Positions 1 through 64,000 of a stretch of 64,000 nucleotides of DNA are shown piece by piece (positions within the stretch are counted from its first letter, which is position 1; each line of letters begins with the position of its first letter). The translations under genes were made by a program, and so were the position numbers. This DNA is from Bacteroidia bacterium (GTDB lineage Bacteria > Bacteroidota > Bacteroidia > J057), in assembly GCA_030430205.1 (NCBI GenBank), contig JAUIGE010000004.1, positions 62,001-126,000 on the forward strand, written 5' to 3'. The notes under the pieces are model-generated. The model ran no database searches and was not told where the DNA came from. It worked only from the letters and a program-made list of their open reading frames with translations.

Positions 1-1
1 A

Positions 2-2584
2 GGCCTTGGCGAAAATATTGTCTACGGCATGGCAAATGACGATGAGGGAGCGACCTGGATTATCACAGATGGCGGAGGAATCAGCCGAAAGTATGGGGAA
101 AATATAACGACATTTCGAAAAGAGGACGGCCTCTGCTCAGACAACTTTGTCTCCATTTGTAAGGACAGCCGGGGCCAGATGTGGTTTGGTTCTTATGGAT
201 ACGGGCTTTCACGTTATGATGGGAAGTCATTTGCCAATTATGAGGGGACAGTGGATACGCCTGTCTACTATATCTATTCCCTATTCAATGACCAGCAGGG
301 AAATATGTGGATGGGACTACCGGGCGGTATCATGCTATATGACGGTACCCGGTACCGCTCTTTCTCAAAAAAACAATGGCCCTGGGAGGGCCAGATCCAC
401 GACATCATGCAGGATAGTGAAGGGAATATCTGGTTCACTTCATTGGGGGATGGCCCGATCGTTTATGATGGAGAATCATTTGAATTGTTCAAACCGGATT
501 CTACCATAGATTTGAGTAGAAGCCTTTCTTTCGAAATGGATCCATCGGGCAATATTTACATAGGAACAGAAGGAAATGGACTTTTTATCTGGGATAAAAA
601 GAGGCTTCATCAGATTACCAAAAAGGAAAAACTTCCTTCCCTCAATCTTGAGCTGCTGCAATTTGATCATGAGGATTACCTTTGGGTGGGAAGTGAAAAA
701 GGTGTGAGCAGAGTCCAGGTGTCTCCAACTCTCGACTCCTTGGATTATGTCAAGCATTACAACAAAAACAATGGTTTTATCGGAGTAGAACCCATCCGAA
801 ATGCTGCTTACCTAAGTCCTGAAAAGGAGCTATGGATTGGGACAGTTAAGGGTGCGCACTTGTTCGATGACTCGGGCGAAAGGTTCAATAGAATGGCTCC
901 TTTGCTGAGTTTGAATAGCATCCGCTTATCCTTTCAGGAGACAGACTGGCGGCCCTATGCCGACTCTATCTCTCCCTGGACAGGACTGCCTCAAGGGCTG
1001 CGCCTTCCTTACAACAAAAACCACCTGACCTTTGATTTCATTGGAATCAACCACATCAACCCTGAATTGGTGTCCTATGAATTTCGCTTAAAAGGACTGG
1101 AAGAGGACTGGTCCCCGGCTACCTACGACAGGAGTTTTACCTATCCCAATATCCCGCCTGGGAAGTATGTATTTGAGGTGAAAGCCTGTAATGAAGATAA
1201 AATTTGCACAGAAAATCCACTCTCCTATGCATTTGAAATCATCACCCCTTTTTGGCAAAAGGCCTGGTTTATCACCCTCGTTTCCCTGTGCCTCGGTGGC
1301 TTGTTATTTTTCTTTGTCAGATTTAGGACCCATAATCTGCAAAAAGCGAAAGCACAGCTAGAGGCCCAGGTAGAAGAGCGGGTAAAAGAACTTCGTCTTC
1401 AAAAAGAACGCCTCGAAAAGGCTACCCGCGTCAAGTCAGATTTTCTCGCCACGATGAGTCATGAGATCAGAACCCCCATGAATGGGGTGATCGGGATGAC
1501 AGAATTGCTCCTCGAAACTCCGCTGAATCCTCAGCAGGAAGCCTTTGCAGAGACCATCCGCCTCAGCGGAGAGAATATGCTGGTCATCCTCAATGACATC
1601 CTCGACTTCTCCAAAATTGAAGCCGGCAAAATGGCCTTTGAGGTCAAAATCATCCATATTCAGTCCTTCTTACAAAATTGTATCAAGCTTTTTTCCCAAA
1701 AAATAACAGAGAAAAACCTGACAACTGAAATCCATATCAGAGAAAATGTTCCCAAAAACATCCTGGGTGATGTCACGAGAATCAGGCAGGTAATCTGGAA
1801 TATGCTCAGCAATGCCATCAAATTCACAGAAAAGGGAAAAATCGAAATAATTGCTGAAGTGGTGACCCAAAAAGAGCAGGAATATATCCTGAAATTTTGT
1901 GTCAGGGATACCGGCCCGGGTATCTCAGATGAGCAGATGAAATCTCTTTTTGAAGCCTTTACCCAGGCCGACTCCTCCACCACACGCGAGTATGGAGGCA
2001 CAGGTTTGGGGCTGGCAATCAGCGACCGACTGGTTCGCCTCATGGGAGGCGAGACAGGCGTTACCAGCAGATTGGGAGAAGGCTCTTGTTTCTTTTTTAC
2101 CCTGCCGACTCAGGTTCCCGTGCATCCGCCCCTCGTTTCGGATGTGGTATCTCAACATCCCGTCCCTGCACCTCCTTCCTCCATCAAAAACCTACGCGTC
2201 CTCCTTGCGGAAGACAATGAAGTCAATCAGTTTGTTTTGCTATCCATGCTCGAAAAGCATGGCATCGAAGCTAAAATTGCCGAAAATGGCCTGGAAGTGT
2301 TAGAGGCACTCGAAGAGCAATCTTTTGACATCATCCTCATGGATATTCAAATGCCCAAAATGGATGGCCTGGAAGCCACCAGGGAGATCATCCGCAAATA
2401 TGGCGATCTGCGCCCCCTCATCATCTCCGTCTCAGCCAATGCCATGGCTGAAGATCAACAAAAATACCTCAATCAGGGAATGGATGACTCCCTCCAAAAA
2501 CCCATCACCAAAGATGCCCTCGAAGCGATCCTGCAAAAGTGGGCTACCCACTTGAGTGTGTCACAACTTCCAGAAAGGAGGTGA
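2..2584 (+). CDS. Hybrid sensor histidine kinase/response regulator with two-component-regulator propeller (5' end outside window)
   Basis: The reading frame is open from base 2 and already encodes a propeller repeat before the first Met (base 29), so the true start lies upstream. Counting from that Met: WxG-type propeller repeats to about residue 300, a Y_Y_Y-like domain about 330-405, one membrane helix about 411-432, a coiled linker, HisKA with the phospho-acceptor His in [10 protein letters not shown] (about 477), HATPase with an N box about 586 and GTGLGLAI about 657, and a receiver domain with EDN (about 728) and the acceptor Asp in LMDIQMPK (about 770). The periplasmic propeller is expected to sense a ligand and the kinase to signal inside. 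Related Bacteroidota hybrid systems usually end in an AraC-type HTH. This one stops after the receiver, so it probably passes phosphate to another protein or acts through an unlinked regulator. Product class is certain; ligand and target are unknown. Confidence 0.95.
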
Positions 2585-2655
2585 TGTGTTGATTTGGCTA
2601 GAATCAACTTACATTTATCTAAAATTATTCGTAAATTGATATAAATAAAAGGCTT

Positions 2656-2904
2656 ATGATGGAAATTGAGTTATATCGATCCGTTTTAAAAAAACTGAGT
2701 AACCTCCCTGTTGAATACCTTCAACAGGTGGATGTCTTTTTATCCAAACTAAGGTCGAACGTCAGGAAAAAAGAGGAAAACAAAAAAGCCATCATGGCAT
2801 TGGCTGGTTCCTGGTCGGACTGGGAAAATGATGAATTTGATGATTACTTAAAACATGCAAAAGAGACGGGAGCTTCTTTGTTTAATCGAGAAATAGATAT
2901 ATGA
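2656..2904 (+). CDS. Antitoxin of a VapBC-type pair (small, unnamed family)
   Basis: An 82-residue protein, charged and predicted helical, lying directly before a PIN-domain toxin with a 4-base ATGA overlap, which is the usual arrangement for antitoxin and toxin. The N-terminal part (EIELYRSVLKKLSNLP) is helical, and the acidic C-terminal half (WSDWENDEFDDYL) resembles the toxin-wrapping tail of VapB-like proteins. I do not recognise a standard AbrB or RHH DNA-binding motif, so the family is assigned mainly by context. Two adjacent ATG codons (2656, 2659) could start it. As is usual for such pairs, the complex probably represses its own operon; that is inference. Confidence 0.75.
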   Translation: MMEIELYRSVLKKLSNLPVEYLQQVDVFLSKLRSNVRKKEENKKAIMALAGSWSDWENDEFDDYLKHAKETGASLFNREIDI

Positions 2905-3305
2905 AACAAGCCTTGATAGATACGGATACCCTTTCTTATTTTTTGAAAAACAATCAAATCGTTACTTCCAAGCTTAACAATTACCTTTCGGAATATGGCT
3001 TTGTTAGCATGAGTGTTGTTACCTATTATGAGGTAATGAATGGACTGCTTTATAAAGATGCTCTTAAAAAAATTGAGCATTTCGAGTCTTTCGTAAAGCT
3101 AAACCGAGTTATTCCACTTAATCAGGAAATTGCCAAATATTCAGCTAAAATCTACTCTGAATTGAGAAGCAAAGGAAAAACGATAGGTCATAATGATATC
3201 CTCATTGCAGGAACAGCTATTAGTTTAAAAATGGTTTTGGTTACAAATAATACCCGTCATTTTGGTCTGATTGAAGAGTTGGAGATGGATAATTGGGCTG
3301 TTTAG
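2901..3305 (+). CDS. VapC-like PIN-domain ribonuclease toxin
   Basis: 134 residues with the PIN-domain layout: IDTDTLS at the N-terminus (Asp7, with Asp9), a conserved Glu in YYEV (Glu44), Asp99 in HNDILIAG, and TNNTRHF near residues 115-121. These match the acidic metal-binding residues of VapC-type RNases, which usually cut tRNA or rRNA when the antitoxin is degraded. The start overlaps the stop of the upstream antitoxin by ATGA, indicating coupled translation. All key residues are present, so the toxin looks intact. The RNA target cannot be read from the sequence. Confidence 0.88.
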   Translation: MKQALIDTDTLSYFLKNNQIVTSKLNNYLSEYGFVSMSVVTYYEVMNGLLYKDALKKIEHFESFVKLNRVIPLNQEIAKYSAKIYSELRSKGKTIGHNDILIAGTAISLKMVLVTNNTRHFGLIEELEMDNWAV

Positions 3306-3343
3306 TGTTTTTACTTAGCCCATAGAATTTTATCTTTCCCCTC

Positions 3344-4411
3344 ATGCTAGACAAACCCACCTCCATCCGCCAGGGCGAAGCCCTGGACACCGATAAACTG
3401 CGAGCCTACCTCGCAAAAATTGACTCCGACTGGGATGCCGACTACATCGTCCGGCAATTTCCGGCAGGTTTTTCCAACCTGACCTACTCCGTCCAAATCG
3501 GTGGAAATGAATACGTGCTTCGGCGTCCGCCATTCGGAGCCTCCGCCAAAGGCGGACATGATATGTTTCGCGAATACCGCGTGATGCGCGATCTCTATCC
3601 TGTCTTTCCGCAGGTACCCGAAATGTACCATTACTGTGAAAATGAAGAGGTCATGGGCGCGCCCTTTTACCTGATGGAAAGGGTCAATGGCGTCATCATC
3701 CGCAAGGGAAGCGAATCCGCCAATTTATCAGCCGAAGCATACCAGGAGGTTTCCCAAAGCTGGCTTGACACTTTTGTCGCCTTGCACAAGGTGGATTATG
3801 AGGCAGCTGGCTTAGGCGATCTGGGCAGGCCTGAAGGCTATAACGAACGCCAGGTCGTAGGCTGGAGCAAGCGCTACCAAAAGGCCAAAACCCATGATGT
3901 GGCACTGATCGACCAACTGATCAAATGGCTCAACGAGCGCATTCCTGCCGAAAGCGGCAGCAGCCTCATCCACAACGATTACAAATACGACAATGTCGTA
4001 TTCGCCGAAGGTGACTGGACGCGCATCCGCGCGATTTTGGATTGGGAGATGGCGACCCTGGGCGATCCATTGATGGATCTGGGCACTTCGATTGCTTATT
4101 GGAGCAATCACGACGACCCGGAGCCCGACAAGCAGCAAGGCATGCTGACGACCTTTATGCCCGGCAATCCGCGTCGCGGGGAGCTGGTGCATCAGTATGC
4201 ACTTCAAAGTGGCAGGGAAGTCGGCGATTTCGTCTATTACTATGTCTTTGGCCTGTTCAAACTGGCCGTGATCGTGCAGCAGATTTACTTTCGCTATGCG
4301 AAAGGATTTACCCAGGACAAGCGCTTTGCGCGCCTGGATCAGACCGTCCAATACCTGGGCCTGAAAGCTATGCAGGCGATTCAGAAGGGCAAAATTGACG
4401 ATTTGTTTTAG
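3344..4411 (+). CDS. Aminoglycoside-phosphotransferase-like kinase (ACAD10/11-type phosphotransferase family)
   Basis: 355 residues. The N-lobe begins around FPAGFSNLTYSV and YVLRRPP; the Brenner-type catalytic loop is IHNDYKYDNVVF (about residue 209) with Asp and Asn, and the metal-binding Asp is in LDWEMATLGDP (about 231). This is the APH-fold subfamily related to the kinase domain of ACAD10/ACAD11, often associated with acyl-CoA dehydrogenases and thought to act on hydroxyacyl-CoA or similar small metabolites; no dehydrogenase gene is next to it here. The gene stands alone, 38 bases after the toxin-antitoxin pair. A decayed copy of its 3' end lies about 1.9 kb downstream (6230-6331). Confidence 0.88.
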   Translation: MLDKPTSIRQGEALDTDKLRAYLAKIDSDWDADYIVRQFPAGFSNLTYSVQIGGNEYVLRRPPFGASAKGGHDMFREYRVMRDLYPVFPQVPEMYHYCENEEVMGAPFYLMERVNGVIIRKGSESANLSAEAYQEVSQSWLDTFVALHKVDYEAAGLGDLGRPEGYNERQVVGWSKRYQKAKTHDVALIDQLIKWLNERIPAESGSSLIHNDYKYDNVVFAEGDWTRIRAILDWEMATLGDPLMDLGTSIAYWSNHDDPEPDKQQGMLTTFMPGNPRRGELVHQYALQSGREVGDFVYYYVFGLFKLAVIVQQIYFRYAKGFTQDKRFARLDQTVQYLGLKAMQAIQKGKIDDLF

Positions 4412-4618
4412 AAAAGCCGGTAAAATAAATCATCTGTTTAGAATAATCCTCTCCGCCTCCGCACCCCTTCGCAAAGCTTTAGGACAAGTCTCTTTTCAAT
4501 CCAAGAGTTGCCAGGTTGAACGGCAGGGTGGAGTGACGGAGAGCAAAAGAGGCTCTTCTTGATTTATTTTGTTGGCCTTCCTGAGCCCCATTTTACCAAA
4601 AAGTCATAAATTGAGTTT
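4412..4618. other. Intergenic stretch with imperfect inverted repeats
   Basis: No coding sequence is apparent. CTCCGCCTCCGCACC (about 4450-4464) can pair imperfectly with GGTGGAGTGACGGAG (about 4528-4542), and a CTCTTTT run near 4490 can pair with AAAAGAG near 4546. Together they could form one long, branched stem between the kinase stop and the 12-bp repeat tract. It may be a transcript end or a folded RNA; nothing more can be claimed. Confidence 0.35.
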
Positions 4619-4702
4619 CAAAACAATTTTCAAAACAATTTTCAAAACAATTTTCAAAACAATTTTCAAAACAATTTTCAAAACAATTTTCAAAACAATT
4701 TT
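4619..4702 (+). repeat. Seven perfect tandem copies of a 12-bp unit abutting a start codon
   Basis: The unit CAAAACAATTTT is repeated seven times without a mismatch, ending three bases before the ATG of the haloperoxidase gene at 4706. It therefore occupies the whole ribosome-binding and leader region. The unit is a multiple of three and lies outside the coding frame, so copy-number changes would alter leader length rather than reading frame. Confidence 0.97.
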
Positions 4703-4705
4703 CAA

Positions 4706-6043
4706 ATGACTCAAAATGTTAAATGCTACTTGCTGCTTTTGTTAAGTGTCTTTTTTTTGAATGCATGTCAACAAGATGATCCGATTGCTCCAGAGAATCT
4801 TACCTCTGCCTATTCTTCAGAAATCTCAACAGAATGGATGTCGCTGACTCTGGATTTGACAAAAAACGGGACGGGTTTTACGCCTCCTGTTGCGGCCCGT
4901 GCTTTTGGTTATATTGGACTTACCCTTTACCAAAGTGTATTGCCTGGAATGCAGGGCTACAAAAGCATGGAAGGTCAGGTAAACGGGCTTTTAGTCGGCA
5001 GTTTACCCAAAATTGAAGAGGGGAAAATTTATAATTGGGGAATCGTTGCCAATGCGGCTCTTGCAAAAGTGATCAAATCCTGCTACAGCAATGCCAGCAG
5101 TGATCAATTTGCTGCAATCGATCAGTTGGAAGCCAAATGGGAAGCTGCTTTTCCCGATGAAAAGCAAAAGGTGATTGAGCGCTCCATCGCCTTTGGCAAA
5201 AGCATGGGCGATGCGATGATCGCCTACGCCAACTCTGATAATCAGGCAAATTGTTTCAATACCAACTTTCCCTCTGATTTTGTTGCTCCTACAGGTGAAG
5301 GACTTTGGGTACCTACTCCGCCAGCCTTTCAGCCAGCGCTTCAGCCCTACTGGAAAGATGTAAGGCCTTTTTTGACAAAAAATGTTCAGGGAACACTTCC
5401 TATTCCTCCTCCAAGCTATTCAACAGACACAACATCTGTTTTCTGGAAGGAACTGAAGGAAGTTTATGATGCTGTAAAAAATCTGACGAGCGAAGAAAAG
5501 GACATTGCCGATTTCTGGAGCGATGATCCCGGTAAAACTTCTACTCCTCCGGGGCATTCATTTTCTATTCTGATTCAGATACTTGAGGCCGAAGATGCCA
5601 ACCTTGAACTGGCTGCAGAAGCTTTTGCCAAATTGGGAATGGCAGTACATGATGCCTTTGTTTCGTGTTGGAATGCAAAATTTGTTTATAATCTTATCCG
5701 CCCAATTACTGTCATTCACGAAAAGATTGATCCCAACTTCAGTATTCCACTGAGTACGCCTCCATTCCCGGAATATACTTCCGGGCACTCAGTCCAATCA
5801 GGAGCCACAGCTCAGGTGCTGACAGATCTTTTTGGTGACAACTATGCCTTCACCGATAGGACCCATGAAAACAGGACGGATATTGATGGCTCGCCACGGA
5901 ACTTTAGTTCCTTTTTCGAATTTGCAGATGAAGCAGCTATCAGCCGCCTCTACGGTGGGATTCACTATCGCGCAGCGATTGTGGTCGGGGTTTCACAAGG
6001 TAAACTGGTAGGGCAAAACATAGGGGCTCTACAGTTCAAATAA
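4706..6043 (+). CDS. Vanadium-dependent haloperoxidase (PAP2-superfamily) lipoprotein
   Basis: 445 residues. A hydrophobic signal ends in LNAC, a lipoprotein cleavage site, so the enzyme is probably anchored in the outer membrane facing the periplasm or surface. The three conserved blocks of the vanadium haloperoxidase/acid phosphatase superfamily are complete: KFVYNLIRP (K, six residues, then RP; about residue 325), TSGH (about 357-360) and SRLYGGIH (SR, five residues, then H; about 413-420). Such enzymes oxidise halide with hydrogen peroxide, or act as phosphatases if they bind phosphate instead of vanadate; motifs alone do not separate these. It stands alone, with an unusual repeat-filled leader before it and a long stem-loop just after it. 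Confidence 0.9.
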   Translation: MTQNVKCYLLLLLSVFFLNACQQDDPIAPENLTSAYSSEISTEWMSLTLDLTKNGTGFTPPVAARAFGYIGLTLYQSVLPGMQGYKSMEGQVNGLLVGSLPKIEEGKIYNWGIVANAALAKVIKSCYSNASSDQFAAIDQLEAKWEAAFPDEKQKVIERSIAFGKSMGDAMIAYANSDNQANCFNTNFPSDFVAPTGEGLWVPTPPAFQPALQPYWKDVRPFLTKNVQGTLPIPPPSYSTDTTSVFWKELKEVYDAVKNLTSEEKDIADFWSDDPGKTSTPPGHSFSILIQILEAEDANLELAAEAFAKLGMAVHDAFVSCWNAKFVYNLIRPITVIHEKIDPNFSIPLSTPPFPEYTSGHSVQSGATAQVLTDLFGDNYAFTDRTHENRTDIDGSPRNFSSFFEFADEAAISRLYGGIHYRAAIVVGVSQGKLVGQNIGALQFK

Positions 6044-6051
6044 TCTTTTGC

Positions 6052-6139
6052 GGAAAGTGGTTTGAAATCAGTAAATCCTGTAGCTTTTTTTCGCTCAGAT
6101 GTGCTCACGAGGATTTCAACTGTATTCCAACCACTTTCC
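6052..6139 (+). terminator. Long two-part stem-loop after the haloperoxidase gene
   Basis: GGAAAGTGGTT (6052-6062) is the exact reverse complement of AACCACTTTCC (6129-6139), and the next bases TGAAATC (6063-6069) pair with GATTTCA (6112-6118). A bulge of about ten bases separates the two stems on the 3' side. It begins eight bases after the haloperoxidase stop. No clear T-run follows, so it may be a processing or stability structure rather than a simple intrinsic terminator. Confidence 0.45.
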
Positions 6140-6229
6140 CTTCATTTTTAAATGAGATGTTGTCGAGTAACTCAGATATCCTGACCTGGGCTCTAATGAT
6201 CAATAACTGAAAAATCACAGTACCTATTA

Positions 6230-6331
6230 CAGATTTACATTCGCTTTGGGAAAGGCTTCACCCGGGATAAACGCTTTGTGTGCCTGGATCAGACCGTGCA
6301 GTACCTGAGACTGAAGGTCATACAGGCGGTT
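6230..6331 (+). pseudogene. Remnant of the 3' end of an APH-like phosphotransferase gene
   Basis: Read from base 6230 this stretch encodes QIYIRFGKGFTRDKRF followed by VCLDQTVQYLRLKVIQAV. The intact kinase at 3344-4411 has QIYFRYAKGFTQDKRF and ARLDQTVQYLGLKAMQAI at its C-terminus. The nucleotide match is clear along about 100 bases, while upstream sequence has lost similarity. It is a partial, diverged duplicate with no start and no catalytic region. It runs directly into the interspersed repeat at 6332-6392. Confidence 0.85.
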
Positions 6332-6392
6332 TTAAGCTTCCCTTCATTTCTTATCATAAAAACCCCCGTTATCAGCGTCTATTCTTTAATTC
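6332..6392 (+). repeat. Interspersed leader element, copy A (upstream of gene at 6403)
   Basis: Contains TTTAAGC, CATTTCTTATCATAAAAA and CGTTATCAGCGTCTATTCTT in order, ending 10 bases before the ATG at 6403. The same blocks, in the same order and orientation relative to the next gene, recur upstream of minus-strand genes near 21.35, 44.85, 46.4 and 47.9 kb. Confidence 0.85.
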
Positions 6393-6402
6393 TTTTCCCA
6401 TC

Positions 6403-7404
6403 ATGAATAGAAGATCATTCCTTAAACAAGTTCCAACAGCCGGGCTATTGGCTGCGACTTTGCCTTCCCTCATCGGGAAATCCGGCCTTTTCCAAAAAGC
6501 TGCATTGTTTCACATTTCCCTTTCTCAATGGTCCTTTAACCGGGCGATTTTTGGCAAATCCAGAGAGGATTATCCGGCTTTTCTCCACCTGCTTCACAAT
6601 GATCCCGACGCCGTGCTCACTGGCGGGATGGACCCCCGGGACATCGTGCTCCAGGCCCGAAAACTGGGCGTAGACGCCGTAGACCTCGTCAATATCCTCT
6701 GGTTTGGGCATGGCACAGACAAAGCCTGGCTGGCAGAATTCAACCGCCGCGCAGCAGGCGAAGGCGTAGAAATGGTCTGCCTGATGTGTGATGAACTGGG
6801 CAATATAGGTGCGAGCGAAAAGTCCATTCGCACTACGGTCATCGAGCGACATGTCGCCTGGATGGAGACGGCTGCAACCCTCGGCTGCTCCCAATTTCGC
6901 GTAAATCCCTATGGCGATGGCACATACCTCGCGCAGATGCAGCAATGCGCCGAAAGCCTGCAAATATTGGCGGAGCGCGCACAGGAGTTTGAGCTCGAAC
7001 TGCTCGTCGAGAATCACGGCCACCCCGGTGGCAATGGCGCATGGATGTCCATGCTGATAGAAATGAGCAATCACCCCAATCTGGGCATATTGGCAGATTT
7101 TGATAATTTTTTCATGGGTGGCTGGGGCATAGAGCCTGAGCGTCGCTACGACCGCGAGCAAGGCATGCTCGACCTGGCACCGCATACGCGGGCGGTGAGT
7201 GCCAAAGCTTTTTCCTTCAATGAAGACGGCTCGGAGCAGGCCATAGATTTTGATATGTGCATGCGCATCCTGCTGGATGAAGGCTTTCGGGGCTGGGTAA
7301 GCGCTGAGTATGAAGGCTTTGCCGAAAGCGAATACGAGGGGGCGCAAAAGACGATTTCTTTGTTGAAGCGCTTGAGAGGGCAGTTGGAGAAGGAGTATGA
7401 GTAG
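6403..7404 (+). CDS. Tat-exported TIM-barrel protein (sugar phosphate isomerase/epimerase-like)
   Basis: 333 residues when started at the ATG at 6403, chosen because it gives a twin-arginine signal (NRRSFLKQ followed by a hydrophobic stretch with Ala residues). The longer upstream extension from 6280 only translates repeat and pseudogene sequence. The body has the xylose-isomerase-like TIM-barrel pattern: SLSQWSF near the start, VDLVN, LVENHGHPGG with candidate metal ligands Glu/His, LGILADFDNF and WVSAEYEGF with a C-terminal Glu. Members isomerise or epimerise sugars or inositols, or are catalytically uncharacterised secreted proteins. The gene stands alone, so the substrate is unknown. Confidence 0.82.
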   Translation: MNRRSFLKQVPTAGLLAATLPSLIGKSGLFQKAALFHISLSQWSFNRAIFGKSREDYPAFLHLLHNDPDAVLTGGMDPRDIVLQARKLGVDAVDLVNILWFGHGTDKAWLAEFNRRAAGEGVEMVCLMCDELGNIGASEKSIRTTVIERHVAWMETAATLGCSQFRVNPYGDGTYLAQMQQCAESLQILAERAQEFELELLVENHGHPGGNGAWMSMLIEMSNHPNLGILADFDNFFMGGWGIEPERRYDREQGMLDLAPHTRAVSAKAFSFNEDGSEQAIDFDMCMRILLDEGFRGWVSAEYEGFAESEYEGAQKTISLLKRLRGQLEKEYE

Positions 7405-7457
7405 GGGGGGCGATTTAGGTTAATTCTTTATAATCTCTGCTTTTACATTACAAAAAG

Positions 7458-8177
7458 ATGAAAAACAAAATCATACTCATTGCCCTGTTTCTGGTCCTCA
7501 TCTGCTTCAGTTTTATCCCAAAACAGACCAGAAGCGATAGCATCCTCAGCTACATCGCAGATCCAGCGGAGCAGCAAATAGCTTTCTACTGGAAAGACAA
7601 AAACGGCCAGAACTACGCCAATTTCAAAAGGCTCAAAGATGCCTTAGCCACGGAAAACAAAGAGCTGCTCTTCGCCATGAATGGCGGCATGTATCTCCAG
7701 GACCGATCCCCACAGGGGCTCTATATCGAAAAGGGTAAAACCCTCAAAAAACTCAATAACACCCCAAATGCCTACGGCAATTTCTACCTCCAGCCCAATG
7801 GCATTTTTTACCTGACCGACGACAAAAAAGCCGCAGTCTGCAAAAGGACCGATTTCAAAGATGCCGGTGACATCTGCTACGCCACCCAATCCGGTCCCAT
7901 GCTCGTGATAGATGGTGAGATTCACCCTAAATTTACCCCAGGCTCCGCCAATGTACACATCCGCAATGGCGTCGGTATCCTGCCGGATGGGAAGATCCTG
8001 TTTGCGATGTCGACAGAGACGATCAACCTCTATGATTTTGCAGCTTTTTTTAAGGAAAAAGGCTGTCAGAATGCATTGTATCTGGACGGATTTGTGTCAC
8101 GCATGTATTTGCCAGAGCAGAATTGGAAGCAATTGGATGGGGATTTTGGGGTGATGATTGGGGAGATCGCCCGGTAA
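7458..8177 (+). CDS. Phosphodiester glycosidase family protein (DUF2233/NAGPA-like)
   Basis: 239 residues with an N-terminal hydrophobic segment (signal or membrane anchor). Characteristic blocks are FAMNGGMY with Gly-Gly, PQGLYIEKGK, GNFYLQPNGIFYL, ATQSGPMLVIDG, RNGVGILPDG and ALYLDGF near the C-terminus. These match the NAGPA catalytic domain, whose mammalian member removes GlcNAc caps from phosphodiesters; bacterial members are thought to act on cell-surface phosphodiester-linked sugars. Located 53 bases after the TIM-barrel gene on the same strand, so co-transcription is possible. Confidence 0.86.
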   Translation: MKNKIILIALFLVLICFSFIPKQTRSDSILSYIADPAEQQIAFYWKDKNGQNYANFKRLKDALATENKELLFAMNGGMYLQDRSPQGLYIEKGKTLKKLNNTPNAYGNFYLQPNGIFYLTDDKKAAVCKRTDFKDAGDICYATQSGPMLVIDGEIHPKFTPGSANVHIRNGVGILPDGKILFAMSTETINLYDFAAFFKEKGCQNALYLDGFVSRMYLPEQNWKQLDGDFGVMIGEIAR

Positions 8178-8398
8178 AAATGTAATGGATGAAATAAACA
8201 CCAGCAATTGGATGGCAGGGATCTATCTTTTCACCACTCATAAAATGCTTTTTCAGCTGGTAATTTCTATGGATATTAGGGCTTTAACCTTTAGCCTGAT
8301 GCCAGATCTCTATATTTTTACCCGGCAAACTTGCGGATTTAGATGGCGTTTTTTGACGGGATATTGGGAATGTGGGCAAGATACATAAAAATTGAAAA

Positions 8399-8917
8399 AT
8401 GATTAATTGGCAATACTTTCCTAAATCTTCAGCAACTCCCCCTCATATGCAGGAAGTTGTTAATGTATTTGAAGGACATAATAATGAGATAGATTCTGAA
8501 ACACACACTTATGACAGCAACAGTGTTCTTGAAATAATTCGTGCTGGGTTAGAGGAAAAAGGTTACCTGGTTGAAACTTCTAAAAAGAAAGAAGGGAAGA
8601 TTCGTGTGCCAGTTTTATTCGGGATGAATGGAAGATTAGATAAATATTTTGAAACTGATGGTTTAAATAAAAAAACCAAAACTGTAATTGAAGTAGAAGC
8701 TGGCAGAGGGTATGCTAATAATCAATTTTTAAAAGACTTATTTCAAGCAAGTGTTATGCACGATATTGATTATTTAATCATTGCAGTAAGAAATATTTAC
8801 AAAACGAAATCTTCGGAAAGCAAAGATTTTGAAAAGGTGATGTCTTTCATCGATACATTATACGCTAGTGATAGATTGACTTTACCTTTAAAAGGTATTT
8901 TAATCCTTGGATATTAA
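8399..8917 (+). CDS. Putative stand-alone PD-(D/E)XK-type nuclease
   Basis: 172 residues, no signal peptide. NGRLDKYF followed by TVIEVEAGRGYANNQFLKD has the spacing of a PD-(D/E)XK core (Asp, then Glu-x-Glu on the next strand), and the following LIIAVRN strand fits the fold seen in BglII-like and related restriction nucleases. The usual Lys is not evident, so the assignment is tentative. Composition is noticeably richer in A and T than its neighbours, with Lys/Asn-rich codons, which suggests recent acquisition. No methyltransferase lies beside it. It may be an orphan nuclease or part of a system whose partner is elsewhere. Confidence 0.6.
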   Translation: MINWQYFPKSSATPPHMQEVVNVFEGHNNEIDSETHTYDSNSVLEIIRAGLEEKGYLVETSKKKEGKIRVPVLFGMNGRLDKYFETDGLNKKTKTVIEVEAGRGYANNQFLKDLFQASVMHDIDYLIIAVRNIYKTKSSESKDFEKVMSFIDTLYASDRLTLPLKGILILGY

Positions 8918-9096
8918 ACCGTAGTACAACGAACGTCTCCCCGCCCAGCCGCAAAGCACAAGGCCAACGCAGAGGCGCTTTATTTTTTTATAAGCAAATA
9001 TGGCATAAATGACAGGTCAAATTTAAAAGTATTCCAAATGAAATATCCCTTTTCTATCTTTAAAGGGTTAGTCTCAGAAACATCTATTTTTACCTC

Positions 9097-9405
9097 ATGA
9101 AAAAATCAATTTTACTCCTTACTACCATTATCCTAGCAGCACTTTTGCTAAGTTCCTGCACCGCCACGCATGCCGATGTTTCAAGCTGCGTGCAGAATCC
9201 CCCCAGCGGATTTTGGATGGGCCTGTGGCACGGCATCATCGCACCGGTTTCCTTCGTCATCTCTCTTTTTTCAGATACGATTCAGATGTATGAAGTCAAC
9301 AATAGCGGAGGCTGGTATGATTTCGGATTTGCCCTGGGGGCAGGGATTATTTTTGGAGGATCTGGCTCTCAGGCCAGAAGGAGACGGAAAAGGACGGAAG
9401 AATAA
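9097..9405 (+). CDS. Small lipoprotein with a GFWxGLWHG motif
   Basis: 102 residues: a signal peptide ending LLSSC (lipoprotein site), then GFWMGLWHGIIAPVSFVISLF, a hydrophobic stretch, EVNNSGGWYDFGFALG, and a very basic tail ending in several Arg residues. Proteins with this GLWHG...YDFGF pattern are widespread and uncharacterised; they probably sit in a membrane through the central segment. Function unknown. Followed closely by another small unknown gene on the same strand. Confidence 0.7.
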   Translation: MKKSILLLTTIILAALLLSSCTATHADVSSCVQNPPSGFWMGLWHGIIAPVSFVISLFSDTIQMYEVNNSGGWYDFGFALGAGIIFGGSGSQARRRRKRTEE

Positions 9406-9423
9406 TTTTCATTTTTTTTGAAA

Positions 9424-9738
9424 ATGAATCCTCCCAAAACCCTCATCCCTCTCTCCACCATCGCCGACGATCGGGAAATCTACCGCGGCACACGCTTCCG
9501 CCAATACAAAATCGGCCTCAACGTCCCCCGAAAGGAGGACGACTACTACGAATACATGCTCGCCGAGATCCCCGGCGAAAGAGAATACATGCTCCTCAGC
9601 TGCGTTGAGGGCTACAAATCAGGCTGCGCCCTGGCGATGGTAAAGACGGCGATGGATGCCGGAAAATTTGTAGTGACCGGCAAGGCGATCAAGTACTCGA
9701 TGGGAATCGAGGATACGTATTTGCTTGAAGCGGAATAA
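9424..9738 (+). CDS. Hypothetical protein, small and soluble
   Basis: 104 residues from the ATG at 9424; a TTG two codons upstream is possible but less likely. No signal peptide. The sequence is mixed charged/hydrophobic with SCVEGYKSGCALAMVKT and a C-terminal LLEAE. I do not recognise the family. It lies 18 bases after the lipoprotein gene and 3 bases before the next gene, so the three may be one operon. Confidence 0.6.
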   Translation: MNPPKTLIPLSTIADDREIYRGTRFRQYKIGLNVPRKEDDYYEYMLAEIPGEREYMLLSCVEGYKSGCALAMVKTAMDAGKFVVTGKAIKYSMGIEDTYLLEAE

Positions 9739-9741
9739 ATC

Positions 9742-10368
9742 ATGATCAAAATCCTTATAAAATCATTTCTGTGGATACTAACGATTGGGTTAATATTGGC
9801 GCTGGCTGCTTTCCTTTGGCTCAAAAGTCTTTGGAAAGAGGCTATCAGGGAAGATGATTTGAATAGCCTCATAACTGAGGTCCAAAATAGTGATCCACTC
9901 CCTCCTGATTTTCTGGAAACAGTTGAGAAGGTCTATCCTGGTTTTTTTGAAAAAAACGCTTTTGGTTACGCTTTACATGCATTTTTCAGTGATGAGGAGC
10001 AAGAAATATGTCCTTGTTTGCGCCTAACCCGGACTCAGGCATTTACAAAAAAACGATTGTACAAACGCTCCCCAGGGATGACAAATATTGAAGAGTCATC
10101 TATTTATTGGGAAGTAGAGAAAAGGCTTGATCAAAAGGCTTGTTTCACTTTTTACGTCAGACAAATGGATTTTTACCGCCACGGAATAGGTTTTGATGCG
10201 GCGAGCAGATCTCTTTTCCACCTTCCCCTGGAAGATTTAAACCAGAGACAACAACTCGAACTTTTGGTCCTGGCAAAGCATCCGGTGGTTTTTGATAAAA
10301 CACGACATCCAGCGGTATTTGAAAAAGAAGTACAGAAACTGGAATCGCGGCTAGGAAGTAGAGATTAA
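9742..10368 (+). CDS. Membrane-anchored protein with a degenerate transglycosylase (GT51-like) tail
   Basis: 208 residues with one N-terminal membrane helix (about residues 6-28) and the rest outside. The C-terminal part (DLNQRQQLELLVLAKHPVVFDKTRHPAVFEK) looks like the end of a glycosyltransferase-51 peptidoglycan polymerase domain, where a similar block ends in a Lys-x-Pro and RHP pattern. The catalytic EDxxFxxH motif of that family is not visible at the expected place, and the protein is short. It could be a catalytically dead relative or an accessory wall factor. The fold link is an inference from pattern only. Confidence 0.5.
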   Translation: MIKILIKSFLWILTIGLILALAAFLWLKSLWKEAIREDDLNSLITEVQNSDPLPPDFLETVEKVYPGFFEKNAFGYALHAFFSDEEQEICPCLRLTRTQAFTKKRLYKRSPGMTNIEESSIYWEVEKRLDQKACFTFYVRQMDFYRHGIGFDAASRSLFHLPLEDLNQRQQLELLVLAKHPVVFDKTRHPAVFEKEVQKLESRLGSRD

Positions 10369-10612
10369 TTTCTTTGATATTTTCAATATCAAGACCTGTA
10401 GGGCCACATTATAATGTGGCCCACAAGTCAAAATCATCAAAATGATTTCGAACGCCAGGAAAAGTCCTGATGATCTCACTACTCCCATATTCCCATTGGG
10501 AAAAACTTAGCTAATAGCCTATATTAAGCTGCATTTTGATAAAAACGTCCCCAACATGTCGGGCGCTCTTTTAGCCATCAAAAATTGATTAAAACAGCAT
10601 AAATTTTTTACA
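10369..10612. other. Intergenic region holding two hairpins
   Basis: After the stop of the preceding gene, GATATT-TTC-AATATC (10376-10390) forms a small hairpin, followed at once by a larger palindrome (10401-10422). The remaining sequence up to 10612 is AT-rich just before the next start and shows no coding signal. It probably contains the promoter of the gene at 10613, but no clear TAnnTTTG box was found. Confidence 0.5.
10401..10422. repeat. Perfect 22-bp palindrome (family hairpin, copy 1)
   Basis: GGGCCACATT followed by ATAATGTGGCCC reads identically on both strands. Flanks GACCTGT and ACAAGTC extend the stem with one mismatch. A related hairpin with the same GTAGGG edge and TAAT centre occurs at 52029-52060. 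Confidence 0.85.
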
Positions 10613-11335
10613 ATGAAAATCATACTTACTATTCCTTTTTTCTTCCTCAGCCTGTTTATCACAGGATATAGTCAGGAAAGCACTGCTGCTGCTCCCAGCC
10701 CACTGGAAACCCTCTCCAACGAATATTGCGGCTGTGTCACCCGCCTGGGCAGGATCATCAGTGATCCCGAAGAGGCCATGGCTGGCTGCATGCGGATATT
10801 TACGCTGGGCAATCCCAACTTTGCCGCTGCCGAAAGTGAGGCTTATCAGCAGGCTTCAGGGGATGATTTTTCTCTCCGCCAGGCGGATTGGGATATCGTA
10901 GGCAAATGCATTGACAGGAGCTTTGAGCATTGTGGTTTTGCCCAAAAACGACTGGAAGCTTCTCAGCATCAGGCTGTCAGGGCTCGCCTGCTCGAAAGCC
11001 GCAAGAGCTCTCTTGTGGACAGATTGGAGGAGGATATCGCCCAAAAAATGTGGGCGCTGATCCTGGAAGGCAAGTGGGATGAGTTGGGCATTTACCATGA
11101 TCACAGCCAGCAGTATGAAAAGGACAAAATTGCGCTGAAGGAAAGCTGGGCAGCTTTTTTCTACAATCCTGAAGTGCATACTTATACAAGCGAAAAAGAG
11201 GCAACAGCAGACCAATTGGTCTTCGCCTATAAATTCTATGAGAAAGGCCGCTCAGGCATCGCCCTGCAGGTTCAAATCCGCTTTAAGTTGAATGCAACTT
11301 TTGAAAAAGTAGTTGAGATTTGGATCGGAAGCTGA
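10613..11335 (+). CDS. Secreted hypothetical protein
   Basis: 240 residues with a clear signal peptide (hydrophobic core followed by GYSQ). The mature part begins with a Cys-containing helical region (EYCGCVTRLG, MAGCMRIF, GKCIDRSFEHC) whose five cysteines could form disulfides or bind a metal, followed by a region with DELGIYHDHSQQY and a C-terminal stretch that alternates like a beta-sheet (FKLNATFEKVVEIW). The last part is reminiscent of an NTF2/SnoaL-like fold, but this is weak. Probably periplasmic. Located 8 bases before the next secreted unknown, so they may act together. Confidence 0.65.
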   Translation: MKIILTIPFFFLSLFITGYSQESTAAAPSPLETLSNEYCGCVTRLGRIISDPEEAMAGCMRIFTLGNPNFAAAESEAYQQASGDDFSLRQADWDIVGKCIDRSFEHCGFAQKRLEASQHQAVRARLLESRKSSLVDRLEEDIAQKMWALILEGKWDELGIYHDHSQQYEKDKIALKESWAAFFYNPEVHTYTSEKEATADQLVFAYKFYEKGRSGIALQVQIRFKLNATFEKVVEIWIGS

Positions 11336-11343
11336 TATCGAAA

Positions 11344-12243
11344 ATGTCTACTCAACAGCAAAATACAAGCCTGATGATTTCTTTTCAAAAGCTTACTTTT
11401 ATTTCCCTCTGCCTTTTTGGGCTATTTTCTGCTTTTTCTCCCCAAACTGAAAAGCAGAGGACTCAGGCTGTAGGGCTGCTTGTTTCCGATTCGATGCTGC
11501 AAATAGATTCCAGCACTTTTCGCATCGGTCAGCGCTCAGCATCTTTGGGCGATGAAATCCAGCAGTGGGTTGCCTTATTGGGCCCTTACAGCCGAGCCGA
11601 ACGCAAGCGCACGGGCTCGTTCTTGACGGGAAAGCTTGATAGCGTATTTGTCTGGGATGCGCTGGGTATCAGCCTGTTGGCAGACGAAGAGGATGGCTGG
11701 AGGGTAGGGGAGGTCATGGTTTTTTTCCTAAATAAACATACACCCGGTATAGATACAGCTGCGCTTTATTATTGTCAGGAATCGCAGCATTACCGCGAGA
11801 TGTACGAGAAGACTCCCAACTACATTGAAGAATGGTCCCAATCATTTGGGGGAGGAGATGAAAAGGTCATCGAGGAAAATCGGACTTATCTGACAGAGCA
11901 AAACAGGGGCAACCTGAGCCTTTCTTCCATTTATCCGATGCATACCTTCCGGCATGAAATCCTACTGCAGGGCAGCCTTTTCCAGGCTTCATGGGACATC
12001 CAAAAGATCAATGAAGGCAGACGTGCCAAAGCCTTACCGCTGTTTTCCTATTTGATGTCTCTCAAAAAACTTGATCCTGAAAATTCCCTGAAATACCTGA
12101 TGAAGGAAGAGTGGAAAAAAGATAAAAATTACCTTTCTACCCAGAAAACCCTGGATGGCATATATACCTTGTCCGGGAAGATGTCCCAAGGCACAGGGCT
12201 ATTGGTTACCAATGGGCAGATAGAATTTATTTTAATCCAATAA
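11344..12243 (+). CDS. Secreted hypothetical protein
   Basis: 299 residues from the ATG at 11344. A second ATG at 11374 would place a standard signal peptide (LTFISLCLFGLFSAFS) right at the N-terminus and may be the true start. The first domain (about 45-140) has alternating strands with FRIGQRSASLGDEIQQWVAL and VFVWDALGISLL, a pattern seen in small sheet proteins with unknown roles; the second half is helical and basic. No catalytic motif recognised. It ends 2 bases before the symporter small subunit, so it could be co-expressed with the transporter. Confidence 0.62.
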   Translation: MSTQQQNTSLMISFQKLTFISLCLFGLFSAFSPQTEKQRTQAVGLLVSDSMLQIDSSTFRIGQRSASLGDEIQQWVALLGPYSRAERKRTGSFLTGKLDSVFVWDALGISLLADEEDGWRVGEVMVFFLNKHTPGIDTAALYYCQESQHYREMYEKTPNYIEEWSQSFGGGDEKVIEENRTYLTEQNRGNLSLSSIYPMHTFRHEILLQGSLFQASWDIQKINEGRRAKALPLFSYLMSLKKLDPENSLKYLMKEEWKKDKNYLSTQKTLDGIYTLSGKMSQGTGLLVTNGQIEFILIQ

Positions 12244-12245
12244 AC

Positions 12246-12464
12246 ATGAGCAAGCACGACCTCAAAAAGTACTGGAGAACCAATATCACCTATGTATTGA
12301 GTTTGCTGGCTATTTGGTTTTTCGTCTCCTTCGGTCTGGGCATCCTGGGCCGGATGTTTTGGTGGGCGCAGCAAGGGTCTATTTACGTCTTTGTGATCTT
12401 GATTTTCGTCTACGTTTTTTTGATGAACAGGCTAGACAAAAAGTACGAAGTAAACGAAGAATAG
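12246..12464 (+). CDS. Small subunit of a Na+/solute symporter (DUF4212)
   Basis: 72 residues with two membrane helices separated by a short loop: KKYWRTNITYVLSLLAIWFF, then a region with GRMFWWAQQGSIYVFV and a cytoplasmic MNRLDKKY tail. This is the DUF4212 family, which is encoded immediately before large sodium:solute symporters and is thought to be their accessory subunit. Here the symporter begins 48 bases downstream. Confidence 0.92.
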   Translation: MSKHDLKKYWRTNITYVLSLLAIWFFVSFGLGILGRMFWWAQQGSIYVFVILIFVYVFLMNRLDKKYEVNEE

Positions 12465-12512
12465 CCCCCCATCTGCTAATCCTCTAATCCGCAAATCTGC
12501 AAATCCTCCCCC

Positions 12513-14318
12513 ATGGACTCTCTTCAAATATGGACTTTCGTGATTGTGGGCCTCACTTTCGCGCTTTATGTAGGCATCGCGATCTGGTCGCGTGCCGCCA
12601 CAACCAAAGAATTTTATGTCGCCGATGGCGGTGTCTCCCCCCTTGCCAATGGCATGGCAACTGCAGCCGACTGGATGTCGGCCGCATCCTTTATCTCCAT
12701 GGCGGGTTTGATCTCATTTATGGGATATGACGGCGGCGTGTATTTGATGGGCTGGACAGGCGGCTATGTGCTGCTGGCGCTCCTGTTGGCGCCCTATCTG
12801 CGCAAATTTGGGCAGTTTACCGTACCCGATTTTATCGGAGAACGCTACAGCACCGGCAGGCGTTTTGGCAAGGTCAATGTAGCCCGTCTGGTGGCCATCG
12901 TCTGTGCGGTATTCGTTTCTTTCACCTATGTGGTAGGGCAAATGAAAGGCGTCGGCGTGGCATTTTCCCGCTTTCTGGAAGTGCCTTTTGAATGGGGCGT
13001 GGTGATGGGAATCGGCATCGTGTTTTTCTATGCCGTACTCGGCGGCATGAAGGGCATCACCTACACCCAGGTAGCCCAATATTGTGTGCTGATGTTTGCC
13101 TACCTCGTACCGGCCATATTTATTTCTATACAAATAACAGGCAACCCCATTCCCCAATTGGGCCTGGTGGGCGATTTCAAGGCTGAAGGCGTGTCCTTGT
13201 TGAGCAAATTGAATCAGCTCAATGTGGAGCTGGGGTTCAGCGAATATACCTCCGGGAATAAATCTACCATAGATGTGTTTTTCATCACTGCGGCGCTGAT
13301 GTTGGGCACGGCAGGTCTGCCGCACGTGATCGTGCGCTTTTTCACTGTCCCCAGGGTCAGAGATGCCCGCAAATCCGCGGGCTACGCCCTCGTTTTTATA
13401 GCGCTGCTATATACCACTGCACCGGCCGTAGCCGCTTTCGCCCGCGCCAACCTGCTGGATACCGTCTCCAATAAGGAATATGCCAGTTTCCCGGACTGGT
13501 TTGGCAATTGGGAGGATTCGGATTTGCTGGCCTGGACAGACAAAAATGGCGATGGGAAAGTACAGTACCTGCCAGGAGATGCTTTTGTCGAAAAAGACGA
13601 TGCAGGCAATAAAAAGGGCAATAAGCCGCTTTTTGTGGAAAATGCCCGTGGCCAAAGCGGCGAACGAAGCACCAGCAATCCCAGCGATGGCGCGAACGAA
13701 CTCTATGTCGACCGCGACATCATGGTGCTCGCCAATCCCGAAATCGCAGAACTGCCCGATTGGGTGATCGCCCTGGTGGTCGCCGGAGGGCTGGCGGCGG
13801 CGCTTTCTACCGCAGCAGGGCTGCTGCTGGTGATTTCAACCTCCATTTCGCATGACTTGCTGAAGAAAACCTTCATGCCCAATATCACCGACAAAAAAGA
13901 ACTCCTGTATGCGCGCATAGCCGCAGGTGTAGCAGTGGTATGTGCGGGAATCGCAGGCCTCAATCCGCCAGGATTTGTGGCGGAAGTGGTCGCATTTGCC
14001 TTCGGCCTGGCAGCCTCTTCTTTCTTCCCCGCCATCCTGCTGGGCATATTCGACAAACGCACCAATATGCAGGGAGCCATCGTCGGCATGGTCGTCGGTA
14101 TCCTCTTTACTGCCAGCTATATAGTTTATTTTAAAATGGCCAATCCCGAACTCAACAGCCCCGAAAACTGGCTGTTCGGCATCTCTCCCGAAGGGATAGG
14201 AACCATCGGGATGTTGCTCAACCTGGTCTTAACGCTGGTCATTTCGCGTCTGACACCAGCACCGCCCGCCGATATCCAGGAACTGATAGAGAATATCCGA
14301 ATCCCCCGGAAGGGATAA
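12513..14318 (+). CDS. Sodium:solute symporter, large subunit (SSS family, acetate/organic-acid type)
   Basis: 601 residues, about 12-13 membrane helices. Typical SSS blocks are EFYVADGGVSPLANGMATAADWMS, YGGMKGITYTQVAQY-like core (FYAVLGGMKGITYTQ) and GTAGLPHVIVRFFTV. A large external loop (about 325-410) contains DKNGDGKVQY, which has the spacing of an EF-hand-like calcium loop; similar insertions are usual in this subfamily. With its DUF4212 partner it resembles the VC_2705-like group, whose members take up small monocarboxylates such as acetate or lactate with Na+. The leader carries repeated CTGCAAATC-like words just before the ATG. Confidence 0.92.
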   Translation: MDSLQIWTFVIVGLTFALYVGIAIWSRAATTKEFYVADGGVSPLANGMATAADWMSAASFISMAGLISFMGYDGGVYLMGWTGGYVLLALLLAPYLRKFGQFTVPDFIGERYSTGRRFGKVNVARLVAIVCAVFVSFTYVVGQMKGVGVAFSRFLEVPFEWGVVMGIGIVFFYAVLGGMKGITYTQVAQYCVLMFAYLVPAIFISIQITGNPIPQLGLVGDFKAEGVSLLSKLNQLNVELGFSEYTSGNKSTIDVFFITAALMLGTAGLPHVIVRFFTVPRVRDARKSAGYALVFIALLYTTAPAVAAFARANLLDTVSNKEYASFPDWFGNWEDSDLLAWTDKNGDGKVQYLPGDAFVEKDDAGNKKGNKPLFVENARGQSGERSTSNPSDGANELYVDRDIMVLANPEIAELPDWVIALVVAGGLAAALSTAAGLLLVISTSISHDLLKKTFMPNITDKKELLYARIAAGVAVVCAGIAGLNPPGFVAEVVAFAFGLAASSFFPAILLGIFDKRTNMQGAIVGMVVGILFTASYIVYFKMANPELNSPENWLFGISPEGIGTIGMLLNLVLTLVISRLTPAPPADIQELIENIRIPRKG

Positions 14319-14384
14319 GGCAGGGAGGTTTTTCGTTTTTTTCAAGTCGTCTGCTTCGACCATCCGGTCCCGCCATCCCGCCTC

Positions 14385-15248
14385 TCAAAACTGATGAAAG
14401 GCATCCGATACAAATTCCAGCACCATAGGCAGCGAAGCGCGCCAATAGGTCCAATTGTGCCTGCCGTCCCGCACGCGGTATTCGTGCGGAATGTCTTTTT
14501 TGTGTAGCGCGATATGCGCCAGGGCATTTCCTTCATACAGGAAATCATCATCTCCGCAATCAATGAACCAGCGGATGCTGCGCAACTCTTCAGCCTTCAG
14601 GCTGTTGATAAGGGAGATGGCGTTGTGCCGCTCAAAATAGGCCTGTATATCAGCCTCGCTGTGTTTTTCGCCACCTTGTGCGAGTCTGGCTTTCAGCTCT
14701 TCGACCGTAAGTGGTCCTGCATAAGCACTCAGCGGACAGGCTGAGGAAAACATCTCCGGATGATGCAGGGCATACATAAAAGAGCCGCCTCCGCCCATAG
14801 AAAGGCCCGAGACAGCGCGGAAGCGCTTTTCTGCTTTGATGCGGTAGGTTTTTTCCACATAGGGGATCAATTCTTCGAAGAAGAAATCTTCATAGCGCCA
14901 TTTTCCATCGATACTATTGAAATAGCCCCGCTGGCCGGTTTGGGCATCGGGCATCACGATGATCATGGGCGTGGCTTTGCCCTCACGTATCGCCTTGTCG
15001 GCGATATGCAGCACTTCGCCAAACTGTATCCAGCCGCTATGGTCATCGCCTGCGCCATGCAAGAGGTAGAGCACGGGATAGCTTCTTTCAGAAGTTTCAT
15101 AATCCGGTGGCAGGTAAATAGCGAACTTGCGTTCGCTCTGGAGGATTTCGCTTTTGAGCGAAAGATTGTCGTAGACTTTGCCCGTTTGGGCAAGGCTGGA
15201 GAAGCCCATCATGAGGGCGGTGAGGAGGAGTAAAAAGCGGTTTTTCAT
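14385..15248 (-). CDS. Secreted esterase (esterase D/feruloyl-esterase-like alpha/beta hydrolase)
   Basis: 287 residues with a signal peptide (LLLLTALMMGFSSLAQ). The alpha/beta hydrolase core shows YPVLYLLHGAGDD (oxyanion region), nucleophile elbow GLSMGG (Ser150), an acidic IDCGDDDF block (about 231) and the catalytic His in DGRHNW (about 264). This is the group that includes esterase D, Fee1-type feruloyl esterases and xylan-associated acetyl esterases; all catalytic residues are present. It is the last gene of a minus-strand run that starts with a hexosaminidase, 11 bases after the serine hydrolase. Confidence 0.88.
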   Translation of the reverse strand: MKNRFLLLLTALMMGFSSLAQTGKVYDNLSLKSEILQSERKFAIYLPPDYETSERSYPVLYLLHGAGDDHSGWIQFGEVLHIADKAIREGKATPMIIVMPDAQTGQRGYFNSIDGKWRYEDFFFEELIPYVEKTYRIKAEKRFRAVSGLSMGGGGSFMYALHHPEMFSSACPLSAYAGPLTVEELKARLAQGGEKHSEADIQAYFERHNAISLINSLKAEELRSIRWFIDCGDDDFLYEGNALAHIALHKKDIPHEYRVRDGRHNWTYWRASLPMVLEFVSDAFHQF

Positions 15249-15259
15249 GGAAAAAGCTG

Positions 15260-16459
15260 TTATTCTGCCATAATCAAAAACAATTCTTCCCTCAATTTTG
15301 ACAATTCCGAGCCGAGAGCGGAAGGCAAATTGGTGCCATAATTGAAGGTTGCAGCAAAGATCGTATTGTTATGCGGGAAATAGTTCAGGTTGGCTGAGTA
15401 GCCTATATCGCCACCCGTATGGCCGTAGGCATGGATGTTTTCTCCCAGCAGCTGGCGGTATTCATCATGAATGGCTCCGGGGCTGGACTTCCAGTTTTCC
15501 CATTGATCGAAGCGCATGGAAGTCAGGATGAAATTCAGGTTGGCAGGATTGATCAGGCTTTTCTCCCGCATCAAAGCATTCATAAAACGATACAAATCCG
15601 TCACCGTGGCGTAAACGCCGGTATAGCCATTGCCGCTACCGGGATTGAGCAGGGAAATATTTTGGATGGCTCCGCCATCATTGTTGAAATCGAGATAGCC
15701 TTGTGCCAGGTTGGGCAAAGGGAAATCAGCGGCATAATCGTAATAGACAGTATTGTCCATCCCCAGCGGATCAAAGATCCGCTCCTGCAGCAAATCGGCA
15801 TGCTTGCGGCCACTGACCGCTTCGATGATCATGCTGACAAGCATGGTGTTGGAATTGGAGTATCGGACTTTTTCGCCCGGCGGGCCCGTGGCTGGCTTTC
15901 CTTCGAGATATGTCAGCAATTCCTCCGAAGTCCAGCTTTTGGAAAGGTCATTGATGACCGCCAGGTTGAAGCCCAGATCCCCAGCTACATCATAGATGCC
16001 GGAGGTGTGATTGATCAACATGGCCAGGGTAATGACATCGCCATTTTCAATCTTTGCAGCCACTTCGGGGATATGGGTACTGATGGGATCGTCGATATTT
16101 AAGCTGCCATCCTGCACCATGAGCCACACCAGGCTGCCGATCATCATCTTGGTGATGCTTCCCAGTTTGTTGATGTGGCAGGGCTGCATAAGCAGCTGAT
16201 TTTCAATGTCTGCATAGCCGCCGGCGGCGATCCAAAAGCCCTCATCATCATGGATGAGGAGGGTCATGCCGGGGACGCCTTTTGCCAGGTATTTGTCCAT
16301 GGCCGCCTGGATTTTTGCGGCTTTGGGGTGGGCTGTATTGATGGTAAACTCGGCATCTGCCAGGCAGGGAGCCGTAGGCTCTATGGCTGGCTTCCCGCAG
16401 CTGGCCAGTAGGCACAGTGCTATCAAGAGGAAGCTTATTTTTATTTTTTGAATCATCAT
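15260..16459 (-). CDS. Serine hydrolase of the beta-lactamase/D-Ala-D-Ala carboxypeptidase fold, lipoprotein
   Basis: 399 residues from the ATG at 16459, which puts a lipoprotein signal (LLIALCLLASC) at the start; upstream codons do not resemble a signal. Catalytic SxxK is in LGSITKMM, the second motif is YSN (YSNSN), and a late HTGG-type block (YGHTGGDIGYS) completes the class C beta-lactamase/DD-peptidase-like set. Such family members cut peptides, D-amino-acid amides or esters; substrate cannot be deduced. It lies within a minus-strand gene run for amino-sugar use, 77 bases after an outer-membrane protein gene. Confidence 0.88.
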   Translation of the reverse strand: MMIQKIKISFLLIALCLLASCGKPAIEPTAPCLADAEFTINTAHPKAAKIQAAMDKYLAKGVPGMTLLIHDDEGFWIAAGGYADIENQLLMQPCHINKLGSITKMMIGSLVWLMVQDGSLNIDDPISTHIPEVAAKIENGDVITLAMLINHTSGIYDVAGDLGFNLAVINDLSKSWTSEELLTYLEGKPATGPPGEKVRYSNSNTMLVSMIIEAVSGRKHADLLQERIFDPLGMDNTVYYDYAADFPLPNLAQGYLDFNNDGGAIQNISLLNPGSGNGYTGVYATVTDLYRFMNALMREKSLINPANLNFILTSMRFDQWENWKSSPGAIHDEYRQLLGENIHAYGHTGGDIGYSANLNYFPHNNTIFAATFNYGTNLPSALGSELSKLREELFLIMAE

Positions 16460-16536
16460 GTTGAGAAAGTTGGAAGGGAGTTTTAGCCAGGAGTTTGTCA
16501 TCGAAACAAACTGAAGGTTTATTTTGCCGTCATTCC

Positions 16537-17139
16537 TTAAAGCGGAATAGACAAGCCCAACCTCAGGGGCGTATAAGCCACCGCAGGAACGGTTTTTTTC
16601 ACAAAAACCCCCTGAACCTGCAGCCGATAATCCAGGAAAACGCTTGTTTTTCGGTTCGGGATGATCATAAGATTGGTCTCGTAACTCAGCGAAGCTCCCA
16701 GAGCAATCATCCAGTTGTGGCGAAGCGGAAATTTGTCAATTTCATATTCCTGGGTGCTGGCATTCCAGATCACGCTTTTCATATCTAAAACTGACATCAC
16801 ATAGCCGCCACCAAGGACAAAAGGGGAGACTGCCAGGCCATTGGAAAATTTCAGTTGATAGCCTGCTTCCGTGAACAGCTGTACCGCATGCTGCACATCT
16901 TTATGGAAGAAATAGCCCAGGTTGGCAGCCTGGAAAAAGCGGTGTTTGGGGTGCTTATTCCAGCTTTTGCTTAGGCCAAAGAGGAAACCCGGATGAATAG
17001 GCGAAAAGCCCGGTATGCCGATCCGGGCAGGATATTGGGCTAAAGCGACATGCGCCTGATGGCGGCCTGGGGGAGCTTCTTCCTGGGCATGGCCCACGAA
17101 CGAAGCTAACAGCAGGATTATAAACAGGGATTTTTTCAT
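16537..17139 (-). CDS. Outer-membrane beta-barrel-like protein
   Basis: 200 residues with a signal peptide (FIILLLASFVGHAQ). The mature part consists of alternating strands rich in aromatic and Gly residues (GFLFGLSKSW, FVLGGGYVMSV, FLDYRLQVQGVFV) as in small outer-membrane barrels, ending in LGLSIPL. It begins 15 bases after the symporter gene in the same direction. A role in surface binding or porin-like passage of the symporter's substrate is plausible by position only. Confidence 0.65.
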   Translation of the reverse strand: MKKSLFIILLLASFVGHAQEEAPPGRHQAHVALAQYPARIGIPGFSPIHPGFLFGLSKSWNKHPKHRFFQAANLGYFFHKDVQHAVQLFTEAGYQLKFSNGLAVSPFVLGGGYVMSVLDMKSVIWNASTQEYEIDKFPLRHNWMIALGASLSYETNLMIIPNRKTSVFLDYRLQVQGVFVKKTVPAVAYTPLRLGLSIPL

Positions 17140-17154
17140 ATTTATTTTTTCAAA

Positions 17155-18921
17155 TCAACTTCTCCAAACCCGCCAAAGCACCAGGCCTGAGGCGATCGAA
17201 ATCACAGCCCCGATGGCAGCATTTCCCAGCTCGCCATACAGCCAAAATCCTGTTGTAAACAGCAAGCCATAGACCAAAAATACGCCGGCAAACATGCCGC
17301 TCAACTCCATCGGCAACTTGCCTATGGTGATTTTCTCATCCGCCAAATCACCCTGAATGACGCCTTTTTTGATCACGCTTTTCCAGCCGATATTGTGCGG
17401 CTTGATAAGTTTGTAAAAGTCTATAAGCGTTTTTTGCTCCACGGCCGGGGTGAGAAAGGTCACAGCTATCCAACCAACAGTGGTGATCAAAACGCTGAGG
17501 ATGAGTTCGGTATGGCTGTCAAAAGTTTCTTCGGGAAGGACAAATTTGAAAACAATAGCCACAATAAAGGAAATCACCATGGCAGCGATTTCACTGAAAG
17601 CATTGATTCGCCACCAAAACCAGCGCAGGATAAAGAGCAGGCCTGTGCCGGCACCCATGAGCACGATGATTTCAAAAGCTTTTTTTGCATTTTCCAGCGT
17701 CAGTGCGACCATCGCAGCAACGATCATGAGTAGGACAGTGGAGATTCTGCCGACCATAACCAGCTGCTTTTCAGAGGCATCAGGCTTGACAAAACGCTTG
17801 TAAAAGTCATTGACGATATAGGAGGAACCCCAGTTGAGGTGGGTCGAAATGGTAGACATAAAGGCCGCGATCAGCGAGGCGATCACCAGCCCCAGCAGGC
17901 CTGCTGGGAGGAAAGTAAGCATGGCCGGATAGGCCAGGTCATCATTGACGACATGGGCGTCAATGGCAGGGAAAGCCTCCTGAAGGGAGGCGATGTCCGG
18001 AAAGATAATCAGCGAAGCCAGGGCAATCAAAATCCATGGCCAGGGCCTCAGCGCATAATGCGCCAGGTTGAAAAGCAGAGTCGCGCCCATGGCGTGTTTT
18101 TCGTCTTTGGCGGCCAGCATACGCTGGGCGACATAGCCACCGCCCCCCGGCTCCGAGCCGGGATAATATGCCGCCCACCACTGTACCGCCAGCGGTATGA
18201 TCAGCAGCGACCACAGCAAATCGGGATTGTCCGTAGGGAAAAAATCCAGTTTACCGACCACATTCTCATGCGAAATGAGGTTTTGCAAACCACCGACCTC
18301 CGGTAGGTTGACAATCACAATGGCCGCCCAGATGGTGCCTATCATGGCGAGGATAAACTGGAAAAAATCCGTCAGGATGATGCCTTTGAGGCCGCCGATG
18401 GCGGAGTAAGCTACCGTGACCACGGAAGCGATCAGGAGCGTCTGGGCTGGGCTGAGGCCCAGCAATACGCCGCCAATCTTGATGGCGGCCAGACAGACCG
18501 TAGCCATGATCAGAACGTTGAAAACAACCCCCAGATAAAGCGAGCGAAAGCCCCGGAGAAAGGCGGCTTCCTTGCCGCTGTAGCGCATTTCGTAAAACTC
18601 CAGGTCCGTCAGGACGCCCGAGCGACGCCAGAGTCTGGCGTAGACAAAGACGGTCAGCATACCGGTGAGCAGAAATGCCCACCACACCCAGTTGCCTGCA
18701 ACGCCATCCTTGCGGACAAGGTCCGTGACGAGGTTTGGCGTATCGGCTGAGAAGGTGGTAGCCACCATGGAGACGCCCAGCAGCCACCAGGGCATATTGC
18801 GCCCTGAGAGGAAAAAATCGGAGGCGCTTTTGCCACTTTGACGCGCCACCACCAGCCCAATGACCAGAGAGATGACAAAAAATCCTGCGATAAAGGACCA
18901 ATCCAGCGTAGATATTTCCAT
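17155..18921 (-). CDS. Na+/sugar-type solute symporter (SSS family)
   Basis: 588 residues, about 13-14 membrane helices. SSS signatures include DFFLSGRNMPWWLLGVSM near the N-terminus, SAIGGLKGIILTDFFQF (helix with the conserved GG-KG-TD block) and a Na+-site-like HLNWGSSYIVNDFYKRF. Members with this N-terminal FFLSGR pattern include SGLT-like sugar and amino-sugar carriers. Directly after a GH20 hexosaminidase gene (59 bases), so N-acetylglucosamine or a related sugar is the natural guess for its cargo; that is inference from order. Confidence 0.9.
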   Translation of the reverse strand: MEISTLDWSFIAGFFVISLVIGLVVARQSGKSASDFFLSGRNMPWWLLGVSMVATTFSADTPNLVTDLVRKDGVAGNWVWWAFLLTGMLTVFVYARLWRRSGVLTDLEFYEMRYSGKEAAFLRGFRSLYLGVVFNVLIMATVCLAAIKIGGVLLGLSPAQTLLIASVVTVAYSAIGGLKGIILTDFFQFILAMIGTIWAAIVIVNLPEVGGLQNLISHENVVGKLDFFPTDNPDLLWSLLIIPLAVQWWAAYYPGSEPGGGGYVAQRMLAAKDEKHAMGATLLFNLAHYALRPWPWILIALASLIIFPDIASLQEAFPAIDAHVVNDDLAYPAMLTFLPAGLLGLVIASLIAAFMSTISTHLNWGSSYIVNDFYKRFVKPDASEKQLVMVGRISTVLLMIVAAMVALTLENAKKAFEIIVLMGAGTGLLFILRWFWWRINAFSEIAAMVISFIVAIVFKFVLPEETFDSHTELILSVLITTVGWIAVTFLTPAVEQKTLIDFYKLIKPHNIGWKSVIKKGVIQGDLADEKITIGKLPMELSGMFAGVFLVYGLLFTTGFWLYGELGNAAIGAVISIASGLVLWRVWRS

Positions 18922-18980
18922 AATTCTTCCTTGTTCTTTTCTTCAAAAATCAATGAAATATTCGGGAAGTTATATTTTTT

Positions 18981-21263
18981 CTAATAAACTCGTAGCTCAT
19001 CCACAAAGAGCCAGGCTTTATTGCCTGCGCCTTGTCGACCGGGGGCGATGGTGCCATGATTTTTGGCGATGATTTTCAAATATCTGACTGCAAGCTCATG
19101 GAGTGGCATGGTTACCTCAACCACTTTATTTTCGCCAGAAATCTCCTCCTGAACAGCTATTTCCTTAAATTCTTTTCCATCTGAAGAGGTCAGGATGTGA
19201 ATTTCCGCGGGCAAATAAATCCATTGTCCTTCCCCTTTGAAAAAGCGGAAATGAACAGCCTTGATAAGCGCTGCATCCTGTCCCATATCAATCATCGCCT
19301 CAAAATCATTTCCATCAAAGCCGAGCCACTCGGCATCTCCATAGCGCTCATCGCTGCCCAGAACGCCATTGAGGACGGAGCCATTGCCGCCGCCTTTGTA
19401 TTTGTCATGGGGCTGATGAGTCAGCTGTATGTGTTTGCCTGTGGCTTTGTGGAAAACAATTTTCTGCTCCCAGGCTCTGCCTGGCTTGCCATCGGCTCTG
19501 AAAGCCTGAGCCCGGATATAGGCGCTGGAATCCAGCTGTAAAGGCCCTTCATAGAGGGGCGATTGGGGGGTAGGCTCGCTGCCATCCCGTGTATAGTGAA
19601 TGGAGCCTTCCTTTGCGTGAATATTCAATTTCACTTCGACCTTCCCTGCCTGTGGCTGAATAGCAGCATTCAAATCATACAAATGATTGGCGCAGTGAAT
19701 GCCCATGCCTTTCAGGCGGTCGAGATGCGGAGACAGCCGCTGCGCGAAGTGATCGAAATCCCGCTTGTCGGCGGGTGACCAGACAAGCTCGGCCAGCGCA
19801 CAAAGGCGCGGAAAAATCATATAATCCAGCTTTTCCACCGTCGGAATGTATTCCGTCCAGAGGTTGGCCTGTGCGCCCAGCACATGGGCGCGCGCCGCGC
19901 CTTCCAATTCCGCCGGAATCGGCTCATAGCCATAGACTTTTTCCAGCGGAATAAATCCGCCGATGGCGAGGGGCTCATCCGGATGATCGCTTTGGTAATA
20001 ATCCAAATAGCAATGCGAAGTAGGCGTCATGATGACATCATGGCCTGATTGAGCGGCTTCTATACCGCCTGAGATGCCGCGCCACGACATGACCGTGGCG
20101 TTGGGGGCGAGACCGCCCTCCAGGATTTCATCCCAACCGATGATGCGCCTGCCTTGGGAGTTGACAAAGCGCTCGATGCGCCGGATAAAATAGCTCTGCA
20201 ATTCATGCTCATCTTTGAGCCCTTCCCGGCGGATCAGCTCCTGGCAAAATGCATTTTGCTCCCACTGCGTTTTGGGAGATTCGTCTCCACCGATATGTAT
20301 GTATTTCCCTGGAAATAAGGCCATTACCTCTGTCAGCACATCTTCCAAAAAGGCAAAGGTCTCCTCTTTGGGACAATAGACATTTTCGGAAACGCCCCAC
20401 AGCTGCCATACTTCCAGCTGTTCGCCTGTACAGCCCAATTCGGGATAGGCCGCCAGTGGCGCTTGTGCATGGCCGGGCATCTCGATCTCCGGCACGATGG
20501 TGACAAAACGCGAAGCCGCGTAGGCTACGACCTCTTTGATTTCTTCCTGTGTATAAAAACCGCCATAGCGTTTGCCATCAAACTGATGGGGCTGGTCATT
20601 GTAATGACCGATGAGGGTTCCCTTACGGAAAGCGCCTATTTCGGTCAGTTTGGGGTATTTTTTGATCTCGATGCGCCAGCCCTGATCGTCTGTCAGGTGC
20701 CAGTGAAAGTGGTTGAGTTTGTGGAAAGCAAGCTGGTCTATATAGCGCTTGACGGCCGCGACATCAAAAAAATGGCGCGCCACATCGAGATGCATGCCCC
20801 GGTAGGGAAAACGCGGTGCGTCTTCGATTTCCACAGCGGGAAATTGCTGGTCGGCATACAGCTGCCGGAGGGTCTGGATGGCGTAGAAAGCGCCCCGGGC
20901 GCTGCGGGATTGGATGATGATCTGCGAAGCAGAGAGGCTGAGATGATAGGCTTCATCGCCTGCTATTTTTTCATCCAGCTGAAAAATGATGTTGTTCTTT
21001 TTGGCTGCTTTATCTTTTACTTTCAGCTCAAAGCCACTGATTTCATGTATGACGGAGGCAAAATAAAGCGCTACTTCCCGCAGGCTTTCAGCCTCTTTTT
21101 CCAGCACGATCCGCGTGCCGGGTTCCAGTACAAAATGCCCCGGCTGAGGCGTCATTGACGCTGGAAGCGGGATGATGTCATAAGCAGCTTGCTGCTGGGG
21201 GCTTGTCTTTTGACAAGCGGAGAAGCAGATAAAAAGCGGCAAAAAACAGAGAAAGAATCGCAT
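18981..21263 (-). CDS. Beta-N-acetylhexosaminidase, GH20, lipoprotein
   Basis: 760 residues from the ATG at 21263, chosen for its lipoprotein signal (FLCFLPLFICFSAC). Domains in order: GH20b N-terminal domain (about 35-150), the GH20 TIM barrel starting GMHLDVARHFF with HWHLTDDQGWR and the catalytic Asp-Glu pair in HIGGDESP (about 328-329), a chitobiase C-terminal-like domain (HYTRDGSEPTP), and an F5/8-type C-like sheet domain at the end. It removes terminal GlcNAc/GalNAc from chitin or glycan oligomers, likely at the cell surface. First gene of a five-gene minus-strand run with a symporter, outer-membrane protein, serine hydrolase and esterase. Copy B of the interspersed leader element lies just upstream. 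Confidence 0.95.
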   Translation of the reverse strand: MRFFLCFLPLFICFSACQKTSPQQQAAYDIIPLPASMTPQPGHFVLEPGTRIVLEKEAESLREVALYFASVIHEISGFELKVKDKAAKKNNIIFQLDEKIAGDEAYHLSLSASQIIIQSRSARGAFYAIQTLRQLYADQQFPAVEIEDAPRFPYRGMHLDVARHFFDVAAVKRYIDQLAFHKLNHFHWHLTDDQGWRIEIKKYPKLTEIGAFRKGTLIGHYNDQPHQFDGKRYGGFYTQEEIKEVVAYAASRFVTIVPEIEMPGHAQAPLAAYPELGCTGEQLEVWQLWGVSENVYCPKEETFAFLEDVLTEVMALFPGKYIHIGGDESPKTQWEQNAFCQELIRREGLKDEHELQSYFIRRIERFVNSQGRRIIGWDEILEGGLAPNATVMSWRGISGGIEAAQSGHDVIMTPTSHCYLDYYQSDHPDEPLAIGGFIPLEKVYGYEPIPAELEGAARAHVLGAQANLWTEYIPTVEKLDYMIFPRLCALAELVWSPADKRDFDHFAQRLSPHLDRLKGMGIHCANHLYDLNAAIQPQAGKVEVKLNIHAKEGSIHYTRDGSEPTPQSPLYEGPLQLDSSAYIRAQAFRADGKPGRAWEQKIVFHKATGKHIQLTHQPHDKYKGGGNGSVLNGVLGSDERYGDAEWLGFDGNDFEAMIDMGQDAALIKAVHFRFFKGEGQWIYLPAEIHILTSSDGKEFKEIAVQEEISGENKVVEVTMPLHELAVRYLKIIAKNHGTIAPGRQGAGNKAWLFVDELRVY

Positions 21264-21324
21264 AGGGTGTATGTTTCGAATGAAAAGAGTTATAGGTGCA
21301 ATATTAAACATTCTGCTGGCCGGG

Positions 21325-21395
21325 AAGAATAGACGCAGATAACGCGGGTTGTTATGATAAGAAATGTAGGCTCGCTTAAATGATCTGCGTCAAAA
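21325..21395 (-). repeat. Interspersed leader element, copy B (upstream of the GH20 gene)
   Basis: Read toward the GH20 gene it has AAGCGAGCCTACATTTC, TTATCATAACAA and GTTATCTGCGTCTATTCTT. The copy is bounded by a perfect 9-bp inverted pair on the + strand, GACGCAGAT (21332-21340) and ATCTGCGTC (21383-21391), giving it the look of a small stem-loop or MITE-like unit. Confidence 0.88.
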
Positions 21396-21528
21396 CTCTT
21401 TCCATTTATGGCACTCCGGTTCTCTTTTTTGGGTATCTGCCAAAAATCCAAAATTGTGAGTATCTTGTTCCCGAATTATCGGACATTTCTTAATTGGGAT
21501 ATAATCTACATTTGCTACCTAACCTCTC

Positions 21529-22416
21529 ATGTTCAGAGATCTGAAATATTTTTTTCTGCTTTCACGACCACTAAATGTGCTGATCTCCTTCGTGTCATTT
21601 GGGGTGGCCTGTTTTATCGCTTTTTATAAAAGCGGATTTGGCTTTCTGGAGGATATGAGTTTTTGGGTAACTGCTTTTTGCATCACTACCATCGCCGCCA
21701 CGGGCTACTGGATCAACGATGTCTACGACTTTCGCATCGACCGCATCAACAAGCCCAATCATACGATCGTCAATGCCATTCTTTCAGTGAAAAAAGTGCT
21801 CACGGCTTATTTCTTCGTCACTTTTGTGGTCATGGGCATTTCGATCACCTATTTTGTTTTCATAAAAGAAGACTACTATCAGATCGTTTTTATCAATCTT
21901 CTCTCGATCATTTTGCTGTTTGTGTATGCGAGTTACCTCAAGCATATCAGCGTTGTTGGCAACCTGCTGATCGCCTTTTTGGTGGCGCTGGTCATCATCC
22001 TGGCGGGTTATCTCTACAACATCAATCACGAATTGATGTACACCATCGCTTTCGCCTTTCAGATCACGCTGCTGCGTGAGATCACCAAAGACATTGAGGA
22101 CATCAAGGGCGACCTGCAGTTCAATCTGCAGACCCTGCCGATTCAGATCGGCATCCGCGCCACCAAAAAGGTGTTGGTGGTACTATATGTCTTTTTTCTG
22201 ATTTCCTGCTATATGCCTTTTCTGATTAATTATTTGAATGAGCATAAATTTCTCTGGACCTACCTGGGGCTTTCTTTCCTGTTGGTACAGCTGCCGGTGG
22301 TATACAATTTGATTATGTTACATAAATCCTTTCAGCCCGGCGACTTTAGCATACAGGCGAGGTACCTCAAATACATCATCATCACCGGAATAGTGACGAT
22401 TCTTTATTTAGATTGA
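21529..22416 (+). CDS. UbiA-family prenyltransferase (geranylgeranylglycerol-phosphate geranylgeranyltransferase-like)
   Basis: 295 residues with about eight membrane helices. Both Asp-rich, Mg-diphosphate-binding motifs of the UbiA family are present: NDVYDFRIDRINKP (about residue 64) and DIEDIKGDLQ (about 188). Bacteroidota homologues with this length are usually annotated as geranylgeranylglycerol-phosphate geranylgeranyltransferase-like and may take part in lipid, menaquinone or heme-side-chain prenylation; the acceptor is not evident here. The stop is only three bases before the ATG of the next gene. Confidence 0.87.
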   Translation: MFRDLKYFFLLSRPLNVLISFVSFGVACFIAFYKSGFGFLEDMSFWVTAFCITTIAATGYWINDVYDFRIDRINKPNHTIVNAILSVKKVLTAYFFVTFVVMGISITYFVFIKEDYYQIVFINLLSIILLFVYASYLKHISVVGNLLIAFLVALVIILAGYLYNINHELMYTIAFAFQITLLREITKDIEDIKGDLQFNLQTLPIQIGIRATKKVLVVLYVFFLISCYMPFLINYLNEHKFLWTYLGLSFLLVQLPVVYNLIMLHKSFQPGDFSIQARYLKYIIITGIVTILYLD

Positions 22417-22419
22417 TAC

Positions 22420-23289
22420 ATGCCCCTTACTTCAGCAACCCATAGAAGCCGCCAAAAGCGGCAGCACGTCTCAGGCGGCGAACTCGCTTATGTCGATGAA
22501 GGCCAGGGGCCGGTGATTTTACTGGTACATGGTATACCGAGTTCGTCGTGGATGTTTCGCAAACTCATCCTTGAGTTGGTGGCGCAGGGTTTTCGCGTGG
22601 TTGCGCCCGATATGCTGGGCTTTGGGGCCAGCGATAAGCCGCAGGGTTATGAGATCTATGATCCCCGGAGGCAGGCGCAGCGCCTGCAGGAGTTGATGGA
22701 GGCCCTCGATATCGACTCCTGGTATCACCTATGTCATGATGTAGGTGGCGTATGGACCTGGGAACTGCTGAGGGAAGTTCCGTTAAAAATCGAAAAACTG
22801 GTATTGCTCAATACCATCATCTATGAGGAAGGCTTCAGGCCTCCGATGCGCTTTTCGCGCAATGTCTGGAGCCGCTTCTATGTAAGCCTTTATCACTGGC
22901 GGCTGACAGCCCGCATGATGATTGATGCCACTCTGAAAAATGGCCTCAACGGCCAGAAGCTCTCCAAAGCCGAAAAGGAAGGCTATTGGCAGCCCATGTG
23001 CGAAGGCGGGCATCGCGGCATCTTCCATTTTTTTACACAAACCTGTCATAAGCTGGAAGACTATCGTCCCGTCCTGCAAAACCTGGGCGTACCCGCCATG
23101 GTCATCTGGGGGGCCAAAGACCCCATGCTTCAGTGGCAGCCACAGGCTGATCGGGTGATGGCCGATCTCAATATCCCCAAAGAGCAGGTGCATATCCTGG
23201 CAGAAGCCAGCCACTTCATCCCGGAGGAGCAGAGCGAAGAGATCGCTGAGCTGATGGGCGCTTTTTTGCGGCCTCGTTTGGGGAGCTGA
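22420..23289 (+). CDS. Alpha/beta hydrolase (haloalkane dehalogenase/epoxide hydrolase-like)
   Basis: 289 residues. HGIPSSSWMFRKL (oxyanion region), the nucleophile position CHDVGG (Asp about 107), a cap region, WGAKDPMLQW (acid) and ASHFIPEEQ with the catalytic His near the end. An Asp nucleophile in HDxGG is typical of haloalkane dehalogenases and epoxide hydrolases rather than Ser esterases. No signal peptide, so cytoplasmic. Three bases downstream of the prenyltransferase gene, hence almost surely co-translated; a shared pathway is possible but unproven. Confidence 0.85.
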   Translation: MPLTSATHRSRQKRQHVSGGELAYVDEGQGPVILLVHGIPSSSWMFRKLILELVAQGFRVVAPDMLGFGASDKPQGYEIYDPRRQAQRLQELMEALDIDSWYHLCHDVGGVWTWELLREVPLKIEKLVLLNTIIYEEGFRPPMRFSRNVWSRFYVSLYHWRLTARMMIDATLKNGLNGQKLSKAEKEGYWQPMCEGGHRGIFHFFTQTCHKLEDYRPVLQNLGVPAMVIWGAKDPMLQWQPQADRVMADLNIPKEQVHILAEASHFIPEEQSEEIAELMGAFLRPRLGS

Positions 23290-23742
23290 TTTGCCGCTGA
23301 AATAGCGTTTTACCTGCTTCCAATGAGTTCAATGTCAGCTAGATGCTGGACGAAACCAGGAAGTAGAGCTACGTATTTTTGCGGAGTTTTGGAGGGGAAG
23401 GCTGCTTTTTGAAATGGGTAAAGATTATAAGTTATTTCATTGCAAATTCCAATTCATGGAACTACCTCTTGCCTCGGAGGCTGGGGATGTGTTTGCTTGC
23501 AATTGAATGATAACCAGGTGTTTATATTAATACTTGAAATTAATTTTATTTTTCCGGGAATTATCCATTCGTTTTTTTACTTCTATTTTCGGATAAAAAT
23601 AACTTTTTATGTATTAGGTTAATCAGATATTTTGGAATAGTTATGGATATAAATTTATGTCTTTGGGGAAAGACAGATTCAAATTCCATCATGCGTTGAA
23701 GGCTTATTAATCCTATTCTTTTGTTTTCAAAAAAATAGCTAT
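23290..23742. other. Intergenic region, AT-rich, probable promoter area
   Basis: About 450 bases without a credible gene. The 3' half is strongly AT-rich. A weak match to the Bacteroidota promoter pattern is TTTG at 23631-23634 and TGTCTTTG at 23658-23665 (seven of eight to TAnnTTTG), with 23 bases between, ahead of the gene at 23743. The first 150 bases show no structure I can name. Confidence 0.4.
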
Positions 23743-26178
23743 ATGCTCACTCATTACCTTAAAACTTCATCGGAAAAATCTATTGATTTCCGGCACTTGC
23801 TTGCCTTCCTGGCATTTGGGCTTTTGTCCATGGGATATCTGTGGTCAAATGACCTGGCGATCCAGACATCTGTCTGTAAAGGATTTAGAACTCAGACCCC
23901 CGGAGGCTGGGGGGCACCTCCCAATGGCAATAATCCCGGGGCATATCTGCATGCCAACTTTGCAGGTGCATTTCCCAATGGTCTCACCATTGGTTGTACA
24001 AATACGCTGGTGCTTAGCAGCGCTCAGGCCATTACCAATTACCTGCCGTCAGGAAGTACGCCCCGGGCGCTGCCCGCGGGGACGATGACCAATCCCACGA
24101 ATTATTCGAATGTGTTTACCGGACATGTCGTGGCATTGACCCTTTCGGTCACCTTTGACCTCTATGACTCCGGATTTGGTACATCTTCTTCCAATTTAAA
24201 GGATTTGATCGTTCAAAATGGAAGCTTTTCCGGATGGACTGTCCAGCAATTGCTGGATGAAGCGAATCGCGCTATTGGAGGTTGCGGATCGAATTATTCT
24301 TTTTCCAGTCTGAATGATGCTGTCGCTTCTGTTAACGAAAATTATGTGGATGGAAAAACTACAGGCAGCTACCTGGATTGCTCCCTGCTGCTGATCAGCA
24401 CCCATCTGGACCCCGTCTGTGCGGGGGATAGTACGGGTTCCATTGACCTGACGGTATCAGGAGGGCAGCTTCCCTATAGCTATGCCTGGTCAAATGGCGC
24501 CACGACAGAGGACCTGGCAAATTTGCCTGCTGGTACATATTCCGTAACAGTAACGGACGCCAATGGCCTGACCGCTGCTTCAGGACCGATTGTAATCCAA
24601 GCAGCACCTTGTGCCAGTATTGGCAACAGGCTATGGGAAGATGACAATGGAGATGGGATACAGGATCCCATCGAGGAAGGTGTGCCAGGGATACGGGTTG
24701 TATTGTACAATTGTCAGGGAGATTCTCTGGACCAGATGTTGACGGACTCACTGGGCTATTATTTATTTGACAAATTGCTTCCCGGAGGCTACTACCTGGT
24801 CTTTAATGACCTGCCAGAGAATTATGTTTTTACTACTCAGGATGCTGGGGGCAATGATCTGTTTGACTCCGATCCTGATTCGACCACGGGTCAAACGATT
24901 TGTACGATCCTGAGTCCGAATGAAAATGATACCAGCTGGGATGCCGGGATCAGCACTTCTCTCATCAAAGTGTGTGAAGTGGAAGAATTTGCGCGGAGTG
25001 GTTGGTCAGTGTATTTCACTGCAGGAAATTACCCGGGCACAGACCCTGGCTGGATATTCAAAGATCAGCCAGGCACTTTTACCAGCTACCATAATGGCAC
25101 AGCACAGATGACGGGCACCATCGTGAATCAATCCGATACGAGCCTGCAATTCTGTATTGAACTTTGGTTAAAGGACAAACGGGATTGGGGAGCCTGGACT
25201 GCTTTGGGACATGCTGTCAAGGGTGATGTACATGGTCCTTACATGACATGGGATTACTATGTGTTGGATAGCCTCAAAAGCCGCCTGATCGGCAAAGGTA
25301 GCCTCGCTGGCGATACCTTTTGCCTGAGTCATGCGCCTGTCAACCGCTACTATGGCTTCCAGGTAGGGGATGGGGCAAATGACAAAAACAGCAATTATGG
25401 ATTGGGCGGATGGTTCAACTGGCTTAACAAAACAACAGGTGAAACGGGTACAGGCGACTTCAACAACAGCCTGACCAACTGTGCAGACAGCAGCCAGTTG
25501 CGGCAGGCTCAGTCACTGGGCGCACTCGTGATGCTGGAAGGAGCTTTTGATCCTTTGACCGGCATGATGCGAACAGATTTACGATCTCAAAATATGCTAC
25601 CCGTCCTCCAGCCTTTCAATACTGCACCCTGGTATTACCAGGGCACAGAAAGCATGGCGGCCACAGCCCCTGACACCATCGTAGACTGGATTCTGATAGA
25701 ATTGCGAGATTCCCATGACCCCACCCTTGTGCTTTATCAGGAAGCGGGCTTTATCCAGCGGGCGGGTCAGTTGGTCAAAGCGGATGGCCATAGCCTGATG
25801 CAAATGCCTGCCCATATCAGCAGCGCTTATCTGGTGATAATTGCCCGCAACCACCTGTCGGTGATGTCTGCTCAGCCCATCCAGATGATCGGCAGCACCT
25901 ATTTTCATGACTTCTCCCAAAGTATGGGCGCTATCTTCAGCGACGCAGCCATCCCCAATCAGCAGGTCGGCCTGACCAACAGTGGGGTAGTAGTCTTGTA
26001 TGAAGGTGACGCCACGGGAGATCAGCAAGTCAACTCCCTGGATCTGGGACAAGTCATCCGGGAGTATTTTAACTCGGGTTATATGAAGACAGACATCAAC
26101 CTGGATGGCGTGATCAATTCCCTGGACGTAGGTCGGGCCATGGGAAATTATTTTAGACAATCGCATGTGCCGCGGTAG
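23743..26178 (+). CDS. Large secreted protein with SprB-like repeat, SdrD-B-like domain and C-terminal dockerin-type repeats
   Basis: 811 residues. A signal/anchor segment lies at about residues 20-37 (HLLAFLAFGLLSMGYLWS). The N-terminal domain is Gly/Asn-rich; about 215-285 is an SprB-type repeat (SGGQLPYSYAWSNGATT, LPAGTYSVTVTDANG), and about 286-395 an SdrD-B-like domain (GNRLWEDDNGDGIQDP, GVPGIRVVLY). Near the end, GDATGDQQVNSLDLGQV and DINLDGVINSLDVGRA form the two calcium-binding loops of a type I dockerin. There is no recognisable T9SS sorting tail; the dockerin is the last domain. Dockerins bind cohesins, so it may be held on the surface by another protein. A T9SS protein is encoded next. 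Confidence 0.85.
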   Translation: MLTHYLKTSSEKSIDFRHLLAFLAFGLLSMGYLWSNDLAIQTSVCKGFRTQTPGGWGAPPNGNNPGAYLHANFAGAFPNGLTIGCTNTLVLSSAQAITNYLPSGSTPRALPAGTMTNPTNYSNVFTGHVVALTLSVTFDLYDSGFGTSSSNLKDLIVQNGSFSGWTVQQLLDEANRAIGGCGSNYSFSSLNDAVASVNENYVDGKTTGSYLDCSLLLISTHLDPVCAGDSTGSIDLTVSGGQLPYSYAWSNGATTEDLANLPAGTYSVTVTDANGLTAASGPIVIQAAPCASIGNRLWEDDNGDGIQDPIEEGVPGIRVVLYNCQGDSLDQMLTDSLGYYLFDKLLPGGYYLVFNDLPENYVFTTQDAGGNDLFDSDPDSTTGQTICTILSPNENDTSWDAGISTSLIKVCEVEEFARSGWSVYFTAGNYPGTDPGWIFKDQPGTFTSYHNGTAQMTGTIVNQSDTSLQFCIELWLKDKRDWGAWTALGHAVKGDVHGPYMTWDYYVLDSLKSRLIGKGSLAGDTFCLSHAPVNRYYGFQVGDGANDKNSNYGLGGWFNWLNKTTGETGTGDFNNSLTNCADSSQLRQAQSLGALVMLEGAFDPLTGMMRTDLRSQNMLPVLQPFNTAPWYYQGTESMAATAPDTIVDWILIELRDSHDPTLVLYQEAGFIQRAGQLVKADGHSLMQMPAHISSAYLVIIARNHLSVMSAQPIQMIGSTYFHDFSQSMGAIFSDAAIPNQQVGLTNSGVVVLYEGDATGDQQVNSLDLGQVIREYFNSGYMKTDINLDGVINSLDVGRAMGNYFRQSHVPR

Positions 26179-26183
26179 CGGAG

Positions 26184-26406
26184 AAGAGAGAAGAGAGAAG
26201 AGAGAAGAGAGAACAGAGAAAAGAGAAAAGAGAAAAGAGAAAAGAGAACAGAGAACAGAGAACAGAGAAAAGAGAGCTCCATCATAAGCCTCTTATCTCT
26301 CTTCTCTACTCTCTCTTCTCTACTCTCTACTCTCTCTTCTCTACTCTCTACTCTCTACTCTCTACTCTCTACTCTCTACTCTCTACTCTCTACTCTCTAC
26401 TCTCTT
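26184..26406. repeat. Purine-rich tract followed by its pyrimidine-rich complement
   Basis: From about 26184 to 26276 the + strand is made of GAGAA/AGAGAGAAC-type units. From about 26290 to 26406 it is made of TCTCTACTC/TCTCTTCTC units. The two halves are largely complementary, so a transcript would fold into a long imperfect hairpin, and the DNA could form triplex-like structures. It occupies the whole gap between two secreted-protein genes. Confidence 0.95.
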
Positions 26407-26431
26407 CTTCCCCCCTTAAAACAAAAATCAA

Positions 26432-27226
26432 ATGAAAAATCTCATATATTTTATCCTATTCCTTGGAATCGACGGATGGCTTTTGGGCCAGGACATTGTC
26501 CTCTCCTACGAATTGAAGCCTGTGGCTGACGACCAATACACTTTGCAGGTTTATATGCAAAGCATGTCAGATCAGGACGTGGCGCTGGGCGCCATCAATT
26601 TTTCGCTGGCTTTGCCAGCGGGTTGTGTGCAGGTGATGGATCAGAAATCCATTTTTGACGATAGCTGGACAAGCTATCTCGAAAGCGTAAAATCGGTTCC
26701 CAATCTGGATCTGACCTACGGCAACTGGCACTATAGCCAGCGTTGGCAGTACGGCAATGCCGATCCCGGCCTTCCTACCACCACGGAAGTGGTGGCACCC
26801 GCCCGACAAAAAGAAGCCCTTAAAATCATGGAAATCAGCCTGAAAGGCAGTTGTGCGGACCAATTGTATCTGGAGCAGCAAGCTGAAAACGGACTCAACC
26901 AGATGGCCGATGCGGCCCTCAAACCCATTACATGGACAGTGGCTCATCCTGAAACAGAATTGGCGATTGAGGGGGGACTGATGATGAAAGTCTACCCCAA
27001 TCCTGTAGGGGATTTGCTGAATATCCACTTTGAAGGTGAAAGAGAAACTGCACTCGAACTCGAATTATTTTCCGTGGAGGGAAAAAGTATGATGAGGCGG
27101 AGAGTGGATAAATATGCAGGGGAAGAGTTTACATTCAACCTGGCTGACTTGCCTACAGGGGTGTATATGCTGGCTGTTTCTGCCTTCGATGCTGATTTCC
27201 ATCAGCTGAAGATTATTAAGAAATAG
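26432..27226 (+). CDS. Secreted protein with T9SS type A sorting domain
   Basis: 264 residues. Signal peptide (IYFILFLGIDGWLLGQ), then a beta-sandwich-like domain (VLSYELKPVADDQYTLQVYMQ, LGAINFSLALPAGC), and a C-terminal sorting domain that begins MMKVYPNPVGDLLNI and continues GKSMMRRRV...LPTGVYMLAVSAFD...QLKIIKK, the pattern of T9SS type A CTDs. It should be exported through T9SS and attached to the cell surface. The N-terminal sandwich has strands reminiscent of cohesin-like folds, which is notable next to a dockerin-bearing gene, but similarity is only suggestive. Confidence 0.85.
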   Translation: MKNLIYFILFLGIDGWLLGQDIVLSYELKPVADDQYTLQVYMQSMSDQDVALGAINFSLALPAGCVQVMDQKSIFDDSWTSYLESVKSVPNLDLTYGNWHYSQRWQYGNADPGLPTTTEVVAPARQKEALKIMEISLKGSCADQLYLEQQAENGLNQMADAALKPITWTVAHPETELAIEGGLMMKVYPNPVGDLLNIHFEGERETALELELFSVEGKSMMRRRVDKYAGEEFTFNLADLPTGVYMLAVSAFDADFHQLKIIKK

Positions 27227-27311
27227 GGACTGTAGGACTGAAGAATGATTTAGCAGTAAATTATTTATCTTCAAAACCGAAGATCTTCTCCTCACCTAAA
27301 ACACCACATGT

Positions 27312-30300
27312 ATGCTACATACAAAGCTCATCACAGCGCTTTTGACAGCCACACTGGCTTTTTTTACCCTCTCTACCTTCGCCCAGACATCAAGTCCGCA
27401 AGACATAGCCCAGGCAGCCAACGGCCTCAGGCTTCGCAGCATAGGCCCGGCGGTGATGGGCGGACGGATCGCAGATATAGCTGTGAACCCGGCAGATCCC
27501 AGCTGCTGGTATGTAGCCGTAGGTTCGGGCAATGTTTGGAAAACCGTCAATAGCGGCATCACATGGACGGCTGTCTTTGAGAATCAAAGTTCCTACTCCA
27601 TCGGCTGTGTGACTCTGGATCCCAACAATCCGGAAATCGTCTGGGTAGGAACAGGCGAAAACGTCAGTGGCCGTCATGTGGGCTGGGGCGATGGCATCTA
27701 CAAGAGCACCAACGGCGGAAAAAGCTGGGAAAACAGCGGCCTCAAACGCTCTGAGCATATCGGCAAAATCCTCGTTGATCCCCGAAACAGCGATGTCGTG
27801 CTGGTTGCGGCAGAGGGGCCACTTTGGGCTTCGGGAGGAGATCGGGGGGTATACAAAACAACAGACGGCGGCAAAAACTGGACATGCGTGCTGGCAATCG
27901 ACGAAAATACCGGCGTCACCGATATCGAGTTTGACCCTTCGAATCCCGATGTGGTCTACGCTGCGGCCTACCAGCGCCGGAGACAAACATGGGCGCTGCT
28001 CGCCGGTGGCCCTAAATCGGGCATCTACAAATCTACCGACAAGGGCAATAGCTGGCGTCAGGTCAAAACAGGGCTTCCTGCCGGAGACATGGGCAAAATC
28101 GGCCTTGCAGTCACGCCTGCGGATCCTTCTCTGGTCTATGCCACCATCGAGGCCGATGATTCAGAAAAAGGCTTTTACCGCTCCACAGACAGAGGCGAAA
28201 GCTGGGAAAAGCGCAGCAGCTATATCTCCGGCGGTACAGGCCCGCATTACTACCAGGAGATAGAAGTATCTCCTGTCAATTCCGACCTCATCTACCAGAT
28301 GGATGTTTTCCTGCATGTCTCCCGCGATGGTGGAAAGACCTTCGACTACCTGACCACAGGCCGCGATAAGCATAGCGATAACCACACCTTTTGGATAGAT
28401 CCGAACAACGGAAAGCACCTGATCGCTGGCACGGATGCAGGCTTGTATGAAAGCTTTGATGAAGGAAAAAGATGGCGTCACTTTCCGAACCTGCCCATCT
28501 CCCAGTTCTACAAACTGGGGCTTGACAATAGCGAGCCATTCTACAACATCATCGGCGGAGCCCAGGACCTGGGCACCCTGATCGGTCCGTCGCGGACGAT
28601 GAATGCCGAAGGCGTGCGCAACCAGGACTGGTTTGTGCCCCTGGGCGCGGATGGCTACGATTCGCACTTTGATCCTACAGATCCCAACATCGCCTATATG
28701 GAATATCAGCAGGGCGAGCTGCATCGCTATGATCGCCGCAGCGAAGAGGTGCTGAACATACAGCCCCAGCCCGCGCCCAACGATCCGCCGGAGCGTTGGA
28801 ACTGGGATAGCCCCATTCTGATCAGTCCGCACGATCACAAGCGGATTTACTTCGGTTCCCAGCGCCTATGGCGCAGCGATGACCAGGGAAACTCCTGGAA
28901 AGCCGTCAGCAAAGACCTGACGACACATACCAACCGATACGAATTGGAAATGATGGGCCGCGTATGGAGCGTCGATGCTCTCTATGACAATGGAGCTATG
29001 TCTCAATACGCCACGCTGACCGCCATTTCGGAATCTCCGCTGGCAGAAGGCCTGCTGTATACAGGTTCCGATGATGGGCTGATCCATATCAGCGAAGATG
29101 GAGGCACCAACTGGCGCAAAAGCGGCGCTTTGGGCAAGCTGCCCGCCCGTTCTTTTATCAATGATGTGGAAGCTTCCCTGCATGATGCAAACACGGTTTT
29201 TGCGGTCGCAGATGCGCATAAGTTTGGCGATTATAGCCCCTATATTTTCATGAGTGCTGACCGTGGCAAATCCTGGAAGTCTATCTCAGGCGATTTGCCT
29301 GCGGGAACCATCGTTTGGGCGATCAAGCAGGACCATCAGGATGCAAATCTCCTGTTTATCGGCACCGAATACGGCCTGTACTTTTCCTACAACAAAGGCA
29401 GCAACTGGCTGCAGTTGAAAGGGGGTGTGCCCACGATTGCCTTCCGCGACATTGAGCTGCACCAGCGGGATGGGGATCTGGTGGGCGCGACTTTTGGGCG
29501 AGGATTTTATGTGCTGGATGATTATGCCTCACTCCGAGGCATCAGCCAGGCCGTAGCCGCCCAAGCGAATACGCTTTTTCCCGTAAGAGATGCCTGGTGG
29601 TATGTGCCCCATGTGCCGATGCAGGCGAAAGGCATGCCTACGCTGGGCTCCGATAGCTATGTGGCGGAGAATCCGCCTTTTGGAGCGCTTTTCACCTACT
29701 ACCTTCAGGAAGTGCCGCAAACGGCAAAGGAGAAGCGCCAGGAGGCAGAAAAAGACCTACGCAAGCAAGATGCAAACATCCCTTTTCCGGGTTGGGAAAA
29801 TCTCCGCAAGGAATCCGATGAAAGCGAAGCGCAGGCCCTGCTGCTGGTGCGGAACGAAAAGGGCGATCCGATCCGCTGGATCGCAGGCAAAAGCCAAAAG
29901 GGCTTGCACCGCGTCAATTGGGACCTCAGGCTGCCCGCGCCCCATCCCATCAAGCTGAGCGTCCCGGCCTTTCAACCGCCATGGGCGGGTGATCCGCAGG
30001 GGCCGCTGGCCGCCCCGGGCGTCTATAGCGTGCAGCTCTTCATAGAGCATGATGGTAGCCTGAGATCGCAGGGCGATCCCCAAAATTTCACCGTCAAGCC
30101 GGTTCCAACGGCACCCACAGGCACAGACTTTCAGGCTGTGGCGGCCTTTCAGCAGCAGACTGCCGAGCTGATGCGGCAGACCTCCGGTGCCGGACAGAAA
30201 CTGTCCGAGGCAGGGGAGCGCCTGCGCTTTATGGCTGCGGCTTTGAAACAAACCCCCAAAGCGAACGAAACACATTTCGCCCAATACCATAGCCTGGAAG

Positions 30301-30584
30301 ATGAGCTGGCGGCTTTGCGCATGCGTCTCTGGGGCGATCCCGCCCGCCAGAAGCTGAATGAATCTTCGATGCCTGGCATCAGTGGACGTGTAGGCAGTGT
30401 CGCCTACGGACATTGGGAAACGCGGCAGATGCCGACGGAGACCTTCAGGCGGAATTTTGAAATCGCGGAGAGCGACTTTGCGGCTTTCCGGACAGATATG
30501 GAAGCCTACTTCCAGAAACTGGAAGCTTTTGAGGCGAGGCTGGAAGCTGCGGGTGCGCCTTATACGAAGGGGCGGCGGTTATAA
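27312..30584 (+). CDS. Secreted sortilin/VPS10-like beta-propeller protein with BNR repeats
   Basis: 1090 residues with a signal peptide (ALLTATLAFFTLSTFAQ). The body is a run of Asp-box/BNR repeats such as GIYKSTNGGKSW, GVYKTTDGGKNW, GIYKSTDKGNSW and GFYRSTDRGESW between about residues 75 and 680, the sortilin-type ten-bladed propeller arrangement. After about 740 the protein changes to a mixed region with a FlgD-like sandwich (VNWDLRLPAPHP, PGVYSVQLF) and a helical C-terminus. Bacterial members of this WD40/YVTN/BNR glycosyl-hydrolase-like family are abundant secreted proteins; substrates are unknown and no catalytic motif is proven. The stop codon lies inside the first unit of the hairpin array that follows. 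Confidence 0.9.
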   Translation: MLHTKLITALLTATLAFFTLSTFAQTSSPQDIAQAANGLRLRSIGPAVMGGRIADIAVNPADPSCWYVAVGSGNVWKTVNSGITWTAVFENQSSYSIGCVTLDPNNPEIVWVGTGENVSGRHVGWGDGIYKSTNGGKSWENSGLKRSEHIGKILVDPRNSDVVLVAAEGPLWASGGDRGVYKTTDGGKNWTCVLAIDENTGVTDIEFDPSNPDVVYAAAYQRRRQTWALLAGGPKSGIYKSTDKGNSWRQVKTGLPAGDMGKIGLAVTPADPSLVYATIEADDSEKGFYRSTDRGESWEKRSSYISGGTGPHYYQEIEVSPVNSDLIYQMDVFLHVSRDGGKTFDYLTTGRDKHSDNHTFWIDPNNGKHLIAGTDAGLYESFDEGKRWRHFPNLPISQFYKLGLDNSEPFYNIIGGAQDLGTLIGPSRTMNAEGVRNQDWFVPLGADGYDSHFDPTDPNIAYMEYQQGELHRYDRRSEEVLNIQPQPAPNDPPERWNWDSPILISPHDHKRIYFGSQRLWRSDDQGNSWKAVSKDLTTHTNRYELEMMGRVWSVDALYDNGAMSQYATLTAISESPLAEGLLYTGSDDGLIHISEDGGTNWRKSGALGKLPARSFINDVEASLHDANTVFAVADAHKFGDYSPYIFMSADRGKSWKSISGDLPAGTIVWAIKQDHQDANLLFIGTEYGLYFSYNKGSNWLQLKGGVPTIAFRDIELHQRDGDLVGATFGRGFYVLDDYASLRGISQAVAAQANTLFPVRDAWWYVPHVPMQAKGMPTLGSDSYVAENPPFGALFTYYLQEVPQTAKEKRQEAEKDLRKQDANIPFPGWENLRKESDESEAQALLLVRNEKGDPIRWIAGKSQKGLHRVNWDLRLPAPHPIKLSVPAFQPPWAGDPQGPLAAPGVYSVQLFIEHDGSLRSQGDPQNFTVKPVPTAPTGTDFQAVAAFQQQTAELMRQTSGAGQKLSEAGERLRFMAAALKQTPKANETHFAQYHSLEDELAALRMRLWGDPARQKLNESSMPGISGRVGSVAYGHWETRQMPTETFRRNFEIAESDFAAFRTDMEAYFQKLEAFEARLEAAGAPYTKGRRL

Positions 30585-31107
30585 TCTTGTCACCCCTTCG
30601 GGGTTTTTGGGGTGTTGATGGGTTCTGGATTTGATCTATAATCTTGTCACCCCTTCGGGGTTTTTGGGGTGTTGATGGTTTCTGGCTATTTATAATCTTG
30701 TCACCCCTTCGGGGTTTTTGGGGTGTTGATGGGTTCTGGATTTGATCTATAATCTTGTCACCCCTTCGGGGTTTTTGGGGTGTTGATGGGTTCTGGCTAT
30801 TTATAATCCTGTCACCCCTTCGGGGTTTTTGGGGTGTTGATGGGTTCTGGATTTGATCTATAATCTTGTCACCCCTTCGGGGTTTTTGGGGTGTTGATGG
30901 GTTCTGGCTATCTATAATCTTGTCACCCCTTCGGGGTTTTTGGGGTGTTGATGGGTTCCGGATTTAAGCTATAATCTTGTCACCCCTTCGGGGTTTTTGG
31001 GGTGTTGATGGGTTCTGGATTTGATCTATAATCTTGTCACCCCTTCGGGGTTTTTGGGGTGTTGATGGGTTCTGGCTATTTATAATCTTGTCACCCCTTC
31101 GGGGTTG
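30581..31107 (+). repeat. Ten tandem 54/57-bp units, each with a UUCG hairpin plus T-run
   Basis: Units start at 30581, 30638, 30692, 30749, 30803, 30860, 30914, 30971, 31028 and 31082. Each contains ATAATCTTGTCACCCC, TTCG and GGGGTTTTTGGGGTG. ACCCC-TTCG-GGGGT is a five-pair stem with a UUCG loop followed by T residues, the form of an intrinsic terminator. Spacers alternate between 57 bp (GGATTTGATCT type) and 54 bp (GGCTATTT type), so the higher-order unit is 111 bp. The units are contiguous, without unique spacers. Confidence 0.97.
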
Positions 31108-31262
31108 AAAGCCTTGAATCCCGGAGGGATGACAGGATTATAGCCTTGAATCCCGAAGGGATGACAGGATTATAGCAAAAACAAATCGAATCTTGCTTGA
31201 ATCCCGAAGGGATGACAGATATAACAAAACGTATCGAATCCAGCTTTAACCCTGAGAGGATG
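31108..31262 (-). repeat. Inverted, diverged copies of the UUCG-hairpin unit
   Basis: GAATCCCGGAGGGATGACAG (from 31116), GAATCCCGAAGGGATGACAG (from 31148 and again from 31199) and a decayed CCCTGAGAGGATGAT (about 31250) are reverse-orientation relatives of the forward array: on the minus strand they read ATAATCCTGTCATCCC-TTCG-GGATTC. The last forward unit and the first inverted copy could pair over more than 20 bases. Confidence 0.85.
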
Positions 31263-31309
31263 ATATCATTAAATGAGGTGATTGTGGAAGTGAAGGGGGA
31301 TTTTTCAAA

Positions 31310-31641
31310 TTAAAAGGCATATCCCACCTTCAAAATCACATTTTGAGGCGTGTCGTAGGAATGCCGCCCGCCAGGCTATTCACCGCATGGTAATGGCCTG
31401 TATTCCCGGATAAGAATGAACCGGAGATGTTCGTGTAAAGGTAGGAGAGTTGCCCTTCTACTGCGACATGCGGCAGGAGCGCATAGGCAGGATTCACGCC
31501 AAGGTGTATGCCCAGGCCATTATCCAGGAGGGGGCTTGTCAAACCCACGGTAGCTGAAGTGGAAAAAGGGCTTTGCTGCGCGTATGTGTATGCAGATATA
31601 GAAAAGAAGAGGAATGCGAATAGCGTTTGCCTCATATTCAT
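31310..31641 (-). pseudogene. Outer-membrane barrel protein, internally deleted and frameshifted
   Basis: The minus-strand frame from 31641 encodes a signal peptide (TLFAFLFFSISAYTYAQ) and typical small-barrel strands (YALLPHVAVEGQLSYLY), but ends early in GIPTTRLKM. Shifting frame near 31375 restores GGRHSYDTPQNVILKVGYAF and a stop at 31310-31312; the final aromatic Phe is typical for outer-membrane proteins. At only about 105 residues, the middle of the barrel is missing. Two bases separate it from the upstream gene. Confidence 0.7.
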
Positions 31642-31643
31642 TT

Positions 31644-32549
31644 TTAAAAGTAAAACTCATAGCGAAACCTGGTACGCGTGAAGGTGGAAGCGGTTCTGCC
31701 TACCACATTGGGTTCTATCTCGTACTGCTGTCCCATTTCAAAAAATGTTTTTTCGATGAGGAGATTGTCTTCATCGTATTGGTAGATCTTCAATGACTCC
31801 GTCATTTCTTTGGGCAAAGTGAGTGTTTCATTTTTTATCAATCTTCCGGCATCATCATAGGATCTTTTGATGACATACTTGTTTTCTTCTTTCTGGGAAA
31901 CAAGCTGTCCCTGCGCCGTATATTCGGAAGTGATTTCGGTGAGCTGATTGCCTCGTTTGTCATAATGCGTCTCCCGGCTGATGCGCTTTTGCTCATCATA
32001 TTCAAAGACCATTTTTACGACAAAGGATTCATTCTCCTCCCATTTTGTGGTGCTGATGAGCTGATTTTCGGCATCGTAGGTATGCACCCGTTTTTGCCGG
32101 ACCTTTTTGTTTTCGTCATAGATGACTTCCTCCAGCACATTGCCCCGGGCATCATATTTCCGAAGCTCTTCTCCTTCCCGTTTTCCCTGCTCATTGACCA
32201 CGGTAATACTTTGCAGGAGGCCCTGGGTACTGCTTATCCGGATGGATTGGGAGCCGTCAGCATAGGTGGTTTCTTTTTCCAGCAGCTCATCCTGATCGTC
32301 ATATCGGTACACAATGCGCTCACCGACATCTGTATCGTTCAAATAATACACTTCTTGCAACAGCAAATTCGCCTCATTGAAGTCCCTGTCAATGCCCGTT
32401 TCCCATTCCCCATCGCGGGTATAGACGATGTGTTGGATCAGGTTCTGGTTGTGGTCAAATTTCTTGTAAGAACTTTTGTATTCATTTTCTGGTAGGCCCT
32501 CTTCTCCTATAAATGATGTGTATGCTGTGATGGATTTGATTTTTCTCAT
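31644..32549 (-). CDS. YD-repeat-like cytoplasmic protein of unknown function
   Basis: 301 residues from the ATG at 32549; the codons further upstream read through spacer and repeat sequence. No signal peptide. Many short repeats of the kind YDDQDELLEKETTY, YDARGNVLEEVIY, YDAENQLISTTKW, YDEQKRISRETHY and YDDAGRLIKNETL make it a small RHS/YD-type beta-strand array without the core or toxin domains of RHS proteins. Similar stand-alone proteins occur in Bacteroidota without known role. A half copy of the interspersed leader element (32572-32584) lies just upstream. Confidence 0.72.
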   Translation of the reverse strand: MRKIKSITAYTSFIGEEGLPENEYKSSYKKFDHNQNLIQHIVYTRDGEWETGIDRDFNEANLLLQEVYYLNDTDVGERIVYRYDDQDELLEKETTYADGSQSIRISSTQGLLQSITVVNEQGKREGEELRKYDARGNVLEEVIYDENKKVRQKRVHTYDAENQLISTTKWEENESFVVKMVFEYDEQKRISRETHYDKRGNQLTEITSEYTAQGQLVSQKEENKYVIKRSYDDAGRLIKNETLTLPKEMTESLKIYQYDEDNLLIEKTFFEMGQQYEIEPNVVGRTASTFTRTRFRYEFYF

Positions 32550-32571
32550 GTTTTTGGGGTGGTTGAATGGA

Positions 32572-32586
32572 AGAATAGACGCAGAT
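32572..32586 (-). repeat. Half copy of the interspersed leader element (copy F)
   Basis: AGAATAGACGCAGAT on the + strand equals the gene-proximal end of the leader element. The distal half with CTACATTTCTTATCATAA is absent. As in the full copies it sits just before a gene start (32549). Confidence 0.7.
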
Positions 32587-32593
32587 TGTACCT

Positions 32594-32770
32594 TCACTCG
32601 TGGGCTGTCATCAGTCTGTCTGTTTGCTCGATAAATTGCTCAAATTCCGGATTGATCCGACAGAGCTTGTCGATGGTTTTGAAATCGAGCTCGCGGTAAG
32701 CGGCGGGGAATAGGATTTTGCTTTGGTAGGGATTTGCGTTGAGTTCATGGGGCAATGATTTTATAAACAT
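32594..32770 (-). CDS. Small ORF, 58 residues, unknown
   Basis: On the minus strand, ATG at 32770 opens a frame MFIKSLPHELNANPYQSK... that ends with TGA at 32594-32596 after TDRLMTAHE. It lies two bases after the stop of the truncated TIR gene. The composition (helical, NPEFEQFIEQTDR) is protein-like, yet it may be the tail of a larger broken gene rather than a functional small protein. No family recognised. Confidence 0.45.
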   Translation of the reverse strand: MFIKSLPHELNANPYQSKILFPAAYRELDFKTIDKLCRINPEFEQFIEQTDRLMTAHE

Positions 32771-32772
32771 TG

Positions 32773-33069
32773 TCAGTTACTGATTACTTGGAATGCTCTG
32801 GCCTGCATGGCTTGTCTTTCATGATTAGTCCAAAGTTTGGTCGCATAATCACTTGAGATAAATATTATTGTGTATCTGGCTTGGTTTAAATATATGTCTG
32901 ACAAATAATCATATAAGTTTTTACCCCAAAGGTTGGCTTCTTCAAATTTGTCATAGAAAGTTGAAACCCCTTTCAGCTTCAATAGGTTGGCAACCTTATC
33001 TACATATTCTCTTTGCTCTCCTGCAAATGATAGTGCTATATCAAAATTTGTGTTTCTCATTCTGTTCAT
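32773..33069 (-). CDS. Truncated TIR-domain protein
   Basis: 98 residues: NFDIALSFAGEQREYVDKVA (strand A and helix), GVSTFYD, LSDIYLNQARYTIIFISSDYATK and LWTNHERQAMQARAF. The Glu of TNHE (Glu84) corresponds to the NADase catalytic Glu of bacterial TIR domains. The protein stops after that helix, lacking the last strand and helix (normal length about 130-140 residues), and has no partner domain. It is probably a remnant of a TIR defence or signalling gene. It follows a truncated DUF1016 gene on the same strand. Confidence 0.7.
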   Translation of the reverse strand: MNRMRNTNFDIALSFAGEQREYVDKVANLLKLKGVSTFYDKFEEANLWGKNLYDYLSDIYLNQARYTIIFISSDYATKLWTNHERQAMQARAFQVISN

Positions 33070-33099
33070 TTCTGCTTTTGTAGATTAATCGTCTGATTG

Positions 33100-33663
33100 T
33101 CAAAGCTTATAATTGTCTTTTAATATTTCAATTGCTAATTCAGAATGTGAATCAGGTAACGTTTCTAAAAAATTATTGATGGACTTTCCTTTCCTGTTAT
33201 AATAACCAAGTTCAATTTGGTGTGTGAGAACAGACCTGGACCAATTGTTTTCGATAGTCTTTTGACAATAAAATAATGCCTCATGGATAGAATTTGCTTT
33301 GGAAACAATCATGACATGATGTCCCCAGGGAATTTGTCCAACAAGTTGTTGGACTTTTTGCTGCGGTATTTTTGCCGACGAATAAAATTCGTACCATTTC
33401 TTCATGGAGAAAAGATTAGACCTGGAGAATCCTTTTTGATTTGGGAGTTCTTTTTGAAGGTCTTTGGCAAGTGTTTCTACGATGCTATTTCCCCAATTGG
33501 TCGAATTGATTTTTTCAGAAATTGATTTTCCCAACTCCCAATACAATTCCAATAACTCTCTATTTACACGAATAGCAGCTTTGATTTGAGATGCTTGAAT
33601 TTTACTTTTCAGTTCTTTTACCCAGTTGAGGTATTCAGTTGATGTGGGTTTGGTTAAGGACAT
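33100..33663 (-). CDS. DUF1016 N-terminal domain protein, lacking its nuclease domain
   Basis: 187 residues from the ATG at 33663. RVNRELLELYWELGKSISEK, FSRSNLFSMKKWYEFY and IPWGHHVMIV are the core of the DUF1016 N-terminal domain (YhcG family). The complete relative at 45019-46053 continues after KSSYNLGFLGI into a PD-(D/E)XK nuclease domain, whereas this one stops at LKDNYKL, exactly at the domain border. It is therefore truncated and probably inactive as a nuclease. AT-rich compared with neighbours. Confidence 0.75.
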   Translation of the reverse strand: MSLTKPTSTEYLNWVKELKSKIQASQIKAAIRVNRELLELYWELGKSISEKINSTNWGNSIVETLAKDLQKELPNQKGFSRSNLFSMKKWYEFYSSAKIPQQKVQQLVGQIPWGHHVMIVSKANSIHEALFYCQKTIENNWSRSVLTHQIELGYYNRKGKSINNFLETLPDSHSELAIEILKDNYKL

Positions 33664-33797
33664 GGTAAAATTTATTGATTCACCCTCCCAATATCCCAAA
33701 AAACCAGAAAAGCACAAAGCAATCTCCATATTGCCATTTTCACTCACCTTGATTACCTTAGGTATTCCGCTACTTCAAACATGCCGAGCTAAGCTTC

Positions 33798-36700
33798 ATG
33801 AAATCCATTACCTTCTTAGATACTGAAATCGACCCCAAAACCAGAAAGGTAATGGATATTGGCTGCATGAACCAGCATGGGAATCCATTCCACGCTGCTT
33901 CCATCCAGGATTTTCTGCATTATTTGAAGGGTACAGAATATGTCTGTGGGCACAATATTATCCATCATGATCTCCCCTTTCTCACACGCTTTTCCACCTA
34001 TGATTTTTCAGATATCAAGGCGATTGACACCTTATATCTTTCCCCGCTTTTATTCCCGGCTCAGCCTTATCATAAATTACTGAAAGACGACAAACTTCAG
34101 ACAGAAGAACTCAATAATCCACTCAATGATGCGATCAAAGCCAAAGAGTTGTTTTATGACGAAGTCTCCGCATTTCAACGATTGGATGTAGAGCTGAAGC
34201 AGCTCTACTATGCCTTGTTGGGAGACAAAAAAGAATTTCAATCCTTTTTTGAGTTTGTGGATTATGCACCTGTTGGCGCTGATAATCAGTATATTATCAA
34301 AAAAAGATTTCAGCAGTCGATATGCGAGCATGCTCCGGTGGAGAAACTCATGGCTGAAAGCCCGATCGCGTTAGCCTACTGTCTGGCATTGATCCATGCC
34401 GATCACCGCTATTCCATCACGCCTCCCTGGGTGATTAAAAACTATCCCGATGTGGAGCGGGTCATGTATGTGTTGAGAAATAGTCCCTGCCTTCCCGGTT
34501 GCCGCTGGTGCGACCAGGCTTTGGATGAGCACCTGGGATTGAAAAAATATTTTGGCTTTGATGCTTACCGAAGCTATGGGGGGATTCCCTTGCAGGAAGA
34601 AGCGGTCAAGGCCGCCATCAGGAACAAAAGCCTGCTGGCAGTATTCCCCACAGGAGGCGGAAAATCCATTACCTTTCAGATACCGGCCCTGATGTCTGGT
34701 TCCGCTGTCAAAGGGCTTACGGTTGTGATTTCGCCTCTGCAATCCCTCATGAAGGATCAGGTAGACAATTTGGAGAGATCCCATATCACCGAGGCCGTTA
34801 CCATCAACGGTTTGCTAGACCCTATAGAAAGGGCCAAATCATTTGAAAGGGTCGAAAACGGCTCTGCATCCCTGCTCTATATCTCGCCGGAATCGCTCCG
34901 GTCCAAATCCATCGAACGCTTATTGCTGGGTCGCAATGTGGTCCGCTTTGTCATTGACGAAGCGCATTGCTTTTCCGCCTGGGGGCAGGATTTCAGGGTG
35001 GATTATCTCTATATAGGCGATTTTATTCAGTCACTTCAAAAGCAAAAAAATCTGTCAGAAGGGATTCCCGTTTCCTGTTTTACCGCGACGGCAAAGCAAA
35101 ACGTCATCCAGGATATCAGGGACTATTTTTACGAAAAATTATCCCTGGAATTGGAGATCTTTCGTGCCATGGCTTCGCGCACCAATTTGCAGTATAAGGT
35201 AATACCGAAGGACGAAGAAGAAGAAAAGTACAATACCGTCCGCAGCCTGATTGATGGCAAATCGTGCCCCACCATCGTTTATGTTTCCAGAACACGCAAA
35301 GCCTACACCATAGCCGAAAGGCTCGCCCAGGATGGCTATCAGGCAAAGCCCTATCATGGCAAAATGGACCGGCAGGAGAAATCGGAGAACCAGGATGCCT
35401 TCATCCGTGGAGAGGTTCAGGTTATGGTAGCGACTTCTGCTTTTGGCATGGGCGTGGACAAAAAAGATGTGGGCATGGTGATCCACTATGAGATTTCCAA
35501 TTCCCTTGAAAATTATGTGCAGGAAGCGGGTAGGGCAGGTCGGGACGAAGATATCACAGCGGACTGTTATGTGCTTTTCAATGAAGAAGACCTGAATAAA
35601 CATTTTATGTTACTCAACCAGACCCGGTTGAGTATCAAGGAGATACAACAAGTCTGGAAAGCCATCAAAGATATCACCCGCTTTCGGGCGCAGGCTTCCA
35701 ACTCAGCTCTGGAAATAGCCAGAAAAGCCGGTTGGGATGACAGCGTAGTCGACATAGAGACCCGCGTTACCACAGCGATTGCTGCGCTGGAAGAGGCCGG
35801 ATACCTGAAGCGGGGCCAGAATATGCCCCGTATTTTTGCCAATAGCATTTTATCAAAAAATGCGCAGGAAGCAATTGAAAAAATACATGCCTCAGCAAGA
35901 TTTGATGAGCGACAAAAGCAGCAGGCTGTCCGGATAATTAAAAAGTTATTTTCCAGTAAAAACCGCAAAAAAGCAAATGATGAAGCTGCAGAATCCCGGA
36001 TCGACTATATCTCGGATCACCTCGGCATTGTCAAAGAAGAGGTAATTCATGCGGTTAACCTGATGCGTGAAGAAAAGATCCTTGCTGATACCAAGGACCT
36101 GACGGCTTTTATCCGGCGGGGAGGGCAAACAAACCCTTCGATGGAGATTGTCAAAAAGATGGGGAGGATTGAAAACTTTCTGTTGACACAAATTGAAGAG
36201 CCGGAAAAGACCTTTCACATCAAAGAACTGAATGAGGAAGCTGAGGAATATGGCTGTACGGGCGTTTCGCCCAATCAACTCAGAACCGTAATCAATTTTT
36301 GGGTGATCAAAAACTGGATAAAACGAAAGTCTTACGGCCATTCCAAAAACCATATCAGCCTCCTTTCCAATTACTCCCCGGAAGAACTCAAAAGTAAACT
36401 GGAAAAGCGCCATGAGCTGGCTCGTTTTCTGGTTGATTTTTTATTCCAAAAAAGCAGTCAACAGATTTCCTCTCCTGATGAAAACAAAGGACAACTGCTT
36501 GTGGAATTCTCGGTGCATGAATTGAAGCATGCCTATGAACATAGCGCTTCTCTCTTCAAGTTGAACGTGAGCCTGGAGGACATTGAAGATGCCTTGTTTT
36601 ACCTATCCCGAATAGGCGCGATCAACATTGAGGGGGGATTCCTGATTGTGTACAATAAGCTCAGTATTGAGCGATTGGAGACAGATAACAAAAAACGTTA

Positions 36701-38600
36701 CAAACAGGATGATTATAAAAAGCTGGAGCAGTTTTATGAGAGCAAAATTCAGCAGATTCATATCGTAGGGGAGTATGCGAAAAAAATGATCAGCGACTAC
36801 AAAGAAGCCCTGCAGTTTGTGGAAGATTATTTTCAATTGAACTATGCTTCTTTTTTAAATAAATATTTCAATGCCAGCCAGCAGCAAGAGATCAAAAGAA
36901 CCCTCACTCCTGCTAAATTCAGGCAACTATTTGGAGAATTATCTCCCGCTCAATTGAATATCATCAAGGACAAAGATTCGCCCTATATCGCGGTAGCGGC
37001 TGGTCCGGGAAGTGGCAAAACAAGGGTATTGGTCCATAAACTTGCCTCCCTCTTGCTCATGGAAGATATCAAACACGAGCAGTTGTTGATGGTCACATTT
37101 TCGAGAGCGGCAGCGACGGAGTTCAAACAACGTTTATTTACTTTGATTGGCAATGCCGCCAGTTTTATCGAAATCAAAACTTTTCACGCTTACTGTTTTG
37201 ATTTGCTGGGCAAGGTGGGCTCGCTGGAAAAATCGCAAACCATCATCCAGGATGCCGTTGAGAAAATCAGAAACAGGGATATTGAGCCCAACCGCATAAC
37301 CAAGGCCGTTCTGGTCATAGATGAAGCTCAGGACATGGATGAACATGAATTTGAGCTGATCATGGCACTTATAGAACAAAATGAGGACATGCGGGTGATT
37401 GCCGTGGGAGACGATGACCAGAACATTTACGAGTTCAGGGGAGCGAGTTCAAAATACCTGGAACAATTTATCAGCAGACAGCAAGCCAAAAAGTATGAGC
37501 TTATTGAAAACTACCGAAGCAAAAACAACCTGGTTGGCTTTACCAATCAATTTGTAACAAAAATAAGTCGCCGCTTAAAGACGACGCCTATTATCGCCCA
37601 CCAAAGTGACGATGGCTATGTGAAGCTGACACAATACACAGGAAGCCAACTGATCACACCCGTCATTCAGGATGTGTTATCCTCCGAATTAAGCGGAACG
37701 AGCTGTGTCCTAACCACTACCAATGCGGATGCCTTACACATAACAGGCTTATTGAATCATTCAGGTTTACCTGCCAGATTAATTCAGACAAATGATGGGT
37801 TTAGCCTCTATAATCTGCTGGAAGTGAGGTTTTTCATAGAACAACTTGACTTCCGCCAAGATAGCCCTATCATCAGTGAGGAAAGCTGGAAAAGCGCAGA
37901 GCGGAAGCTTCGAAACACCTATCAAAGCAGTTCGAAAATTGATATGTGCCTCAACCTGATCAAGGCCTTTGAGGACAGTAATCCTAAGAAAAAATTTCAG
38001 TCCGATTTCAGGATATTTGTCCGAGAATCCAAGCTTGAAGATTTCACCCATGTAAAGGGAGAAACCATTTTTGTCTCTACTATCCATAAAGCAAAAGGCA
38101 AGGAATTTGACAATGTTTTCCTGATGCTGAATGGATTTAATCCGGTCACTGACGAAAAAAAGCGGCAGCTTTATGTGGCCATGACCCGGGCCAAAAACAA
38201 GTTGTCTATTCACCTGAATGGGCAGTACCTGGATGATATATTTGTGGATCATTTGGTCCGAAAAGTTGACGATACAGCTTATGCTCCGGCAAACCTATTG
38301 GTCTTGCATTTAACCCATAAGGACATCAGGCTGGATTTCTCCATTCACAAACAACAAACGATCGCGCCGCTCAAAAGTGGAGATCCCCTCAGAGTCATGC
38401 CTGAAGGCTGCATGGATGAAAAAGGAAATTATGTTGTGCAATTTTCCAGGCGTTTCAAAGAGAAACTGGCTACCTACCAAAACCAGGGATATCTGCCCAC
38501 AAGCGCTGAAATCAATTTTGTGGTTTACTGGCAAAAGGAGGGGACAGAAAGGGAGGTAAGGGTTATTTTGCCGGAGTTGAGCACCGAAAAGGCACCATAA
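33798..38600 (+). CDS. Giant fused helicase: DEDD-exonuclease-like, RecQ-type SF2 and UvrD-type SF1
   Basis: 1600 residues in one frame. (1) Residues about 1-125: exonuclease-like, with FLDTEID (Asp8/Glu10), CGHNIIHHDLPFL and NNPLNDAIKAKELF; the His of the last DEDDh motif is replaced. (2) A short Cys cluster, CLPGCRWC (about 234). (3) RecQ-type helicase: FPTGGGKS (about 283), VIDEAHCFSAWGQDFR (about 384), FGMGVDKKDVG and QEAGRAGRDE (about 576). (4) A helical/winged middle region about 620-1050. (5) UvrD/Rep-type helicase: AAGPGSGKT (about 1068), VIDEAQDMDE (about 1173), GDDDQNIYEFRG, and YVAMTRAKNKL (about 1457). Both ATPases look intact. Such a fusion should unwind and process DNA ends or R-loops. 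Its neighbours on the left are broken defence-type genes. Its 3' end overlaps the convergent PPTase gene by 76 bases. Confidence 0.93.
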   Translation: MKSITFLDTEIDPKTRKVMDIGCMNQHGNPFHAASIQDFLHYLKGTEYVCGHNIIHHDLPFLTRFSTYDFSDIKAIDTLYLSPLLFPAQPYHKLLKDDKLQTEELNNPLNDAIKAKELFYDEVSAFQRLDVELKQLYYALLGDKKEFQSFFEFVDYAPVGADNQYIIKKRFQQSICEHAPVEKLMAESPIALAYCLALIHADHRYSITPPWVIKNYPDVERVMYVLRNSPCLPGCRWCDQALDEHLGLKKYFGFDAYRSYGGIPLQEEAVKAAIRNKSLLAVFPTGGGKSITFQIPALMSGSAVKGLTVVISPLQSLMKDQVDNLERSHITEAVTINGLLDPIERAKSFERVENGSASLLYISPESLRSKSIERLLLGRNVVRFVIDEAHCFSAWGQDFRVDYLYIGDFIQSLQKQKNLSEGIPVSCFTATAKQNVIQDIRDYFYEKLSLELEIFRAMASRTNLQYKVIPKDEEEEKYNTVRSLIDGKSCPTIVYVSRTRKAYTIAERLAQDGYQAKPYHGKMDRQEKSENQDAFIRGEVQVMVATSAFGMGVDKKDVGMVIHYEISNSLENYVQEAGRAGRDEDITADCYVLFNEEDLNKHFMLLNQTRLSIKEIQQVWKAIKDITRFRAQASNSALEIARKAGWDDSVVDIETRVTTAIAALEEAGYLKRGQNMPRIFANSILSKNAQEAIEKIHASARFDERQKQQAVRIIKKLFSSKNRKKANDEAAESRIDYISDHLGIVKEEVIHAVNLMREEKILADTKDLTAFIRRGGQTNPSMEIVKKMGRIENFLLTQIEEPEKTFHIKELNEEAEEYGCTGVSPNQLRTVINFWVIKNWIKRKSYGHSKNHISLLSNYSPEELKSKLEKRHELARFLVDFLFQKSSQQISSPDENKGQLLVEFSVHELKHAYEHSASLFKLNVSLEDIEDALFYLSRIGAINIEGGFLIVYNKLSIERLETDNKKRYKQDDYKKLEQFYESKIQQIHIVGEYAKKMISDYKEALQFVEDYFQLNYASFLNKYFNASQQQEIKRTLTPAKFRQLFGELSPAQLNIIKDKDSPYIAVAAGPGSGKTRVLVHKLASLLLMEDIKHEQLLMVTFSRAAATEFKQRLFTLIGNAASFIEIKTFHAYCFDLLGKVGSLEKSQTIIQDAVEKIRNRDIEPNRITKAVLVIDEAQDMDEHEFELIMALIEQNEDMRVIAVGDDDQNIYEFRGASSKYLEQFISRQQAKKYELIENYRSKNNLVGFTNQFVTKISRRLKTTPIIAHQSDDGYVKLTQYTGSQLITPVIQDVLSSELSGTSCVLTTTNADALHITGLLNHSGLPARLIQTNDGFSLYNLLEVRFFIEQLDFRQDSPIISEESWKSAERKLRNTYQSSSKIDMCLNLIKAFEDSNPKKKFQSDFRIFVRESKLEDFTHVKGETIFVSTIHKAKGKEFDNVFLMLNGFNPVTDEKKRQLYVAMTRAKNKLSIHLNGQYLDDIFVDHLVRKVDDTAYAPANLLVLHLTHKDIRLDFSIHKQQTIAPLKSGDPLRVMPEGCMDEKGNYVVQFSRRFKEKLATYQNQGYLPTSAEINFVVYWQKEGTEREVRVILPELSTEKAP

Positions 38601-39151
38601 TGCCCATGATGAGTAAGGGAAATAGCAAGAGCTAATTTCTGTCCCTGATAGAACAGTTGCGGAATATGGGTGGAGGTTTTTCTGATGTGAAGCTGGTCGA
38701 TTTCCAATCGATTTTTTGCTGCGATATGATGCCGTATTTTTTGGTGGGTGGTCGCACTTTGGAAGTGGGCATCCCTGCTGGACAGATGGAAAATGCTATT
38801 TTCAACACGATCCCAATCACCCAAAGCAGCGATTGTGAAAATGTAATCTGAGTTGATTTCGGTTTGGGTTTTTATATCCCAATCCCTTATGCAAACCACT
38901 CCCTTTTTTGCAGAAATGATGTCACACGAAATGCTGGCGGGATTGAAAAAGCGTGCATGGCCCTGTTGCAGATAAAGCTTATATGCGCTTTCCTTCATGC
39001 TCCACATCCGCCATAGGGTTGCAAAAGGGTCAGCAGATGAGGTGATTTTCCCCTGTTCTTCAGGGCTAAATGCTTTTTGAAGAAAGCCTTTCCTTTTCCA
39101 GTTTGAGCTGCGTTTTGTTTGGGAAATATCTATGATGTCATTCCCCAGCAT
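38525..39151 (-). CDS. 4'-phosphopantetheinyl transferase
   Basis: 208 residues from the ATG at 39151, which shares one base with the ACP stop (TGATG); a GTG one codon earlier is possible. GNDIIDI at the N-terminus and WSMKESAYKLYL (the WxxKEAxxK-type motif with Lys/Glu) in the middle are the metal and CoA-binding motifs of the Sfp/AcpS superfamily. It transfers the phosphopantetheine arm to the Ser of the ACP encoded just upstream. Last gene of the eight-gene operon. Its 3' end overlaps the convergent helicase gene. Confidence 0.9.
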   Translation of the reverse strand: MLGNDIIDISQTKRSSNWKRKGFLQKAFSPEEQGKITSSADPFATLWRMWSMKESAYKLYLQQGHARFFNPASISCDIISAKKGVVCIRDWDIKTQTEINSDYIFTIAALGDWDRVENSIFHLSSRDAHFQSATTHQKIRHHIAAKNRLEIDQLHIRKTSTHIPQLFYQGQKLALAISLTHHGHYGAFSVLNSGKITLTSLSVPSFCQ

Positions 39152-39408
39152 CACCTTGCCGCAATTTTGGAATTGATGATGTCCAATGCTGCTTTTACAT
39201 TGAGCATTTTATCCATAGAATCATTATCAATTTCAATATCAAACTTATCCTCTATGTCAAGGACAACATCTACCAGGTTGGCTGAATTGATCTTGAGATC
39301 ATTGATGAAATCTGTGTCTTCTTTGAGGTTCTCAAATGCCTCCTGGTTTTGAATGTAGGGTTTCACGATCTCTTTGAGATCCTTCATCATTTGCGCTGTA
39401 TCGCTCAT
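39151..39408 (-). CDS. Acyl carrier protein
   Basis: 85 residues, acidic and helical. The phosphopantetheine attachment site is Ser42 in DLKINSANLVD, where the usual DSL is replaced by INS; the Leu/Val-rich helix II follows. The start overlaps the ketosynthase stop by ATGA. Being encoded between a ketosynthase and a PPTase, it is a dedicated carrier for this operon rather than the housekeeping fatty-acid ACP. Confidence 0.92.
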   Translation of the reverse strand: MSDTAQMMKDLKEIVKPYIQNQEAFENLKEDTDFINDLKINSANLVDVVLDIEDKFDIEIDNDSMDKMLNVKAALDIINSKIAAR

Positions 39409-40676
39409 ATCTTTTTGTATTTTTTAAATATCACACAAGCATTGACATCCCCAAAGCCAAAACTGGCTTTGGCTACGATATTGACGTCTTGTTCAATCAC
39501 TTTTTGCGGAATTTTTTCAGGGGAAATCAAGGCTTCGATTTCTTCATTGAGGTCTTCACAATTGATATTGGGGAAGATGAAATTGTGTTTCAGCTGGAGG
39601 ACACAGGCTACGCTCTCTATGGCGCCTGCGGCTGCCAGGCAGTGGCCTACCATGGATTTGAGGGAGTTGATATAGGGAAAAGCATTTCCCGCCAGATTCA
39701 GGGCTTTGGCCCAATTATCTATTTCCGTGAAATCTTTGCTGGTGGCTGTCAGATGGCCATTGATCGTATCTATGTCCGCCGCCTGAATGCCTGCATTTTC
39801 GAGGGCTTGCCGGATGCAGCGCTGCACCGCTTCAGAATTGGGGGCAGTCATCGAGCCTTCTTTTCGTTGGCCGCCGGAATTCACTTCCCCACCCAATATT
39901 TCGCCATAGATAGGCGCATTTCTCTCCAGGGCACTTTCCAAAGATTCCAGCACCATGGCGCCCGCGCCACTTCCCGGCACAAAGCCTGATGCCGTAGCAC
40001 TCATCGGTCTGGAGCCTTGTTCAGGCGTATCGTTGTGCTTGTATGTCAACACCCGCATGGCGTCAAATCCGCCCCAGAGATAGGCTCCATGGTCGCTACA
40101 GCTGCCGATGAGCATGCGCCGGGCCCTGCCGGCTTTTATTCTGTCGTAGCCCATCAGGATGGCCTCTGTGCCTGTGCTACAGGCTGATGAGTTGGTTGTG
40201 ACCTGGTTGCCCAGGCCCAATATCCCGCCCAAATAGGCGCTCACCCCACTTGCCATGGTCTGCGCAACGACGGTACTGCCGAGGCGTTTTACTTTTTTAT
40301 CATCCAACAGATACACGGCCTCTCTAAATTTCTCTACGCCGGAGGTGCCGGTTCCGAAAATGGTGCCGCTATCGTAATCCGTTTCATCTGTAATCGAAAG
40401 CCCCGCATCCTTCCAGGCATCCATCCCGGCCATGCAGCCATACAGAATGCCCGAGCTGTTAAAGCCTCTCAATTGCAGCTCCGTGAAGTAGGCGCGTTTC
40501 AACTCTTCCGAAACGGAAGGTATGCCGCCTATGCAGCAGGAAAAACCGAGTTCCTTCAATTCAGGATAGAATTCAATGCCAGATGTGCCATTTCTGATCG
40601 CCTGCAAAAATGCGTCGAGCCCCACACCATTGGGTGCGACAACGCCTAATCCTGTAATGACTACCCTGTTTTCCAT
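39405..40676 (-). CDS. Beta-ketoacyl-ACP synthase (KAS I/II type)
   Basis: 423 residues from ATG 40676; the upstream codons overlap the dehydratase gene and are not KAS-like. RVVITGLGVVAPNG opens the thiolase fold. Active-site Cys166 is in SSACSTGTEA, His308 in NGHLTATSKD and His345 in MVGHCLAAAG, with Lys340 ahead of it, so the C-H-H triad for decarboxylative condensation is complete. It elongates acyl chains on the operon's ACP. No chain-length-factor partner is present, which argues for a single homodimeric KAS. Confidence 0.93.
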   Translation of the reverse strand: MENRVVITGLGVVAPNGVGLDAFLQAIRNGTSGIEFYPELKELGFSCCIGGIPSVSEELKRAYFTELQLRGFNSSGILYGCMAGMDAWKDAGLSITDETDYDSGTIFGTGTSGVEKFREAVYLLDDKKVKRLGSTVVAQTMASGVSAYLGGILGLGNQVTTNSSACSTGTEAILMGYDRIKAGRARRMLIGSCSDHGAYLWGGFDAMRVLTYKHNDTPEQGSRPMSATASGFVPGSGAGAMVLESLESALERNAPIYGEILGGEVNSGGQRKEGSMTAPNSEAVQRCIRQALENAGIQAADIDTINGHLTATSKDFTEIDNWAKALNLAGNAFPYINSLKSMVGHCLAAAGAIESVACVLQLKHNFIFPNINCEDLNEEIEALISPEKIPQKVIEQDVNIVAKASFGFGDVNACVIFKKYKKI

Positions 40677-40678
40677 AA

Positions 40679-41116
40679 TTATATGTTCATCATGCCTGCG
40701 ATGGTCCCTCTGCAAACTAACTCTTCCTGCTCATTAAACATCTCTACTTTACATTTGAGTTTGTTAAACCTAAAGTATTCTTTTTGGCTGTTGACAGTTA
40801 CTTTTTCTCCGGGATAAACGGGTTTGAAAAAATCCATTGCTGAAGACGTCAAGGCTATTTTTACTTCTGCTAAAGCTATCTGCTTTGTGCTCGCTATGTA
40901 GATGCCTAAAGCTACCAGGCCTATTTGAGCCATGGTCTCTGTTAAGATGACGCCCGGAGTGATGGGATTGTTTTTGAAATGACCCGCATAGAAAGGAAGG
41001 CTGGCTTCATAGCGATAGCTTCCGCTGACCGCGTTTTCATCCACCGATGTGATCTCATCTACAAATAGAAAAGGATATTGGTAAGGGAGTTTTGATATGA
41101 TTTCCTGTGATGTCAT
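40679..41116 (-). CDS. 3-hydroxyacyl-ACP dehydratase (FabZ-like hotdog)
   Basis: 145 residues. LPYQYPFLFVDEI at the start, FYAGHFKNNPITPGVI with the catalytic His46 and the Glu60 in LTETMAQ are the FabZ-type active-site features. One base separates it from the SDR gene and two from the ketosynthase gene. It would dehydrate the beta-hydroxyacyl intermediate in the operon's acyl-building cycle. Confidence 0.92.
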   Translation of the reverse strand: MTSQEIISKLPYQYPFLFVDEITSVDENAVSGSYRYEASLPFYAGHFKNNPITPGVILTETMAQIGLVALGIYIASTKQIALAEVKIALTSSAMDFFKPVYPGEKVTVNSQKEYFRFNKLKCKVEMFNEQEELVCRGTIAGMMNI

Positions 41117-41117
41117 G

Positions 41118-41918
41118 TTAGCTTAAATGTTCTCCGCCATTGACGGGAATGATGGCTCCATTTATCCATTTTGCTTCCTCTTTGCTTAATAAATATACCA
41201 CATCTGCTACATCTTCCGGTGTGGTCAATCGCTTGAATGGATTGCGCTGTAGGGTAAATGCTTTCAGCTCTTCACTGCCCGGGATCAGCCTCAGCGAAAA
41301 GGTATCTGTCACGCCTGCCTGTATACAATTGGCGCGTATGCCGAAGGGAGCAAACTCCAGGGCGATATTTCTTGTGATGGCCTCCAATACGACTTTCGCA
41401 GCGGATACCGCTGCATAGTTTTTCCAGGCTTTCTGGTTGCCTTCGCTGGTAAAGCTGATGATTCGGGCATCAGCAGCAAACATCTTTTTGTCAAAAATGT
41501 GTTGGGTCCAATCGTAGAGGCTGATCGCCATATTTTCGATGGTCAGGTGAAAATCCTGGTTGTCCAACACAGGCGAATCTTCCGCCTGCATGGGCTTCAA
41601 ATTGCCTTTGGCGATGCTGTGCACCAGCACTTTTACTTTGCTATCGGGGCCCCATTCGCTGATCAGGGAAGCCAGGACTTCCTCTCTTTTGTCTTCCCGT
41701 GTCACATCACTATTGAAGTGAAGCAGCTGGACCCCGGTCGTTGAAACGATCTGCCCGAACGCTTGCGTAATCTCTGCCATATCCGCCCTTCTGGCCCGGT
41801 AGACCAGACATAGATTCAATCCGTGTCTGGCCAGCTTCTTGGCCGTTGCCAGGCCCAGGCCGCTGGATGCGCCCAGGATGATCGCCCATTCGTGCTTTCC
41901 TTCAAATTCTCTTACCAT
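41118..41918 (-). CDS. SDR-family reductase, enoyl-ACP reductase-like (FabL/FabI type)
   Basis: 266 residues with a Rossmann fold (IILGASSGLGLATAKKLA). The active site reads Tyr168-AAVSAA-Lys175, that is Tyr, six residues, then Lys; this Yx6K spacing marks FabI/FabL-type enoyl-ACP reductases, while ordinary ketoreductases have YxxxK. LVHSIAKGN is also like the HSIA block of enoyl reductases. It would saturate the chain. The ATG overlaps the polyketide synthase stop by seven bases (ATGGTAA). No separate ketoreductase is in the operon, so that step may come from the cell's own FabG or this enzyme. Confidence 0.85.
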   Translation of the reverse strand: MVREFEGKHEWAIILGASSGLGLATAKKLARHGLNLCLVYRARRADMAEITQAFGQIVSTTGVQLLHFNSDVTREDKREEVLASLISEWGPDSKVKVLVHSIAKGNLKPMQAEDSPVLDNQDFHLTIENMAISLYDWTQHIFDKKMFAADARIISFTSEGNQKAWKNYAAVSAAKVVLEAITRNIALEFAPFGIRANCIQAGVTDTFSLRLIPGSEELKAFTLQRNPFKRLTTPEDVADVVYLLSKEEAKWINGAIIPVNGGEHLS

Positions 41919-42964
41919 TTCAACAATAATCTTTGCGCGGTAAACCCCGGACCAAAACTCAACATCAGGCCGACATCGCCTTTTTGGGGATTTTGCTCCA
42001 TAAATCGCTCCAGTACATACAAAACGGTCGCGCTGGACATATTTCCATAGTCCTTCAGCACGCCTTTGGTGTTGTCTATATTCTTGCCGAGTTCCCCAAA
42101 CAACTCCTCTATCGTTTGCACGATTTTTTTCCCTCCCGGATGAAAGATCAGGTGATCCACATCTTCAATGCTCATGTTGTGTTTGGCTAAAAAAGGATGC
42201 ACGATATGCGGAAAATGCTCCGCTATTTTTTCCGGCACTTCCTTGTCTAATACCATTTGTAAGCCTGAATTGGTCAACTGAAAGCCCATCATGTGCTCTG
42301 CATGATAAAAATGGTACATGGCATCCCCGATGATTTCGGGTCCTTCTTCCTCCTCACAGGAGGATAAAATGGTGCAGGCACAGCCATCTCCAAAGATGGC
42401 CGCACTGACGATATTGACCATCGAATAATCATCTATCTGAAAGGTCGAAGTGGGAGATTCTACCGCGATGACGACAGCGCGCTTATTGGGGTTGGCTTTT
42501 AGAAAATTATTCGCATAAATCATCCCCGAAACCCCTGCGACACAGCCCATCTCTGTTACCGGAAGCCTGACGATGTCCTGTTTCATCTCCAGCTTATTGA
42601 TCAGATATGCATCTACGGAGGGGATCATGATCCCTGTGCAACTTACGGTGATGATATAGTCAATATCCTGAGCGTTTAGCTTTGCCTTGCTCAATGCCTT
42701 CGTTAAGGCACCTTCAGCCAGTTTGATCGTCTCGCGTTTGTATACTTCATTTTTTGCTTCGAATGAGGTTTTGAGAAAAACCTCCTCTGCATCCATGATC
42801 GAATACCTCCTGTCAACTCCGGCATTGGCAAAAAGCTTCAGCACTTTTCGCTGAAAACGCTCTTCTTGCCCGGATAACCAGACTTTCAGGTAGGGAAGTA
42901 TCTCATCTGTAGACCTTGTATAAGGAGGCAGTTGGGTCGCTACGGCTGTGATTTTTACGCTCAT
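41912..42964 (-). CDS. Type III polyketide synthase (chalcone synthase-like)
   Basis: 350 residues from ATG 42964, which overlaps the methyltransferase stop (ATGA). The catalytic triad is complete: Cys141 in VTEMGCVAGVSG, His275 in IFHPGGKK and Asn308 in DYGNMSSATVL. It uses an acyl thioester starter, extends it with malonyl-CoA and cyclises to a pyrone, resorcinol or phloroglucinol. In an operon with its own ketosynthase, dehydratase, enoyl reductase and ACP, a long-chain acyl starter is likely, as for alkylresorcinol or alkylpyrone synthases. Which ring it makes cannot be told from motifs. Confidence 0.95.
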   Translation of the reverse strand: MSVKITAVATQLPPYTRSTDEILPYLKVWLSGQEERFQRKVLKLFANAGVDRRYSIMDAEEVFLKTSFEAKNEVYKRETIKLAEGALTKALSKAKLNAQDIDYIITVSCTGIMIPSVDAYLINKLEMKQDIVRLPVTEMGCVAGVSGMIYANNFLKANPNKRAVVIAVESPTSTFQIDDYSMVNIVSAAIFGDGCACTILSSCEEEEGPEIIGDAMYHFYHAEHMMGFQLTNSGLQMVLDKEVPEKIAEHFPHIVHPFLAKHNMSIEDVDHLIFHPGGKKIVQTIEELFGELGKNIDNTKGVLKDYGNMSSATVLYVLERFMEQNPQKGDVGLMLSFGPGFTAQRLLLKW

Positions 42965-43626
42965 TTTTTTGTGATAATCCATTGGTAGCGGAAAGCCCAT
43001 CTCCAATGTATCGTGCTTTTATGTTCAATTTTTTGGGCAAAACTTTCTAAATCCATTCGCTTAAATCCTCTCAGAATGGAGATTAACCCATCCGTTCTGA
43101 TCATTTTATTTTTAATGAAAAGCGCCAACAGGCTAAATAAATAGTAGGCCATCGGATGACGATGCAGATCATTAACAACCACTCCGATGCGTGCATTGTT
43201 AAGGATTTTTTGAATAAAAGTGAATGCTACCTCATCTTCAAAATGATGTAGAAATAAAGTGCAGAGACCGATGTCATAGCTTGTATGTTGAAACGCATCG
43301 GAGAGTACATCCTGTTTGAGGTAGGATATTTCAGGATAAGCGGTGGACAATTCGATTGCATAGTCGATCGTGGTTGGGTTTGCGTCTATGCCCATCAATC
43401 GAAAGGTAAAACCTTTCTTTTTGCCCCATTTGGCGATCTTCCGGAGCATATCTCCATGTCCACAACCAAAATCCACGATGGCGATTTCCTGCTCAGGAGG
43501 ATGGTTTTTGAGCAAAACTTCCAATCCTGTCAGGGTAACCCGGTTGCCTCCAAGCCATTGGTTGATATTGCCGAGTTGGTCTAAGGTATTGATAAGGATT
43601 TCGCCGCTCATCCCGAGATCATCCAT
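42961..43626 (-). CDS. Class I SAM-dependent methyltransferase
   Basis: 221 residues from ATG 43626, five bases after the stop of the FAD gene; a start at 43668 would overlap that gene. The SAM-binding motif I is VDFGCGHGDMLRKIA (about 45), followed by the acidic LMGIDANP (motif II) and DIGLCTLFLHHFED. Its place between an oxidoreductase and a type III PKS suggests O- or C-methylation of the polyketide product, as the methyltransferases BpsB and SrsB do in analogous clusters, although those belong to a different fold. Confidence 0.9.
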   Translation of the reverse strand: MDDLGMSGEILINTLDQLGNINQWLGGNRVTLTGLEVLLKNHPPEQEIAIVDFGCGHGDMLRKIAKWGKKKGFTFRLMGIDANPTTIDYAIELSTAYPEISYLKQDVLSDAFQHTSYDIGLCTLFLHHFEDEVAFTFIQKILNNARIGVVVNDLHRHPMAYYLFSLLALFIKNKMIRTDGLISILRGFKRMDLESFAQKIEHKSTIHWRWAFRYQWIITKK

Positions 43627-43631
43627 GATCT

Positions 43632-44795
43632 CTATTTCTTTGCTTCTATGGGTTGTGTTGATCCACATTCATTTTCGGGTTTCATCGGTTTCCCATGTGT
43701 TCTTTTGATGACATGAGGTAACACAAAGGGAAATGCGCGTAGGCAAATCATGATAATTTCGGAAAAGATACCCAATCTAAATAAGCTCGCAATAAGATGA
43801 CCTGATTTTAGGCGGGAGCCAAACTCTTTATTCCATACCCTGGCGTAGCTGGCTTCCAATGCACTTCGTGATGGAATCTCGCCAGCGGTGAATTTCAGGA
43901 TGTGTTGAGAGACCATCTGAGCAGCTCTGATGGCCATGCTCATGCCATTGCCTGCGAGGGGATGTATCATGCCTGCGCTATCGCCACACATGAGGATGTG
44001 ATTTTCCACGGGAGCTTTCGCAGCAAATGAGACCTGGCTGATGGTCAAAGGCTTCTCAAAAGCGATCTCATACTTCTCAAATGCCTGCCTGAGGAAGGTA
44101 TTTTTGCTGAGCACCTGCTCCTGAAAATCCTCCATGTTTTTAAATTTTTTAAAAGACTTAAAATCTGTCAGATAACAGATGTTGATGTGATCATTTTCAA
44201 CTTTTGAGATGCCACAGTAGCCCCCGTTGAAGTTGTGCAGTTCTACTTTGTCTTCCGGGAAAGTACCTCGATAGTGCGCTTTTACGCCTAAAAAGGGCGA
44301 TGGCCTTTGGATGAAATCCCTTTTCATCTTCACATCGATATTGGATCGTTTGCCAAAAGCGCCAATCACCAGGGGGGAATGGAAATCCCCATGCTTATGG
44401 GTGCCCACGGTAAATTGATCCTTATCAAATTGAATGTCATGGACCGTAGCCTGGAGGATGGTAGCGCCGTATTGCGCTGCCAGCTTCGCCAGCTCAGCAT
44501 CTATGCAATACCTGCTGATGCCAAATCCGCCTAAGGGTAATCGGATGCTTACAGATCTGCTCCCCGCCGTACTCAGGCTAAAGTCTGTGATCTTTGTGGC
44601 GCCAAAATCGAAGGGATTAAACCCCAAAGAAGTTAAATAAGGCAGCACCTCATTGGAGATATACTCTCCGCAGACCTTATGCCTGGGGTAGCTATGCTTT
44701 TCTATTAATAAGACTTTTACGCCATTTTTAGCAAGATGCAGGGCACTTGTTAAGCCGGCTAATCCCCCTCCAATGATGATGACCTTATATGACAA
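43632..44795 (-). CDS. FAD-dependent oxidoreductase (geranylgeranyl-reductase/phenol-hydroxylase-like)
   Basis: 387 residues. The N-terminal dinucleotide fold is IIIGGGLAGLTSALHLA with the GxGxxG-type pattern, LIEKHSYPRHKVCGEYIS follows (Arg/Lys-rich with CGE), and a second FAD motif is CGDSAGMIHPLAGNGMSMA (about 293). The pattern is that of the geranylgeranyl reductase-like and p-hydroxybenzoate-hydroxylase-like group. First gene of the operon; it may hydroxylate or oxidise the aromatic product, as SrsC does for streptomycete phenolic lipids. Interspersed leader copy C lies upstream. Confidence 0.88.
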   Translation of the reverse strand: MSYKVIIIGGGLAGLTSALHLAKNGVKVLLIEKHSYPRHKVCGEYISNEVLPYLTSLGFNPFDFGATKITDFSLSTAGSRSVSIRLPLGGFGISRYCIDAELAKLAAQYGATILQATVHDIQFDKDQFTVGTHKHGDFHSPLVIGAFGKRSNIDVKMKRDFIQRPSPFLGVKAHYRGTFPEDKVELHNFNGGYCGISKVENDHINICYLTDFKSFKKFKNMEDFQEQVLSKNTFLRQAFEKYEIAFEKPLTISQVSFAAKAPVENHILMCGDSAGMIHPLAGNGMSMAIRAAQMVSQHILKFTAGEIPSRSALEASYARVWNKEFGSRLKSGHLIASLFRLGIFSEIIMICLRAFPFVLPHVIKRTHGKPMKPENECGSTQPIEAKK

Positions 44796-45018
44796 AATGT
44801 AGAGTTTTTAGTGAAAAAGAAGAATAGACGCTGGTAAGGCAGATGGTTATGATAAAAAATGTAGGCTCGCTTAAAATGATCCCCCCTGTTTAAAACATCT
44901 TCAATCCTAAAAACCAGTGTCGATCTGCGTCAAAATTCTTCTTCTATCTATGTCAACCCCCGCCCCAAACCATCAGCGCTCAAACTCAGGAAATCGCAAT
45001 TCCGGTATCACCGTGTTT
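44796..45018. other. Intergenic region between the PKS operon and a DUF1016 gene
   Basis: Holds leader-element copy C (44820-44881) and, at 44926-44945, ATCTGCGTCAAAATTCTT, the same distal word found next to copy B. No coding signal. The promoter of the eight-gene operon should lie here on the minus strand. Confidence 0.5.
44820..44881 (-). repeat. Interspersed leader element, copy C (upstream of the PKS operon)
   Basis: Read toward the operon it has AAGCGAGCCTACATTTT, TTATCATAACCATCTG and ACCAGCGTCTATTCTTC, 25 bases before the ATG of the FAD gene (44795). Same order and orientation as the other copies. Confidence 0.88.
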
Positions 45019-46053
45019 TTATTCATCATGGTCTTGTTCTGTAGCGTTTAGCTCTTTGAGGATCAGGGCTTGCAGTTTGTCTTTTGGCAGGAGCAGTTGG
45101 TATTCGGCTACGCCTATGGGCTTGTTGATGTCTTGCAGGGCAATTTCAACATCGAGGTGGTCTTTATCAGCGCAGAGAATGATGCCGATAGAGGGCTTTT
45201 CGTTTTCGCCTTTTTCGATTCGGTCGAGCAGGGAGAGGTAGAAGTTCATCTTGCCCACGTATTCGGGCTTGAAGCTGCCTATTTTCAGCTCAATCGCCAC
45301 CAAAGAGCGCAAGCCTCTATGAAAGAAAAGCATGTCTACAAAATACTCTTTGCTGTTAAATTCCAGTCGGTATTGGTTGCCAATAAAAGAGAAGCCCTTG
45401 CCTAATTCCAGAATGAAAGCCCTGATTTTGGCAATGAGTTTTTGCTCCAGTTCTCTTTCTTTGAGGGGTGCGGTGATCCCTAAAAAACCCAGGTTGTAGC
45501 TGCTTTTGAACACTTCATTGGCGTATTCGGCATGAACTTCGGGGAGCGTCTGGTCAAAATTATGGGTCTTGATCTGTTGTTGTGCCTGGCTGTAGGTATC
45601 CATCTTTAAGGCATTGAGCAGCAAGTCTCTCGACCAGCCTTTGGTGAGGATTTCGTCTGCGTAGAACCTTACGGCATGATGCGACTGAATTTTATCGAGC
45701 AGAAGCAGGTTGTGCCCCCATGGCAAAACTGCTACAGCTTGTAGCAGTTTTTCATCTGCCTGATGATAGCGCTCATAAAAGCGTTTCATATTCCACAAAT
45801 TCCGTGGCGACACGCCCATATCGGGAAACTCGCTTTTCAAATCGACAGAAAGCTGTTTTACCACGCCACTGCCATAGCCCTCTGCCACTTGTTTTTCAAA
45901 GAGCAGTTTGCCCAGCTTCCAATAAATCGTATTGGCGCTGCGGTTGACTTGTTTGGCAATGGCCGTACGGGCTGCACGGATTTCCATAACCGCCAACCTG
46001 AGGATTTCAGCATACACATCATGGTTCAGATTTGAGGGGCTATTCTTACTCAT
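45019..46053 (-). CDS. DUF1016 / PD-(D/E)XK nuclease domain protein (YhcG family), full length
   Basis: 344 residues. N-terminal DUF1016 domain: RSANTIYWKLGKLLFEKQ, SPRNLWNMKRFYERY, LPWGHNLLLLDKI. C-terminal nuclease domain from about 190: YRLEFNSKEYFVDMLFFH with Asp, then LVAIELKIGSFKPEYVGKMNFYL giving the Glu-x-Lys of a PD-(D/E)XK site. YhcG proteins are linked with restriction-modification and other defence islands and with DNA repair of stalled structures. The gene follows a 225-base remnant that looks like the start of a type I restriction R subunit. Probably a functional orphan. Confidence 0.9.
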   Translation of the reverse strand: MSKNSPSNLNHDVYAEILRLAVMEIRAARTAIAKQVNRSANTIYWKLGKLLFEKQVAEGYGSGVVKQLSVDLKSEFPDMGVSPRNLWNMKRFYERYHQADEKLLQAVAVLPWGHNLLLLDKIQSHHAVRFYADEILTKGWSRDLLLNALKMDTYSQAQQQIKTHNFDQTLPEVHAEYANEVFKSSYNLGFLGITAPLKERELEQKLIAKIRAFILELGKGFSFIGNQYRLEFNSKEYFVDMLFFHRGLRSLVAIELKIGSFKPEYVGKMNFYLSLLDRIEKGENEKPSIGIILCADKDHLDVEIALQDINKPIGVAEYQLLLPKDKLQALILKELNATEQDHDE

Positions 46054-46073
46054 AAGCTGCTAATCCTGAAATT

Positions 46074-46298
46074 TCACGCCCCTGGGCTAGTTTTTGTAAT
46101 TGGGGCGCCTTTAATATTGGCAAAAGGTGTAATGAAGGGGGGTACCATCTTCCCGTTGGAAATATTGTCTTTCATCCAACAATTTAGATGCTGCAAAAAC
46201 ATCGGGTTCGATGATTTAACGATATCCAGTCGATAGGTATATTTAAGCTCCGTTAGTTGCTTGATTAGGTTTTCTTCTATTTGAGATTCTTTAGTCAT
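46074..46298 (-). pseudogene. Remnant resembling the N-terminus of a type I restriction HsdR subunit
   Basis: 74 residues opening with TKESQIEENLIKQLTELKYTYRLDI, which resembles the start of many HsdR proteins (ESQIE...L..LKYTYR.DI). After that the sequence does not resemble HsdR further (MKDNISNGKMVPPFITPF), and it ends after about one tenth of the normal length (about 1000 residues). No nuclease or helicase motifs remain. Twenty bases before the DUF1016 nuclease gene in the same direction. Most likely the stump of a deleted restriction operon. Confidence 0.6.
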
Positions 46299-46373
46299 TC
46301 ATTTTCGAATAAATGGAGAAAGCCAAAATACTTCTTTTATCTCGTTTTGCGATAGATAAATCGGTCATTATTA

Positions 46374-46437
46374 AGAATAGACGCTGGTAAGGCAGATTTT
46401 ATGATAAAAAATGAAGGCTCGCTTAGATGATCCACCC
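46374..46437 (-). repeat. Interspersed leader element, copy D
   Basis: Contains AAGAATAGACGCTGGTAAGG, TTTTATGATAAAAAATGAAGG and CTCGCTTAGATGATC on the + strand. It precedes the minus-strand HsdR-like remnant at 46298 and is oriented like the other copies relative to a minus-strand gene. Confidence 0.85.
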
Positions 46438-46448
46438 TTCCCAACTCA

Positions 46449-47831
46449 TCAATTCTCCCTCGCAAAGTCCAGACTCAGCTTCAGTTCCTGAAGCGCGCCT
46501 TCCCACTCGGCGAGTGATAGCGCATCGCTATAGGCCTGCGCGGCCTCGGTGGTCGCTGCGCGGATCTGCTCCGTCCAGTTGTCGAGCAGGGCTTCGACTT
46601 CTGCTTTGGCCATGGGCCCCTGGATCAATTGATCTTTCAATTCGGCGTATTTGTCGGTGAAGCTGGCCCAGCCAGCGGTCAGCTTATCGCAGGCGGCGGA
46701 GCGCTGCTGGAAGTTGAAAGAGCCATAGGTGAAGCGTTTGCAATCGTTGCGGGTCTCGCCCCAGGCGTCTGCGATGGGCGTGACGGGATTGACGTTATGG
46801 CGGATGTTTTCGAATGCATTGTCGAGGTCCCAGGGGATCAGGTGCAGCCGTGCCGCCTGCGGCTCCTCATACCAATAGTAGTTGTGGCTGCTGCAGCCAA
46901 AGAAATTGCAATACCAGTGAAATGCGCCATCGTCATTTCGGATGGCGCGGTCTACGACGGCGTAAGCGATGATCTCGTCTATATCCATCCATTTTCGGAT
47001 GAGGGCTTGCATGCTGTCGGGATGCGCCTGCTGGATTTCCTGCCCGAAAGTGCGGATAAGGGCGGCTGAAGGATTTTCATCTTCATTGGTCTGGAGGGCT
47101 TTGAGGTAGTTTTGCTCCGAAAAAGGGTTGCCGCGATGGTCTACGGGCCATATCTCTTTGTAGAGATTGCCTTCGCCTTCCTCAAAGTGATAGCGCGTAA
47201 AGCGCCCGTCGACCTCCTCTACGAGGATAAAGAGCCCGGCAAATTTGCCGTTGATCATCAGCCGTGCATGCACGGCGCGGGGGGCGGGAACGCCCATTTC
47301 ACGGAAAAGGTGGTAGCCCAGGCGGTCACGCATCTGCGTGGGATCGAGGTTCATGGAATGAAGCTGCAGCTTCTTCAATTTGTAAAATTTCGTATCCGAG
47401 CCTTCCCAGTTGATTTTGACTTTCATGGAAAGTTTGGGACAGGTCTTGTGGCCGGAGGGATTGTTCCAATCCGAGCCCGAGACACAGCCGACAAAGCCGC
47501 CAATGGAGCCTTTGTAGCGAATGCCCACGGGGCTGATGCTTTCGCCTTCGAAGCTGAGGCTTCCCTCCACATATTGCTCCGCAGCGGGGTCTGCATCTAT
47601 TTTGGCCAGATTGGCCGGGGGGATAGTCAGTTCAAAGGTGTGCAGTTTGGAGGGGTCAAAGATGTAATCTGATTTCGTGTTGAGGTATTTTTCATTTCCT
47701 GTGGGAATGATGGTCTCTACCTGGGTGCCGGGATCGGGATTAGGATCGGGATTGGGTGTGCTGCTATCGGGTTCACAGCCTGTCAGGATGAAGAGGAGAA
47801 TCAGAAAGAATGGTGGGATGCCTTTTTTCAT
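46449..47831 (-). CDS. CotH kinase family lipoprotein
   Basis: 460 residues from ATG 47831, which gives the lipoprotein signal LILLFILTGC followed by a Pro/Asp-rich linker (PNPDPNPDP). CotH features: VGIRYKGSIGGF, KLSMKVKINWE, LGYHLFREMGVPAPRAVHARLMINGKFAG, FILVEEVDGRF and the late LIPWDLDNAF with Asp residues for metal binding. CotH-like proteins phosphorylate spore-coat proteins in Bacillus; those in Bacteroidota are surface proteins of unknown target. Codons above 47831 translate the interspersed leader element and are excluded. Confidence 0.9.
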   Translation of the reverse strand: MKKGIPPFFLILLFILTGCEPDSSTPNPDPNPDPGTQVETIIPTGNEKYLNTKSDYIFDPSKLHTFELTIPPANLAKIDADPAAEQYVEGSLSFEGESISPVGIRYKGSIGGFVGCVSGSDWNNPSGHKTCPKLSMKVKINWEGSDTKFYKLKKLQLHSMNLDPTQMRDRLGYHLFREMGVPAPRAVHARLMINGKFAGLFILVEEVDGRFTRYHFEEGEGNLYKEIWPVDHRGNPFSEQNYLKALQTNEDENPSAALIRTFGQEIQQAHPDSMQALIRKWMDIDEIIAYAVVDRAIRNDDGAFHWYCNFFGCSSHNYYWYEEPQAARLHLIPWDLDNAFENIRHNVNPVTPIADAWGETRNDCKRFTYGSFNFQQRSAACDKLTAGWASFTDKYAELKDQLIQGPMAKAEVEALLDNWTEQIRAATTEAAQAYSDALSLAEWEGALQELKLSLDFAREN

Positions 47832-47856
47832 GATTGGTTGGGTAAATGAAGAGATG

Positions 47857-47915
47857 AAGAATAGACGCTGAATACGCAGATTTTTATGATAAGAAAGGTA
47901 GGCTCGCTTAAATGA
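47857..47915 (-). repeat. Interspersed leader element, copy E (upstream of CotH gene)
   Basis: On the + strand: AAGAATAGACGCTGAATACG, then TTTTTATGATAAGAAAGGTAGG and CTCGCTTAAATGAT. It ends about 26 bases before the CotH start when read toward the gene. Confidence 0.88.
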
Positions 47916-47954
47916 TTTATACGGAACTGAACCTCTTCCAAAGATAGCTTTTTT

Positions 47955-47990
47955 AAAAAAAAAGCAACCCATGTATTTCACACAGGTTGC
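47955..47990 (-). terminator. Intrinsic terminator of the chalcone-isomerase-like gene
   Basis: On the minus strand, GCAACC (complement of 47985-47990) and GGGTTGC (complement of 47964-47970) form a stem extended by TGTG...ACAT, followed by nine T residues (complement of 47955-47963). It lies 48 bases beyond the stop at 48038. Confidence 0.85.
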
Positions 47991-48037
47991 CATGGTATGT
48001 TATGCTTTCGCTAAGAAGAAGCCTTAGCCTTCATCGA

Positions 48038-48616
48038 TCAGTCAAGTCCCAACATGCCTTCCATAAGGTCCTCGTCAGCAGGTTCTTTGCAAAACCAGAT
48101 GCCGAAGAGGGCTTTTTTGAAGTCAAGTCCGGTGATGGTGTCCTTCAACTTGTTGTTGAGGTAAACCTGAACGCCTGTACCGGGGGTATAGATGATGTTA
48201 TAATTGTTGCCGGATACGATTTCGTTCATCTTGAAGATATTGATGAACTGATCGATTTTGGCCTGGCTTGTGCGGTAGCCGTCTTTTGCTGCTTTTGCAA
48301 ATCCTTCTTTACACGCTTCGATCATTTTATCAGAAGTGATCATGCCAGAGACGATCTGGAGGCGGATAGCCATGGGCTCGTCAGTTGTGATGACCTTTTT
48401 GGCATCAGAGGTTTTTGTCTTGACAAAAAGGCTTCCCACATAAAGATCGATCCAGTATTTTTCCCTCAATCCGGCCCCGTTGAGGGTGAGTTGGGTGCCG
48501 TTGGCATCCAGTGTATTGGGGACTTGCTGTCCGAAATATTTGGTGGTTTGGCCCATGACCGGCGCCCATCCAGAGATAAGGAAGATCACTGCTAGTGATA
48601 GGATCAATTGTTTCAT
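48038..48616 (-). CDS. Secreted chalcone-isomerase-fold protein
   Basis: 192 residues with a signal peptide (LILSLAVIFLISGWAPVMGQ). LTLNGAGLREKYWIDLYVGSLFVK, then RLQIVSGMITSDKMIEACKEGF, and IIYTPGTGVQVYLNNKLKDTI and FGIWFCKEPAD near the end are typical of the bacterial chalcone isomerase-like family. Bacterial members have the fatty-acid-binding fold rather than proven isomerase activity and are mostly periplasmic. Despite the chalcone-synthase-like gene 5 kb away, it is in a separate transcript, so a shared pathway is not supported. Confidence 0.85.
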   Translation of the reverse strand: MKQLILSLAVIFLISGWAPVMGQTTKYFGQQVPNTLDANGTQLTLNGAGLREKYWIDLYVGSLFVKTKTSDAKKVITTDEPMAIRLQIVSGMITSDKMIEACKEGFAKAAKDGYRTSQAKIDQFINIFKMNEIVSGNNYNIIYTPGTGVQVYLNNKLKDTITGLDFKKALFGIWFCKEPADEDLMEGMLGLD

Positions 48617-48758
48617 TTTTTTCTAGTTAAGTTGAATATGACAATACAAAGGATAAAGATAAGAATTTTCGGTCCAGAGGATACATCATTCTTTTCAGAT
48701 GTAACTGTTCTATTTTCGGCTTTATTTTATTCAAGATGAGAATTATATCGTGACTAAC

Positions 48759-49577
48759 ATGAAACATTCCTCAACCTTCCATCACGAAAGCATCCAGGGC
48801 TTCAAGTTTGGATCCAATCCCCTGGGCAAGCCCAGGCTGTTTTCACACGTCTACTTTGTAGACGGCTTGCTGATTGACACGGGGCATAGCAATATGCGCA
48901 AGGAAGTGCTCGCGAGGCTGGAGCCTCTTCCGGTGGAGCAGCTCTTGCTGACACATCATCATGAGGACCATAGCGGCAACCTCCACGCGCTGCAAGCGCG
49001 TATCAACCGTCCCACCTACGCCTCCACGCGCTGCGTGGAGATCATGAAAAATCCCCCGGGCATCAGCCCGGCTCAGTGGCTCTATTGGGGCAATCGCCCC
49101 CCCAACTTCCAGCTACAAGCGAAAGATACTTTCATCGAGACGCCCAACCACCGCTTCGAGATCATTCCCGTTCCGGGACATGCCGAGGACATGGTATGCC
49201 TCTATGAGGCGAAGCAGGGCTGGCTGTTTTCAGCCGATCTGTGGGTGAGTTCCTATATCCGCTATTTTATGCGGTCGGAGAGCATGTCGCAGCAGATAGT
49301 GTCTATCCGGCGGGTGCTGGAGTTGGATTTTGAGGTGCTGCTGTGCAGCCACAACCCGCAGCTTGCCGGTGGCAAGCCTAAGTTGGAGGCGAAGCTTCAA
49401 TTTTTTGAAGACTTCTATGGCAAGGCTGCTGCCTTGCGGCAGCGGGGGATGGATGCGCGCAGCATCATGAAGGAAATGCAGCTCCATGAAAAATGGCCGG
49501 TGTGGCTCCTTTCCCTCGGACAATTATCGACCCTGAATATGGTAAAGGCTGTGATTCGGGATGAAGCATCCACATAA
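48759..49577 (+). CDS. MBL-fold metallo-hydrolase
   Basis: 272 residues from ATG 48759; a GTG at 48750 is also in frame. LIDTGHSN, LTHHHEDHSG (the HxHxDH zinc motif, about 66-71), VPGHAEDMVCLY (third His) and FSADLWV (Asp bridging metals) then CSHNP (last His) form a complete metal-binding set. Glyoxalase-II-like members hydrolyse thioesters or lactones; the C-terminal helical part is about 60 residues. No signal peptide. Substrate unknown. Confidence 0.9.
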   Translation: MKHSSTFHHESIQGFKFGSNPLGKPRLFSHVYFVDGLLIDTGHSNMRKEVLARLEPLPVEQLLLTHHHEDHSGNLHALQARINRPTYASTRCVEIMKNPPGISPAQWLYWGNRPPNFQLQAKDTFIETPNHRFEIIPVPGHAEDMVCLYEAKQGWLFSADLWVSSYIRYFMRSESMSQQIVSIRRVLELDFEVLLCSHNPQLAGGKPKLEAKLQFFEDFYGKAAALRQRGMDARSIMKEMQLHEKWPVWLLSLGQLSTLNMVKAVIRDEAST

Positions 49578-49655
49578 TTGAGCCCGGATGTTTTTCTCCC
49601 AGGCAACCTTTTCCCTCCCTTTGCAATATGGCTCAATAGAAGGCTGAATTTGTAC

Positions 49656-50192
49656 ATGCGTAGCGAGGACACACACCTTATACAAAAATCCCTGAAAGGG
49701 AATAAGGCAGCCATCAAAAAGCTGTACGAAAGCCACGAGCGGTATTGGTTTAGCCTCTGCCTGCGCTATGGCAGAAACAGGGCGGAGGCGCAGGATATCT
49801 TTCAGGAAGGCGTGGCGAGGGTGTTTCAGATGCTGAAAAAGTATGATGCTGCAAAGGGCAGCTTTCCGGGATGGTCCAATAAGGTGATGGTCAATGCAGC
49901 CTTACAGTATTTGAAAAAAACGCATTGGCAGCAGTCTTTTGAAGATCTGGCTATCATGGAAAATGAGGGAGAAGTGACGGAGGATGCCCTGGGAAAAATC
50001 ACCACCAAAGAGCTGATCGAAGTGGTACAACAACTGCCCTCGGGCTATCGAATGGTTTTCAATATGTATGAAATAGAAGGTTATAGCCATAAAGAAATCG
50101 CTGAAGCGCTGGGCATCTCAGTAGGGACTTCTAAATCTCAGCTTTCCAAAGCAAAAAAAGCTTTGCAGCAGAAATTAAACATCCTGTTTTAG
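49656..50192 (+). CDS. ECF-type RNA polymerase sigma factor
   Basis: 178 residues from ATG 49656; upstream in-frame codons run through the preceding intergenic sequence and lack homology. Region 2 is LYESHERYWFSLCLRYGRNRAEAQDIFQEG (residues about 22-51), and region 4 is LPSGYRMVFNMYEIEGYSHKEIAEALGISVGTSKSQLSKAKKAL near the end with a clear HTH. It should direct transcription of an envelope-linked regulon. The gene for a membrane protein with an anti-sigma-like position follows 38 bases later. Confidence 0.93.
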   Translation: MRSEDTHLIQKSLKGNKAAIKKLYESHERYWFSLCLRYGRNRAEAQDIFQEGVARVFQMLKKYDAAKGSFPGWSNKVMVNAALQYLKKTHWQQSFEDLAIMENEGEVTEDALGKITTKELIEVVQQLPSGYRMVFNMYEIEGYSHKEIAEALGISVGTSKSQLSKAKKALQQKLNILF

Positions 50193-50230
50193 CAATTTCT
50201 TAAAGCACATTTTTTACTGCTTCAAAAGTC

Positions 50231-51622
50231 ATGGAAGAGCAAAATAATCATATAGGAAATTTTTTCAGAAAGCGGTTCACAGAACCGGATGAGATGGGCG
50301 GCGCCTGGAGCAGGCCCGATGCTGCTGTAAGGCAGACTGTTTTGGCGCAGATTTCAACGCCAGCTCCTTTCTTTTTGGGAGTGAGCAAACTCTTCTTTTC
50401 TGTTGTATTAGGTACCGCTGTCGTATTGACTGCTGCCTATATCTTCTATTTAACTCAAAAAATCCATTCGCTAGAAGCCCAAGCGACCGCTTTAGCTGAA
50501 CAAATAGCACTTTCACCCTCCGAATCAGAAGTTCAATACCTGTCAGAAGAAAAAGAGAAATGGGCCTGTCGGCAGGAAGCCCATCAATTAGATATTGCAC
50601 AATTAGCGGAACGCATACAGAGCCTTCAGGATAGTTTAGGGAGCCTAAAGAAAAGCCCACTCATACAATATGTGAGGAGTGAAAAAGAAGTTCCCACGCC
50701 TCCTGTGCAGCTGGAGCCTGAATCCTCGGCTTTTCAAGCCTTTCAACTCTCCGCGATTCCCCAGATTCCTATGGCGTTTCAGCTTTCTCAAGTAGAAAGA
50801 CAGCCTATAGCCTGGAAAAGGGCCTTCACAGGTCTTGCCGTCAGAAAAAGAGAACGATTTGAAATCGGCTTTGAATCCACTTCTTTGTGGCTGAAAAGGC
50901 CGATCATCCGCTCTTTTGAAAACCTGCGGACAGCTTCGGATGAATTGCCACGGGATGAGATTTTTAGCCGAGCCAAAGGGATTTCTCTCGCTTTTTCTCC
51001 TAAACCAAAATGGTGGATACGATCAGGGATTCGCACTGCTGATGTCTCGCAGGATGAAAGCAGCCGAATGGTGGTCGCCTATAATACCGCTCGTGAATAC
51101 CGCCTGCCCACAGGCGAAATAGGAAATGACCTGAGACTGGCAAGCTCGACGCCCTACCGGGCTACGGAAAGTCAAATCAGCCTGCTTTTCAAAAGGGGTG
51201 AGACATTGCAGGATGGGGATTGGCTGGAAGTCAATATCCGCGAAGCATTGAATCAACAATACCTGCAAATTCCACTGGGCGTGGAATACATACATGGAGA
51301 TGGGCGCCTGGGCTGGTCCTTGCAAGGCGGTGGACAATGGAACCGCATCACCTTTGGGGATTACTTTATCTCCGCCAGCATCATGGGAGCCAGGGGACTT
51401 CCTGTCACCATCGCCAGGACCTTTGTCGCTTCCGGGAGGATTCCTCCCAGCCATTTCCTCAGCGCCTATGGCGGCGCGGGACTGAATTATCAGTTCTTCA
51501 GGCATTGGCAGGCAAGAGTTGCCCTGGCTTACAATTATAACTTTATCGGCAACACAGGCAGATTTGTGGCTGCCAATAAAATAGATCGTTCTTTAAAAAT
51601 TGGGCTCTATTACCAATTTTAG
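50231..51622 (+). CDS. Membrane protein with N-terminal anti-sigma-like part, coiled coil and C-terminal beta-barrel-like domain
   Basis: 463 residues. The first 45 residues are cytosolic and short (MEEQNNHIGNFFRKRF). One membrane helix is about 47-70 (LFFSVVLGTAVVLTAAYIFYL), then a coiled coil about 72-145 (KIHSLEAQATALAEQIAL, LAERIQSLQDSLGSLKK), a Pro-rich linker, and from about 215 alternating strands with aromatic residues (FEIGFESTSLWL, LGWSLQGGGQWNRITFGDYFI, ARVALAYNYNFIG) ending in the C-terminal Phe typical of outer-membrane barrels. It is encoded right after an ECF sigma factor, where an anti-sigma factor is expected. It may bridge inner and outer membranes; this architecture is inferred, not proven. 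Confidence 0.65.
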   Translation: MEEQNNHIGNFFRKRFTEPDEMGGAWSRPDAAVRQTVLAQISTPAPFFLGVSKLFFSVVLGTAVVLTAAYIFYLTQKIHSLEAQATALAEQIALSPSESEVQYLSEEKEKWACRQEAHQLDIAQLAERIQSLQDSLGSLKKSPLIQYVRSEKEVPTPPVQLEPESSAFQAFQLSAIPQIPMAFQLSQVERQPIAWKRAFTGLAVRKRERFEIGFESTSLWLKRPIIRSFENLRTASDELPRDEIFSRAKGISLAFSPKPKWWIRSGIRTADVSQDESSRMVVAYNTAREYRLPTGEIGNDLRLASSTPYRATESQISLLFKRGETLQDGDWLEVNIREALNQQYLQIPLGVEYIHGDGRLGWSLQGGGQWNRITFGDYFISASIMGARGLPVTIARTFVASGRIPPSHFLSAYGGAGLNYQFFRHWQARVALAYNYNFIGNTGRFVAANKIDRSLKIGLYYQF

Positions 51623-51659
51623 CATAATCTTTATATTTGAATATTAAATTTCATCCCTT

Positions 51660-52013
51660 ATGAAACTATCCGTTTTAAGTTTGATTCTGTTGGCCTTTAT
51701 GGCCTTTACCTCTTGCGAGAGTGAGCGGGTCGAACCTACCGTAGATCTGGGCGATACCGCCATTGATCTGGGAGATGTCACCTCTGAAGGAGACATGGAG
51801 CGTGCTGCCTGCTATGAGTTTGTTGGCAGGGTCACGCGCCCGTTGACATTTCCCCTGACCATCACCTTTGACCAGGGACGTACGACGCATGTGGTTGCTA
51901 CTGCTGCTGACCTGGCAGCTATTGACAGACGCTGTGCGTACAGCATCAGGCCTTCACACATTCGTGTGACCAGAAGTCCGCGAACAACGGGCACCCTTAC
52001 CCGCAGAAGGTAG
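51660..52013 (+). CDS. Small lipoprotein of unknown function
   Basis: 117 residues. Signal ends LLAFMAFTSC, then an acidic stretch (DLGDTAIDLGDVTSEGD) and a basic, Arg-rich second half (RDRR..., RSPRTTGTLTRRR). It lies 37 bases after the sigma/membrane-protein pair on the same strand and could be an effector of that regulon, but there is no family match I can name. Confidence 0.6.
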   Translation: MKLSVLSLILLAFMAFTSCESERVEPTVDLGDTAIDLGDVTSEGDMERAACYEFVGRVTRPLTFPLTITFDQGRTTHVVATAADLAAIDRRCAYSIRPSHIRVTRSPRTTGTLTRRR

Positions 52014-52028
52014 GATCGCAACCGATAA

Positions 52029-52060
52029 TCGTAGGGTCAGGTTGTAATCTGACTCTACGA
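52029..52060. repeat. Palindromic hairpin (family copy 2)
   Basis: TCGTAGGGTCAG (52029-52040) pairs with CTGACTCTACGA (52049-52060) over 12 bases with one G-T type mismatch, leaving an 8-base loop. Shares the GTAGGG...TAAT...CTAC plan with the palindrome at 10401-10422. It lies 16 bases after the stop of the preceding gene. Confidence 0.82.
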
Positions 52061-52172
52061 TACATCCTTTTTCCTAAGCCTTCAATTATAGCTGTCCTCA
52101 TTCCTTATTTTTCCCTATTATAAGCTCCAACATCTGCAAATCTGCTGCGCTGCAAATCTGCCAACTCACCTC

Positions 52173-54578
52173 ATGTTCATGAAAATCCTATACCCATTTC
52201 TCCTATTTCTCTTTCCTTTGCAGCAAATGGCTCAACCCCAAATTCATAGCATCACAGTTGCGAGCAGCCAGGTCGAACTTTTCGATAAATTCGAAGCGAG
52301 GCTGGATATCACAGCGACTTTTGACAATCCTTATGATTATGATCAGCTCTCGGTAAAAGCCGTTTTTACCGGCCCTGCTAACCAGCGGTTTGAGGTGGAT
52401 GGCTTTTACCAGGATTATTTTCAGCAAAATATGGCGGGAGGACTCATTCCGGATGGAAATGGATTTACGATTCGTTTTTCGCCTAATAAAAAAGGCCAGT
52501 GGAGCTGTGAGCTGACTGTCACAGACAGTACGGGAACGAGCACAGCTTCGACTTTACAGTTTGACTGCGTAGCCTTTACCCATCCGAAAAATAACGGCTT
52601 TGTCCGAACAAGTGGCAAGAACTATTTACAATTTGATGATGGAGATCAATACATCCCCATAGGGGAAAATATCTGCTGGCAGAATGGCAATGCCTGGTCC
52701 GATTACAGCCTTTGGCTGGGGAAACTGGCAGATCATGGCGGAAATTTTTTCCGTCTGTGGCATGCCCATTGGGGGCTGGGGATAGAGTGGAAGGATGGCT
52801 GGCGAAGCTTTCAGGGCTTGCGCAAATACCAACAGGTCAACTGTTTCTACCAGGATTGGATGTTTGATTTTTGTGCTGAAAAAGGCATCTATGTCATGCT
52901 CGCCCTCCAGCATCATGGGCCCGTCTCTACCCAGGTCAATCCCAACTGGGACGACAGTCCCTACAATACCGCCAATGGTGGTCCTTGCAATAATACTTCC
53001 CAGTTTTTCACAAATACGGAGGCCATCGCTCATACAAAAAACCGTTACCGCTACATCATCGCCCGCTGGGGCTATGCGCGCAGCATCATGGCCTGGGAGC
53101 TTTTCAATGAAGTAGAATGGACTGATAACTACAGCAGCAATGCCGTCAAAGTGATCGATTGGCATGCTGATATGGCTGCTTACCTCAAGCAGATGGATCC
53201 CTACAATCACCTCGTCACGACCAGCTTTGCACACGATGACAAGGAAGCCATGGTATGGGCCAATACCGACATTGACATAACCCAAACACATTATTACATC
53301 AATTCGCCCCATATTGAGCGTATCCTCAAAGGCGGCATCACCAACTACCTGGATATGTATCAAAAACCTACCCTGACAGGGGAATTTGGCTTAGGCTTGT
53401 CCAGCACTTTATCATCTGTCGATCCCGATGGGATTCATATTCATAATTCTCTTTGGGGCGCTCTCTTCGGAGGGGGAATGGGCAGCGCCATGAGTTGGTG
53501 GTGGGATATTTATATTCATCCGCAGGATTTGTACTACCATTTTGATCCTTTGTCCAAAGTGAAAGACCAGATCGGCTTTGTGAAACAAGATATGCGCCCT
53601 GCCCAGGGACTCGTTACAGGTGCCTCTGGTGACTTATCCATCACGCCAGGCGGCGGTTGGGGGGTAATAGGCTTAGACTCGATTTTTATTGATAATAAGG
53701 GCGTCGTTAGCCCTGCTAATCCCTCATTGGGGAGTTTTTTGTATGGTTCTCAATGGAATACGCAATTCCGCTCTCCGCCTGTCTTTTCCGTCGACTATCC
53801 TGCTGCGGGGACATTTAAGATCCGTACAGGCAGTGGAACGGGAACCGCTCCCCGGATTTTGGTCTGGCTGGATGGCATGCTCATCCTGCAGCAGAATGCT
53901 GCTACTGATACGACCTATTCCATCAATATTCCCGCCGGAAAACACACCATTCATGTCGATAATCGCGGTACCGATTGGATCTCCATCGCAGCCTATACAT
54001 TCGAAGGATTAGGCTCCCTGGTGGATTCCTATGTACTGACATCGGCAGATCAAAAAACAGCTGCTGGCTGGTTGTTGAATAATCAATACAATCACCAAAC
54101 GGTTCCTACGGGAAGCGTGCCTGCACCTGCCATCGGAGCCGAATTCAGCCTGCAAGGCTTTCACGACAGCACCTATTATGTCAAATGGTTTGACTGCATC
54201 ACGGGAGCCATGGTCTCCAGCCAGCAACTGACTGTGACCAGCAATGAATTGAAATTTCCCATTCCAGACCTGTATTGGGACCTGGCTTTTGTGGTGAATG
54301 GCGAAGAGCCTATCGTGGCTTCGCTGGATCATGATGTGGAAAATCTTGATTTTCAGCTATATCCCAATCCCGTTACCGCAGGAGGCAATATCCATATCCA
54401 ATTCGATGGAGTTATCCAGCGGCTAAGCCTCCTGGATATGAGCGGGCGGGAGCTCCTGAAAAGGGAGGATTTTCAGGGAGAGTTGGCTTTGGCTTCGAAT
54501 CTTGCGCCCGGATTTTATTGGGTAAAAGTCGAAGGGGGGGGGCGGATAGGGGTAAAGCCTTTAGTCCTTCAGCCTTGA
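52173..54578 (+). CDS. Secreted DUF5060 glycoside hydrolase-like protein with T9SS sorting domain
   Basis: 801 residues. Signal peptide (ILYPFLLFLFPLQQMAQ). About 25-130: DUF5060 sandwich (FDKFEARLDITATFDNPYDY, RFSPNKKGQWSCELTVTDS). Then a GH5-like TIM barrel from about 140 with YIPIGENICWQNG, FRLWHAHWGLGIEW, and the candidate acid/base in IMAWELFNEVEWT (about 312) and nucleophile region in PTLTGEFGLGLSS (about 405). A C-terminal T9SS domain begins FQLYPNPVTAGGNIHIQF. It should be exported by T9SS to act on a polysaccharide at the surface. Polysaccharide class is unknown. The leader carries repeated CTGCAAATC words. Confidence 0.88.
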   Translation: MFMKILYPFLLFLFPLQQMAQPQIHSITVASSQVELFDKFEARLDITATFDNPYDYDQLSVKAVFTGPANQRFEVDGFYQDYFQQNMAGGLIPDGNGFTIRFSPNKKGQWSCELTVTDSTGTSTASTLQFDCVAFTHPKNNGFVRTSGKNYLQFDDGDQYIPIGENICWQNGNAWSDYSLWLGKLADHGGNFFRLWHAHWGLGIEWKDGWRSFQGLRKYQQVNCFYQDWMFDFCAEKGIYVMLALQHHGPVSTQVNPNWDDSPYNTANGGPCNNTSQFFTNTEAIAHTKNRYRYIIARWGYARSIMAWELFNEVEWTDNYSSNAVKVIDWHADMAAYLKQMDPYNHLVTTSFAHDDKEAMVWANTDIDITQTHYYINSPHIERILKGGITNYLDMYQKPTLTGEFGLGLSSTLSSVDPDGIHIHNSLWGALFGGGMGSAMSWWWDIYIHPQDLYYHFDPLSKVKDQIGFVKQDMRPAQGLVTGASGDLSITPGGGWGVIGLDSIFIDNKGVVSPANPSLGSFLYGSQWNTQFRSPPVFSVDYPAAGTFKIRTGSGTGTAPRILVWLDGMLILQQNAATDTTYSINIPAGKHTIHVDNRGTDWISIAAYTFEGLGSLVDSYVLTSADQKTAAGWLLNNQYNHQTVPTGSVPAPAIGAEFSLQGFHDSTYYVKWFDCITGAMVSSQQLTVTSNELKFPIPDLYWDLAFVVNGEEPIVASLDHDVENLDFQLYPNPVTAGGNIHIQFDGVIQRLSLLDMSGRELLKREDFQGELALASNLAPGFYWVKVEGGGRIGVKPLVLQP

Positions 54579-54591
54579 TGCATGGCCCATC

Positions 54592-55267
54592 CTATTTAGT
54601 TTTTTCAAATTTTATCGCAAGGGATGTCCCTATGATGAAGTTATGGTCAGTGGGTGCGCTTTGCGTTTCAAAAATGCTGTCTTTGCTCTTTAGCCATCGG
54701 CCTTCCTATCTCCAGGCGACAGCCTGGGTGGGGAGATAGTCCAGGTTGAGCGAAAGCCCTGTGGTGGAAAAGCCATTTGCTGTCCCTGTCGGAATCATGA
54801 TCTCTGTTTCGTCCTGGTAATACTCTGTTCTGATAGCCATTTTCCACTTGTCGGAAATGCTGACTTGGCCGATGATGATCGGACTCATCCATAGATCATA
54901 AGTGGAGCTGCCGGGGCTGCTTTGCTGGATTCCTATGTCAAAAGCAGCAGTGAAGCTGAATCTTTCTGTTAGCTGAAACTGCCCAAACAGGTTATTAAAA
55001 TACCGCATACGTCGGGTCGTATCCGGGTCATCTGTCCCGATGAAAGTGCTCCAATTGAGGGTGGTTTTTTCCGAAGGACAAAAATGCACCTGGCTCCCCA
55101 AAGAGGGCAATGAGTTGCCCGGGAGCCGCTGGATGCGTTGCCAGCCATTGACTAGCAGCGCTGCAAATTCCCATTTGTCATAGGGTGCGAAGCTGAGTTT
55201 TGCGCCTGTGAGAAAGTAGGGAGAATTTTAAGAGCAAGAGCAGGGTATAAGTTTTGAGATGCTTCAT
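54592..55267 (-). pseudogene. Outer-membrane porin (BBP2/OmpL-like), deleted and interrupted
   Basis: ATG at 55265-55267 (minus) begins a signal peptide (KHLKTYTLLLLLKFSLLS) that soon goes out of frame. A different frame carries the porin C-terminus: YFLTGAKLSFAPYDKWEFA, WQRIQRLPGNSLPSLG, FIGTDDPDTTRRMRYFNN, YYQDETEIMIPTG, YLPTQAVAWR. A TAG then interrupts at 54706-54708, after which EGRWLKSKDSIFE and NFIIGTSLAIKFEKTK restore the normal end of the family before the stop at 54592-54594. The gene has lost most of the barrel, has a frameshift, and has an internal stop. Confidence 0.85.
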
Positions 55268-55292
55268 CTGTGATCGTTTTCACTTTCACTCA

Positions 55293-56063
55293 TCACTTTT
55301 TGCGGATAAGTAAGCCCACTGCAACTCCCACAATCACAAGCGCACAAATCGCTATTACCACCAGCAATTCCTGGATAGGTGTAGTATCTGCCGCACGTTT
55401 GGAATAGATGCCAAATAAAGCCCAGAGCACAACCATAGAATGGATAAAATCCCTTTTCCTGATTTGCATGAGCAGTGTGATGCCCGTCGCTACAAGGATG
55501 ACGATGGCCGCCCAAATCCATTCTGCTATTCCCCCTCCCTGAAAGCCGGAATCCACCAGCAGTGTAGTCACATTGGCGACCGTAGCAACGGTAATCCATC
55601 CCAGGTAAACCGAAATTGGGGCATTGACAAGAAATCGGATAGAGGGGCTATGTGCCTTTTCCCCGATCTCCAGTTTTCTATGCATCATAATCAGAGAACC
55701 CAATATCCCCAGCATGATGAGCAGGCTTAACCAGACGATCTGATAGTGCCAGGCAAAGATCCAGGCACCATTGAAAAGAGCCTGTATCAAAAACCAGGGC
55801 CCTATTTTCGCTACCCACTCGTCCATCGATTGCTTTTTGGAAAAAGCCGAGATGATCCCATAGGTCACAAAAACCGCCAGCCAGAGGTAAATCAATCCCC
55901 AAATAGAGAAGGTGAATCCGGCAGGAACAAACAAATTGGGGTACATATCCGAAAGTTCCCCGGTGTTGAGGCCATTGATGGGGAGGGCATTTGCCAACGC
56001 ATTGACCACGATGGTAAACAGGAAGCCGACAAGGTTGAGGAGGGAAAGTGTTTTGGTGCTCAT
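55293..56063 (-). CDS. TspO/MBR-like tryptophan-rich membrane protein
   Basis: 256 residues from ATG 56063; codons before it read through the terminator hairpin. About seven or eight membrane helices. VPAGFTFSIWGLIYL near residue 45, FNGAWIFAWHYQ and YLGWITVATVANVTTLL match the tryptophan-rich TspO-like family of Bacteroidota; true TspO proteins have five helices, so this is an extended relative. Members bind porphyrins or act as sensory transporters; no role is evident here. Confidence 0.82.
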   Translation of the reverse strand: MSTKTLSLLNLVGFLFTIVVNALANALPINGLNTGELSDMYPNLFVPAGFTFSIWGLIYLWLAVFVTYGIISAFSKKQSMDEWVAKIGPWFLIQALFNGAWIFAWHYQIVWLSLLIMLGILGSLIMMHRKLEIGEKAHSPSIRFLVNAPISVYLGWITVATVANVTTLLVDSGFQGGGIAEWIWAAIVILVATGITLLMQIRKRDFIHSMVVLWALFGIYSKRAADTTPIQELLVVIAICALVIVGVAVGLLIRKK

Positions 56064-56072
56064 GATAACTTT

Positions 56073-56107
56073 TGTAAAAAAAAAGTGACTCCCTAAGAAG
56101 TCACTTT
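56073..56107 (-). terminator. Intrinsic terminator after the fasciclin gene
   Basis: On the minus strand AAAGTGACT (complement of 56099-56107) pairs with AGTCACTTT (complement of 56082-56090) over nine bases, with an eight-base loop, followed by a T-run (complement of 56076-56084). It separates the fasciclin gene from the downstream TspO-like gene. Confidence 0.85.
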
Positions 56108-56132
56108 CCATATTTATTTCCAAAAAATACTT

Positions 56133-57056
56133 TTATGGCAGAAGTACTTTATCTACTGCGTGTATCACGCCATTGGTTCCCTGTACATCTGTGATGATGA
56201 TATTCACAGTCTGATCACTTGAAGTAGTGATCTGGGCACCTGAGCCCAGGTCGATTTCGAAGGTGCCGCCGAGCGAAGTAATGATTTGACCATTGGTCAA
56301 TTCGTCAGATTGTACATTCGCAGCATTCACTACATGATATTTCAATACGGCTTCAAGTGTTGCCACTGGAATGTCAGCAAGCGTATTCCAGTTAGGATTT
56401 GAATCCAGCAATGCCTGGAAAGCGTCGTTGGTTGGGGCAAACACAGTAAATGGGCCCGCACCAGTCAGGATAGAGACAAAATCTGTGGTCAGATCCGCAC
56501 GTGTCAAAGCTGCTACGAGTGAGCTAAATGCGCCGTTGTTGGAAGCAAGGTTTACCACATTTGGGGGGAGCATGACGCGATCAATGATATGGATGATACC
56601 ATTGTCAGCCTCTACATCAGTTGTAGAAGGTAAGGCTGAGCCATTGAAAGAAACCCCACCCGTAACATTTACCTGAAGAGAAAGTGCTTCACCATTAGGG
56701 CCTGTTGCCAAAGTATTGACATAGGTGTCTGAAAGATCTCCTGAACCTATATTTCCACTTACAACGTGAAAAAGCAATACACTTGTGAGGGTAGCATTGT
56801 CAATATCACTCAGAGAGTTCCACGCTGGATTAGAATCCAGCAAATCCTGAAAGGCCTGATTGCTAGGCGCAAAAACAGTAAAAGGGCCATCTGCCTGAAG
56901 ATCATCTACGAGGCCTGCCTGCTCGAGTGCCTCTACCAGCAAGCTCAGCTGCTCATTGTCACTGGCAATAACCGTAATGTCTTTAACTTTGTCGGTACAA
57001 GCACTGAAAGCGATCATACCTACGAACAATAGGGAAAGAAATTTTAAACGCATCAT
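56133..57056 (-). CDS. Lipoprotein with two fasciclin (FAS1) domains
   Basis: 307 residues. A short signal ends in LLFVGMIAFSAC, followed by two FAS1 domains, residues about 30-165 and 170-305, each with the H1 block (TVFAPSNQAFQDLL; TVFAPTNDAFQALL) and the H2 block (GIIHIIDRVMLPP; GVIHAVDKVLLP). FAS1 proteins mediate adhesion or bind small ligands on the cell surface. Two adjacent ATG codons are possible starts. A tandem 14-bp repeat lies in the leader at about 57062-57092. Confidence 0.93.
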   Translation of the reverse strand: MMRLKFLSLLFVGMIAFSACTDKVKDITVIASDNEQLSLLVEALEQAGLVDDLQADGPFTVFAPSNQAFQDLLDSNPAWNSLSDIDNATLTSVLLFHVVSGNIGSGDLSDTYVNTLATGPNGEALSLQVNVTGGVSFNGSALPSTTDVEADNGIIHIIDRVMLPPNVVNLASNNGAFSSLVAALTRADLTTDFVSILTGAGPFTVFAPTNDAFQALLDSNPNWNTLADIPVATLEAVLKYHVVNAANVQSDELTNGQIITSLGGTFEIDLGSGAQITTSSDQTVNIIITDVQGTNGVIHAVDKVLLP

Positions 57057-57062
57057 AATTTT

Positions 57063-57091
57063 AGGTTGTTAAATTTTGGTTGTTAAATTTT
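57063..57091 (-). repeat. Tandem 14-bp duplication in the fasciclin leader
   Basis: GGTTGTTAAATTTT occurs twice in direct succession on the + strand starting at about 57063, that is, in the leader of the minus-strand fasciclin gene, six bases upstream of its start. Recent slippage duplication is likely. Confidence 0.85.
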
Positions 57092-57179
57092 GTAGGGTCT
57101 TTAACAGGAAAGCTTTCTTTTTTGTTTAATGAAATGCAAAAAAGATTAAACAAAATTTTATCTCATCTCCCATATCATC

Positions 57180-58067
57180 ATGAAAAACTACCTATTCCTC
57201 CTCATCCTTTCTCTTCCTTTCTGGAGCTGCGCTCAGGAAACGACAAAAGCCTCCATCACCCATGATGGCATGCGAAGAGAATACATTCTCTATGTTCCCG
57301 CCAATTATAGCGGCACAGAGGCTGTGCCTCTGCTGCTCAACTTCCATGGCTATACCGGCAATGCCGCTGGTCAGATGGGCTATGCTGATTTTCGGCCGAT
57401 AGCCGACACCGCAGGCTTTATCGTGGTGCATCCACAAGGCACTCAGCTCGATGGCCGGACACATTGGAATGTGGGCGGATGGACCCTCGCCAGCAAGACT
57501 GACGATGTGGGTTTTACCGCTGCCCTGATAGACTCTCTATCTGCGGCCTATAAGGTCGATCCCAAAAGAATATATGCCACAGGCATGTCCAATGGCGGCT
57601 ATATGAGCTTCCTGCTCGCCTGTCAGCTCAGCGATAAAATCGCTGCAATCGCCTCCGTAACCGGCTCCATGACGCCCCAGACATACAAAGCCTGTGATCC
57701 CCATCACCCCACGCCTGTCATGCAGATTCATGGTACTGCCGACGCCACGGTTCCCTACGAGGGAAACCCCATCTGGACCCAGTCTATAGACCAGGTCATG
57801 CAATACTGGATTAGCTACAATCACTGCAAAAAATCACCTGTGGTGACCCCATTGCCCGATGTAGACACCACAGATGGCAGCACCGTCGAGCATATTGTCT
57901 ATAAATCCAATAAAACCGGCATCAGCACCGAGCACTTCAAAGTGACCGGAGGTGGCCACAAATGGCCCCTTCCAGAAGGAGGAGGCGAAGGCACCAACCA
58001 TGATTTTGATGCTACGCTGGAGATTTGGAAGTTTTTTTTGAGGTATGATTTGGAGGGGGAGCGGTAG
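57180..58067 (+). CDS. PHB-depolymerase/LpqC-type secreted esterase
   Basis: 295 residues. Signal peptide/lipoprotein start (LFLLILSLPFWSC). REYILYVPANYSG, VPLLLNFHGYTGN (oxyanion), nucleophile elbow ATGMSNGGY (Ser about 137), the Asp in IHGTADATVPYEG and the His in GGGHKWP near the end form a complete triad. The family covers extracellular PHB depolymerases, feruloyl and acetylxylan esterases. Cys in WSCAQ would also allow lipid anchoring. Upstream of a GH30 glycosidase, consistent with plant- or algal-polymer use. Confidence 0.9.
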   Translation: MKNYLFLLILSLPFWSCAQETTKASITHDGMRREYILYVPANYSGTEAVPLLLNFHGYTGNAAGQMGYADFRPIADTAGFIVVHPQGTQLDGRTHWNVGGWTLASKTDDVGFTAALIDSLSAAYKVDPKRIYATGMSNGGYMSFLLACQLSDKIAAIASVTGSMTPQTYKACDPHHPTPVMQIHGTADATVPYEGNPIWTQSIDQVMQYWISYNHCKKSPVVTPLPDVDTTDGSTVEHIVYKSNKTGISTEHFKVTGGGHKWPLPEGGGEGTNHDFDATLEIWKFFLRYDLEGER

Positions 58068-58077
58068 AGGACAGAGG

Positions 58078-58112
58078 GCAGTGGGCAGTGGGCAGTGGGC
58101 AGTAGGCAGTGG
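58078..58112 (+). repeat. Short 7-bp tandem repeat (GGCAGTG type)
   Basis: GGCAGTG-like units run five times in a row directly after the esterase gene stop (one unit has A for G). No coding role; typical slippage-prone repeat. Confidence 0.85.
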
Positions 58113-58237
58113 GGAAATCAAGCCCAAAAATTACCATACAATACTACTACCCCCGCCAAAAAGACCTAAACACCTCCTATCATTTCCAGAAAAGTTCCTC
58201 ATATTTCGATTCGGGCTTAATGTAAATTACTTACCAT

Positions 58238-59710
58238 ATGAAATCACTATTTATCCTCTCTCTTCTCGCTTTTTTCGTTTTTGGCTGTGCGCCTCAAAAA
58301 GAGCAAACAGCCGTTTCTCCTGCAAGCACCCCTTCTTTTTCCGTCGACGGAAAAGAAGCCACCATCTATACCACGGCCGACAGCACAGAGCTGCGCCTGA
58401 CTCAGACAGGCAAAAAATCTTTTGCAGCTGCTAACCAACCTCTCGAAACAGAGGTAGGCATTTTCGTTAATCCGAATAAAAGCTTCCAGGCTTTACTGGG
58501 TATTGGCGGTGCCATCACGGACGCTTCCTCCGAAGTTTTCGCCACCTTATCCGAAGAAAAACAGGCAGAATTTCTTAAAGCATATTATGACAAAGAGGAA
58601 GGCATCGGCTATACGCTGGCGCGCACCCATATCCACAGCTGCGATTTCAGCAAAGGGAGCTATACCTATGTCACGGATGCGGACAAAGAATTGAAGACCT
58701 TCAATATAGATCACGATAAGGAATTTCGGATTCCCCTGATCAAAAGGGCCACAGCAGCGGCAGGCGGCAAACTGCCTCTCTATGTGAGTCCCTGGAGCCC
58801 GCCTCCATTTATGAAAACCAATGACCAAATGCTGCAGGGCGGCAGCCTGCGCCCCGAATATGCAGGCGCATGGGCGCTGTACTATGCCAAATTTATCCAG
58901 GCCTATGAGGCCTTGGGCATGCCCATCTGGGGGCTGACGATTCAAAATGAGCCGATGGCTACCCAGCGCTGGGAAAGCTGTATTTATACAGCTGAGCAGG
59001 AAAGGGATTTTCTCAAAAATCACCTCGGACCTACCCTGGAGCGCGAAGGCCTCGGCGACAAAAAAATCATCGTTTGGGATCACAACCGCGACCTGATCAC
59101 CCACCGCGCCAATACGATCTTCGAAGATCCCGAAGCTTCCAAATATGCCTGGGGCATCGGTTTTCACTGGTACGAGACCTGGACGGGCAGCGACCCCATG
59201 TTTACCAATCTCGATGCCATCAAAGATGCATTTCCTGACAAAAACCTGGTCTTCACCGAAGGCTGTAATGAAGCTTTTGACGCAAATAAATACCACTATT
59301 TCCCCAATGCCGAGCGCTACGGCCGCTCTATGATCAATGACTTCAACCAGGGTACCGTGGCCTGGACAGACTGGAATATCCTGCTCGATGAGACCGGTGG
59401 TCCCAACCATGTGCAAAACCTCTGTTTTGCGCCGGTGCACGCGGACACGCGTACGGGGGAGCTGATCTATACGCCGACCTATTACTATATAGGTCATTTC
59501 TCTAAGTTTATTCGCCCGGGGGCGAAGCGGGTGAGTACGGTGTGTAGCAGAAGTTTTCTGCTGAGTACTTCATTTTTGAATGAAGATGGCAGCATGGTGA
59601 CCGTGGTGATGAACCACACGGATCAGCCGATCAGTTATAAGCTGTATATAGGCGAAAAGGCAGTGGAAGAGCGGATCTTGCCGCATGCGATGCAGACGCT
59701 GGTGTATTAA
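58238..59710 (+). CDS. Glycoside hydrolase family 30 (glucosylceramidase-like), lipoprotein
   Basis: 490 residues. Lipoprotein signal (LSLLAFFVFGC). GH30 TIM barrel: LGIGGAITDASSEVFA at the start, TLARTHIHSCDFS, YVSPWSPPPFMKTN, acid/base Glu in LTIQNEPMATQRWES (about 239) and nucleophile Glu in VFTEGCNEAF (about 341), then a beta-sandwich C-terminal part with VNMNH-type MVTVVMNHTD. GH30 enzymes cleave beta-1,6 or beta-1,3-linked glucans or glucosylceramide; specificity cannot be read here. Followed at 34 bases by an AraC-type regulator gene. Confidence 0.93.
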   Translation: MKSLFILSLLAFFVFGCAPQKEQTAVSPASTPSFSVDGKEATIYTTADSTELRLTQTGKKSFAAANQPLETEVGIFVNPNKSFQALLGIGGAITDASSEVFATLSEEKQAEFLKAYYDKEEGIGYTLARTHIHSCDFSKGSYTYVTDADKELKTFNIDHDKEFRIPLIKRATAAAGGKLPLYVSPWSPPPFMKTNDQMLQGGSLRPEYAGAWALYYAKFIQAYEALGMPIWGLTIQNEPMATQRWESCIYTAEQERDFLKNHLGPTLEREGLGDKKIIVWDHNRDLITHRANTIFEDPEASKYAWGIGFHWYETWTGSDPMFTNLDAIKDAFPDKNLVFTEGCNEAFDANKYHYFPNAERYGRSMINDFNQGTVAWTDWNILLDETGGPNHVQNLCFAPVHADTRTGELIYTPTYYYIGHFSKFIRPGAKRVSTVCSRSFLLSTSFLNEDGSMVTVVMNHTDQPISYKLYIGEKAVEERILPHAMQTLVY

Positions 59711-59744
59711 AAGAACGGAATCTTTTCCGATATTCGGCACCAGC

Positions 59745-60890
59745 ATGAGTTTCATTTTTCTTATCGGAATCGCGCAGGCGCTGTTTTTTGTGGTGCTGCT
59801 GTTGAGCAAAAAGGGCAAGTCCCTTTCTGATAAGGTGCTGATTGTCTGGCTGCTGTTCATCGCTACGCACCTTTTTTTCGCCTATGGCGATGCTGCACAA
59901 TGGGCGCTTCAATATCCCCACTGGCAGGGACTGGGTTTTCCCTTGCCGGTGGCAGAAGGGCCTTTTTTCTTTCTCTATGTCCTCACCCTTACCCGAAATC
60001 CCTCCCGCATAAAGCCGTATGACTACCTGCATTTCCTCCCCTTCTTTCTCGTATATGTGATTTCATGGGACTTCTACAGCATGAGTGGGGCGGAGAAAAC
60101 GCATTTTATCCAGGAAGTCCTTTGGGCCGATCCGCCCCTCGCTACGATGATCTCCCAGGTCCTGGTATATGTCACCGGGCCCGCTTATGCGCTCTATGTG
60201 CTATGGCAACTTCGCGCACACCGCAAAAAGATCCGACGCTTTTTTTCTTATTCCGATGATGTGGACCTGAACTGGATCCGAAACCTGGCCATCGGCATGT
60301 TGCTGATTTGGGTAGTGGTCTGGCTGGTTTTTCTGTTGGTAGATGGTGAAAAGGGAAAGACTTCTCATCCTGGTGAGGCGTTAATATTTGTCGCTGTCAC
60401 CCTCTTTGTCTTTTCCATTGGATATTTTGGATTGAAGCAAGGGAGGGTTTTCACTTTTGAGGCGGTTACTGCTGATTCGAATGAGGCTGCTGAGGCGCTC
60501 GCTGGAGAAAAATACCAAAAATCGGGTCTCAAAAGTCAGAACCAGAAAGCGCTTTTGGAAAAGCTGCTGGATTTTATGGAAGAGGAAAAGCCCTACCTCA
60601 ATCCGCAGCTCACGCTGCGGGAACTGGCTGAAAAGAGCGCCTTCAGCCCGCACCACCTGTCCCAATTGATCAATGAAGGGCGCGGCCAAAATTTCTTTGA
60701 TTTTGTCAATCAATACCGGGTTTCGGCCTTTCAGGCCGCCATCGCCGAGCCCCAAAACCAGCACCTCACCCTGCTGGCTGTGGCATTGGATTGCGGATTC
60801 AACTCCAAATCCTCTTTCAACCGTACCTTCAAGCAGATGACCGGACAGACCCCGTCCCAATACGCCCAAATCGCCCTCCCGAAGCATTGA
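59745..60890 (+). CDS. Membrane-bound AraC-family transcriptional regulator
   Basis: 381 residues from ATG 59745. Seven predicted membrane helices in the first 235 residues (SFIFLIGIAQALFFVVLLL, WLLFIATHLFFA, PFFFLYVLTLTRN), a linker, then an AraC-type DNA-binding domain in the last 105 residues with LTLRELAEKSAFSPHHLSQLINEG and the second HTH VALDCGFNSKSSFNRTFKQMTGQTPSQY. A direct membrane-to-DNA one-component sensor. It may regulate the upstream GH30 gene, but that is only positional. Confidence 0.93.
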   Translation: MSFIFLIGIAQALFFVVLLLSKKGKSLSDKVLIVWLLFIATHLFFAYGDAAQWALQYPHWQGLGFPLPVAEGPFFFLYVLTLTRNPSRIKPYDYLHFLPFFLVYVISWDFYSMSGAEKTHFIQEVLWADPPLATMISQVLVYVTGPAYALYVLWQLRAHRKKIRRFFSYSDDVDLNWIRNLAIGMLLIWVVVWLVFLLVDGEKGKTSHPGEALIFVAVTLFVFSIGYFGLKQGRVFTFEAVTADSNEAAEALAGEKYQKSGLKSQNQKALLEKLLDFMEEEKPYLNPQLTLRELAEKSAFSPHHLSQLINEGRGQNFFDFVNQYRVSAFQAAIAEPQNQHLTLLAVALDCGFNSKSSFNRTFKQMTGQTPSQYAQIALPKH

Positions 60891-60962
60891 GACCTCCCAG
60901 CCGTTCCGTTGGGACGATTGTTTGAGCAAGCCTGCCTTGCTTTGAGGAAAAACAATCATAGC

Positions 60963-61610
60963 ATGAATCGTACACTCTCTCGCATCTCCTGGGGCCTTAT
61001 GGCCTTTTTCGCCATCGGCGTTTCCCTTTACGCTACCACCTACCTCAACCTGGATGCCAGCCATGGCTTATTGGCACAAAAAGAGCCTCACATCATCCAA
61101 CGGATTCTGTACAGAGTGCCTTTCTGGCTGCATGTGGCAGGCGGTATTACTGCCCTGATGATAGGGCCTTTTCAGTTTTTGGCTTCGTTCCGCAAAAAGC
61201 GGCTGAAGCTTCACCGCAGCCTCGGCAAGCTATATGTCAGCGCCATCGCCATTGCGGGGATGTGTGGCATTCCTGTTTCGCTGATGGCCGAAGGCGGCTG
61301 GGTAGCCCGAATCGGCTTTTTATGCCTCGCCCTCGTCTGGCTTTTCACCACCCTCCAGGCTTATCGAAAAATCAGGCAGGGAAATGTGCAAGCCCACCGC
61401 CAATGGATGATCCGCAGCTATGCGGCGACCTTTGCAGCGGTCACGCTGCGGATATGGTTGGGTACCTTCATGGGAGCCCTGGGCTGGGATTTTGTGACCG
61501 CCTATATGACGGTGGCATGGCTGTGCTGGGTGCCCAATTTGTTGGTGGTCGAGTGGGTAATGCGTGCAAGGAAACAGAAATTTGCCTATGCAATCGAACA
61601 AAATTCTTGA
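60963..61610 (+). CDS. DUF2306 membrane protein
   Basis: 215 residues from ATG 60963 (the preceding codons overlap the AraC leader). Six or so membrane helices with LHVAGGITALMIGPFQFL, LHRSLGKLYV and NVQAHRQWMIRSYAATFAAVTLRIWL, the signature His and Arg residues of DUF2306. Possibly a heme- or quinone-binding membrane oxidoreductase-type protein; function unknown. Its last codons lie in a 21-bp direct repeat that recurs just before the next gene. Confidence 0.85.
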   Translation: MNRTLSRISWGLMAFFAIGVSLYATTYLNLDASHGLLAQKEPHIIQRILYRVPFWLHVAGGITALMIGPFQFLASFRKKRLKLHRSLGKLYVSAIAIAGMCGIPVSLMAEGGWVARIGFLCLALVWLFTTLQAYRKIRQGNVQAHRQWMIRSYAATFAAVTLRIWLGTFMGALGWDFVTAYMTVAWLCWVPNLLVVEWVMRARKQKFAYAIEQNS

Positions 61611-61632
61611 TATTTGCCTATGCAATCGAACA
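61580..61632 (+). repeat. 21-bp direct duplication at a gene junction
   Basis: ATTTGCCTATGCAATCGAAC plus A occurs at 61580-61600, within the last codons of the DUF2306 gene, and again at 61612-61632, just ahead of the next start. The 32-bp offset changes frame, so the duplication shaped the end of the first gene. Confidence 0.9.
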
Positions 61633-61636
61633 TTTG

Positions 61637-62479
61637 ATGAAAAACAAACCTATCTCCGCTCACATAGCCACACTTGACCCGCTCACAGATCATAAGGAAA
61701 TCGCTTTCCTGCTCAGCTGTCATTCTTTCTGGTGGGACACAGAGAAAGCGCTGGAATTTGCGCTCTTCCGCACCTTCGCTGTGCCCAGCATCTCCAAACT
61801 CCTCTCCGAGACCGGAGAGTTTCGCAGGCGACCGCGCAAGCGCTATGACGATACCGAGCTCATCATGTATGAGATTTTGGAGAATGGCTATGATAGTCCA
61901 CAGGCCGCCAGGGCCTTTCGCCGGATGAACGATATGCATCGCCGTTTCAACATTTCCAATGAGGATTTCCTCTATGTGCTTTCGACCTTTCTCTTTATGC
62001 CCATATACTGGAATGAAAAATACGGCTGGAGAAAGCTGATAGAAGGCGAAAAACTCGCAGCCTATTTCTATTATAAAGAAGTAGGTAAACGGATGAATAT
62101 CAAGGATATACCCGAAAGCTATGAAGCTTTTGAAGCCTTTCATATTCAATTTGAAAAAGAGCATTTCCGGTTTGCTGAGACCAATCGCGAGATTGGTACC
62201 TATACCACCAACCTCCTGCTGGGCATGTATGTGCCAAAATTCTTGTTTTTCCTGGGACGACCCATCGTCCATAGCCTGATGGATGCACCGCTTTGTGAAG
62301 CGATGGGGATCAAGCGTCCGCCACGCTGGCTGCGTGGCAGCGTGTATGGCCTCATGCGCTTGCGCGCCGCGATCCTCCGGCGCCTGCCGGAAAGGAAAAA
62401 GCCCTACCTCGGCACCCAGGCCAGGCGTCCGACCTATCCGGAAGGATACAAAATTGAAGAATTAGGAACTTTTGGCTAA
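61637..62479 (+). CDS. Oxygenase MpaB family protein (rubber-oxygenase-like, DUF2236)
   Basis: 280 residues from ATG 61637. TFAVPSISKLLSETGEF, RRRPRKRYDDTELIMYEI with acidic residues, ARAFRRMNDMHRRFNISNEDFLYVL (the His/Arg-rich heme-binding helix; HRRF) and a second half with LLLGMYVPKF match the ER-bound oxygenase MpaB/latex-clearing protein catalytic domain. Members bind heme through His and cleave double bonds in terpenoid or rubber-like chains. Placement after a DUF2306 protein suggests a possible membrane-associated pathway, unproven. Confidence 0.83.
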   Translation: MKNKPISAHIATLDPLTDHKEIAFLLSCHSFWWDTEKALEFALFRTFAVPSISKLLSETGEFRRRPRKRYDDTELIMYEILENGYDSPQAARAFRRMNDMHRRFNISNEDFLYVLSTFLFMPIYWNEKYGWRKLIEGEKLAAYFYYKEVGKRMNIKDIPESYEAFEAFHIQFEKEHFRFAETNREIGTYTTNLLLGMYVPKFLFFLGRPIVHSLMDAPLCEAMGIKRPPRWLRGSVYGLMRLRAAILRRLPERKKPYLGTQARRPTYPEGYKIEELGTFG

Positions 62480-62620
62480 ATGGGCCTTCGGCTGAAAATA
62501 TTTATGCACAAATTGCTGAATCTTTGGCCGACAAAATGCCTTTTTTATCCTTACTTCGTTATGGAAAAGAATCCCTATTTTTGGCGGTTCTAACACTTAA
62601 TTTTTAAACAAAAAATCACC
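62480..62620. promoter_or_regulatory. Intergenic region with a candidate TAnnTTTG box
   Basis: TATTTTTG at 62576-62583 matches the -7 element (TAnnTTTG) of Bacteroidota promoters exactly, 38 bases before the ATG at 62621. No clear TTTG -33 element is seen at the right spacing. The rest is featureless. Confidence 0.4.
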
Positions 62621-64000
62621 ATGAAGCAGTTTTTCGTAATCCTTTTGGCTCTGGTTTTGGGAGCTTATGTAAGGCTGGAGGCACAACAAACCGAAAAGGC
62701 CCCTTCTCCATATCAATCGCTGGAATCTTCCTCGCCTGTCCTGAATATGGAAGGGCCGGAGGCCATGTGGGATATTGAGTTCAATTATGAAGCGGATAAT
62801 GCGCTGGGTTTTGCAAGTCTTGCAGGGGCCCTATATTTCGGAGAAGCGTTTTGGGTTTCTCAGTGGAACTCGGAGACTTTATTTTCACTCGATTCGGCGG
62901 GCAATCCCATCGATACTTTTACCGTAGCTACCGGGCCTACTAACCTATCCGGTACACGCTCGCTTACCGCTGATGATACCAGCATTTACATCGCCAACAA
63001 TACCACTACCATTCACCAGATTGATCCGGCGACACGTAGCCGCATAGGAGCGATTAATACCACGGCTATTGCCGGGCAGGGCATCCGCTTTGCCACCTAT
63101 GATCCATCTGCTAACAATGGCAATGGCGGCTTTTGGGTAGGAAACTTTAATACAGATATTCGCCTGATTTCACGTACTGGTGCTGTTTTACAAACAATAA
63201 CCGCAGCAACCCACGGCCTGGGAGGCATGTACGGGGCGGCTTATGACGGACAAAGCCTGGGTGGTCCCTATCTCTGGGTTTTTCACCAAAGCAATGGCCC
63301 TTCCAGCGGCACCATTTCTGCCCTGAGCCTGTTGAAAGGCGGCTTGCCTACAGGAGAAATCCGCGATGCCTCAGCTGATCTTACCATGACCTCCACCGAG
63401 CTGGCCGGAGGCTTGTTTATCAGCGATGACCTGATTGCAGGCAAAAGGATTTTGGGAGGTATGTTGCAGTCCGGCAACCTCTTTGGTTATGATCTGGATC
63501 TTGTGGTATTTGATGATGATGCAGTAGGTGTGAGCGTTGCTCCTTCTCCTGCTTATACCAAAGTGCCTGAAGTTTTTGCCGTTCCTGTAGGCGGATTTAA
63601 AGTGGCTGTCCTCAACCAGGGAATCACCGATCCGATGAATATTGATGTCACTATCTCAGTCGATAGCGCTGGAAATACTGTTTATTCGGGCATGACGACA
63701 ACTGCTACCAATGTGCCACGATATGGCAGAGATACGGTAACAGTCGGAGGTACCTTCAGCCCTATCGGAAAAGGCAATTACGAGATCGTGGCTACCGCCA
63801 CCGCTCCCAATGGCACGGAAGATGATCCTTCCGATGACAGGACTACTTTTCCCTATTCTGTAACAGATTCTGTCTATTCAAGAGATACCGACAACTTCAA
63901 TTCCAATTACAACTTCTTCGCACGGGGCTACGCCGGAGCTGTCTTCGACATTCCTAATACGGCTTATATCAAGGGAGTAGAAGTGGTTTTGGGCACGAGT
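62621..64000 (+). CDS. Secreted protein with N-terminal propeller-like domain (3' end outside window)
   Basis: The frame from ATG 62621 is open to the last base (460 codons). Signal peptide: FVILLALVLGAYVRLEAQ. Residues about 60-310 form repeated strands like an NHL/YVTN propeller (FWVSQWNSETLFSLDS, SIYIANNTTTIHQID, GGFWVGNFNTDIRLIS, GGPYLWVFHQSNG), followed by a sandwich domain (VFAVPVGGFKVAVLNQG) and a start of another domain at the end. Such proteins usually end in a T9SS sorting domain, which would lie beyond the window. Confidence 0.85.
   Translation, partial: MKQFFVILLALVLGAYVRLEAQQTEKAPSPYQSLESSSPVLNMEGPEAMWDIEFNYEADNALGFASLAGALYFGEAFWVSQWNSETLFSLDSAGNPIDTFTVATGPTNLSGTRSLTADDTSIYIANNTTTIHQIDPATRSRIGAINTTAIAGQGIRFATYDPSANNGNGGFWVGNFNTDIRLISRTGAVLQTITAATHGLGGMYGAAYDGQSLGGPYLWVFHQSNGPSSGTISALSLLKGGLPTGEIRDASADLTMTSTELAGGLFISDDLIAGKRILGGMLQSGNLFGYDLDLVVFDDDAVGVSVAPSPAYTKVPEVFAVPVGGFKVAVLNQGITDPMNIDVTISVDSAGNTVYSGMTTTATNVPRYGRDTVTVGGTFSPIGKGNYEIVATATAPNGTEDDPSDDRTTFPYSVTDSVYSRDTDNFNSNYNFFARGYAGAVFDIPNTAYIKGVEVVLGTS

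Follow-up and report, generated by a model that had tools for sequence, protein, structure and literature searches.

The repeats scattered through the 64,000-nucleotide stretch of DNA analysed here (the window) are best explained as decayed, non-autonomous copies of a small mobile palindromic element, which we call family 1. A gene-bearing member of this family, present in the same genome, encodes a GxxExxY protein. Our preferred reading, to which we assign a probability of about 0.6, is that the REPIN-like hairpins of family 1 are moved by this GxxExxY protein, a predicted PD-(D/E)XK nuclease, for which we infer both recognition of the arms and catalysis.

The repeat family in the window and across the genome

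The first-pass annotation described five near-full copies and a half copy of a shared element in the window, and all six were recovered within a base or two of where it placed them. All were found with the arm profile:

6332..6392, + strand: family-1 copy with a single arm (A-type right arm, 6343-6386), other arm gone
21325..21401, - strand: family-1 copy B, with an A-type arm (21325-21368), an internal segment and a B-type arm remnant (21380-21398)
32571..32589, - strand: A-type arm end, fragment
44820..44941, - strand: complete family-1 element, with an A-type arm (44820-44863) and an inverted B-type arm (44894-44943)
46373..46437, - strand: family-1 copy with an A-type arm (46373-46415), other arm gone
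47857..47915, - strand: family-1 copy with an A-type arm (47857-47900), other arm gone

The five longer copies are matched at E-values of 4e-15 to 1e-11 by an arm profile built from the window's own subfamily and of 5e-13 to 5e-9 by a wider profile built without the parent element described below, while the half copy reaches 0.01-0.02. Since the arm models include the window copies, these values show coherence, and independent support comes from the family's genome-wide occurrence. The window copies form a subfamily with an arm one base shorter, and, read outwards from the inner end, their shared part is TTATCATAA.AAYC.GCGT..ATCTGCGTCTATTCTT. At 44820 the element is complete and two-ended, with a second, inverted arm that the first-pass annotation overlooked. 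The perfect 9-bp inverted pair reported for copy B (GACGCAGAT/ATCTGCGTC) is exact, at 21332-21340 and 21383-21391, and its partner is a remnant of the second (B-type) arm. Genes around the window copies include those for a GH20 hexosaminidase, a xylose-isomerase-like protein, an FAD oxidoreductase, a YhcG-type nuclease and a CotH kinase; the ORF neighbouring the copy at 46373 is a 74-aa remnant. At 45019-46300 the gene for the YhcG-type PD-(D/E)XK nuclease adjoins a 74-aa remnant ORF beginning MTKESQIEEN.

A BLAST search of copy B against its own genome (7.24 Mb in 80 contigs) gave 41 matches, and a 45-position arm model identified at least 150 family-1 arms genome-wide. Among the arms listed, neighbouring pairs no more than 800 bp apart face outward in 41 cases, inward ('+-') in 2 and in tandem ('++') in 1. 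Because the arm pairs face outward, the arms are terminal inverted repeats. The elements are mostly 89-141 bp long with ends of the form AAGAR...YTCTT, and on inspection usually have one 'A' end, GCGTC[CT]A[CT]TCTT, and one 'B' end, TTTTGACGC. Each arm is built from three units of ~9-10 bp (ATCATAAAA / ATC[A/T]GCGTAA / ATC[T/A]GCGTC). On the contig that contains the window, a stretch of ~10 kb upstream of it holds six family-1 arms (C43:42678-54798; loci L241 and L227). Well-preserved relatives form strong, near-perfect hairpins (z -7.6 to -7.8), whereas folding is weak in the window copies (z -0.55 and -2.1), a difference that fits the decay of a palindromic element and not a maintained leader structure.

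Of the three ideas in the first-pass annotation, a MITE-like element, a mobile promoter and a shared 5' UTR regulator, the first is supported and the other two are contradicted by the orientation of the copies genome-wide. In the window, the 'TTCTT' end of every copy does lie close to a plausible start codon, ~15-75 bases away, and all point the same way relative to the gene, as the annotation had observed and as would be expected of leaders. Genome-wide, this arrangement disappears: the 44 A ends are split between 18 facing the 5' side of a gene and 19 facing the 3' side, with 7 assigned to neither, and the B ends between 12 and 21, with 12 assigned to neither, a further 25 arms having no clear end type. 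These counts come from 114 arms with enough flank and from crude gene calls (the longest stop-free frame), which replaced an earlier caller that mis-assigned loci L009, L013 and L017 (judged by eye) and L021 (wrong strand). An Rfam search of the window returned 0 matches. Given also that the window copies have lost most of their folding, it is highly improbable that they are 5' UTR regulators, mobile promoters or leaders retained for gene control. Individual copies could affect nearby expression even if they are not leaders, and such hairpin copies should not be taken for regulatory leaders.

Family 1 has the features of a MITE in being short, non-coding and multi-copy, with terminal inverted repeats and a gene-bearing relative that has the same termini. 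Target-site duplications of at least 6 bp were found at the ends of 0 of 41 elements (mispaired flanks, 1.3%), against 5 of 6 copies of a conventional MITE of the same genome, family X, scored with the same function at a tighter offset. Family X is 162-163 bp long with ends ATCCTACTAG..TAGTAGTAT, and its duplications, of 9-10 bp, were counted over the 6 of 7 loci located by pattern. In a search for base-exact empty sites of family 1, the relatives were too diverged (only ~69% identical), and no spanning match was found for the joined flanks of the own-genome loci.

Family-1 elements are also nested with those of families 2 and 3. On contig C61 a family-3 hairpin lies inside a family-2 element that itself lies inside a family-1 element, and the family-2/family-3 composite recurs at an unrelated site on C10; reciprocally, on C71 a family-2 element is inserted in family 3. 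These cases are mutual insertions and the movement of a composite. At least 9 near-identical family-2 copies lie inside the family X MITE (loci including L266, L268-L271, L280 and L282), and their spread within it means that family-2 copy number is not wholly due to GxxExxY. At a separate locus (L019 1249-1564, C11) a family-1 element encloses a different palindrome, GTCATTTCGACGAG..GGAGAAATCTCCT, and pieces of this palindrome also lie beside L275 and L283.

GxxExxY genes between inverted arms

The own genome has 4 matches to PF13366, 3 of them strong and above the cut-off. One of the three genes (L056) is flanked by family-1 arms in an element of 517 bp, and its intact 137-aa ORF scores 129 bits against the GxxExxY profile; against TIGR04256 this gene and the other two score 125, 147 and 134 bits, with a cut-off of 35. 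Both arms of the 517-bp element are detected by models built without it (E 8.9e-14 and 2.2e-10, in 3.3 kb) and by the window-subfamily model alone (E 3e-7 and 7.5e-4). The element is thus a member of family 1, the only gene-bearing one in this genome, and the apparent full-length parent of the family. Six family-1 pairs are longer than 200 bp, and on inspection the five others contain other palindromes and not a GxxExxY gene. Each of the three GxxExxY genes sits within an arm family of its own, and each of these families is dispersed; those of L054 and L055 are composed of ACAGGATT and CATATAAGG units and have 63 and 38 matches in the genome, respectively, counts that include overlapping both-strand matches and tandem copies.

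Two other gene families were considered as partners of family 1 and rejected. None of the 3 loci for Y1 transposases (PF01797) has family-1 arms in the flanks examined, L058 being at a contig end, and the PF05635 genes lie outside family-1 arms. The latter, of the 23S rRNA intervening-sequence/four-helix type (L061, L062 and L063, on C80, C71 and C41), have tandem short repeats of the CCCGAAAC, TTGTCCA and TTCGTCA types alongside. These repeats apparently have mostly the same orientation on both sides and are not inverted, and may represent a sister system.

GxxExxY (PF13366) genes occur in 64 of the 100 relatives searched. In a first set of 112 loci, inverted arms within 400 bp either side of the gene score at least 17 in 51, a level reached in 0 of 110 windows further out and in 6 of 896 mispaired flanks. 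This set comprised 80 of the ~150 matches listed in relatives, 29 sequences given as loci and the 3 own-genome genes; it left out 2 rows with an internal stop, a few near contig starts and lower-ranked rows, and retained in the arm test 8 loci that lack the plain GxxExxY pattern and 1 with a stop. A second, independent set of named loci (77 testable of 80) gave arms in 37 of 77, whereas outer windows gave them in 0 of 65 and other neighbouring genes in the same loci in 3 of 137. Mispaired flanks in this set reach the threshold of 17 in 39 of 617 cases because close relatives share arms. The GxxExxY genes that score below 17 and lack clear arms number 61 of 112 and 40 of 77; some of them may be domesticated, or arms may decay fast. 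Arm units recur at lags of 9-10 bp. From arm to arm, gene included, the median length is 515 bp, and the median distances from arm to gene are 25 and 22 bp.

The arms co-vary with the protein. Across 1746 pairs of loci from different taxonomic families, arm similarity correlates with protein identity at rho 0.47, a value matched by 0 of 2000 permutations (best 0.212) and falling to 0.04 in a reverse-complement control; the comparison used the 61 of 112 loci with an arm score of at least 15 and a clean protein. Such co-variation could arise from joint horizontal transfer of arms and gene without binding. In the sister-species pairs L054/L108 and L055/L177, the match between arm and protein is repeated at non-homologous flanks.

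Loci in which arms adjoin the gene carry the labels Bacteroidota, Ignavibacteria, Chloroflexota, Planctomycetota, Cyanobacteria and Alphaproteobacteria, many of them being metagenome bins. The search of phages found no match; that of plasmids matched 8 records, with clear arms in 2 of the 4 inspected. In Sphingomonas parapaucimobilis (L426 2468-2931) a GxxExxY gene lies within the fabD-fabG operon, with arm-like sequence on one side only. A locus from a bin labelled Rhizobium sp. (L327) is 71-73% identical to Flavobacterium loci, and the bin is probably mislabelled or contaminated.

The cassette is variably present at one site in Flavobacterium and has inverted there. It is oriented one way in L369 and its relatives, and the block is inverted between matching flanks in L379 and its relatives. 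Among 19 genomes, chosen for carrying a GxxExxY gene somewhere, the site has the forward cassette in 2, the inverted cassette in 4 and no such gene in 10, in which the flank genes are adjacent; 3 were uninformative. From sequence likeness we take the flank genes to be trpS and plsC.

The GxxExxY protein is likely a PD-(D/E)XK nuclease, with catalysis suggested by its conserved residues and predicted fold. In 22 aligned sequences E27 (of the GxxExxY motif), D67 and K79 are invariant and E77 and Q91 are at least 90% conserved, and the E, D, ExK and Q positions are conserved in the parent ORF. The AlphaFold model of a relative (L370) has a pLDDT of 95; the structure alignment covered 63 of the 80 named loci. 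Foldseek places SSO0001, which we take to be a Cas4, at the top for this model (E 1.8e-3, probability 1.00); further down its ranking are an R2 retrotransposon protein and lambda exonuclease. The VIA comparison yields Z scores of 9.8 with SSO0001 and 7.1 with Hjc, and Pcal_0546, named Cas4 in the list, ranks 4 in the structure comparison. The predicted fold is thus nearest to Cas4, followed by restriction enzymes and Hjc. By sequence, no significant relatives were found in the PDB, and profile similarity to Cas4 and to candidate defence families is weak.

Candidate mechanism and alternatives

If the GxxExxY nuclease moves family 1, it would recognise its own arms through their tandem 9-10 bp units, most likely once the palindrome has been extruded into a hairpin or cruciform, as could happen at a replication fork. 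It would then cut at the hairpin base, and the hairpin would be copied or pasted elsewhere, the target not being duplicated. The short copies that lack a gene would be mobilised in trans.

It is possible, though we consider it unlikely, that the arms are moved by other machinery, whether host replication with template switching or a Y1 or DDE transposase acting in trans, and that GxxExxY is a passenger between recombining arms. There are more hairpins than genes, and other palindromes of this genome that do have target duplications carry family-2 hairpins; moreover, slippage could extend the 9-10 bp arm units, and the Flavobacterium inversion is what recombination between inverted arms would be expected to produce. 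Against this reading, the protein family is bracketed by arms far above controls in many taxa, and the arm sequence follows the protein sequence across families. The lack of family-1 arms at the Y1 loci in the flanks examined and of target duplications in family 1 likewise argues against such machinery.

The absence of duplications, set against 5 of 6 in the conventional MITE, also makes it very unlikely that these small, intergenic, multi-copy elements with terminal inverted repeats are conventional MITEs whose DDE transposase has been lost or is encoded at another place in the genome, and the protein-bearing family member encodes a nuclease of another kind. We give equally little credence to a role for GxxExxY as a restrained defensive or toxic nuclease whose arms are its transcription terminators or operators. 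The weak similarity to Cas4 and defence families and the closeness of arms to gene are consistent with such a role, but dispersed gene-less copies and nested insertions are unexpected of operators or terminators.

Related systems and implications

The proposed mobilisation by the GxxExxY nuclease has its nearest working analogue in REPIN/RAYT, where, in the parts of the published account drawn on here, the RAYT is a Y1 (HUH) tyrosine transposase associated with short REP units (PMC3116915). Both systems have a single-copy nuclease-type gene adjoining its own class of inverted-repeat hairpin, many gene-less copies, several lineages per genome, and co-variation of repeat and protein; in this genome three families comprise dispersed gene-less hairpin doublets that are class-specific to a nearby single gene. 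The systems differ in that the protein here is a predicted PD-(D/E)XK nuclease and the arms are longer, with 9-10 bp units, and no Y1 tyrosine transposase was found next to the repeats in the flanks examined of the 3 PF01797 loci.

The MITEs BrickBuilt of Porphyromonas gingivalis (PMC4596501) and MITECca01 of Cardinium (PMC9769881) resemble family 1, as far as the sections consulted describe them, in being short, non-coding and intergenic, with inverted termini and a gene-bearing parent or kin. They are, however, tied to insertion-sequence ends, whereas family 1 shows no duplicated target and has a parent that codes for a predicted nuclease, not for any recognised transposase. CGTC-tagged REPs are 20-40 bp long with an unpaired CGTC tag and stems of 8-9 bp and, in the portion of the source used, are reported without a dedicated transposase, the superfamily being explicitly left without an enzyme (PMC3733652). 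They too are palindromic and dispersed, are reported in Bacteroidetes among others, and recall the CGTC near the family-1 end. We rejected an assignment of family 1 to this group: its CGTC lies inside the paired arm, pairing with GACG of the other arm, and its elements are larger (~90-140 bp; mostly 89-141 bp). The Coxiella 23S rRNA IVS is likewise a short element that is bounded by inverted repeats and contains a single small ORF, and its origin is described as unclear in the extract consulted (PMC4990558); it differs in encoding an S23 four-helix protein, not a nuclease, and in being sited in rRNA genes.

A link between GxxExxY and repeats was not found in the open-licence PMC literature, a scope that leaves out subscription journals and preprints; GxxExxY is named in only 2 open PMC papers and PF13366 in 1 more, and GxxExxY occurs in no title or abstract. 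On a wider view, the case is evenly balanced that GxxExxY elements form a class of bacterial mobile DNA that is widespread but has gone unrecognised: ~500 bp long, with a PD-(D/E)XK gene between arms of 9-10 bp units, making no target duplication, invertible in place, and the source of many short repeats of the ACGCAGATT, CACAGAG, CGCAAAG and ACAGGATT types. Repeats of the CACAGAG type are common in bacteria, a statement that the loci inspected here support.

If this is true, the GxxExxY class would be functionally equivalent to RAYT/REPIN while relying on an unrelated enzyme. Linking the GxxExxY protein to repeats suggests a function for it that can be tested and offers a candidate enzyme for orphan repeat families, and the compact nuclease-arm pairs may be of use in studies of hairpin processing.

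Follow-up and report, generated by a model that had tools for sequence, protein, structure and literature searches.

Why should a bacterial gene be followed by ten copies of the same hairpin? The question is raised by a 64-kb stretch of a Bacteroidia genome, hereafter the window (C43:62001-126000 of a 7.24-Mb assembly in 80 contigs), in which an array of short palindromes sits within a 289-kb contig between two convergent reading frames. The gene before the array (27312-30584, + strand) encodes a 1090-aa Sortilin-Vps10/BNR-repeat protein, and the ORF after it (31336-31641, - strand) encodes 101 aa with no Pfam match. An original prediction, made from the sequence alone, described the units as terminator-like and hinted that plain termination fails to account for ten of them, a hint that our analysis supports. 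The units belong to a repeat family that is dispersed over nine loci of this genome, is linked to a transposase across several phyla, keeps its structure despite sequence change, and repeatedly forms arrays. To judge from their sequences, the units are very probably REP-like palindromes of a Y1 (HUH) transposase with subclass 1.2 motifs, amplified as dimers.

The array itself is real. In a scan of the 64-kb window, ACCCCTTCGGGGT occurs ten times without mismatch on the + strand, from 30592 to 31105. Allowing up to 2 mismatches raises the count to 12, where 100 shuffles average 1.14 and never exceed 4. Unit 1 (30580-30636, 57 bp) consists of TATAAT, a TTGTC tag region, a hairpin at 30592-30604, and a spacer. 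It is followed on the same strand by unit 2 (30637-30690, 54 bp; hairpin 30649-30661), unit 3 (30691-30747, 57 bp; hairpin 30703-30715), unit 4 (30748-30801, 54 bp; hairpin 30760-30772), unit 5 (30802-30858, 57 bp; hairpin 30814-30826), unit 6 (30859-30912, 54 bp; hairpin 30871-30883), unit 7 (30913-30969, 57 bp; hairpin 30925-30937), unit 8 (30970-31026, 57 bp; hairpin 30982-30994), unit 9 (31027-31080, 54 bp; hairpin 31039-31051), and unit 10 (31081-31106; hairpin 31093-31105), which ends early, after GGGGTT. The stop codon of the preceding gene lies within the first unit, as had been noted: TAA at 30582-30584 is inside the first TATAAT, and the first hairpin starts 7 nt past it. Inverted units, of which at least three had been claimed, start where unit 10 breaks off. 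They lie on the - strand at 31110-31142 (ATCCC-TCC-GGGAT at 31118, with TGTC tag and TATAAT), 31143-31174 (ATCCC-TTC-GGGAT at 31150, with TGTC tag and TATAAT), and 31195-31223 (ATCCC-TTC-GGGAT at 31201, with TGTC tag). A degenerate fourth inverted unit (31246-31272, hairpin at about 31249-31261, by eye) overlaps a Tandem Repeats Finder row.

The steps from hairpin to hairpin are 57, 54, 57, 54, 57, 54, 57, 57, and 54 bp, so that the proposed alternation of 54 and 57 bp holds overall and is broken once, by the 57-57 step at unit 8. Tandem Repeats Finder describes the array both as 57 bp x 9.5 and as 111 bp x 4.8, the latter with 95% matches. The array has a dimer period, because units two apart are more alike (mean identity 95.3%, n = 7) than neighbors are (90.8%, n = 8); this supports the suggestion of expansion by 111-bp dimers. 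Besides their difference in length, the units carry point changes; the stretches between hairpins are near-identical as well.

The earlier reading as a UUCG hairpin was out of register. With 13 nt rather than 14, the core forms ACCCC-TTC-GGGGT, a 5-bp stem with a TTC triloop, and leaves no room for a UUCG tetraloop on a 5-bp ACCCC/GGGGU stem.

A genome-wide count, as the original prediction had proposed, places the unit well beyond the window. The 17-mer TGTCAYCCCTTCGGGRT has 40 matches in the genome at up to 2 mismatches, and they are clustered; the reversed control has 3. Thirteen matches fall in the window array, others form clusters at C1, C9, C46, and C61 (two), and singles lie at C78, C56, and C65; two isolated weak matches at C8 and C20 are taken as chance. 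The family occupies nine loci: C1, with a transposase gene, and eight without, the window among them. The unit is built of TATAAT, a tag T[AGT]TC, a 5-bp hairpin with a 3-nt loop, and about 25-30 nt. In clusters with both orientations, forward units come before inverted ones, the exception being C1, where one inverted unit lies 5' of the transposase gene. Neighboring ORFs were called simply, at a length of at least 90 aa, with C65 resting on small ORFs and C56 lying at a contig end; by these calls, the eight loci with both neighbors visible comprise 6 convergent, 1 co-directional, and 1 divergent, and at the six convergent loci hairpins face each gene. At C61, copies are nested and truncated, and every new copy starts at TATAATCC or TATAATAT. 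At one place there (L055:5110-5400; G000:C61 near 198 kb), each of the new copies begins at TATAAT right after a broken older copy. Three hairpins of this genome (L052 ~5508-5545, L053 ~5415-5455, and L058 ~5301-5343) carry a similar loop insert beginning CAGGCTCAGGGCAGG, perhaps another repeat family nested inside.

The transposase gene (C1:177-638, outside the window) is intact, is present in a single copy, and encodes a 153-aa Y1 (HUH) transposase, with an inverted hairpin on its 5' side and forward hairpins on its 3' side. The protein matches PF01797 and, above cut-off, NF033573; the REP transposase model matches below cut-off, and the sequence match to the IS608 transposase has an E of 1.3e-4. 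A structure model of an 88% identical relative (L092, pLDDT 84.5) matches the ISDra2 and IS608 transposases and also 4er8, a REP transposase-hairpin structure (E 5.6e-5). The motifs of the protein are DHVH, WQ, and Y---Q--HH (YIANQEQHH); across 81 sequences, DH[VI]H is found in 72 and Y---Q--HH in 78. In the portion of Quentin et al. (2018) that defines TnpA-Y1 subclass 1.2, the defining features are the DH[VI]H and Y---Q--HH motifs and a length of about 148 aa, and on this showing the C1 protein carries signature motifs of the subclass. Near the genome's two further Y1 genes there are no hairpin copies, save one weak 2-mismatch match (L091).

Does the pairing of hairpin and transposase extend to other genomes? 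Relatives of the protein come from Bacteroidota, Ignavibacteria, Anaerolineae, Brocadia, Calditrichaeota, and others, and the best 80 of 146 were used. Among these, outward-facing hairpins at up to 2 mismatches lie within 200 bp of the gene at 61/80 loci on the 5' side and 61/78 on the 3' side, against 0-1 of 67-70 in distant flanks. Hairpins of opposite orientation lie within the same distance at 23/80 (5') and 24/78 (3') of these best 80 of 146, and 19/80 (5') and 17/78 (3') have no recognizable hairpin. Thirty further loci in genomes of the class have outward hairpins in 17/30 (5') and 25/30 (3'); because loci are related and not independent, all such counts, of linkage and of structure alike, are more descriptive than tests. 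Across 295 genomes of the class, 144 have the transposase at E<=1e-20 and 45 have the exact pattern TCAYCCCTTCGGGRTT, while the reversed control of the pattern has zero matches in any of the 295. The pattern is present in 19/22 genomes with a transposase at E<=1e-65 and in 26/273 others. Its share declines as the transposase diverges (6/26, 7/45, 5/51), as expected if stems drift. Of the 144 genomes that have the transposase at E<=1e-20, 107 are without the exact pattern, and of the 45 that have the pattern, 8 are without the transposase at that threshold. Two genomes without the transposase at E<=1e-20, G195 and G304 (L218, L220), have nine and twelve exact hairpins; these repeats are either orphans or accompanied by a gene that has diverged.

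Structure is retained where sequence is not. A model with a four-nucleotide loop, following the UUCG wording, yielded 19 hairpins. It gave way to a test that assumed no sequence and let the loop length range from 2 to 8, in which only a loop of 3 was enriched (116/158 flanks versus 14/137 far stretches). When the arms were left free (CA-N4-TNC-N4-TT), 200/244 near sites were fully complementary, compared with at most 105 for shuffled arms and 0/20 far sites. Nine stem types occur among the near sites: the stems change, and the arms stay complementary. Left and right hairpins are identical within one locus in 19/47 cases, where 10.9 are expected. Among 356 hairpins near transposases, the stem is 5 in 351 and the loop 3 in 337, and the tetranucleotide 5' of the foot is TATC in 64, TGTC in 55, and TTTC in 50, not GT[AG]G. 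Long-stem CGTC REPs were not found beside the transposases in this set; one hairpin at L142 has a TGTC tag with a longer stem and an imperfect foot, by eye. A plasmid search returned two good transposase relatives. The Persicobacter one has similar hairpins, alike in build and with another stem. On the Bernardetia plasmid NZ_CP147018.1 (L236:1340-1500), repeated palindromes lie 5' of the transposase relative and the 3' side has none; the palindrome, GTTGC-TCT-GCAAC, has a wholly different stem and the same build, with a 3-nt loop.

Arrays recur as well. The array in G261 comprises 13 units of 49-51 bp. In G266, one array of 8 units shows a dimer period of about 88 bp (identity 0.86 at lag 2 versus 0.54 at lag 1), and a second has 7 units, each 52-53 bp long; the arrays of G102 and G158 are shorter. 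With arrays in these four genomes, the family is habitually given to tandem growth, and the window is not alone in having a dimer period. Tag, TATAAT, and stem recur in the units of the other arrays, which lie at unrelated places. In G001, of the same genus, the 1090-aa gene has an orthologue (76%) with the same end codon and no hairpins after it; an exact empty site for the window locus is not matched there, because downstream gene order differs. In that genome the transposase was not found at E<=1e-20, and the mutS and histidine-kinase loci, taken to 1.5 kb past the genes, have no hairpins besides stray 2-mismatch matches. Two exact pattern matches in G001 were set aside, being without TATAAT and looking coding by eye.

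Several known systems invite comparison. As the REP sections of PMC3116915, PMC6006769, and PMC8266576 describe REP/REPIN/REPtron systems (TnpA-REP, RAYT), a low-copy Y1 gene is flanked by short palindromes, a conserved tetranucleotide lies 5' of the foot, and copies are dispersed between genes, with inverted pairs and tandem clusters among them; PMC3116915 records REPs clustered in tandem next to RAYT genes. Three features of such a system are found here: palindromes flanking the Y1 gene, the conserved tetranucleotide, and copies dispersed away from the gene. The differences from those accounts are a class 1 motif, Y---Q--HH, where REPtrons have the class 2 NP motif; a tag T[AGT]TC, not GT[AG]G, with a 5-bp stem and 3-nt loop; and a copy number of about 40, low for REPs, which number in the hundreds. 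The short-hairpin rules as given in the methods of PMC6006769, a GT[AG]G tag and a fully paired stem of at least 7, do not fit these repeats. The part of PMC8266576 on cleavage reports a CT site for some TnpA-REP enzymes, and the base preceding TATAAT here, C or T in 39/41, may correspond to such a site by resemblance.

With TnpA-Y1 subclass 1.2, as its section in Quentin et al. (2018) presents it, our proteins share DH[VI]H, WQ, Y---Q--HH, a length of about 150 aa, low copy number, and occurrence in Bacteroidetes. The survey's entries on the subclass give no REP and generally no IS200 terminal structures, whereas hairpins flank most members examined here. The relevant table of PMC6006769 lists "no" REP for subclass 1.2; its REP search, as outlined there, demanded GT[AG]G and a stem of at least 7, rules that these repeats fail. 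The pairing of REP-like repeats with a protein bearing subclass 1.2 motifs is new, and searches of open-access papers on the repeat letters and on REP/RAYT with Bacteroidetes found no description of these repeats. With this result, a transposase subclass for which the main survey named no repeats gains cognate ones, and the REP concept extends past GTAG tags and long stems.

The IS200/IS605 elements (IS608, ISDra2) share the Y1 HUH fold and subterminal hairpins. Here, unlike in those elements, the hairpins on the two sides are, in the main pattern, mutually inverted and not in the same orientation, this genome has one copy of the gene in place of several near-identical ones, and many repeats have no gene. 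The passages of Di Nocera et al. (2013) on CGTC-tagged REPs list TGTC as a variant, have the stem begin with A-T, and also report them from Bacteroidetes; their stem of 8-9 bp, loop of 4-5, and tail CCA differ from the stem of 5 and loop of 3 found here. PMC3733652 states that no transposase is known for these CGTC REPs. The TGTC tag in common offers no more than a lead, given the differences in stem and loop. TIRYT/TIRtron systems, in the outline given by PMC6006769, have inverted repeats around a Y1 gene, and the TIRYT motif GGGGWSAS fits GGGGTGAC of the inverted unit; by the same outline, their inverted repeats are long and their proteins mostly subclass 2.1, unlike the short hairpins and class 1 motif here. 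A bolder proposal, which we regard as doubtful, is that subclass 1.2 forms a separate REPtron lineage (Bacteroidota, Ignavibacteria, Anaerolineae, Brocadia) with a REP defined by structure (T[AGT]TC, 5-bp stem, triloop) whose stem drifts with the transposase, and that this lineage or its ancestor is the missing mobilizer of TGTC/CGTC-tagged REPs.

Could the array instead be a selected multi-hairpin terminator, bidirectional between convergent genes, in a family that spreads as terminators? A T5 run follows the stem in 9/10 window units, the first hairpin comes 7 nt after the stop codon, and at 6/8 resolvable loci the flanking ORFs converge, each with hairpins facing it. Family-wide, the T-run is mostly shorter: among transposase-linked TTC-loop copies, the stem is followed by 2-3 T in 116/163 and by at least 5 in just 20/163. 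The RNA hairpin of the window unit is as stable as shuffles (z ~0), and a competing 6-bp stem, CACCCC/GGGGTG, is predicted to beat the triloop in both DNA and RNA, which also tells against easy triloop formation in this unit. The terminator reading accounts neither for the inverted copies 5' of the transposase gene nor for conservation of the tag and TATAAT, and we consider it very unlikely. Terminator form had been taken as what defines the unit; conservation falls instead on TATAAT and the tag before the hairpin, on the triloop stem, and on linkage to the Y1 transposase, and without a family-wide T-run we do not class the repeats as intrinsic terminators. Any terminator or mRNA role of the array at convergent gene ends would be secondary, and such hairpin arrays should be called terminators only with caution. 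A CRISPR array was likewise rejected: the inter-hairpin stretches are near-identical, Rfam CRISPR-DR37 scores 20.3 bits against a cut-off of 40, and Rfam at a permissive cut-off gave sub-threshold matches only.

Other readings concern the copy number of the array. Selection might keep ten copies of mobile-type repeats co-opted for mRNA 3'-end protection or as sites for DNA-binding proteins; PMC6006769, where it reviews REP functions, mentions such roles, and the position at gene ends would suit them. Arrays at unrelated places in other genomes and the same-genus relative without an array after the orthologous gene make this distinctly unlikely. An ordinary hairpin sequence might simply have slipped, the transposase having no bearing on the array; the near-identical units and the dimer period fit slippage or unequal recombination alone. 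This is unlikely as a full account, given that the window unit also occurs at other loci and goes with a single transposase type, and that tag, TATAAT, and stem are common to the units of other arrays, although it may be true of the amplification step. That the copy number is an assembly artefact, a concern with a draft in 80 contigs, is highly improbable: the array lies inside a 289-kb contig, its units vary in length and carry point changes, and other assemblies have similar arrays.

We favor REP-like palindromes mobilized by the Y1 transposase, and a plausible sequence of steps can be outlined. The transposase would bind the hairpin on an exposed single strand, with the tag T[AGT]TC as its presumptive guide, and would cut at C^T beside TATAAT, so moving or joining units. 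The window array may have grown from a two-hairpin doublet of 111 bp by dimer amplification, through slippage, unequal recombination, or transposase strand transfer, and was perhaps tolerated because it lies between convergent genes. The family offers a compact test system for the ways in which single-strand transposases may spread and amplify palindromes.

The surroundings of the array have features of their own. Between 32773 and 38600 lie a short TIR-domain ORF, a DUF1016 ORF, and a protein of 1600 aa that includes helicase parts of the DEAD and UvrD types; PADLOC matches in this stretch are PDC-S66, PDC-S02, DpdF, and GajB, defence-like neighbors adjoining the array. Other tandem repeats occur in the window. 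A perfect 12-bp repeat, TTTCAAAACAAT x7.6, occupies 4616-4706. At 26181-26405, between two + strand genes, adjoining 7-bp arrays (GAGAAAA x13.6 and TCTCTAC x14.7) could differ in length from cell to cell.
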